Shown: one piece after another, positions 1 to 26,569 of the stretch | Position numbering within the stretch: the stretch's first letter is position 1 | Layout of the letters: every line of letters starts with the position of its first letter | IMG/VR virus record: IMGVR_UViG_3300046002_010180 | Span: 1 to 26,569 of that record | From: a virus | Direction: 5' to 3' (one strand) | Length of the DNA stretch: 26,569 bases | Position numbers and translations under genes: made by a program | Notes under the pieces: model-generated | Database searches by the model: none | Told to the model about the DNA's origin: nothing | What the model saw: the letters and a program-made list of their open reading frames with translations, nothing else

Positions 1-81
1 CTGTACGTCAATCGTCGCTGCCCGGCGCACCACGCGCCCGGTCGGCGTCCCCGCGCCCAACGGGCAGGAGGTGCACAATGA
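1..81 (+). CDS. 3' end of an upstream gene (partial)
   Basis: Frame 1 is open from the window edge to a TGA at 79-81, which overlaps the ATG of the next gene in an ATGA arrangement. The 26 visible residues are rich in Arg, Pro and Ala and contain one Cys. This is too little to identify a family. The case for a real gene is only the stop/start overlap typical of coupled phage genes. The other two forward frames are also open here, so this could be spacer. Confidence 0.35.
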   Translation: MYVNRRCPAHHAPGRRPRAQRAGGAQ

Positions 82-545
82 ACACGATTATTCTGGCCCT
101 GGATCTGGGCACGACCACCGGCTGGGCACTGACCGGCCGCGACGGACTCCTCAACGGCGGCAGCGAATCCTTCAAGCCGCAGCGCTTCGAAGGTGGCGGA
201 ATGAGATACCTGCGCTTCAAGCGCTGGCTCACCGACATCAAGCAGTGCGCCGATGGCATCGACTGGGTGGTATTTGAGGAGGTGCGTAAACACGCCGGCG
301 TCGATGCCGCCCATGCCTATGGCGGCTTCATGGCGCACCTGACGGCCTGGTGCGAGCACCACCAGATCCCGTACCAGGGCGTGCCCGTGGGCACGATCAA
401 GAAGCACGCCACCGGCAAGGGCAACGCAGGCAAGGCCGAGATGATCGTGGCGGCCAAGGCGCGCGGCTTCGATCCGGTCGACGACAACCACGCCGATGCG
501 CTGGCGCTGCTGGACTGGGCGATGGCCCAAGGGGGTGTGGCATGA
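78..545 (+). CDS. RuvC-like Holliday junction resolvase (phage type)
   Basis: A 155-residue protein with an RNase H-like fold signature. The first strand, ALDLGTTTGWAL, carries Asp9; VVFEEV carries Glu67/Glu68; the C-terminal DDNHADAL motif (residues 135-142) supplies the last acidic residues. This spacing of metal ligands is that of RuvC-family crossover-junction endonucleases, which cut four-way DNA junctions during recombination or before packaging. The length is normal for phage members. The ATG at 78 follows a strong Shine-Dalgarno (AGGAGGTG, spacing about 5), so I prefer it to longer forms. Its stop overlaps the next start (ATGA), so the two are probably translationally coupled. The fold assignment is fairly safe; the exact substrate is inferred. 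Confidence 0.8.
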   Translation: MNTIILALDLGTTTGWALTGRDGLLNGGSESFKPQRFEGGGMRYLRFKRWLTDIKQCADGIDWVVFEEVRKHAGVDAAHAYGGFMAHLTAWCEHHQIPYQGVPVGTIKKHATGKGNAGKAEMIVAAKARGFDPVDDNHADALALLDWAMAQGGVA

Positions 546-910
546 GAACCCATACCGCTTCCATCCCCTGCGCCCTCGGGCGTCTGGCCTCGCCGTCACC
601 GGCCAGCTCTGACGAGCTGCGCGCCATGCGTGCAGCGGCCTGGCACAAGCAAGGCATCGTCGTGGTGCCGCTCGACGAGATCTTTGACGAGTGGGATCGG
701 GCGTTCCTGTCCGGTATCGCCACCAAGCTCTACGGCGCGCGCACCGTTGCTTCCCGCAAGAGCACACCTTGGGCCGAGGGCGAGGTGATCGACCGGGGTG
801 ATGGCGAGACCTGGACGGTGATCGCCACAACACCGAAGTCTGTCACCTTGCGCCGCAGCCGCGATGGTGCGCTGGCCACCCTCGGCCAACTCGGGGAGGG
901 CCGGCCATGA
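542..910 (+). CDS. Hypothetical phage protein, 122 aa
   Basis: The start overlaps the resolvase stop (ATGA), and the stop overlaps the next start in the same way (907-910). That coupling supports the reading frame. The N-terminal 25 residues are Ser/Pro/Ala-rich. Then comes a predicted helix (ELRAMRAAAWHKQG), an acidic stretch (LDEIFDEWDRAFL), and a C-terminal part with beta-strand character (GEVIDRGDGETWTVIATTP). I do not recognise the family. The frame stays open far upstream of 542, but that part is inside the resolvase gene and lacks a plausible start. Confidence 0.6.
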   Translation: MRTHTASIPCALGRLASPSPASSDELRAMRAAAWHKQGIVVVPLDEIFDEWDRAFLSGIATKLYGARTVASRKSTPWAEGEVIDRGDGETWTVIATTPKSVTLRRSRDGALATLGQLGEGRP

Positions 911-1497
911 CCAAGAAGACACACCGCGCCCGGGCGGCTGCCGTGAAGAAGCCGCGCATTGGCGATGAACGCATCCGGCCTGACGGCAGCGTGATCCGCT
1001 ATGTGCGCGAAGAGGACGATGACCAGAAACCGGCGGAGCACTTTCGCAGCGTGGATACCCTGGCGCTGATGCTGAGAAACCGCACCATCACCGAAGCCAT
1101 GCACGACGCGGGCCAGCAGTTCTCGCAGGACTTTGCGCGAGCGTTTGGCAGTGGGGTTGCCAGTCCCAAGCTCGATGGTCTGCCGGGCGGGACGTCGCCG
1201 GGCGAGATGATGGTCGAGAGAAATGCCGGTGCCGCCCGGGCAGTGCGGGATGCGCTGGATGCGGTGGGCGGCAACAGCAGCCCGGCTGGCTCGGCGCTGT
1301 GGTTTGTGGCCGGGCTGCAGATGTCGGTGCGCGATTGGGCGCTGCGCTTGGGCTGGAGCGGCAAGGCTATGTCCAAGGAGGAAGGCAAGGGCATCCTCTT
1401 GGCCGCTCTGGGCATGCTGGCTCGGTACTATGGCTACGAGCGCCGAGCGCGACCACGCCAACCACCGCCGGTGCAGGAGTTTGCTCGGTCAGGCTGA
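907..1497 (+). CDS. Hypothetical protein with DUF6456-like C-terminal part
   Basis: A 196-residue protein with a basic N-terminus (TKKTHRARAAAVKKPR), a short acidic run (EEDDDQ, about 36-41), and a helical C-terminal half. The order 'initiating helix, ITEAMHDAGQQFSQDF, later ALWFVAGLQMSVRDWALRLGW, then LAALGMLARYYG' resembles the layout I know from DUF6456 proteins, where a tryptophan-containing helix pair ends in an ALARHYG-like motif. DUF6456 function is unknown, although some members are fused to HTH domains, so a regulatory role is possible. It is coupled to the preceding gene by an ATGA overlap and ends inside the promoter of the GNAT module. Confidence 0.5.
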   Translation: MTKKTHRARAAAVKKPRIGDERIRPDGSVIRYVREEDDDQKPAEHFRSVDTLALMLRNRTITEAMHDAGQQFSQDFARAFGSGVASPKLDGLPGGTSPGEMMVERNAGAARAVRDALDAVGGNSSPAGSALWFVAGLQMSVRDWALRLGWSGKAMSKEEGKGILLAALGMLARYYGYERRARPRQPPPVQEFARSG

Positions 1498-1509
1498 TTG
1501 GCGGATAAT
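1481..1509 (+). promoter_or_regulatory. Candidate sigma70-type promoter for the GNAT module
   Basis: TTGCTC at 1481-1486 and GATAAT at 1504-1509 are separated by exactly 17 bases. The -35 box lies in the end of the preceding gene. Transcription would start near 1516, on the edge of the inverted repeat at 1515-1539, and lead into the small gene at 1559. Confidence 0.5.
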
Positions 1510-1514
1510 CTCGG

Positions 1515-1539
1515 ACGTCACCCCAGCGCGGGGTGGCGT
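1515..1539. promoter_or_regulatory. Inverted repeat at the predicted transcription start (candidate operator)
   Basis: CACCCC (1519-1524) and GGGGTG (1530-1535) flank AGCGC. The outer bases ACG/CGT also pair, with one T-G wobble between. The position just downstream of the -10 box is what an autoregulating antitoxin would need. A 5' UTR hairpin is the alternative. Confidence 0.4.
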
Positions 1540-1558
1540 TCGATCCTGGAGCGAATTG

Positions 1559-1738
1559 ATGAAACCCGCAGCATTCAAAGCGACACCGAAGTTGGGTGTG
1601 GAAGCCAGCCGAGCCTTGTTGAAGGCCGTCGGCGGCGTCACCTTGACCGAAGAGCGTCGCCGCGAGTTGGCCTCGCTGGCCGAGTCTGCGCGCTTGGCCT
1701 TCGCCCGTCCGCTGCCTGCCAAGGCGAATGGCCATTGA
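1559..1738 (+). CDS. Small protein upstream of GNAT; candidate antitoxin
   Basis: A 59-residue, basic, Ala-rich protein. A central segment (LTEERRRELASLAESARLAF, about 29-48) should form a single amphipathic helix. It overlaps the GNAT gene by 11 nt, and both follow one promoter. Small-gene-then-acetyltransferase is the arrangement of TacAT/AtaRT-type toxin-antitoxin pairs. Those antitoxins are ribbon-helix-helix (DUF1778) proteins, and I do not see a clear RHH strand-helix-helix pattern here. The antitoxin role is therefore inferred from position only. The ATG at 1559 sits 6 nt after GGAGCG. Confidence 0.55.
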   Translation: MKPAAFKATPKLGVEASRALLKAVGGVTLTEERRRELASLAESARLAFARPLPAKANGH

Positions 1739-2270
1739 TCGAGACAGCCTCACCCTTCGACACATCCGCGATGTTGAAGACGAGGTTCTGAAGCAGTTCT
1801 CCTGCGGTCGCCCCCAACTCGACGAATTCCTGTTTGAAGATGCGCGCGACTATGACGCGCATGGCCTGACCAGCACGGTGCTGGTGTTTGCCCAAGGCTA
1901 CGATGCTCCGGTTGCGTACTTCAGCCTGACGGCTGACTCCGTTCACCTGAGCAGTGGCGAGCGTACCGACCTGGGTCTGCCCTTCGATGTGCCGATCAGC
2001 TACTACCCGGCCGTCAAAATTACCAAGCTCGCCGTGGTGAGTGAACTGCAACGCAGCGGCATCGGTGATGCACTCATCGAGCTGATCTGCGGCATCGTCT
2101 CCACCGCCCCGTTTGCGGTGCGACTGCTCACGGTCGATGCGGTCAATCAGGACGCGGTGCTGAACTTTTACGAACGCACCGGCTTCATCGAGAGCCTGTC
2201 GGAAAAGAAAGAACGCCAGAGCCAGAAGGTGCGCGACACGATTCTGATGTTCAAGGATCTGTACCAGTAG
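1728..2270 (+). CDS. GNAT-family N-acetyltransferase, candidate toxin
   Basis: A 180-residue protein with GNAT hallmarks: strand beta4 ITKLAVVSEL (98-107), then the acetyl-CoA pyrophosphate loop QRSGIGDALI (108-117; the family motif is Q/R-x-x-G-x-G/A), and a C-terminal NFYERTGF (146-153) with the conserved Tyr of motif B. The length matches TacT/AtaT-like toxins, which acetylate aminoacyl-tRNA and stop translation, but housekeeping acetyltransferases share these motifs. Overlap with the upstream 59-codon gene and a dedicated promoter favour a toxin-antitoxin module carried as a moron. The acetyl acceptor cannot be told from sequence. Confidence 0.75.
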   Translation: MAIDRDSLTLRHIRDVEDEVLKQFSCGRPQLDEFLFEDARDYDAHGLTSTVLVFAQGYDAPVAYFSLTADSVHLSSGERTDLGLPFDVPISYYPAVKITKLAVVSELQRSGIGDALIELICGIVSTAPFAVRLLTVDAVNQDAVLNFYERTGFIESLSEKKERQSQKVRDTILMFKDLYQ

Positions 2271-2310
2271 CTCGCCGAAAAAATATTTGCATGCCGAACC
2301 CAAAACCAAC

Positions 2311-2339
2311 TTGAATGGTGGCATGCCACAAGGTACAGT
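2311..2339 (+). promoter_or_regulatory. Candidate promoter with palindromic operator in its spacer
   Basis: TTGAAT (2311-2316) and TACAGT (2334-2339) are 17 bases apart. Within the spacer lies the perfect 10-bp palindrome TGGCATGCCA (2319-2328). A further GCATGC half lies upstream at 2289-2294. The local sequence is more AT-rich than its surroundings. It would drive the genes from 2440 on. Confidence 0.45.
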
Positions 2340-2360
2340 AATCCCGTACTGCTAGTACCT
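2331..2360 (+). promoter_or_regulatory. Bulged hairpin in the leader
   Basis: AGGTA (2331-2335) pairs with TACCT (2356-2360) and CAGTA (2336-2340) with TACTG (2347-2351), around the loop ATCCCG. A 4-nt bulge, CTAG, sits on the 3' side. It overlaps the candidate -10 box, so it may act as a DNA site rather than as RNA structure. Confidence 0.4.
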
Positions 2361-2361
2361 G

Positions 2362-2399
2362 CGCCCACTCGATTCGTTCCAGTGGGCGTTGTCGTTTCT
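2362..2399 (+). terminator. GC-rich hairpin with T-rich tail (attenuator or terminator)
   Basis: CGCCCACT (2362-2369) pairs perfectly with AGTGGGCG (2381-2388) over an 11-nt loop. It is followed by TTGTCGTTTCT, an interrupted T tract. It lies between the GNAT gene and the 2440 gene, so it could end GNAT transcription or attenuate transcription from the 2311 promoter. Confidence 0.5.
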
Positions 2400-2439
2400 G
2401 GGCCTGGCGTTCGCCTCTCTGCCCAGCGCTGGAGACCCC

Positions 2440-2643
2440 ATGAAACTCCTCATCACCCGCCCGGTGGTTCTCGCCGGCGACGGCGGCGTGCGCTCGTTCG
2501 TGCCTGGCCTGACGGTCGAGGTCGATGCGCAGACTGCCCAGCAGATCCTGGAGCGCCAGGCCGGCATCGCTGCTGACCTGGTTGCCCAGCCCGACACCCC
2601 AGTCACTCCACGCCGCAAGAAAGCCGCTGATGCTGAAACTTGA
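2440..2643 (+). CDS. Small phage protein, 67 aa
   Basis: The protein begins MKLLITRPVVL, has a central helix (DAQTAQQILERQAGIAADL) and ends in a basic/proline tail (PDTPVTPRRKKAADAET). A tight overlap (14 nt) with the next gene suggests joint expression. The ATG at 2440 follows GGAGA at a suitable distance. Short proteins with an initial beta-strand and a basic tail are common between phage structural genes, but I cannot assign a family. The open frame extends to 2389, where it runs into the hairpin, so the shorter start is better. Confidence 0.6.
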   Translation: MKLLITRPVVLAGDGGVRSFVPGLTVEVDAQTAQQILERQAGIAADLVAQPDTPVTPRRKKAADAET

Positions 2644-3199
2644 TGTCACTGCTGATGTAGCCAAGGCCACCGAGCATCTGTCCGAACTGGCCGCCAAGCA
2701 CATCCCGAACGCTGCTGCGAAGGCACTGACCCGCACGGCATTCGACGCCCGCGATGCCGTCCGTGATGGTCTGCCCGAGCGCTTCAACCTGCGCCGGCCG
2801 TGGATCAGCCGGGGCATCGGTGTCACGCCGGCCAAGCCGCGCACGCTGATGGCCGAGGTCTGGTCGCGGGATCGGTTCATGGCGCTGCAAGAAACCGGTG
2901 GCACCAAGACCGGCAAGCTGGCGATTCCCGTCGGCCCGATGGCACAGACCGCCCAGACCCGCGTCATCCCCAAGAGCCAGTGGCCGGGCCAGGTGATGGC
3001 GAAGAAAAACGTGTTCTACCGCGCAGGTAGCGTGTTCGAGCGCCGGGGTGAGAAGCGCATCTTGGCCTTGTACCTGCTGCGTCGTCAGCAGAAGGTCGAG
3101 CCGCGCTTTGGCATGGCTGACACGGTGAGGAGCGTGGCGCTGCGTGAGTACCAGCGGCAGATGCAGCGGGCGCTGCGCGAGGAGCTGACGAAGGCCTGA
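2630..3199 (+). CDS. Putative minor tail protein, gpZ-like
   Basis: A 189-residue protein. The N-terminus (a short strand, then a helix HLSELAAKHIPNAAAKALTRTAFDARDAV at about 17-45) resembles the opening of lambda minor tail protein Z, which has 'VPGAAAMAINRVA' in the same place. Its length is also close to gpZ (192). The C-terminus is a basic helix (REYQRQMQRALREELTKA). gpZ acts in finishing the tail before it joins the head. The similarity is remembered, not computed. The odd part is location: in lambda, Z lies between FII and U, whereas here it lies before the small terminase. An HK97 gp10-type head-tail protein is an alternative. Confidence 0.5.
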   Translation: MLKLDVTADVAKATEHLSELAAKHIPNAAAKALTRTAFDARDAVRDGLPERFNLRRPWISRGIGVTPAKPRTLMAEVWSRDRFMALQETGGTKTGKLAIPVGPMAQTAQTRVIPKSQWPGQVMAKKNVFYRAGSVFERRGEKRILALYLLRRQQKVEPRFGMADTVRSVALREYQRQMQRALREELTKA

Positions 3200-3355
3200 T
3201 GCATGCATCTGAACACTGAAAGTCGATAGCGCTAGAACGCGTCAGAAAGGCCTTTGAGTGACTTCGCGATGCAGGCATCAACGAGCATTGCCAGGGTTGC
3301 AATCGCGCCTCTGGCGACGATTAATGGGTCCTCCCGGGCCATCGGAAGCGCGGGG

Positions 3356-3380
3356 GCCGCGCGCAGCGCGAGGCTTTTTT
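3356..3380 (+). terminator. Rho-independent terminator-like hairpin
   Basis: GCC-GCGC (3356-3362), loop GCA, GCGC (3366-3369), two-base bulge GA, GGC (3372-3374), then six T (3375-3380). It would end the transcript of the two genes at 2440-3199 before the small terminase. Confidence 0.55.
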
Positions 3381-3400
3381 AGCGTCAGAGATAAAAAATA

Positions 3401-3422
3401 GGTGGTCAGGTGGTCGGTGGTC
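3401..3422 (+). repeat. Three direct GGTGGTC repeats upstream of the small-terminase gene
   Basis: Copies at 3401-3407, 3409-3415 and 3416-3422. They lie 34 bases before the start codon. The same heptamer occurs three times in inverted orientation inside the gene (3617-3649). Confidence 0.7.
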
Positions 3423-3455
3423 ACCCGGGCTGCCATCGACCGGTTGGAGATTCCC

Positions 3456-4010
3456 ATGAGCATGAGCTTGCGCGCCTACGCCCGGCATCGCGGTGTGGCC
3501 CTGTCCGCCGTCCAGAAGGCGATTGCCACGGGCCGCATTCACCCTGAGCCCGATGGCAGCATCGATCCGGCCAAGGCGGATGCCCAGTGGGATCGACACA
3601 CCCGAACCGCCCAGCCGACCACCCCGAGGGTGACCACCGCCCGACCACCGCCTGTTGCCCAGCACGCTTCCCAACCCGCTTCCCAACCCGCTGCACCGCC
3701 GCCGATGCCCCAGGCCAGCGACGATGCCCGAGGCGTCGATTACCACAAGGCCCGGGCGGTGCGCGAAACCTACTCGGCGCGCCTGGCCAAGCTCGAATTC
3801 GAAGAGCGCACCGGCAAGCTGATCAGCAAGGACGAGGTCGATATCAAGTATTTCCAGCTGGCCCGCCAGCTGCGGGATCGGATGCAGCAAATCCCGCGCA
3901 AGGTCGCCCCCGAGATCGTCGCCCTGGTGGTGGCCGACCCGGATGTGCGCGGTGTCACCGACATCTTGGATGTCGCCATTCGTGAAGCCCTGGAGGATCT
4001 GGCCCGATGA
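3456..4010 (+). CDS. Terminase small subunit candidate (Nu1-like DNA-packaging protein)
   Basis: A 184-residue protein. The N-terminus (LRAYARHRGVALSAVQKAI, residues 4-22, then TGRIHPEPDGSID) looks like the winged-helix DNA-binding start of Nu1-type small terminases, which recognise the packaging site. A low-complexity Pro/Thr/Ala/Gln linker follows, including two SQPA units (about 70-78). The C-terminal part (YHKARAVRETYSARLAKLEFEERTGKLISKDEV, 94-126) is the coiled region that binds the large subunit in this family. The ATG at 3456 follows GGAG at a good distance. Its stop overlaps the next start. The large subunit is 6.6 kb downstream, an unusual separation. Confidence 0.7.
   Translation: MSMSLRAYARHRGVALSAVQKAIATGRIHPEPDGSIDPAKADAQWDRHTRTAQPTTPRVTTARPPPVAQHASQPASQPAAPPPMPQASDDARGVDYHKARAVRETYSARLAKLEFEERTGKLISKDEVDIKYFQLARQLRDRMQQIPRKVAPEIVALVVADPDVRGVTDILDVAIREALEDLAR
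3617..3649 (+). repeat. Three GACCACC repeats inside the small-terminase gene
   Basis: Copies at 3617-3623, 3632-3638 and 3643-3649, inverted relative to those at 3401-3422. The segment 3628-3639 is the exact reverse complement of 3415-3426 (12 bp). The copies encode part of the Pro/Thr linker. Confidence 0.65.
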
Positions 4011-4249
4011 AGAAACACCCGATCAAAACCCACCCGATGTGGAATCCCGAAGAACCCGCCTACGCCGATGTGGGCGATGTGGTCGGCAAAGCCTTCGCCG
4101 CGGGCCTGCGCCCCGATCCTGTCCAAGAGCCAGTGTCGGCAGAGCGGCCCCCCGAGCTTCTTGAAGCCTTGGTGCGCGATGCCCTACGCCAGCACCTTGA
4201 TGCGCTCATTCCGGTAATCGCCCGCGAGATCACCCAGCGCCTGCGCTGA
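4007..4249 (+). CDS. Small phage protein, 80 aa
   Basis: It starts within the stop of the small terminase (ATGA), which supports coupling. The N-terminal half is polar and Pro-rich (HPIKTHPMWNPEEPAY). The C-terminal half is one predicted amphipathic helix (PELLEALVRDALRQHLDALIPVIAREITQRL, about 49-79), suggesting oligomerisation or binding to a partner. The family is not recognised. Position between terminase and methyltransferase genes gives no clear function. Confidence 0.6.
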   Translation: MKKHPIKTHPMWNPEEPAYADVGDVVGKAFAAGLRPDPVQEPVSAERPPELLEALVRDALRQHLDALIPVIAREITQRLR

Positions 4250-4253
4250 TTTC

Positions 4254-4275
4254 TTCGTCAGATCCCTCTGACGAA
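4254..4275 (+). promoter_or_regulatory. Perfect hairpin ahead of the first methyltransferase gene
   Basis: TTCGTCAGA (4254-4262) pairs with TCTGACGAA (4267-4275) over the loop TCCC. An upstream in-frame ATG at 4275 sits in the 3' arm, which argues for the start at 4305. There is no strong T tract, so it may be an operator or leader hairpin rather than a terminator. Confidence 0.5.
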
Positions 4276-4304
4276 TGCTTCAACATTTTCGTCGAGGGTC
4301 ATCG

Positions 4305-5732
4305 ATGACGACTCCCTTCACCCCTGCCATGGCCAGCCGTATCGAGCTGTGGCCGCTGGATCGACTCAAGCCCTACGCCAAGAATGCGCGCACCCACTCC
4401 GATGCACAGGTGGCACAGATCGCCAGCAGCATCGTCGAGTACGGCTTCACCGCGCCGCTGCTGGTCTCGGGTGACGGCGACATCATGGCCGGGCATGGTC
4501 GCCTGGCTGCTGCGCAGAAACTTGCGCTCGATGTCGTGCCGGTGGTCGTGCTCGATCATCTGACACCTACTCAGCGCCGCGCGTACATCCTGGCGGACAA
4601 CCAACTGGCGCTGCAGGCCGGATGGGATGAAGCGTTGCTGGCTGCCGAGCTGGCCGAGCTGTCCGCCGCCGGTTTCGACCTGGCACTCACCGGCTTCAGC
4701 GACGACGAGCTGGCCGACCTACTGGGCAATGCCGATCCGGGTGACGAAACAAATCCGCCAATTGGCGGATTTACTGAAGACGCCGACGAGGACATCCCGC
4801 AGGCACCAACCAACCCGGTCAGCCGAGCCGGCGACATCTGGCAACTGGGTGCCCACCGCCTGATCTGCGGTGACTCGACCGACCCGGCTGTGGTCGCTGC
4901 GCTGATGGCCGGCGACCAGGCGAGCCTGTGCTTCACCAGCCCACCCTACGGTCAGCAGCGTGACTACACCCAGGGCATCGCCGACTGGGATGCGCTGATG
5001 CGCGGCGTCTTCGCCAACCTGCCCATGGCCGGCGACGGCCAGGTGCTGGTGAATCTGGGTCTGATCCACCGCGACAACGAAGTGATCCCGTATTGGGATG
5101 GCTGGATCAGTTGGATGCGCACGCAAGGCTGGCGGCGTTTTGGCTGGTACGTCTGGGACCAGGGGCCGGGGATGCCCGGCGACTGGGCCGGACGCCTGGC
5201 ACCCAGCTTCGAATTCGTCTTCCACTTCAACCGCGAAAGCCGCAAGCCCAACAAGATCGTGCCGTGCAAGCACGCCGGTCAGGACAGCCACCTGCGCGCC
5301 GACGGATCATCGACGGCGATGCGCGGCAAGGATGGTGAAGTCGGGGGCTGGACCCATGCCGGGCAACCCACCCAGGACTACCGCATCCCGGACAGCGTGA
5401 TCCGGGTGATGCGCCACAAGGGCAAGATCGGCCGGGACATTGATCACCCGGCGGTGTTTCCGGTGGCCCTGCCCGAGCACATCTTGCTGGCGTACTCGGA
5501 CCCAGGCGACATCGTCTTCGAGCCCTTTGGCGGCTCCGGCACCACGATCCTGGCCGCGCAAAGAACTGGCCGCCAGGCCCGCGCCATCGAACTCGCTCCG
5601 TCCTACACCGACGTGGCGGTCAAGCGCTTCCAACAAAACCATCCCGACATCCCGGTGACCTTGCTGGCGACCGGACAGACCTTTGCCGAGGTCGAGGCAG
5701 AACGACTGGAGACGACACATGCAACTGAGTGA
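4305..5732 (+). CDS. ParB-like domain / DNA methyltransferase fusion 1
   Basis: A 475-residue protein. Residues about 10-110 are a ParB/Srx-type N-terminal domain: IELWPLDRLKPYAKNAR, then the nucleotide-binding signature MAGHGRLAAAQKL (61-73). After a short linker comes a class-beta amino-methyltransferase: motif IV TSPPY (211-215) precedes the AdoMet motif I FEPFGGSGTT (405-414). TSPPY is found in N4-cytosine and some N6-adenine enzymes, so the modified base is open. This fusion is common in phages and usually protects phage DNA from host restriction. The start at 4305 follows GAGGG; an ATG at 4275 lies in a hairpin. A 22-bp perfect palindrome falls in the interdomain linker. It overlaps the next gene by 14 nt. 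Confidence 0.85.
   Translation: MTTPFTPAMASRIELWPLDRLKPYAKNARTHSDAQVAQIASSIVEYGFTAPLLVSGDGDIMAGHGRLAAAQKLALDVVPVVVLDHLTPTQRRAYILADNQLALQAGWDEALLAAELAELSAAGFDLALTGFSDDELADLLGNADPGDETNPPIGGFTEDADEDIPQAPTNPVSRAGDIWQLGAHRLICGDSTDPAVVAALMAGDQASLCFTSPPYGQQRDYTQGIADWDALMRGVFANLPMAGDGQVLVNLGLIHRDNEVIPYWDGWISWMRTQGWRRFGWYVWDQGPGMPGDWAGRLAPSFEFVFHFNRESRKPNKIVPCKHAGQDSHLRADGSSTAMRGKDGEVGGWTHAGQPTQDYRIPDSVIRVMRHKGKIGRDIDHPAVFPVALPEHILLAYSDPGDIVFEPFGGSGTTILAAQRTGRQARAIELAPSYTDVAVKRFQQNHPDIPVTLLATGQTFAEVEAERLETTHATE
4751..4772. repeat. 22-bp perfect palindrome inside the first methyltransferase gene
   Basis: AAATCCGCCAA (4751-4761) is followed directly by its exact reverse complement (4762-4772). It encodes the NPPIGGF linker segment (residues 150-156) between the ParB-like and methyltransferase domains. 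Confidence 0.8.
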
Positions 5733-6972
5733 CCTCAAACTCGAACACTGGCCGACCAGTCGGCTGATCCCATATGCCAGAAACCCCAGGAAGAACGATC
5801 ACGCCGTCGAGCAGATGGCCGGGGCCATTCGGGAGTTTGGCTTTCGGATTCCACTCATCGTCAAAAGCACCGGCGAAATTTGTGATGGCCATCTTCGCTA
5901 TAAGGCGGCGCAGCATCTCGGCCTGGAGCAGGTGCCGGTCATTCTGGCCGACGACCTGACCGAGACGCAGATCAAGGCCTTCCGCATTCTGGTCAACCGT
6001 TCAGCCACCTGGGCCGACTGGGATGACGATTTGCTGCGGCTGGAACTGGAGGAATTGCAGCTTGGCGACTTCGATCTGGCATTGACCGGTTTCGACGCCG
6101 ACGAGCTCCTGGACATCCTGGCCGGCGAGGAAACGAGCACCGAGGGCAACACTGACGAGGATGCCGCCCCCGAGGTCCCGGACACGCCGGTGTCCAAACC
6201 GGGCGACGTCTGGATCATGGGCCAGCACCGACTGCTGTGTGGGGATGCAACGCAGCCACACAGCTACGAGCTGTTGTTCGCTGGTCAACGTGCCCAGATG
6301 ATCTGGAGCGACTTGCCGTACAACGTCAATTACGCCAACAGTGCCAAAGACAAACTGCGGGGCAAGCACCGGCCTATTCTGAACGACAACCTGGGCGAAG
6401 GTTTTTACGACTTCGTCTACGACGCACTTTCGCTGATGCTGCCCGTCTGCGATGGCGCGGTCTATATCGCGATGTCATCCAGTGAACTGGATACGTTGCA
6501 GGCTGCGTTTCGTGCAGCCGGTGGGAAGTGGTCCACGTTCATCATTTGGGCAAAGCACACCTTCACCCTTGGACGAGCGGACTATCAAAGGCAATACGAG
6601 CCCATTCTGTATGGCTGGCCGGAAGGTGCCAGCCGTCATTGGTGCGGTGATCGTGATCAGGGGGACGTATGGAACATCAAAAAGCCAGCCCGCAACGATC
6701 TGCATCCAACGATGAAGCCCGTGGAGCTTATGGAGCGCTCGATCCGCAACTCGAGCCGTCCTGGAGACATTGTGCTGGACTGCTTTGGCGGTTCTGGCAG
6801 CACCTTGATCGCGGCCGAGAAATCGGGACGTCGTTGTTTTGCGATGGAACTCGACCCCAAATACTGCGACGTCATAGTTCGGCGCTGGCAAGATTTCACA
6901 GGCCAGAAAGCGACGTCCGAAGACGGACAGCGCATCTTCGACGAAGCGCTGGTAGAACAGGAGGTGCCGTGA
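5719..6972 (+). CDS. ParB-like domain / DNA methyltransferase fusion 2
   Basis: A 417-residue protein with the same architecture as its neighbour but clearly diverged. The ParB-like domain (LKLEHWPTSRLIPYARNPRKN, then EICDGHLRYKAAQHLG at 53-68) is followed by a class-beta methyltransferase with motif IV SDLPY (197-201), HPTMKP (329-334) and motif I LDCFGGSGST (353-362). N6-adenine enzymes of this type normally read DPPY; here the second position is Leu, which may be tolerated or may weaken catalysis. The ATG at 5719 overlaps the previous gene's end, so the two are coupled. The stop overlaps the following nuclease start (TGATG). Separate recognition specificities for the two enzymes are likely. 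Confidence 0.85.
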   Translation: MQLSDLKLEHWPTSRLIPYARNPRKNDHAVEQMAGAIREFGFRIPLIVKSTGEICDGHLRYKAAQHLGLEQVPVILADDLTETQIKAFRILVNRSATWADWDDDLLRLELEELQLGDFDLALTGFDADELLDILAGEETSTEGNTDEDAAPEVPDTPVSKPGDVWIMGQHRLLCGDATQPHSYELLFAGQRAQMIWSDLPYNVNYANSAKDKLRGKHRPILNDNLGEGFYDFVYDALSLMLPVCDGAVYIAMSSSELDTLQAAFRAAGGKWSTFIIWAKHTFTLGRADYQRQYEPILYGWPEGASRHWCGDRDQGDVWNIKKPARNDLHPTMKPVELMERSIRNSSRPGDIVLDCFGGSGSTLIAAEKSGRRCFAMELDPKYCDVIVRRWQDFTGQKATSEDGQRIFDEALVEQEVP

Positions 6973-7568
6973 TGATTCGGCAACTCAGTTTTCTGGATTC
7001 GCCTGAGGCGGCCGACAAACTTACCAGCGGTGCTCACACCGGTGGCCGCCAGCACAATCTGCGCGTCAGTGCGGAAATGGAAAGCGGTCGTGCTGGTGAG
7101 CATCTGGTGATGGCTGACTTGCTGCTCAATGGCTGGGTGGCATATCCGACTTCACAAGGCGTCCCTTATGACATTGCAGTGGACATCGGTGATCGGGTCA
7201 TTCGGGTTCAGGTGAAATCCACCAGGATGCCCAAGACGCCTGAGTCTCTCAATCGTGGCACCCCGTTGTATGTATTCAGTACGCGCCGTGCGGGAAAGAA
7301 GGGGCGCCGCCGCTACACCACCGATGACTTTGACGTGCTGGCACTGGTTGCGCTGGATCGTCGACTGATCGCCTACTACGCGCTTACCGATAGCCATCAC
7401 GACTGCATCGCGATCCGTGTGCCAGGTCTGCGCTACGGCGATGGCGGTTCCAGATGCCGATATTTCGAGGACGCCAAATTTGAATTGGCGTTGGATCGGG
7501 TGTTGCGTAGCCAAGCCCAGGAGGATCTGTTTTCTTCTGGTCAGGGAATCAATGTTCGACGCGCTTGA
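6972..7568 (+). CDS. PD-(D/E)XK nuclease, group I intron endonuclease-like
   Basis: A 198-residue protein with the nuclease core: Glu43 in ESGRAGEHLVMADLLLNGW, Asp67 in GVPYDIAVDIG, then QVKST with Lys82 (79-84). This is the E-x(n)-D-x(n)-QxK pattern of the PD-(D/E)XK family seen in group I intron-associated endonucleases and their stand-alone relatives. The enzyme should cut DNA in a metal-dependent way. The gene begins within the stop codon of methyltransferase 2 and is probably co-translated with it, which makes a restriction-type partnership possible. No intron is visible around it. Its 3' end overlaps the convergent RelE-type gene by 20 nt. Confidence 0.7.
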   Translation: MIRQLSFLDSPEAADKLTSGAHTGGRQHNLRVSAEMESGRAGEHLVMADLLLNGWVAYPTSQGVPYDIAVDIGDRVIRVQVKSTRMPKTPESLNRGTPLYVFSTRRAGKKGRRRYTTDDFDVLALVALDRRLIAYYALTDSHHDCIAIRVPGLRYGDGGSRCRYFEDAKFELALDRVLRSQAQEDLFSSGQGINVRRA

Positions 7569-7827
7569 GATCGCGGTAGAAATTCTCGTGTGGCCCAACC
7601 ATCAGCAGTTTGAGCGTGCTCTCGTCGAGGACTCGGTAGGCCAGCAGGCAGAGCAAGCTGCCCATGCGGAACTTGTAAACCTGCACACCAGCCAGATCGC
7701 CAACTTTGGTTTCGCCGGCTTCGGGCTGACTGGCAATGGTGCGTACTGCTTCGTCGAGCGCGGCTTTCTGCTGCTTGTGCAGTTTTTTGACGGTGCGCTC
7801 GAAGGTGGGGGTGACGAGGATGCGCAT
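7549..7827 (-). CDS. RelE/ParE-family toxin
   Basis: A 92-residue basic protein with the RelE/ParE fold pattern: strand MRILVTPTFERTVKKLHKQQKAALDEAV, then GETKVGDLAGVQVYKFRMG and a final strand-helix ending LLMVGPHENFYRDLKR. The 'GPHENFYRDL' end is typical of the family members paired with ParD-like antitoxins. RelE types cleave mRNA in the ribosome and ParE types inhibit gyrase; I cannot decide between them. It starts at 7827, sharing one base with the antitoxin stop, so translation is coupled. The stop lies within the end of the nuclease gene on the other strand. Confidence 0.85.
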   Translation of the reverse strand: MRILVTPTFERTVKKLHKQQKAALDEAVRTIASQPEAGETKVGDLAGVQVYKFRMGSLLCLLAYRVLDESTLKLLMVGPHENFYRDLKRVEH

Positions 7828-8036
7828 CAGCCGAACTGGTACTCGCCCACGGGCTCTTCCTGGTCGGCGATCAGGATGTCGCGGATGACGCTGAAGGGCA
7901 GGTCGGGGTTTTCAGCGGCGATCTTGCCGATCTGAGACCAGTATTCGATCTGCTTGGGTACCGAGCGGTGCTCGATGTTGCCGTAGCGCTTGGCACTTTC
8001 GACCAGGGCTTCCGGCAGTTTGACGTTGATGGCCAT
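7827..8036 (-). CDS. ParD-like antitoxin
   Basis: A 69-residue protein matching the ParD-like antitoxin pattern: N-terminal strand MAINVKLPEALVESAKRYG (ribbon-helix-helix entry), HRSVPKQIEYWSQIGKIAAENPDLPFSVIRDIL, and an acidic/polar tail that would wrap the toxin. It has a strong Shine-Dalgarno (GGAGGT, 8042-8047 on the plus strand) and its own promoter with an internal palindrome, as expected for autoregulation. The antitoxin-first order is the usual one. It is the first gene of a two-gene operon on the minus strand. Confidence 0.85.
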   Translation of the reverse strand: MAINVKLPEALVESAKRYGNIEHRSVPKQIEYWSQIGKIAAENPDLPFSVIRDILIADQEEPVGEYQFG

Positions 8037-8060
8037 AACTTACCTCCAATGGATGGGTGC

Positions 8061-8089
8061 ATTGTATTCCATAATGGACCAAAAAGTAA
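8061..8089 (-). promoter_or_regulatory. Promoter and operator of the ParD-like/RelE module
   Basis: On the minus strand TTACTT (8084-8089) and TACAAT (8061-8066) are spaced by 17 bases. The near-palindrome TCCATAATGGA (8068-8078) lies in the spacer, with 5-bp half sites around one base. This fits repression by the RHH antitoxin. Confidence 0.65.
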
Positions 8090-8115
8090 CCTGCTCGCCA
8101 TTTGACCTTGGCTGA

Positions 8116-8484
8116 TCAAGCCGCCAGTGACTCTTCGACGATCTCGCAGTGGATCACGAAGCCCGTCAGGTAGGGAAGGCCCTTGGGGATGCCGTACTGT
8201 TTGCTGGTGCTGCGGCCAATCGTCCAGCCCATCCAACGCTGCGTGGCGGCGTTGATCGCGTCGGCCAGGGTGGCGCCGGAGTAGAGACCGTTTTGCACAT
8301 CGTCGGCAAAGTGGCGACCGTGGCGGCTGTCGAGGAAGGTGCGGACCGACTGGAGAGGCTGGTGGGTGGCATCCGAGATCGCAGTCATGGCCAGGGGCCA
8401 GGCGGCTTCGGCCTGCTCGTTCATCGTGCCGTAAAAGCCCCACGACTCGTTCTGGGTGGCGGGGATCTGGGTGGTGGTGTTCAT
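8116..8484 (-). CDS. Conserved-type accessory protein, 122 aa
   Basis: A 122-residue protein. It begins with a polar segment (NTTTQIPATQNES), followed by WGFYGTMNEQAEAAWPLAMTAIS, a helical middle (FLDSRHGRHFADDVQNGL) and a C-terminal part with an aromatic GLPYLTGFVIH motif. I think I have seen such WGFYGT proteins in plasmids and integrative elements, but no function is known to me. The ATG follows AGGAG with 6-nt spacing. Upstream lies copy A of the cassette repeat, whose frame is open into this start. A position downstream of other minus-strand genes suggests a cargo operon. Confidence 0.65.
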   Translation of the reverse strand: MNTTTQIPATQNESWGFYGTMNEQAEAAWPLAMTAISDATHQPLQSVRTFLDSRHGRHFADDVQNGLYSGATLADAINAATQRWMGWTIGRSTSKQYGIPKGLPYLTGFVIHCEIVEESLAA

Positions 8485-8498
8485 CTCTGGCTCCTGGT

Positions 8499-8553
8499 GG
8501 TTGATCGTTGCGACACCCGTAGTAACGCGCTGTTCGAGATGGAAGCCAAGCGC
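8499..8553 (-). repeat. Cassette upstream repeat, copy A
   Basis: The core at 8525-8550 on the plus strand is ACGCGCT, ten variable bases, GAAGCCAAG. It lies 41 bases before the start codon at 8484. The flank GATCGTTGCGACACC is shared with copy B. The right end also forms one arm of a 10-bp inverted repeat (8544-8553 with 8569-8578). Confidence 0.8.
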
Positions 8554-8578
8554 CTGTTCGATCTTTTTGCGCTTGGCT
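8544..8578. repeat. 10-bp inverted repeat between two cassette genes
   Basis: AGCCAAGCGC (8544-8553) and GCGCTTGGCT (8569-8578) are exact reverse complements with a 15-nt spacer. The left arm is part of the copy A core. It lies just downstream of the gene ending at 8588. Confidence 0.7.
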
Positions 8579-8587
8579 CGGGGTTCC

Positions 8588-8854
8588 TTATTCCATCGTG
8601 TCGGCGCGCACCAGTTCCGCCTGGGCGCTGGCGATCAGGTCCAGGCGCAGGTTGGGCGTGATGTTGCAGGCTAGTTCATTCAGGGTCCAGTTCATCACAT
8701 CGGCCTTGTCGCGCAGCGACTCGGCTTCCTCGAAGCGGCTGGTGTAGCGATCCAGTTCGCGCAAGGCCCGTTCCAGGGTGGATCGGGCTTGGGCCAGGGC
8801 CTCATGGGCGCGGTGTTCGGCGTGCTGGGCTTGAAATTCGCGGGGGGTGTTCAT
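8588..8854 (-). CDS. Small coiled-coil protein, 88 aa
   Basis: An almost entirely helical protein. Residues about 5-55 (REFQAQHAEHRAHEALAQAR and on through LRELDRYTSRFEEAESLRDK) have the heptad-like charge and Leu/Ala spacing of a coiled coil. The C-terminal half ends in another helix (RLDLIASAQAELVRAD). There are no membrane or enzyme motifs. AAGGAG lies 8 nt before the ATG. A short leader frame with its own ATG at 8937 ends across this start (ATGA). The role is unknown; a binding or regulatory role is only a guess. Confidence 0.6.
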   Translation of the reverse strand: MNTPREFQAQHAEHRAHEALAQARSTLERALRELDRYTSRFEEAESLRDKADVMNWTLNELACNITPNLRLDLIASAQAELVRADTME

Positions 8855-8937
8855 GGTGTGCTCTCCTTTCGGTTGATCGTTGCGACACCTGTATGAACGC
8901 GCTTCGGGCCACTGAAGCCAAGCGATTCATCAATCAT
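8851..8937 (-). CDS. Possible 28-codon leader peptide within cassette repeat copy B
   Basis: The frame reads MIDESLGFSGPKRVHTGVAT and continues for 8 more residues to a TGA that overlaps the ATG of the 88-aa gene. It starts 7 bases after the stop of the upstream gene. Equivalent frames in the other copies also encode LGF-x3-(Q/K)RV. I see no good Shine-Dalgarno for its ATG, so translation is uncertain, and the DNA element may be what matters. Confidence 0.3.
   Translation of the reverse strand: MIDESLGFSGPKRVHTGVATINRKESTP
8871..8924 (-). repeat. Cassette upstream repeat, copy B
   Basis: The core at 8897-8922 has the same invariant bases and the same 10-base gap as copy A. It lies 43 bases before the start codon at 8854. 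Between core and gene it shares GGTTGATCGTTGCGACACC with copy A. Confidence 0.8.
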
Positions 8938-8944
8938 TTTTTGA

Positions 8945-9424
8945 TCACTGGTCTGCCAGTCTGTCGAGGATGCGCAAGGCGGCGGGATCGCCCGCCAGCG
9001 CCCGGCGCAGGGTGCGGATTGCCTGCTCACGCGACACCTCCAGGCGACAGTTATCGATCAGCCAGCCAATCGCACCAGCCTGGTCGTTATCGACGGTAGG
9101 GGCAGGCGTCTCTTCGGCAATGCCAACGTAGCGCCCGTAGCGGCTGCCCGAGGGATCGACAAACACGGTTGTGCGCCCTGGCGCGCTGACGGCCACCACG
9201 CGCCGGCACCCATCCCCGTGCCCGCCGAGTCCGGCCAGCCAGTCCCGATCCTGCAGCAGCGTGTTGGCGAAGGCGTCGTACTCCGCCTCAGTCAGTTCCT
9301 TGCGCCACGCGATCTCGATGGGCTCAAAGGGTGCGCTGGGGTCGGTGTTGTGCAGCACTTCGTCCAAGCTGTAGGGCTTGCGGGCAAAGCGGGCACGGAT
9401 CGGGGTGTGGTTGGTGGTGGTCAT
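8945..9424 (-). CDS. Accessory protein of unknown function, 159 aa
   Basis: A 159-residue protein. The N-terminus is basic (TPIRARFARKPYSLDEVL), the middle contains WRKELTEAEYDAFANTLLQDRDWLAGLGG, then a beta-rich part (RRVVAVSAPGRTTVFVDPSGSRYGRYVGI), and the C-terminus is helical (EQAIRTLRRALAGDPAALRILDRLADQ). The central part looks like a small single-domain protein typical of plasmid and ICE cargo; I do not recognise a named family. The ATG at 9424 follows AAGGA. An in-frame ATG at 9502 would add 26 residues encoded by repeat copy C; I prefer 9424 because of its ribosome binding site. Confidence 0.6.
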   Translation of the reverse strand: MTTTNHTPIRARFARKPYSLDEVLHNTDPSAPFEPIEIAWRKELTEAEYDAFANTLLQDRDWLAGLGGHGDGCRRVVAVSAPGRTTVFVDPSGSRYGRYVGIAEETPAPTVDNDQAGAIGWLIDNCRLEVSREQAIRTLRRALAGDPAALRILDRLADQ

Positions 9425-9439
9425 GGTGGGGTCCTTTCG

Positions 9440-9492
9440 TTGGCGGTTGGTGACAACAGCATTCACGCGCTGGTTGCCAGGGAAGCCAAGCT
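9440..9492 (-). repeat. Cassette upstream repeat, copy C
   Basis: The core at 9465-9490 shows ACGCGCT and GAAGCCAAG at the standard spacing, 41 bases before the start at 9424. Its flanks are the most diverged of the four. Confidence 0.75.
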
Positions 9493-9689
9493 CAATCTGC
9501 ATCGTGCTCGGCATCGATGGCCTCGATGGCCAGCACCACATCGGCGATGCGGTCGGCCTCGAAGCCAAACCCCCGGTGGCGCAGGAGGTGCTCGATGCTC
9601 GGATGCTTCATCCGGGCGATCTCCCGGCAGGCCGCCAGCAAGGCTGGCAACAGGTTTGCCGGGATCGGGGCGTTGGGCTGCGTGCTCAC
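9492..9689 (-). CDS. Small hypothetical protein, 65 aa
   Basis: A 65-residue protein starting with GTG, which overlaps the stop of the upstream DUF3489 gene (GTGA), so it is probably translated by coupling. It is helical: NLLPALLAACREIARMKHPSIEHLLRHRG, then an acidic helix DRIADVVLAIEAIDAEHDAD. No family is recognised. Unlike its neighbours it lacks the cassette repeat, which fits its being the second gene of a two-gene unit with the DUF3489 protein. Confidence 0.6.
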   Translation of the reverse strand: MSTQPNAPIPANLLPALLAACREIARMKHPSIEHLLRHRGFGFEADRIADVVLAIEAIDAEHDAD

Positions 9690-10282
9690 GCGGTGGCTTC
9701 CTCGGCAATCCGGTAGAGGCGCTGTCCTGCACCTGGCGTGCCGGCAGGGCCTTCGATCTTCTCGGAGACGATGGTCAGGCCCAACTTCTTCTTGAGTGCG
9801 CCGGCAAAGGTGCCGCGCACCGTGTGCGCCTGCCAGCCGGTGGCCTCACTGATCTGCGCGATGGTGGTGCCCTCGGGGCGTTTCAACATCTCGATCACCA
9901 GAGCCTGCTTGCTGTGCTCACGGCCGCGCTTCGGGGCGGTATCAGGCTGTTCCTGCTGCCAGCTGGCTTCGGCAACAGCCACGGCGGCTTCCAGTTCCGG
10001 ATCGTCGGCCATGTGCGGCGTAGCGACAGCCGTTGCGCTCATGGGCGGCAGCACATCTTCCGGCTGGGCCTCGCCCTTGATGATCGCGATGGCAGCGTGC
10101 GTGATGCGCCACTGGCCATCCATCTGCTCGATCAGCCCGCGCTGCGCAAGGCTGGCGATCATCTTGAGTTTGGCGCCACCTTTGAGGGCCAGCAGCGGCT
10201 CGATCAGGCCACCGGCGTCGCAATGCGCGCGGGTGATGAGGTCCAGTTGGCGTTCGGTGATGGGCGTGGTTTGTACGGACAT
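9686..10282 (-). CDS. DUF3489-domain protein, probable DNA-binding
   Basis: A 198-residue protein. The N-terminal 70 residues (ERQLDLITRAHCDAGG to QWRITHAAIAIIKG) look like a small winged-helix unit. After an Ala/Glu linker, residues about 118-195 match DUF3489: SKQALVIEMLKRPEGTTIAQ, then ISEATGWQAHTVRGTFAGAL and KKKLGLTIVSEKI. That domain is a helix-turn-helix type predicted to bind DNA, with no defined role. Two ATGs are possible; AAGGAG is 7 nt before the one at 10282 but only 1 nt before that at 10288, so I chose 10282. It may regulate the cassette genes, which is an inference. Confidence 0.8.
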   Translation of the reverse strand: MSVQTTPITERQLDLITRAHCDAGGLIEPLLALKGGAKLKMIASLAQRGLIEQMDGQWRITHAAIAIIKGEAQPEDVLPPMSATAVATPHMADDPELEAAVAVAEASWQQEQPDTAPKRGREHSKQALVIEMLKRPEGTTIAQISEATGWQAHTVRGTFAGALKKKLGLTIVSEKIEGPAGTPGAGQRLYRIAEEATA

Positions 10283-10311
10283 GGTCATGCTCCTTGTGGG
10301 TGATGTGAGGG

Positions 10312-10554
10312 TCAGGCGGCTTGCTGCTGGGTCGGTTGATCAGTGGCCTTGGCGGCGGCGCTTTGGCCTGCTTGATAGGCCGCCCTCAGGGCGCTTTGGA
10401 CGGCCCAGACGCTGACGTCGTGGAAGTCCAAGCGGTCGCTGTTGCGCGTGGCCAGGGTCTCGATGAAGAGGTGGTCCAGGGCGATCTGGGCGAGCAACTG
10501 GTCCAGTTGCTGGGTGGCCTTGGTGGCGGTGGCTTTGGTGGTGGTCTTGCGCAT
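10312..10554 (-). CDS. DUF6900-like small protein, 80 aa
   Basis: An 80-residue protein. A Thr/Lys/Ala-rich start (RKTTTKATATKATQQ) is followed by LDQLLAQIALDHLFIETLATRNSDRLDFHDVSVWAVQSALRAAYQAG. The middle part fits what I recall of DUF6900 (HLFIETL, TRNSDSLDFH, VSVW), small proteins found in mobile elements and without known function. AGGAG lies 6 nt before the ATG. An upstream in-frame ATG at 10629 would include repeat copy D. It is the first gene of the minus-strand cassette, with only 29 bases to the DUF3489 gene. Confidence 0.65.
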   Translation of the reverse strand: MRKTTTKATATKATQQLDQLLAQIALDHLFIETLATRNSDRLDFHDVSVWAVQSALRAAYQAGQSAAAKATDQPTQQQAA

Positions 10555-10565
10555 GGTGTTCTCCT

Positions 10566-10620
10566 GGGGGTGGGTTGCTGTGCTTGTAGTAACGCGCTGT
10601 TCAAGCGGGAAGCCAAGCGT
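10566..10620 (-). repeat. Cassette upstream repeat, copy D
   Basis: The core at 10592-10617 has the invariant ACGCGCT and GAAGCCAAG halves, 38 bases before the start at 10554. GTAGTAACGCGCTGTTC is identical to copy A. The element also borders the large-terminase gene on the other strand. Confidence 0.8.
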
Positions 10621-10662
10621 TCGCTTCATCTGTTGGGCATCTATTTCGCATCGGAGTGGCTT

Positions 10663-12525
10663 GTGTTCGACACTGCTGAATCGGCGGTCGAATCCGCCTG
10701 GAAACGGGGCCTCGCGCCCGATCCGATCCTCACCGTCGATGACTGGGCCAACCGCCACCGGATGCTCTCGTCGGTGGCCTCTGCTGAGCCGGGGCGCTGG
10801 TCGACCAGCCGCACGCCGTATCTCAAGGCGGTGATGGAAACGCTGTCGACGACCTCGCGCGTGGAGCGTGTGGTGCTGATGGCCGGGGCTCAGATCGGCA
10901 AAACTGAAGCGGGATTGAACTGGCTGGGTTACGTGATTCACCACGCCCCGGGGCCGATGCTGCTGGTGCAACCTACGGTGGAAGGCGCTAAGCGCGTCTC
11001 CAAGCAACGCGTCGATGCGCTGATCGAGGCGAGCCCTGAACTCGCCAGTCGGGTCAAAGACCCACGGTCGCGTGACTCCGGCAACACCCAGCTGATGAAG
11101 GAGTTCCCCGGCGGCGTGCTGATCATGACCGGCGCCAACAGTGCCGTGGGCCTGCGCTCGATGCCGGTGCGTTACCTGTTTCTCGATGAGGTGGATGGCT
11201 ACCCGGGCGACGCCGATGGCGAAGGCGATCCGGTGGCACTCGCCGTGCAGCGCGCGGCCACCTTCATCAACCGCAAGGTGTACCTGTGCTCGACGCCGAC
11301 GCTCAAGGGCTACTCGCGCATCGAGGCGGCCTACCTGGAGTCGGACCAACGGGTCTTCGAGGTGCCCTGCGTCCACTGTGGGCAGTTCAGCCAGATCCAC
11401 TGGCGCGACATCCGCTGGCCCAAAGACAAGATGGCGGAGGCCGCCTGGCATTGCCCGCACTGCGACGGCGTCCATCCCGAGTACCGCAAGCCCGGTCTGC
11501 TGGCCAACGGCCGCTGGACAGCCAAAGCTGAGGGCGATGGCAAGACGGTGGGTTTCCATCTCTCCAGCCTCTACAGCCCCTGGCTGACCTGGGGCGAGAT
11601 TGCCCAGGAGCACCACGCCGCCAAGGACGACCCGGTGCGGCTCAAAGTCTGGGTGAACACCAAACTGGCCGAGACCTGGGAAGACCGGGAGGGCGAGACC
11701 TTGGATGCCGAAGGCCTGATGGAACGCCGCGAGCCCTATGGCCCAGCCATCCCTGCGGAAGTGGCGCTCTTGACCTGCGGCATCGACGTGCAGGACGACC
11801 GGCTCGAACTCGAAGTGGTCGGCTGGGGCCGGGATGAGGAGTCCTGGTCGGTGGACTACAAAGTGCTGTGGGGCGACCCGTCAGCGCCCGACACTTGGGC
11901 GCAACTCGATGCCTATCTGGGCAGTCGGTTTGAGCACGAGACACTCAGCAATGGCCTGACGATTGAAGCCGCCTGTCTCGACACCGGCGGCCACCACACG
12001 CTGGCGGCCTATGCCTTCTGCAAGGGCAGGGAGCGAAAGCGCATCTGGGCGATCAAGGGGGGCTCAGGCAAACGCCCGATCTGGCCCAAGCGCCCGAGCA
12101 AGGCGAACAAGGGCAAGGTCAATCTGTTCACGGTGGGCGTCGATGCGGCCAAGGAGGCGATCTATGCCCGGCTGAAGAAGTCAGGCGCCGGGGCCGGGAC
12201 GATGCATTTCCCACTGGATCGCGATGCGCAGTATTTCGAGCAGCTGACCGCCGAGCGGATTCGCACCCGGTATGTGAAGGGCTTCCCGCAACGCTTCTGG
12301 TGGAAGCCCGATGGCCGGCGCAACGAAGCGCTGGACTGCCGGGTGTATGGCTACGCCGCGCTGCATGGCCTGCTGTCGATGGGGCTGAACCTGAACAAGC
12401 GGGTGGAGGCGCTGCCGCCGATTCCGGTGAGCCGTCAATCCCGAAACGATCCACGCCCAGTGACGGCTCCGATGACCGCCAGTCCGCGCCGACGGCGCAT
12501 GGCGATTTCTTCGAACTACCTCTGA
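10663..12525 (+). CDS. Terminase large subunit, GpA family
   Basis: A 620-residue protein with the motifs of lambda GpA-type terminases: Walker A variant MAGAQIGKTE (73-82), Walker B YLFLDEVD (171-178), the coupling motif CSTP (209-212), and a zinc-binding pair CVHC/CPHC (236-239, 264-267). The C-terminal half carries the nuclease domain with GIDVQDDRLELEVVGWG. It pumps DNA into the prohead and cuts it. There is no ATG near the conserved start. GTG at 10663 has GGAG 6 nt upstream and gives the usual N-terminus (ESAWKRGLAPDPILTVDDWA). Frames open further upstream run through the minus-strand cassette and are not credible. Confidence 0.9.
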   Translation: MFDTAESAVESAWKRGLAPDPILTVDDWANRHRMLSSVASAEPGRWSTSRTPYLKAVMETLSTTSRVERVVLMAGAQIGKTEAGLNWLGYVIHHAPGPMLLVQPTVEGAKRVSKQRVDALIEASPELASRVKDPRSRDSGNTQLMKEFPGGVLIMTGANSAVGLRSMPVRYLFLDEVDGYPGDADGEGDPVALAVQRAATFINRKVYLCSTPTLKGYSRIEAAYLESDQRVFEVPCVHCGQFSQIHWRDIRWPKDKMAEAAWHCPHCDGVHPEYRKPGLLANGRWTAKAEGDGKTVGFHLSSLYSPWLTWGEIAQEHHAAKDDPVRLKVWVNTKLAETWEDREGETLDAEGLMERREPYGPAIPAEVALLTCGIDVQDDRLELEVVGWGRDEESWSVDYKVLWGDPSAPDTWAQLDAYLGSRFEHETLSNGLTIEAACLDTGGHHTLAAYAFCKGRERKRIWAIKGGSGKRPIWPKRPSKANKGKVNLFTVGVDAAKEAIYARLKKSGAGAGTMHFPLDRDAQYFEQLTAERIRTRYVKGFPQRFWWKPDGRRNEALDCRVYGYAALHGLLSMGLNLNKRVEALPPIPVSRQSRNDPRPVTAPMTASPRRRRMAISSNYL

Positions 12526-12557
12526 ACCCGCCAGCGCCCTGCTGGCCAGGAGTGCTT

Positions 12558-12770
12558 ATGACCCTCGACCAACTCAAGGTCCAGCGCGAAGCCCTGCAGG
12601 CCGCCCGCTTCAACGGTGTGCTCACCGTCAAGGCCGGCGACAAGTGGGTGACCTACAAGTCGGACGCCGAACTGCAGTCTGCCCTGCATGACCTTGACCG
12701 CGAGATTGCTTTAGCCGAAGGCCGGCCACGTGCCCGGCGCATCCGCACCTACGCTGGCAAGGGGCTGTGA
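12558..12770 (+). CDS. gpW-type head-tail connector protein
   Basis: A 70-residue protein close in size to lambda gpW (68). It has the same plan: N-terminal helix MTLDQLKVQREALQAARFNG, beta hairpin VLTVKAGDKWVTYKSD, second helix ALHDLDREIALAEG, and an Arg-rich tail (RPRARRIRTYAGKGL). gpW plugs the portal after packaging and provides the site for FII. Its position between terminase and portal is the lambda order. The ATG at 12558 follows AGGAG. The stop overlaps the portal start (TGATG). Confidence 0.85.
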   Translation: MTLDQLKVQREALQAARFNGVLTVKAGDKWVTYKSDAELQSALHDLDREIALAEGRPRARRIRTYAGKGL

Positions 12771-14212
12771 TGAAGGCCTTCCAGAACCTGCGCCGCAAAG
12801 TCGGCGCCATGATCGGCGGCTTCGAAGGCGGCCTCTCCGCCCGACGCCTGAAGACGTTTCACGCCAGCCGCGCCCACGTCAACACGCTGATCCAGGCCGC
12901 CGGGGCCGACATGACGGCGCGCGCCCGGTACCTGATCCGCAACAACGGCTACGCCGCCAATGCAGTCGAGTCCTGGGCGGGCAACGCGGTGGGGACCGGC
13001 ATCAAGCCCTCATCCGGCATCAGCGATTCCGAACTCAAGGATCGTGTCCAACGCCTGTGGCTGCGCTGGACCGATGAGTCGGACGCCGAAGGGCTCACCG
13101 ATTTCTATGGTCAGCAACGCCGGGCCGCCCGGGAATTGTTTATCGCTGGTGAAGTGTTCTTTCGCATCCGCCCACGCCGGCCCGAGGATGGGCTGTCCGT
13201 GGCGCTGCAGCTGCAGATGCTCCCGGCCGAGATGCTGCCCTTGAACCACAACCAGCTACTGGAGAACGGGCACCGCATCCGCCAGGGCATCGAGTTCGAC
13301 CGCATCGGTCGGCGCGTCGCTTACCACTTCCTGCGCCGCCACCCGGGCGACATCACCGATCCGGGACTGGCCGGAGAGACGGTACGGGTGCCGGCCGAAT
13401 CGGTGCTGCACATCGTCGACCCGGTGGATGCCGGGCAGTTGCGTGGGGTGTCGCGCTTCTCGCCGGCGCTGGTGAAGCTCTTTCTGCTGGATCAGTACGA
13501 CGACGCCGAGCTCGACCGCAAGAAGGTCGCTGCGATGTTCGTCGGCTTCGTGCGCCGGCCCGAGCGCGACTTCGACAACGGTAATGAAACCGATGACCGG
13601 GGCGAGCCACTGCTGCCACTCGAACCCGGGCAACTCCAGATCCTGGACGACGGCGAGGACATCACCTTCTCGACCCCAGCGGATGTCGGGGGCAACTACG
13701 AGTCCTTCCAGTACCGGACGCTTTTGCAGGTCGCAGCTGCCTTGGGCTTGCCCTACGCGAACCTGTCGGCCGATATGTTGAAGGCCAACTACTCGAACAC
13801 CCGGGCAGCACTGTTGGAGTTTCGCCGGCGCATTGAAGCCTTCCAGCATTCGGTGCTGGTGTTTCAGTTGTGCCGAGCGGTGTGGGCGCGCTGGATGGAC
13901 ACCGCCGTGCTCTCGGGTGTCTTGGCGCTGCCGGACTACGAGCAACGCCGCGCTGACTACCTGGACTGCAGCTGGTTGCCCCCACGCTGGGACTGGGTCG
14001 ATCCCCTGAAGGACATCCGCGCCGAGATCAATGCCATCGAGGCGGGGCTCAAGTCGCGCACCCAGGCGATTGCCGAGCGCGGCTTTGACGCTGCTGTGGT
14101 CGACGCCGAGATCGCCGGGGACCACCGGCGTGAGGACAGCCTGGGGCTCTCCTTTGGGCGTGAGGCTGTGCCGACTCCGGTGCAGGCGTCACCGCCAGCC
14201 CCCTCGAACTGA
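12770..14212 (+). CDS. Portal protein, lambda gpB family
   Basis: A 480-residue portal. Family signatures are ARARYLIRNNGYAANAVESW (about 46-65), GNAVGTGIKPSS, then the wing region FYGQQRRAARELFIAGEVFF and the later PYANLSADMLKANYSNTRAALLEFRRR. It forms the dodecameric ring through which DNA enters the head. A GTG at 12767 is in frame three bases earlier, but the ATG at 12770 in a TGATG overlap with gpW is the natural start. The length is somewhat shorter than lambda gpB (533), within the range seen in prophages. Confidence 0.92.
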   Translation: MKAFQNLRRKVGAMIGGFEGGLSARRLKTFHASRAHVNTLIQAAGADMTARARYLIRNNGYAANAVESWAGNAVGTGIKPSSGISDSELKDRVQRLWLRWTDESDAEGLTDFYGQQRRAARELFIAGEVFFRIRPRRPEDGLSVALQLQMLPAEMLPLNHNQLLENGHRIRQGIEFDRIGRRVAYHFLRRHPGDITDPGLAGETVRVPAESVLHIVDPVDAGQLRGVSRFSPALVKLFLLDQYDDAELDRKKVAAMFVGFVRRPERDFDNGNETDDRGEPLLPLEPGQLQILDDGEDITFSTPADVGGNYESFQYRTLLQVAAALGLPYANLSADMLKANYSNTRAALLEFRRRIEAFQHSVLVFQLCRAVWARWMDTAVLSGVLALPDYEQRRADYLDCSWLPPRWDWVDPLKDIRAEINAIEAGLKSRTQAIAERGFDAAVVDAEIAGDHRREDSLGLSFGREAVPTPVQASPPAPSN

Positions 14213-14221
14213 GGAATTCCC

Positions 14222-15550
14222 ATGACCGATTTGCCTTACCTGGCGTCCCGCCTGTACGGGACGCCACTCCTCATTGCGCGCCCCAAACTCGAAGTGATCC
14301 TCGGGGTGGTGGCCAGAAAGCTCGCAGGCGACACCCTGGCCACACCGCCGCCCAGCCGCACTGATAGCGGACTGGGGGGCGACCTCCAAGTTCAGGACGG
14401 CATCGCCATCCTCCCGGTCCTCGGCACCCTGGTGCGACGCGCTTCGTACATTGGTGCCGCCAGTGGCCTCACCAGTTACCACGACATTGAGGCCATGGCC
14501 GAAGCAGCCTTTGCTGATCCGATGGTGAAGGCTGTGCTGCTGGAGATTGACTCCAGTGGTGGCGAGGCGGGTGGCGTGTTCGACCTGGCGCAGCGTCTGC
14601 GTACTTTGGCCCAGGCCTCGGGCAAACCGCTGTGGGCGATTGCCGATGAGGCGGCACTCTCAGCGGCCTACGCCATTGCCTGTGCGGCTGACCGTTTGTG
14701 GCTCACCCGCACCGCCGAGGTCGGCTCCATCGGCGTAGTGGCCGTCCACGTTGATGAGTCGGTGGCCGATGCGAAGGCGGGGCTCAACTACACCTTCCTG
14801 CACGCCGGTGCCCACAAGGTCGATGGCCATCCGCACGCGCCGCTGCCAGCGCCAGTCGCTGCTGATATCCAGGCCGACATCGAGCAGCTGCACGAGCAGT
14901 TCATCGCCTTGGTCGCCGGGTTTCGCCGGCTCTCGGTGGATGCCATCCGCGACACCGAAGCCCGTGTCTATCGCGGCGAGGCCGCTCTCCAGGCCGGTCT
15001 GGCCGATCAGATCGGCACCCGCGCTGAAGCGATCACGGCCCTGCAACGCCAGCTGGCGTTGTCTGCCGGGCGCAGCCTGCGCAACCAGGCCGCCGCGCTG
15101 TCGGCCTCCCGAACCACTTCTCGATCCCAACCATCCCCGAAGGAGATCTCCATGAATGATCACAACCCCGTCACGCCGGTGGACAACACCCAGGAGAACA
15201 CTACTCCGAACGCAGCCCCGGCCCCGGTGCAGCCACCGCAAACCCCGCCGCCGCTCGATGAAGCGGCCATCACTGCCCAGGTTGAGCAGCGACTGCGCCG
15301 CCAGCTCGCTGAGCTGACCGAAATCGCCGCCCAGGCCAAACGCCTCGGCGTGACAGTTGATCCTGCCCAGGCACTGGCCCGTGGCGTCACCCCGGATGCG
15401 CTGCGACAGTCGGTACTGAAGCAGGCCGCTGAGCGCGATGTGGCGCAAGACATCGTCGCCGAGGCCCCGCAGCAACCCCAAACCAAACCCCAATCCGTCG
15501 CTGACAGCCCCCTGGTCAAAGCGGCCCAAGCCTATGGAGGTCGTCAATGA
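14222..15550 (+). CDS. S49-family head maturation protease fused to scaffold (lambda C-like)
   Basis: A 442-residue protein. Residues about 60-260 are an S49/SppA-type serine peptidase: VLGTLVRR, LLEIDSSGGEAGGVFDLAQR (107-126), the catalytic Ser147 in DEAALSAAYAIA, TAEVGSIGVV (164-173) and a probable catalytic Lys199 in GAHKVDGHP. The C-terminal 130 residues are Pro/Gln-rich and helical, as in the lambda Nu3 scaffold. An internal ATG at 15152 with a perfect ribosome binding site should make the scaffold alone. The protease processes scaffold and portal during prohead maturation. Its stop overlaps the decoration gene start (ATGA). Confidence 0.9.
   Translation: MTDLPYLASRLYGTPLLIARPKLEVILGVVARKLAGDTLATPPPSRTDSGLGGDLQVQDGIAILPVLGTLVRRASYIGAASGLTSYHDIEAMAEAAFADPMVKAVLLEIDSSGGEAGGVFDLAQRLRTLAQASGKPLWAIADEAALSAAYAIACAADRLWLTRTAEVGSIGVVAVHVDESVADAKAGLNYTFLHAGAHKVDGHPHAPLPAPVAADIQADIEQLHEQFIALVAGFRRLSVDAIRDTEARVYRGEAALQAGLADQIGTRAEAITALQRQLALSAGRSLRNQAAALSASRTTSRSQPSPKEISMNDHNPVTPVDNTQENTTPNAAPAPVQPPQTPPPLDEAAITAQVEQRLRRQLAELTEIAAQAKRLGVTVDPAQALARGVTPDALRQSVLKQAAERDVAQDIVAEAPQQPQTKPQSVADSPLVKAAQAYGGRQ
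15152..15550 (+). CDS. Nested scaffold protein (Nu3-like), in frame within the protease gene
   Basis: AAGGAG at 15140-15145 lies 6 nt before the ATG at 15152, in the same frame as the protease. The 132-residue product has a Pro/Thr/Asn-rich head (about 1-45), then a charged helix (EAAITAQVEQRLRRQLAELTE) and a second helical region ending LVKAAQAYGGRQ. This copies the lambda C/Nu3 overlap, where the scaffold is translated separately and in excess. The strength of the internal site is seen directly; the function is by analogy. Confidence 0.8.
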   Translation: MNDHNPVTPVDNTQENTTPNAAPAPVQPPQTPPPLDEAAITAQVEQRLRRQLAELTEIAAQAKRLGVTVDPAQALARGVTPDALRQSVLKQAAERDVAQDIVAEAPQQPQTKPQSVADSPLVKAAQAYGGRQ

Positions 15551-15939
15551 GCACACCTTTGATTTCTCCCGCGACCCTGGGTGACCTCATCAAGCGCGAG
15601 TCCGACCCGGACTACACCCGCGAGACCGTGACTCTGAAGGCTGGCACGGCTTACCCCCTGGGTGCTGTGCTCGGCCGCATCACCGCCACGGGCGTCTATG
15701 CCTTCTCACCAGCGGCCTCCACCACAGGCCTGGAAGGCGCTGAGATCGCCTCGGCAGTGCTGCTGCACCCGGTCGCTGCCAGCGATACCGACACCCAGAC
15801 CGTCGTGCTCGCGCGTGGCCAGGTGATCGTTGCCGACCGTGCGCTGGCTTTCGATGCCTCGATCACGGATGCCGCCGCCCAATCCCTCAAACACCAGCAA
15901 CTGGCTGCCCACGGCATCGTCGTGCGTCCGGTCGGCTGA
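15547..15939 (+). CDS. Head decoration protein, gpD family
   Basis: A 130-residue beta-rich protein, slightly longer than lambda gpD (110). The pattern ESDPDYTRETVTLKAG, YPLGAVLGRITATGVY, AVLLHPVAA and VVLARGQVIVADRAL is that of gpD-type trimers that stud the expanded capsid. The start overlaps the protease stop by 4 nt. Position between protease/scaffold and major capsid genes agrees. Confidence 0.88.
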   Translation: MSTPLISPATLGDLIKRESDPDYTRETVTLKAGTAYPLGAVLGRITATGVYAFSPAASTTGLEGAEIASAVLLHPVAASDTDTQTVVLARGQVIVADRALAFDASITDAAAQSLKHQQLAAHGIVVRPVG

Positions 15940-15962
15940 TCTCATTTCCCAGGAGTCTTGAT

Positions 15963-16991
15963 ATGACCGTGATCGTCAATCCGTTCGACGCCGGCGGCTT
16001 TACGCTGGCCGAGATGTCGGCCGCCATCCAGATGCTGCCCAACCCTTATGGCCGGGTGGGCCAGCTGGGGCTGTTTGCACCCGAGCCCATCTCGCAGCGC
16101 AACGTCACCATCGAGTCCATCGAAGGCGAGTTGCGTCTGCTGCCCGCCGTCGCGCTCGGCGCCCCGGCCACCGTGGGTACTACCGACAAACGCGAAGTGC
16201 GTTCCTTCTCGGTGCCGCATATCCCGCATAACGACGTGGTGCTGCCCGAGGAAGTGACCGGCATCCGGGGGCTGGGCCTGGCGGCCAGTGAAGATCCGCT
16301 GGTCACCGTGATGACCCGCAAGCTCGCCCGCATGCGCGCCAAGCATGCGCAAACCCTGGAGTACATGCGCGTCAATGCGCTCTTGGGTGTCACCAAGGAC
16401 GGGGCGGGCAACACCCTCTACGACTGGCACACCGCCTTTGGCCTGAGCAAGAAGTCGGTCGACTTCAAGTTCGCCGACGACAAGGATCTCGTGATCCGCT
16501 GCACCGAGGTGGCCCGCCACATCGAGTCCAGCCTCAAGGGCGAGATGATGACCAGTCTGCATGCCTTGGTCAGCCCTGAGTTCTTCGACAAGCTGGTGAC
16601 GCACACCTCGGTGGAGAAGGCCTATACCTTCGCCCAGGGCACGGCCGGCACCAACCCCCTGAAGGACGATGTGCGCCGGGGTTTTCGCTTTGGCTCCATC
16701 CTGTTCGAGGAGTATTTCGGCACCGTCACCTTGTCGAGCGGCCAAACCGTGCGCCTGATCCCGGAGAAGGAAGGCATCGTGTTTCCGCTGGGCACCTTCG
16801 ATACCTTCCGCACCTACTTCGCACCCGCGAACCTGATGGAAGCCGTAGGCACCTACGGCCAGGAGCTCTACGCCCACCAGCTGGCGCGTCCGAACGGTAC
16901 CGGCGTCGACATCTACACCCAGTCCAACCCGCTGCCGATTGTGAAACGTCCGGCGCTCACGGTGCGGCTGCATTCGAGCAATGGCTGGTGA
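15963..16991 (+). CDS. Major capsid protein, gpE family
   Basis: A 342-residue protein, nearly the length of lambda gpE (341). It has the typical opening NPFDAGGFTLAEMSAAIQMLPNPYGRVGQLGLF and ends with the RPALTVRLHSS strand. Other recognisable parts are RSFSVPHIPHNDVVLPEEVTGIRG and LVSPEFFDKLVTH. It forms the icosahedral shell. AGGAG is upstream at a good distance, and the gene is preceded by a short 23-base gap. It overlaps a possible GTG start of the next gene by 4 nt, although that gene's ATG at 16997 is preferred. Confidence 0.93.
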   Translation: MTVIVNPFDAGGFTLAEMSAAIQMLPNPYGRVGQLGLFAPEPISQRNVTIESIEGELRLLPAVALGAPATVGTTDKREVRSFSVPHIPHNDVVLPEEVTGIRGLGLAASEDPLVTVMTRKLARMRAKHAQTLEYMRVNALLGVTKDGAGNTLYDWHTAFGLSKKSVDFKFADDKDLVIRCTEVARHIESSLKGEMMTSLHALVSPEFFDKLVTHTSVEKAYTFAQGTAGTNPLKDDVRRGFRFGSILFEEYFGTVTLSSGQTVRLIPEKEGIVFPLGTFDTFRTYFAPANLMEAVGTYGQELYAHQLARPNGTGVDIYTQSNPLPIVKRPALTVRLHSSNGW

Positions 16992-16996
16992 TCGCC

Positions 16997-17350
16997 ATGA
17001 CGGTTTTCGGTGACCTGACCCGGGCCATGTCCGCCATCGTGCTCACCACCTTTGGTGAGCCGGTGGTGTTTCACCTTGAGGGGCAGGCCGCACCCATCGA
17101 TGGCACGGGTGTCTTTACCGCCATCCACCAGGACGTGGATGCCAGCACGGGCGTGCCGGTGTCCATGGTCCAGCCGGTGTTGGAGGTGCGGCAGGCCGAT
17201 CTGCCGGCTACCCCGACCGAGGGCGATGCGGTGACGGTACAAGGTGTGCTCTACCTGATCGTCGACGTGCGCCCCGATGGCCATGGCTTTCTGAAACTGA
17301 TGTTGCACAAAGGGGGCGGTCATGAAACATCCGCGTACCCTGATCCGTGA
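16997..17350 (+). CDS. Head-tail joining protein, FII-like
   Basis: A 117-residue protein, the same length as lambda FII. The plan is an N-terminal helix (FGDLTRAMSAIVLTTFG), then beta strands (PVVFHLEGQ, GVFTAIHQ, PVLEVRQADLP, GDAVTVQGVLYLIVDVRPD) ending in a short tail. FII caps the gpW-portal and attaches the tail. A GTG at 16988 overlaps the capsid stop and would add three residues; the ATG at 16997 is the simpler choice. It overlaps the next gene by 29 nt. Confidence 0.65.
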   Translation: MTVFGDLTRAMSAIVLTTFGEPVVFHLEGQAAPIDGTGVFTAIHQDVDASTGVPVSMVQPVLEVRQADLPATPTEGDAVTVQGVLYLIVDVRPDGHGFLKLMLHKGGGHETSAYPDP

Positions 17351-17876
17351 GGCGGTGGCAGCCCACCTTTCGGCAAATTTGCCGAAGGTGGATGCGCGCA
17401 TCACGCCGGCACGCATCAGCATCCACCGCAGCACGCCGCTCTTTGCCGGCAAGTTGCCGGCCGTCCTGATCTACACGCGGGACGAACGCATCGAGGAGCA
17501 GCCCCATGCCGATCCGGGGCTGCGTTATCGCAAGCTCGATCTCTCCGTCGAGATCATCACCAGTGGCGATGCCGCAGCTGAGGAGGCCGATCTGCTGGCA
17601 CAGGCGGTGGAAGCCATCCTTGATCTTGATGAGACCCTGGGCCTGCTGGTCGAAGGCACACGCCTGACCCGCACCGAGGTGGATCAAGGGGGAGAGGGCG
17701 ACACCCCGGTGCTGGCTGCTCGCCTGTCGTTCGAGGTCAGCTACTGGACCCGACCGCTGGAAACACCCGAGGGGGCGCTGCCGCTGCAGGTGCTCTACAG
17801 CTGGGCGCCGCGCATCGGGCTACCCCATGAACCGGATTACACCCCCCTGCTCGACCCGAGCGGAGCCACGCCATGA
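17322..17876 (+). CDS. Putative tail terminator (gpU-like)
   Basis: A 184-residue protein: helix PRTLIREAVAAHLSANLP, strand RISIHRSTPLFAGKLPAVLIYT, then RKLDLSVEIITSG, a long helix (AAAEEADLLAQAVEAILDLDETLG) and a strand AARLSFEVSYW. This alternation and its location after the FII-like gene match minor tail protein U-type terminators, which stop tail-tube growth and bind the head. It is longer than gpU (131), with an extra C-terminal 40 residues. The sequence contains a hairpin at 17364-17390 near its 5' end. The assignment rests mainly on position and secondary-structure pattern. Confidence 0.5.
   Translation: MKHPRTLIREAVAAHLSANLPKVDARITPARISIHRSTPLFAGKLPAVLIYTRDERIEEQPHADPGLRYRKLDLSVEIITSGDAAAEEADLLAQAVEAILDLDETLGLLVEGTRLTRTEVDQGGEGDTPVLAARLSFEVSYWTRPLETPEGALPLQVLYSWAPRIGLPHEPDYTPLLDPSGATP
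17364..17390. repeat. Imperfect palindrome inside the gpU-like gene
   Basis: CGGCAAA/TTTGCCG (17371-17384) is a perfect 14-bp palindrome. It is flanked by CACCTT (17364-17369) and AAGGTG (17385-17390), with one unpaired T at 17370. Confidence 0.6.
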
Positions 17877-18349
17877 GCGAACGCCATCTGCACCAGGACA
17901 TGACCGACGCCGAACGGCGACTGAGCAACCTGGTGATGCTGGGGCAAGTGGCCGAACTCGACGCGAAGAATGCCCGGGTGCGGGTGCAGGCCGGTCCCAT
18001 CCTCACGGCCTGGCTGCCGTTTGCCACCGTGCGCGCCGGACCGGATCGGACCTGGCACGCCCCGGAGCCCGGCGAGCAAGTCGTGCTGGTCGCCCCAGGC
18101 GGTGATCTCAACCAGGCCGTGGTGGTGGGTTCGCTCTACCGCGATGCCTATCCACCTCCCGCCGACAGTGCCGATATCAGTCGCACTGAATGGAAAGACG
18201 GCGCAGCTCTGGCTTACGACCGGCAGCTGCACCACTGGCGTCTGTCGGTACCCGGTGGCGGCAAGATCGTGCTGGAAGTGGGCCCGAGCAAGATTGAGAT
18301 GAGTGACACCGGCATTCGCCTCACGGCGCCACGCATCGATCTGAACTGA
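17873..18349 (+). CDS. Baseplate assembly protein V (P2 gpV-like)
   Basis: A 158-residue protein with the OB-fold start of gpV spikes: LSNLVMLGQVAELDAKNARVRVQAGPILTAWLPF, then GEQVVLVAPGGDLNQAVVVGSLY. The C-terminal part (GGKIVLEVGPSKIEMSDTGIRLTAPRIDLN) is the repetitive beta-helix that forms the membrane-piercing needle in contractile tails. It is somewhat shorter than P2 gpV (211), and a separate PAAR protein encoded nearby probably tips it. ATGA overlap with the preceding gene. Confidence 0.9.
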   Translation: MSERHLHQDMTDAERRLSNLVMLGQVAELDAKNARVRVQAGPILTAWLPFATVRAGPDRTWHAPEPGEQVVLVAPGGDLNQAVVVGSLYRDAYPPPADSADISRTEWKDGAALAYDRQLHHWRLSVPGGGKIVLEVGPSKIEMSDTGIRLTAPRIDLN

Positions 18350-18361
18350 CAAGGAGTTTCC

Positions 18362-18874
18362 ATGGCCACCTGGAGTCCCGATCCGGAGCTCGTTCCCTGG
18401 CTGGAGGTGGTGGCCAACGCCACCTTCGTCGCTGCGCCCATTGTGGCGGTCGACGAGGAGGGGACGCCTGCCAGCCACTACGACTTCGAGATCGTCGGGC
18501 CTCGGCCCAAGATCATCGGCCTGCACGTCAACCAGGACGAGGCGGGGCTCGTGATCGCCGTGCCGCAGGTCATCACAGGGCTGTATCCGCCTGTGGAGAT
18601 TGAGTACCAGACGCCGCTGGCCGATGGTGGTCGGCAAACCGGTTTTTGTTGGGACTTCCCGGAGATCCCAGTGGAGGCCGACGAGATCATCTGCTTTACG
18701 CCGCGTAAGGAGCCCTCGCTCGACTGGGCCTTTCGGGTCACCGCGTACTTTGCGCAAGGGTCACACATGGCGGACAGCGCCGAGTTCATCCTGCGCGTGC
18801 GTGCCGACTGGACACCCGGGCGTGATGCATTGAAGGAGGCTGTTGATGCCCGCCGTCACCAAGTTCGCCAGTGA
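18362..18874 (+). CDS. Baseplate-region protein of unknown function, 170 aa
   Basis: A 170-residue, mainly beta protein with Pro and Gly turns (VIAVPQVITGLYPPVEIEYQ), Trp residues, and a C-terminal helix (DALKEAVDARRHQVRQ). Its position between the gpV spike and the PAAR tip suggests a baseplate or spike-associated part, perhaps an Ig-like module. I do not recognise the family. GGAG precedes the ATG (18355-18358). It overlaps the PAAR gene by 29 nt. Confidence 0.6.
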   Translation: MATWSPDPELVPWLEVVANATFVAAPIVAVDEEGTPASHYDFEIVGPRPKIIGLHVNQDEAGLVIAVPQVITGLYPPVEIEYQTPLADGGRQTGFCWDFPEIPVEADEIICFTPRKEPSLDWAFRVTAYFAQGSHMADSAEFILRVRADWTPGRDALKEAVDARRHQVRQ

Positions 18875-19133
18875 GTGCTCGGGGCACGCGTGTTGGCCGC
18901 CCCGGCCCAATATTCAGGGCTCGCCCAACGTCTTCGTCAATGGCATCGCCGCGCACCGGCAAAGCGATGCCTGGGCCACGCACTGCTGCGGCAAGTCCTG
19001 TCACGACGGGAAGCTTGCCGCCGGCAGCAGCACGGTCTACTGCAACGACCTGCAGCTGTGCCGCATTGGCGATCCGGTCAGCTGCGGTTCGGTGGCGGCC
19101 AGTGGCAGCCCGAATGTTTTTGCGGGTGGGTAG
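18846..19133 (+). CDS. PAAR-domain spike-tip protein
   Basis: A 95-residue protein with the PAAR plan: GSPNVFVNGIAAHRQSDAWATHCC (25-48) and a second SPNVF near the end (89-93). Eight Cys residues (11, 16, 47, 48, 52, 66, 72, 80) and several His (38, 46, 53) are candidate zinc ligands. PAAR proteins sharpen the gpV spike of contractile tails and type VI secretion systems. An alternative TTG at 18843 adds one residue; the ATG is better. It lies directly before the antisense toxin-antitoxin module. Confidence 0.85.
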   Translation: MPAVTKFASECSGHACWPPRPNIQGSPNVFVNGIAAHRQSDAWATHCCGKSCHDGKLAAGSSTVYCNDLQLCRIGDPVSCGSVAASGSPNVFAGG

Positions 19134-19158
19134 GCAACAGCTGAGACTCGAGCGCGAC

Positions 19159-19184
19159 GTAATTGCGCAAATTTGCGCAATTAC
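19159..19184. repeat. 26-bp perfect palindrome between PAAR and yhaV
   Basis: GTAATTGCGCAAA (19159-19171) is followed at once by its exact reverse complement (19172-19184). It covers the yhaV stop codon. Convergent genes end on both sides, which would fit a bidirectional terminator, but neither side has a T tract. Confidence 0.85.
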
Positions 19185-19636
19185 CGTTTCCAGTCAGACT
19201 TGCTGGCAGCCATCAGGGCATCCCAGTCATCTGGCGGATGGCCAGACTTGAGCATTTTCTGGAAGACCACGTAAGGGTCCGTCTTGGCACCCGATGAGCG
19301 CAAAGTGTGCTCATCGTTCACCCAGGCGAAGATGATGATCCGAGTCTTGGAGTCAAACCGAAAGAACAACCGAAAGCGCCTGCCGATCTTGGCTCGGCGC
19401 CAGTGCCGAAACGCTGGCCCCATGGTGTTGCCTTGCCGGTATTCATCTCGGTTCGGGTCGCTGGGGACCACCTCGAGGATCAGTGTCGCAAGGGCATCAA
19501 AAAGTTTGACGTTGGCATTGGACTCAAAACCCGCTGGATCTTGTGCCTTGGCACGCGACGCTGCTGCTTCCAGTTTCTGTAACTGCTCTATCAGGCAATC
19601 GTGGAAGAGCAGATTCCACCCGTGACGCTGAATCAC
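19181..19636 (-). CDS. yhaV: YhaV-family ribonuclease toxin
   Basis: A 151-residue protein, close to E. coli YhaV (154). Recognisable parts are HGWNLLFHDCLIEQLQKLE (5-23), the central NTMGPAFRHWRRAKIGRRFRLFFRFD (about 70-95) and IIIFAWVNDEHTLRSSGAKTDPYVVFQKML. The conserved Arg/His cluster belongs to its RelE-like ribosome-dependent RNase fold. It starts with GTG at 19636, overlapping the prlF stop (GTGA). It forms a pair with PrlF, antisense to the baseplate genes, and ends on a 26-bp palindrome. Confidence 0.9.
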   Translation of the reverse strand: MIQRHGWNLLFHDCLIEQLQKLEAAASRAKAQDPAGFESNANVKLFDALATLILEVVPSDPNRDEYRQGNTMGPAFRHWRRAKIGRRFRLFFRFDSKTRIIIFAWVNDEHTLRSSGAKTDPYVVFQKMLKSGHPPDDWDALMAASKSDWKR

Positions 19637-19953
19637 AGCGCCACGTCGCCTTCAATGTCCTCGTTCAGATCGACCTGCTTGCCAAGCGCTGCGAGCATCG
19701 AGCGCGCCAGGTCATCCGGCAGCGTGGTGATGTGTCGGCCGGACTGAATGTCTTTTTCGAGCAAGGCGAGAAAGCTGCCGATGGCTGGATCTTCGTGAGG
19801 TTCGTCAGTCACGCGGGTGACGATGACGCGATCACCCGCGAAATCAAAGGCCACCTTGCCCCCGGCATCCACGCCCAAGGCCTGACGGATGGGCTTGGGC
19901 AGGGTGATCTGTCCCTTCGATGTGATGGTGGCAACTTCGTGAATGGCGGGCAT
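19633..19953 (-). CDS. prlF: PrlF (SohA) family antitoxin
   Basis: A 106-residue protein, the length of E. coli PrlF (111). The N-terminus (EVATITSKGQITLPKPIRQALGVDAGGKVAFDF, 6-38) is the AbrB/MazE-type swapped-hairpin DNA-binding motif. The C-terminal helix (DPAIGSFLALLEKDIQSGRH) is the PrlF-specific YhaV-binding part. It neutralises YhaV and represses its own promoter. AGGAGG is placed well before the ATG at 19953. An inverted repeat sits over its promoter. Confidence 0.9.
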   Translation of the reverse strand: MPAIHEVATITSKGQITLPKPIRQALGVDAGGKVAFDFAGDRVIVTRVTDEPHEDPAIGSFLALLEKDIQSGRHITTLPDDLARSMLAALGKQVDLNEDIEGDVAL

Positions 19954-19984
19954 GGTGGCCTCCTGTGAATCTGAGCGTGTTGTT

Positions 19985-20013
19985 ATGGTAAGGAATAATC
20001 CTTACTTCGTCAA
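19985..20013 (-). promoter_or_regulatory. prlF-yhaV promoter with inverted-repeat operator
   Basis: On the minus strand TTGACG (20008-20013) and TACCAT (19985-19990) are 17 bases apart. GTAAGGA (19988-19994) and TCCTTAC (19999-20005) form a 7-bp inverted repeat overlapping the -10 box and spacer, as expected of autoregulation. The promoter fires away from the gp25-like gene that starts at 20027. Confidence 0.7.
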
Positions 20014-20026
20014 GGTGAGGTATTCG

Positions 20027-20398
20027 ATGCTCGGAATCAACGCCCACACCGGCAAGTCCCTCGCTGGCCTCGACCACCTGCGCCAGAGCATCGCCGACAT
20101 CCTCTCCACGCCCCTGAACACCCGGGTGATGCGCCGCGACTACGGCTCTCGCTTGCCGGAACTGATCGATCAGCCCATCACGCCACGTCTGGCCGTGGAA
20201 CTCTACGCCGCCACCGCCGAGGCGCTGCGCCGCTGGGAGCCCCGCTTCAAGCTCACCCGCGTGCGCCTGAGCGACGCTCGGGCCGGCTGGGTGGAACTGA
20301 CCCTGGAGGGTGAAGTGCGGCTGCAGGGCTTTGAAGGCCAGACGGTGACCTTGTCGGGACTGAGCATTGGCAGCACAACCCGCGGAGCACGCCCATGA
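20027..20398 (+). CDS. Baseplate protein W (gp25-like)
   Basis: A 123-residue protein of the GPW/gp25 family: GKSLAGLDHLRQSIADILSTPLNTRVMRRDYGSRLPELIDQPI (12-54), where the RRDYG motif is diagnostic, then ATAEALRRWEPRFKLTRVRL and a C-terminal beta part. It forms the wedge or inner baseplate and starts sheath assembly. The ATG at 20027 follows AGGTGAGG. Longer forms would run through the toxin-antitoxin promoter and lack the family's N-terminus. Confidence 0.92.
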   Translation: MLGINAHTGKSLAGLDHLRQSIADILSTPLNTRVMRRDYGSRLPELIDQPITPRLAVELYAATAEALRRWEPRFKLTRVRLSDARAGWVELTLEGEVRLQGFEGQTVTLSGLSIGSTTRGARP

Positions 20399-21249
20399 AT
20401 TTCACCCCTTCCCTGGCGCCAGAGCTTGCCGGCCTGCCCACGCCGCAGGTGCTGGAGACCCTGCGCTTTGAGCACATCTTCGATGCGCTGCTGCGCGACT
20501 TCCGGTTGCGCTACCCGCAGTACAGCGCGCTGCTCGCCTCCGACCCCGCGATCAAGCTGATCGAGGTGGCGGCCTATCGTGAGTTGCTGCTGCGCGCCCG
20601 CATCAACGAAGCGGCGCGGGCCAATTTGCTGGCCTTTGCGGTCGGCAACGACCTGGAGCACCTGGGGGCCTTCTATGGCGTGATGCGGCTGCCGCAGGAG
20701 CGGGATGAGCCGCTGCGCCGGCGCATTCGCGCGCGCATCATGGGCTTTGCCAACGCCGGCGGCGCGGCCCACTACCGCTACTGGGCACTTTCAGCTTCTC
20801 CTGAGGTGGCCGATGTGGCCGTCGACAGCCCCGGCCCCGGTCGGGTGCGTATCAGCGTGCTGCCCACCGGTCACAGTGACACCGTCCCCGATGCCTTGCT
20901 GGACACGGTGCGTGCGACGGTTCTGCGCGACGACGTCCGAGTGCTGACCGACACCGTGGAAGTGGTGCCGGTCAGCCTGGTGCCGGTGACGGTGGCCGCC
21001 CAGATCTGGCTCTACCCCGACACGCCGATGGCGGTGTTTGAGGGCCTCGCCCCACGGCTTACCCGGGAGCTTGCTCAGGCCGCCGTGCTCGGCTGGGACC
21101 TGACCCTGTCCTGGCTGATCGGGCAGCTGCAGCAACCCGGCATCCACAAGGTCGAGCTGAGCGAGCCTGCCACCGATATTCGTATCCACAGCACCCAGGC
21201 GGTGCGCCTGACCGATGTCCAGCTGACCTTCGCGGGCAGAGACCGGTAA
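20395..21249 (+). CDS. Baseplate assembly protein J (gpJ/gp6-like)
   Basis: A 284-residue protein near the P2 gpJ length (302). The signature FRLRYPQYSALLASDPAIKLIEVAAYRELLLRARINEAARANLLAFAVGNDLEHLGAFYGV (about 40-100) is classic, followed by RRIRARIMGFANAGGAAHYRYWALSASPEVADVAV and GRVRISVLPTG. gpJ forms the baseplate ring around the spike. It is coupled to gpW by an ATGA overlap, and its 3' end is followed by a hairpin that covers the gpI ribosome binding site. Confidence 0.93.
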   Translation: MNFTPSLAPELAGLPTPQVLETLRFEHIFDALLRDFRLRYPQYSALLASDPAIKLIEVAAYRELLLRARINEAARANLLAFAVGNDLEHLGAFYGVMRLPQERDEPLRRRIRARIMGFANAGGAAHYRYWALSASPEVADVAVDSPGPGRVRISVLPTGHSDTVPDALLDTVRATVLRDDVRVLTDTVEVVPVSLVPVTVAAQIWLYPDTPMAVFEGLAPRLTRELAQAAVLGWDLTLSWLIGQLQQPGIHKVELSEPATDIRIHSTQAVRLTDVQLTFAGRDR

Positions 21250-21258
21250 GCGCGTCGC

Positions 21259-21280
21259 CCTGGGGACATCCCCAGGAGGG
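21259..21280 (+). promoter_or_regulatory. Hairpin overlapping the gpI Shine-Dalgarno
   Basis: CCTGGGG (21259-21265) pairs with CCCCAGG (21270-21276) over the loop ACAT. The 3' arm overlaps the gpI ribosome binding site AGGAGGG (21274-21280), just before the ATG at 21284. Folding would reduce gpI translation until ribosomes ending gpJ (stop at 21249) open it. Confidence 0.55.
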
Positions 21281-21283
21281 CGC

Positions 21284-22855
21284 ATGACATCGGATCACCT
21301 GCTGCCGCCCAATGCCACGGCACTGGAGCGTTCGCTCTCCCTCTCGACCGACCTGTTGACCCGACTGGGCGGCGAGACCGAGCCCCTCAAGGGCTTCAAG
21401 ACCGACCCGGCCGACAGCCTCCTGCCCTGGCTGATCTGGGAGTACGGGCTGGGCGAATTGCTGCCCTACCTGCCCGATCCTCGCCGGGCCATTTATGAAG
21501 GCATCCGCTGGCAACGCTTGCGCGGTACCCCGGCAGCGCTCACGACCGCCTTGTCGTGGATCGGTGCGACCGCCACGGTCGAGCAGGAAACGCCCGGCAT
21601 TCACTTTGCCGAGTTCCAGTTCGATCCGGGTCAGGTACTGGATGACGACGCACTCATCGCCAACCTGATCGTCATCGCCCGGCTGTCGGCACCGGCCCGA
21701 TCCCGCCTGTCACGCATCTACCACGGCTGGGATCTGCGCCGTCTGGTGCTCGATGAGAGTCGGCTGGGCGAGGCGCTGCTGTCGGACCACAGTGGGGTGT
21801 TCTGGCGGGATGGGCAGACCAAGTTGTCGTTTGGCCGGGTCCGCCAATTGGCGAACCCTCCGCCCGACTTCGTGCTGGCGCCCGCGCGGGAAGCCGTGCG
21901 CTTTGCGATGGCGCGCTTGATGGATCGCTACCTGCTGAGCTTCTCGGCCTTGGGGGACCCCGGACACACGCCCAACGAAGAGATTCTGCATTCGCACCTG
22001 TTCACGCTGGCCAATGCGCTCGGTGTGCCCAATCCCGTCGGCGTGCGACCGGAGCGCAAGTTCTGCCGGGCGATGGTGGTGCTGTCTGACAGCACGCCCT
22101 TGGGTGACATCAACGCCAACCTGCCGAGGTTTGTCTGGGCGGAACAAGGCGAACAATTCGGACTCGGTAAGGGCACCTTGTCCGAATCGGATCATCGCCT
22201 GCGCCGAGTGGAAGTGCTGGAGCGCTTTTATGCCCAGCATCCGACGGCGCTGGCGGTCCCGGTCGTTGAAGTCACGCCGGGCCGATCACCAACAACCACC
22301 GCCACCGTGCGCGCCCGCGCCGATACGGCGCTGGGCGTACTGCTCCTGGGCGATGTCATGCCGGCCCGGGATGTCCTGTCCCTGACACGGCTGTACAGCC
22401 TGATCCAGGCGCCGCTGCCTGACCCCGCGAGTTTGCGCCCACGTCTGTACCAACGGGCGCAAGTGGTGCTCTCCGAGGTGACGCTGGGCGATGTGAACAG
22501 CCGCACCCCACGTCGGGCCATCTATCGCACCCGGCCTGTTGCCCGACTGGGCGATCTCATTTTGGGTGAGGCCGCTGAGATCGAATGGCGGCCACTCACC
22601 GAGATGCAAATTTGCACATCGGTACTGACGCCGCCACTGCCCTATGTCTTTGAAGCGGCACAACCAAGCCTGTTGCGTCTGCTGACCCGCAGCGCTGAAA
22701 CCGGCACCGCTTCACAGGTGTTTCCTGCACGCGTGCCGGTCCTTAGCACCCGTGCTGCCTGGAGCGGCCAAACCTGGACCGGTGTGCGCTGGCCGGCTTC
22801 AACCTGGACCGACACCCGCGAGCTGATCGGCAGCGCCCACAGCACGCAGTCCTGA
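21284..22855 (+). CDS. Tail protein I (gpI-like) with a long C-terminal extension
   Basis: A 523-residue protein. The first 210 residues are gpI: LLPPNATALERSLSLSTDLL, then LLPWLIWEYGLGELLPYLPDPRRAIYEGIRWQRLRGTPAALTTALSWIG (47-95). P2 gpI is only 176 residues. The remaining 300 contain related segments, 'AMVVLSDSTPLGDINANLPR' (263-282) and 'AQVVLSEVTLGDVNSRTPRR' (392-411), plus weaker copies near 153-176 and 348-360. The repeats suggest a beta-structured arm that holds the next tail proteins. The family assignment of the N-terminus is firm; the function of the extension is inferred. Confidence 0.88.
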   Translation: MTSDHLLPPNATALERSLSLSTDLLTRLGGETEPLKGFKTDPADSLLPWLIWEYGLGELLPYLPDPRRAIYEGIRWQRLRGTPAALTTALSWIGATATVEQETPGIHFAEFQFDPGQVLDDDALIANLIVIARLSAPARSRLSRIYHGWDLRRLVLDESRLGEALLSDHSGVFWRDGQTKLSFGRVRQLANPPPDFVLAPAREAVRFAMARLMDRYLLSFSALGDPGHTPNEEILHSHLFTLANALGVPNPVGVRPERKFCRAMVVLSDSTPLGDINANLPRFVWAEQGEQFGLGKGTLSESDHRLRRVEVLERFYAQHPTALAVPVVEVTPGRSPTTTATVRARADTALGVLLLGDVMPARDVLSLTRLYSLIQAPLPDPASLRPRLYQRAQVVLSEVTLGDVNSRTPRRAIYRTRPVARLGDLILGEAAEIEWRPLTEMQICTSVLTPPLPYVFEAAQPSLLRLLTRSAETGTASQVFPARVPVLSTRAAWSGQTWTGVRWPASTWTDTRELIGSAHSTQS

Positions 22856-22888
22856 TTTTCTGACCCCATTCATTTCCTGGAGCACCCG

Positions 22889-23581
22889 ATGGCCATCCTG
22901 ACTGCCAGCGGTCGCGCTGCGCTTGCCGCCGCGATCAAACAACAGACCTTGCACCTTGCCCTGGGCGAAGGTGACCCCTTGTGGGACACCACCAAGGCGA
23001 TCAGCACACCCTTCGATGAGGCCGGCGTGATCGAGCTGGGTGTGACGCACCTGGCTGACATTCGCGTCACCTCGCTCGATGACCAGACCGAGTACCTGCT
23101 CGATGTGGACTACAGCGCCAACGCCCGCGAGGGCGTGATCCGGCGCCTGCCTGACAGCACGATCCCGGAAGGCGGTGACGTCACGGTCCACTTCAAGATC
23201 GCGCATCTACCCGAGTCGATTGGCCAGACGGCGCTGTTGCGCGAAGTCGGCCGGCGCGTCGTCGATGAGGTGCATTTCGTCACCGCCGACGCGCAAGGCG
23301 AGATCGTCGTGCCTACCGGACGCTACCGGCTGGTCACCGACCCCACGAACCACCTTTTCATCCGGGTGCGCTTTGACTTCGAGGATGCCGCCACCAGCGT
23401 GGTGCGCGAGCAGGGGCTGTTCGTCGGCTGTGCCACCGATCCCGCGTTACCCATCGGGCAGAAGTTCTTCGTGCCGAGTCAGATCACCGATCCGGGCATT
23501 TTGCTGGTGCTGCAGCACTCGGTGCCCATCGTGCGTCAGCCCAGCACGCGCGAGACCTTCGAATTTGTCGTCACTTTCTGA
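22889..23581 (+). CDS. Tail/baseplate-associated protein, 230 aa
   Basis: A 230-residue protein starting MAILTASGRAALAAAIKQQTLHLALGEGDPLWD, similar to the N-terminal 'tail-attachment' helix and strand of fibre-type proteins. The rest is beta-rich (HLADIRVTSLDDQTEYLLDVDY, VTVHFKIAHLP, FVVTF). Position after gpI and before a DUF4815 protein, where P2 has its tail fibre gene, suggests a fibre-connecting or collar role. I do not recognise a named family. GGAG lies 7 nt before the ATG. Confidence 0.6.
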   Translation: MAILTASGRAALAAAIKQQTLHLALGEGDPLWDTTKAISTPFDEAGVIELGVTHLADIRVTSLDDQTEYLLDVDYSANAREGVIRRLPDSTIPEGGDVTVHFKIAHLPESIGQTALLREVGRRVVDEVHFVTADAQGEIVVPTGRYRLVTDPTNHLFIRVRFDFEDAATSVVREQGLFVGCATDPALPIGQKFFVPSQITDPGILLVLQHSVPIVRQPSTRETFEFVVTF

Positions 23582-23596
23582 TCCGCGAGGCCATCC

Positions 23597-26569
23597 ATGA
23601 TCGAGCGTTACTACAACCTGTTTGACCCGGCCCAGCACTACACCCAGTTGCTGTTCCGTGCTGGCGATGGCCTGCAATCGCGGGAATTGAATGAGATCCA
23701 GAGCACGCTGATCCACCGTCTGCAGGGCGTGGCCGATGCGCTGCTCAAAGATGGCGACATCGTCAGCGGCGCCAACCTGCAGATCGATGCGGATACGGGG
23801 CTCGTCACCCTGGAGGCGGGCCGCGTCTATCTGCGCGGCGCAGTCCGGGACGTGCCGGCCGCCACTTTCACAGTACCGGTCAATGGCCGCATTGCCGTCG
23901 GCGTGCGCTTTTCCAGCCGCACCATCACCGAGCTTGAAGACCCTAACCTGCGCGAACCGGCGGTCGGTGTGCGCAACTACCAGGAGCCGGGTGCGGGTCG
24001 TCTGCAGGAAACGCTCACCTGGGGCTGGGAAGGTGCCGGCACCAGTGATGGTCAGCCCGGCGACTTCCACGCCGTCTATGCGCTGGACAATGGCCTCTTG
24101 GAGAACCGTCGTCAGCCGCCCGTGCTCGATGGCGTGATCGCCGGCCTGGCGCGCTACGACTACGACGCCAACGGCCACTATGTCGTTGACGGTCTGGGTG
24201 TCCGGTTTCTGGACACCGACATCGATACCCAGGAGCACATCTTTTCCGTGGCGGAGGGCCGCGCCAACATCGACGGCTTCAAGGTCGAGCGCACCCAGTC
24301 CCAGCGCCTGCGCCTGACCATCGATCCGGATCTGCAGCGGGTGTCCAGCGAACCGCAGGTCTTCAACGACAGCGGCGATGGCTCAATGGTGGTCACGATC
24401 AATCGCCCGCCACTGGCCCAGGTGCTCGACATCAAGGTGACGCAAGCCAAGACCGAGACCGTGGTCCATGGCGCCTTCACCGGCAGCCGCGATGTGCTGA
24501 CCGAGCCGACAGTCGTCGCCGTGCTGGAGGTCAAACAAGGCGGCACCACCTACGCCCAAGGCACCGACTACAAGGTCGTGGGTGACGAGATCGACTGGAG
24601 CCCGGGCGGGGCCGAACCTGCCCCGGGATCGAGCTACCAGGTCACTTACCAGTACATCGCCAGCCTCACGCCGACGAACCTGACCGATACCGGCTTCAGG
24701 GTGACTGGTGTGGTGCAGGGCTCGACGATGTACATCGACTACCAGTGGAAGCTGCCGCGCGTCGATGTGCTGGCCCTCACGGCGGACGGTCAGGTGGAGC
24801 GCATCAAGGGGATTTCGCAAGTGAGGAACCCCATTGCCCCCACGGTGCCGGCTTCGCGCCTGGCGCTGGCGGAGATTGCCTACGACTGGAAGCTGGATAG
24901 CCTTCCCGAAGTGCGCAACATCGCCATTCGCACCATCAAGGTCTCGGAACTGACCGCGATGCAGCGCCAGATTGCCGACCTGTTTGACCTGATGGCCCTG
25001 GAGCGCCTGCGGGTCGATGCCAACATCCGCGAGCCCGCCGCCAAGAAGGGCCTGTTCGTGGACAACTTCCTCGACGACGACCTGCGCGATCAGGGCGTGG
25101 CCCAGACCGGCGCGGTGGTGGCCGGGGTGCTCACCCTGCCGATCACCGCCAGTGCCCAGCACGCCAAGGAGAACGGTAATGCGCTGCTGACCTTGGACTA
25201 CACGCTCGCGCCGGTGGTAGAGCAGTTGGCCCGTACCGGGTCGATGAAGATCAATCCCTACCAGGCCTTTGATCCGGTGCCGGCCCGGGTCACTCTGAAC
25301 CCAGCAGTCGACCAGTTTACGGTGACGAACACCACCTGGGCTTCGGATGTCACCGAGCGCCTGATCACCGGCAGCGGTGTGCTCGAACAGGTGGTCGAAA
25401 CCCGGCGCTCGGAGCAGGTGCTGGCTTCTTCTTCGGAGGAGGCGCAGTTCCTGCGCGCGCTACAGGTGGCCTATCGCGTCGAAGGCTTCGGCCCCAGCGA
25501 AGCGCTGGCACAACTGCGCTTCGATGGCATCGGACTCTCGCAGCCTGCGGGCACGACAGCCAATGCTTCCGGCCTGCTCACGGGCACTTTTCAGATCCCG
25601 CAAGCCATCCCGGCCGGGGCGAAGCTGGTGGAGTTCCTGGGGGCCGGTGGCAGCTACGGCTCTGCGACCTACGTCGGGCGCGGCCAGATCGTCACCGAAA
25701 CCCGTCGCCGCATCCTGACCACGGTGGTCAACCGCTGGGACCCGTTGGCGCAAACCTTCACGCTGCCAGAACGCCGGATCATCGGCGGACTGGAGCTGTG
25801 GTTCACCGCCAAGGGTGGCACCGCCCCGGTGATCGTGCAGATCCGCGAGACGCAGGTCGGCATCCCGACCACCACGGTGCTGACCGAAGGTCGTCTGGCT
25901 GCCTCGGACATCAAGACCGATGGCAACGCGACCCGGGTGCTGCTCGACCCGGTGGCGCTGGAGGCCAACCGCGAGTACGCCCTGGTGGTGCTTACCGATG
26001 ACGCCAACCACGCCGTATCGGTGGCCGAACTCGGTAAGTACGACCCGCGCACCGGCTGGGTCACGGCGCAGCCCTACCAGATCGGTGTGCTGCTCTCGTC
26101 CTCTAACGGCATCACCTGGACAGCGCACCAGACGCAGGACCTGACGTTTCGATTGCTGGGGTGCCGCTTCACGCAGCAGTCCAAGACGGTCTCGCTGGGC
26201 CAGTACACGGTGACCAACCTGTCGGACGTGATGGCGCTCGCGGGTGTCGAGCGTCCGGCTGCGGGTACCGACGTGCAGTTCCTGGCGACTGATGCGCAAG
26301 GCAGAGCCTACACCCTGTCGGAGGACCAGGGGCTGGCATTGTCGGAGAAGCTCTCCGGGAATCTCGCGGTGTCGGTCAGGCTGACCGGCACCGAGTTTTC
26401 CAGCCCGATCCTGTATCCGGGTACGCAGCTGGTGTTCGGCACGTTGGAAGCCGCAGGCGACTACCTGTCGCGCGCCATTCCCGCCGCCGCCACTTTCAAT
26501 GTCTCAGTCACTTTCGATGCCCTCACCCCCGGCACGTCCAGTGTCACGGTGCAGGCGGAGTCCGGCACT
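23597..26569 (+). CDS. DUF4815-type tail protein, open at the window end
   Basis: I translated this frame by hand from the ATG at 23597. I found no stop in the parts I read, and it stays in phase to the last base, giving 991 codons. The N-terminus (MIERYYNLFDPAQHYTQLLF, then RAGDGLQSRELNEIQSTLIHRLQGVADALLKDGDIV) matches the opening of DUF4815 proteins, large tail components next to gpI in contractile phages. The middle has a repeated beta plan (GGTTYAQGTDYKV) and a helix (ELTAMQRQIADLFDLMALERLRVDANIREPAA, about 452-483). The C-terminal part is beta-rich, as in fibres. It likely links the baseplate to the fibres. The true end lies beyond the window. Confidence 0.85.
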   Translation, partial: MIERYYNLFDPAQHYTQLLFRAGDGLQSRELNEIQSTLIHRLQGVADALLKDGDIVSGANLQIDADTGLVTLEAGRVYLRGAVRDVPAATFTVPVNGRIAVGVRFSSRTITELEDPNLREPAVGVRNYQEPGAGRLQETLTWGWEGAGTSDGQPGDFHAVYALDNGLLENRRQPPVLDGVIAGLARYDYDANGHYVVDGLGVRFLDTDIDTQEHIFSVAEGRANIDGFKVERTQSQRLRLTIDPDLQRVSSEPQVFNDSGDGSMVVTINRPPLAQVLDIKVTQAKTETVVHGAFTGSRDVLTEPTVVAVLEVKQGGTTYAQGTDYKVVGDEIDWSPGGAEPAPGSSYQVTYQYIASLTPTNLTDTGFRVTGVVQGSTMYIDYQWKLPRVDVLALTADGQVERIKGISQVRNPIAPTVPASRLALAEIAYDWKLDSLPEVRNIAIRTIKVSELTAMQRQIADLFDLMALERLRVDANIREPAAKKGLFVDNFLDDDLRDQGVAQTGAVVAGVLTLPITASAQHAKENGNALLTLDYTLAPVVEQLARTGSMKINPYQAFDPVPARVTLNPAVDQFTVTNTTWASDVTERLITGSGVLEQVVETRRSEQVLASSSEEAQFLRALQVAYRVEGFGPSEALAQLRFDGIGLSQPAGTTANASGLLTGTFQIPQAIPAGAKLVEFLGAGGSYGSATYVGRGQIVTETRRRILTTVVNRWDPLAQTFTLPERRIIGGLELWFTAKGGTAPVIVQIRETQVGIPTTTVLTEGRLAASDIKTDGNATRVLLDPVALEANREYALVVLTDDANHAVSVAELGKYDPRTGWVTAQPYQIGVLLSSSNGITWTAHQTQDLTFRLLGCRFTQQSKTVSLGQYTVTNLSDVMALAGVERPAAGTDVQFLATDAQGRAYTLSEDQGLALSEKLSGNLAVSVRLTGTEFSSPILYPGTQLVFGTLEAAGDYLSRAIPAAATFNVSVTFDALTPGTSSVTVQAESGT

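Follow-up and report, generated by a model that had tools for sequence, protein, structure and literature searches.

The stretch of DNA analysed here contains four copies of a short element that is very probably a promoter, found in a single large group of temperate phages and common to unrelated genes; its transcription and start site are deduced from sequence features. This stretch (hereafter the window) is a 26.6-kb virus record (26,569 nucleotides) with a lambda-type portal, a major capsid protein E and a terminase. The four copies lie in an array of small minus-strand genes that is flanked by the ParB-N/methylase genes and the terminase gene and runs against the late genes (Table 1). An earlier sequence-only reading had placed exact copies at 8525-8550, 8897-8922, 9465-9490 and 10592-10617, and these were found to be correct base for base. 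In dinucleotide shuffles, the mean number of matches was 0.35 even at up to three mismatches, and four matches were never reached. All four copies precede minus-strand genes, as had been claimed, but the gaps to the ATG are 40, 42, 40 and 37 bases for copies A to D instead of 38 to 43. The downstream genes are indeed unrelated, their proteins having no sequence similarity, and the extra stretch that had been noticed in copies A and B is real (GGTGTCGCAACGATCAACC on the gene strand); it also precedes many homologues of genes A and B elsewhere.

Table 1. Genes and element copies of the minus-strand array in the window. The register and the predicted +1 of copies A to D were taken from the logo and from the divergent copies.
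Feature	Position	Strand	Description
Gene after copy A	8116..8484	-	122 aa; all-helical model; family 'IPATQNE..'; phrog_8020, function unknown
Copy A	8514..8550	-	-35 TTGGCT 8549-8544; -10-like GTTACT 8526-8521; predicted +1 G 8514
Gene after copy B	8588..8854	-	88 aa; no family
Copy B	8886..8922	-	-35 TTGGCT 8921-8916; -10-like GTTCAT 8898-8893; predicted +1 G 8886
Gene after copy C	8945..9424	-	159 aa; no Pfam family; weak phrog_21303
Copy C	9454..9490	-	-35 TTGGCT 9489-9484; -10-like GTGAAT 9466-9461; predicted +1 G 9454
65-aa gene	9492..9689	-	overlaps the DUF3489 stop codon; without an element of its own
DUF3489 protein	9686..10288	-	200 aa; Pfam E 6.5e-28; predicted winged-helix fold
DUF6900 protein, after copy D	10312..10554	-	80 aa; Pfam E 2.7e-25
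Copy D	10581..10617	-	-35 TTGGCT 10616-10611; -10-like GTTACT 10593-10588; predicted +1 A 10581

Copy D is the first element of the array and begins a unit of which the DUF3489 gene is the second gene, while copy C begins directly 3' of the stop codon of the 65-aa gene. PADLOC and Pfam assigned no function to the array proteins, and a fold search with the structure model of the gene A product gave no reliable match. Directly past the array, a ParE-like toxin and ParD-like antitoxin pair (7549-8036) is present without an element. A second pair, YhaV toxin and PrlF antitoxin, is found on the minus strand within the tail-gene region (19181-19953). Two adjacent genes at 4275-6972 encode ParB-N and N6/N4-methylase fusions, a family present in 16/16 compared phages.

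The element was found in more than 80 viral and prophage contigs of Beta- and Gammaproteobacteria and Nitrospira, and also in Acidithiobacillus, including prophages of A. caldus, so that a simple duplication confined to this locus, which the sequence-only reading had considered, is excluded. A pattern scan of viral and genome contigs yielded at least 82 loci with two to five copies each. Every one of 38 larger virus records contained from 1 to 9 copies (at most two mismatches), and the reversed control pattern gave 0 matches in the same 38 records. Many of the records analysed are fragmentary. In 15 bacterial genomes with matches, most copies cluster in prophage-like stretches, and the genomes with a single match look like chance; a Thiomonas genome has five copies inside 16 kb. 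By our own estimate (16 specified bases, 257 Gb, two strands), about 120 chance matches are expected in genome contigs. Because many single matches in such contigs are chance, multi-copy contigs and homology-based sets were used, and logos were built from 199 multi-copy instances and then from 299 non-redundant copies.

As the first set had been chosen by pattern, homologues of gene A, gene C and DUF6900 were gathered by protein similarity and their upstream regions were scored. Matches at 13 to 17 of 17 positions were obtained upstream of 112/137 DUF6900 genes, 108/125 gene A homologues, 20/21 gene B homologues, 86/159 DUF3489 genes and 41/102 gene C homologues. The scores were largely bimodal, being either in this range or at background, and in many of the background cases the gene directly abuts the preceding one. 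The element is absent before the relatives of gene A on Thauera and Pseudomonas plasmids and in Bordetella phage CN1. Two copies are present in the named phage AcaML1 (JX507079), where the annotated CDS Gp29 and Gp30 (11341-12087) overrun both of them; current annotation thus misses the element, and the annotated start of Gp30 is probably too far upstream. No description of the element sequence or of its protein families was found in the literature searched.

Read along the gene strand, the sequence of the element is CTTGGCTTC-N10-AGCGCGT. Its conserved core is gCTTGGCTTC-N5-cGAAC-AGCGCGT-TCAT, followed by N5 and YRYC. Two blocks with a variable gap had been described from the window; the blocks are exact, but the gap is partly conserved, and the T at position 29, which is 100% conserved in multi-copy contigs, lies outside the searched pattern. 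The spacer is 17 nt long and its downstream half is conserved as GAAC-AGCGC, or as GAAGC in distant phages. The -10-like box takes the forms [GA]TTCAT, GTTACT and GTGAAT. Ahead of the element, positions from about -4 to -8 and from about -15 to -17 are A-rich, as would be expected of UP elements, and a Y-R step is present at positions 35/36 in 82% of copies (75% at 29/30 and 68% at 38/39). A credible ORF start lies 30-50 nt downstream in 270/299 non-redundant copies, versus 14.7% of random positions, and the element sits some 40 bases ahead of dozens of unrelated genes. The start codon is mostly located 34-45 nt past the core, and in the leader logo nothing more than a loose, purine-rich ribosome site is visible.

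Any two copies have a core identity of 0.97. For the 6-nt spacer and the flanks, identity is 0.48 to the same gene in other phages versus 0.32 to other genes of the same phage. Judged from these sequences, the copies are old and not a local duplication, each having descended with its own gene while only the core was held constant.

No other single argument for a promoter is as strong as the spacing in divergent copies, because the sampling favoured no such spacing. This set was anchored only on GC[GA]TTCAT before a gene, canonical copies being excluded, and comprised 21 non-redundant members. TTG was found at 17-nt spacing in 19/21 of them; of the 32 offsets, no other one had it in more than 3 copies. 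The best register is therefore TTGGCT-17-GTTCAT, which replaces the TTACTA or TTCATA 18 nt on that had been suggested initially; the accompanying idea of a shared promoter is well supported by the spacing in divergent copies, by position and by breadth. Instead of TTGGCT, distant relatives carry TTGATA, TTGATT, TTGCTA, TTGTCT or TTGCCT as -35 variants.

When compared with sigma-70 promoters, a -35 box beginning with TTG is present in 19/21 non-canonical and in all canonical copies, and the 17-nt spacer falls within 16-18 nt, no other offset being enriched. The -10 box does not follow TAnnnT: the T at -7 is invariant, and [GA]TTCAT lacks the A at -11. A sigma-70 consensus scan of the element region found no promoter. 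The sigma-54, sigma-32 and ECF consensus forms were also compared by eye, and their spacing or motif does not fit.

It is unlikely that the element is instead an operator or another protein-binding site between genes, bound by a repressor or by some activator that is not RNA polymerase, in which case the -35-like part would be incidental. Such a site would agree with the poor -10 box, with the conserved GAAC-AGCGC-GTTC part, which often forms a short dyad, and with the presence of the predicted winged-helix protein DUF3489 in 38/38 records. However, the GTTACT and GTGAAT subtypes do not preserve the dyad, and the constant 17-nt distance of TTG in divergent copies matches the needs of RNA polymerase. 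An operator could possibly lie inside the promoter, the two readings being compatible.

The conserved letters might also be read as codons, CTT GGC TTC ... CAG CGC GTT CAT giving LGFxxxQRVH, in which case a translated leader peptide or a conserved C-terminus would couple translation to the next gene. The copies before DUF2924 overlap, in one frame, the 3' end of a conserved ORF of 64-78 aa and form its last codons. Their conservation could therefore be due in part to coding, and Gp29 of AcaML1 likewise ends through the element in the LGF frame. Across 299 copies, however, the LGF frame is no more open upstream than the other frames, and in-frame ATGs are equally common in the three frames (87, 86 and 67). 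Third codon positions show the same degree of conservation as the other two, T29 is invariant under H, T or N codons, and upstream genes mostly stop 10-60 nt before the element with no preferred frame. A peptide is thus a very improbable explanation of the element. The 64-78-aa ORF itself (..EIADLLAAALLRLR..LGFxxxQRVHxxP), which ends through the element at loci such as L475, L476, L486 and L487, has no Pfam family match.

An RNA leader whose structure would affect translation or attenuation was considered as well. In about 25% of copies, an upstream arm matches at least 8/10 bases of GAAGCCAAGC and could pair with CTTGGCTTC, as compared with 4% in shuffles; distant alphaproteobacterial DUF3489 leaders are also strongly structured (see below). 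RNAalifold on ungapped copies nevertheless gave no consensus pairs. Since this approach is weak for variable loops, single-sequence folding and the search for upstream arms were added, and the commonest pair had an average probability of 0.14 only over the 299 copies. No Rfam match was obtained at E up to 1 in window positions 8000-10750. An RNA leader can hardly be expected to account for the element.

The sequence-only reading had also offered a gene-cassette border, that is, a recombination site gathering cargo genes. As in integron cassettes, small unrelated genes have a repeated element between them, and the arrays differ in the genes they contain and in gene order. Between related arrays, an element is gained or lost along with its gene: indels (L012/L023, L007/L075) remove both, with junctions at elements. 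Unlike integron attC sites, however, the element has no GTTRRRY/RYYYAAC core, its consensus being GTTCAT, GTTACT or GTGAAT, and no common hairpin; its place is upstream of the gene, as for a promoter, rather than downstream, and copies are also present away from the array, alone before a recombinase operon. In addition, the spacers are gene-specific and not common within an array. Gain or loss of whole units is expected of any functional promoter-gene pair, and homologous exchange at repeats suffices for it. Most indel breakpoints fall together some 400-450 nt past an element, at what is taken as the variable linker inside DUF3489, and raw breakpoint enrichment at elements is not informative because of this attribution. 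A border used for recombination is therefore extremely unlikely.

With the element read as a promoter, the start of transcription would be the Y-R step some 7 nt beyond the invariant T, and the resulting leader would be about 30 nt long and contain a Shine-Dalgarno site. The array of the window would then be split into separately started units, namely DUF6900-DUF3489-65 aa, C, B and A. About 35 protein families were counted downstream of element copies. Elsewhere in these phages, copies are found before the operon of DUF2924 and a serine recombinase and before a gene that neighbours the endolysin gene, and the element would thus mark a phage-wide regulon. The small accessory genes and the integration genes seem to be switched on by one common signal.

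Since the '-10' is not a sigma-70 box, a phage factor likely acts at the element. From the conserved spacer and from a -10 that has no A at -11, we infer that RNA polymerase would need a phage-encoded partner there, or that a repressor would bind. The element would in this way point to a transcription factor. DUF3489 is present in 38/38 element-bearing records, a co-occurrence that is partly built in because DUF3489 is itself an array gene. Its AlphaFold model (pLDDT 82, pTM 0.42) contains winged-helix-like parts, and the nearest PDB neighbours of the model are MarR-like proteins at a weak E of about 0.01; searching the PDB with the DUF3489 sequence brought no useful result. DUF3489, which the sequence-only reading had named as a possible regulator, is the leading candidate, as a lead only, and naming the factor is a guess. 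DUF6362, likewise only a lead, is present in 33/38 element-bearing records and has a helix-turn-helix resembling sigma region 4 by eye. We tentatively propose, as a possibility short of an even chance, that the element is the cognate promoter of a new kind of phage factor (DUF3489, or the sigma-region-4-like DUF6362), which would redirect host RNA polymerase to TTG-17-[GA]TTCAT and co-regulate integration and exchangeable accessory genes across phages of several bacterial phyla.

A DUF3489 subgroup has GPAGTPGAGQ before the last strand, as seen in the proteins of the window and of AcaML1. In five records (G014, G015, G016, G019 and G021), the DUF3489 match ends short at the same place and DUF6362 is absent; the CAGAGCGTT variant of the element is present in three or more of these records.

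In phages, lambda CII (pI/pRE/paQ), P2 Ogr and Mu C each govern a regulon under one activator. The present element is comparable to these regulons in that one signal would serve an integration operon and distant units. We know of no described activator site, such as the CII site TTGC-N6-TTGC, that is present in the element. Moron promoters are ordinary sigma-70 sites that differ between genes. In PMC5567305, the criterion applied is a sigma-70 promoter together with a terminator. As with morons, phage accessory genes here would have their own promoter, opposite to the late genes, with a TTG -35 and a 17-nt spacer; unlike in moron promoters, one conserved non-sigma-70 -10 is common to about 35 families, and no terminators were identified here.

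By analogy, the closest described kind of element is the ESAS of cluster K mycobacteriophages (PMC3203893, PMC11373665), in which putative SigA-type hexamers 17-18 nt apart lie before unrelated genes and for which a regulated promoter was proposed. The associated SAS is defined as a 13-bp GGGATAGGAGCCC located 3-9 nt before the start codon (PMC3203893, PMC11373665). Like ESAS and SAS, the present element is a short conserved intergenic repeat within one phage, mostly in one orientation and before unrelated gene families. It differs from both in sequence and hosts, which here are Beta- and Gammaproteobacteria, Acidithiobacillus and Nitrospira, and, unlike SAS, it comes without the 13-bp GGGATAGGAGCCC near the start codon. 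In contrast to ESAS, its -10 box is non-canonical and it has no obligate imperfect 17-bp inverted repeat, an upstream inverted arm being found in only about 25% of copies. With the element as a sequence rule, accessory and possibly host-directed genes can be found in a large and mostly uncultured phage group, in which such genes would travel as promoter-gene units tied to a serine-recombinase integration operon.

Strongly folded leaders were observed about 100 nt before the ATG of Rhizobiales DUF3489 genes (alphaproteobacterial loci L535-L564), many of which have a DUF2924 gene directly after. These leaders consist of a hairpin P1, a GGGGCTT..GTRG linker and a hairpin P2, often with an outer stem over the Shine-Dalgarno site. 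The MAFFT alignment of the alphaproteobacterial leaders was too poor for folding or for a useful structure model, and a comparison of the Rhizobiales leaders with Rfam gave no significant match. Their minimum free energies range from -31 to -62 kcal/mol, with varied pair types in both stems. The Rhizobiales DUF3489 leader is thus a candidate for a structured leader of a new kind and seems to be distinct from the phage promoter.
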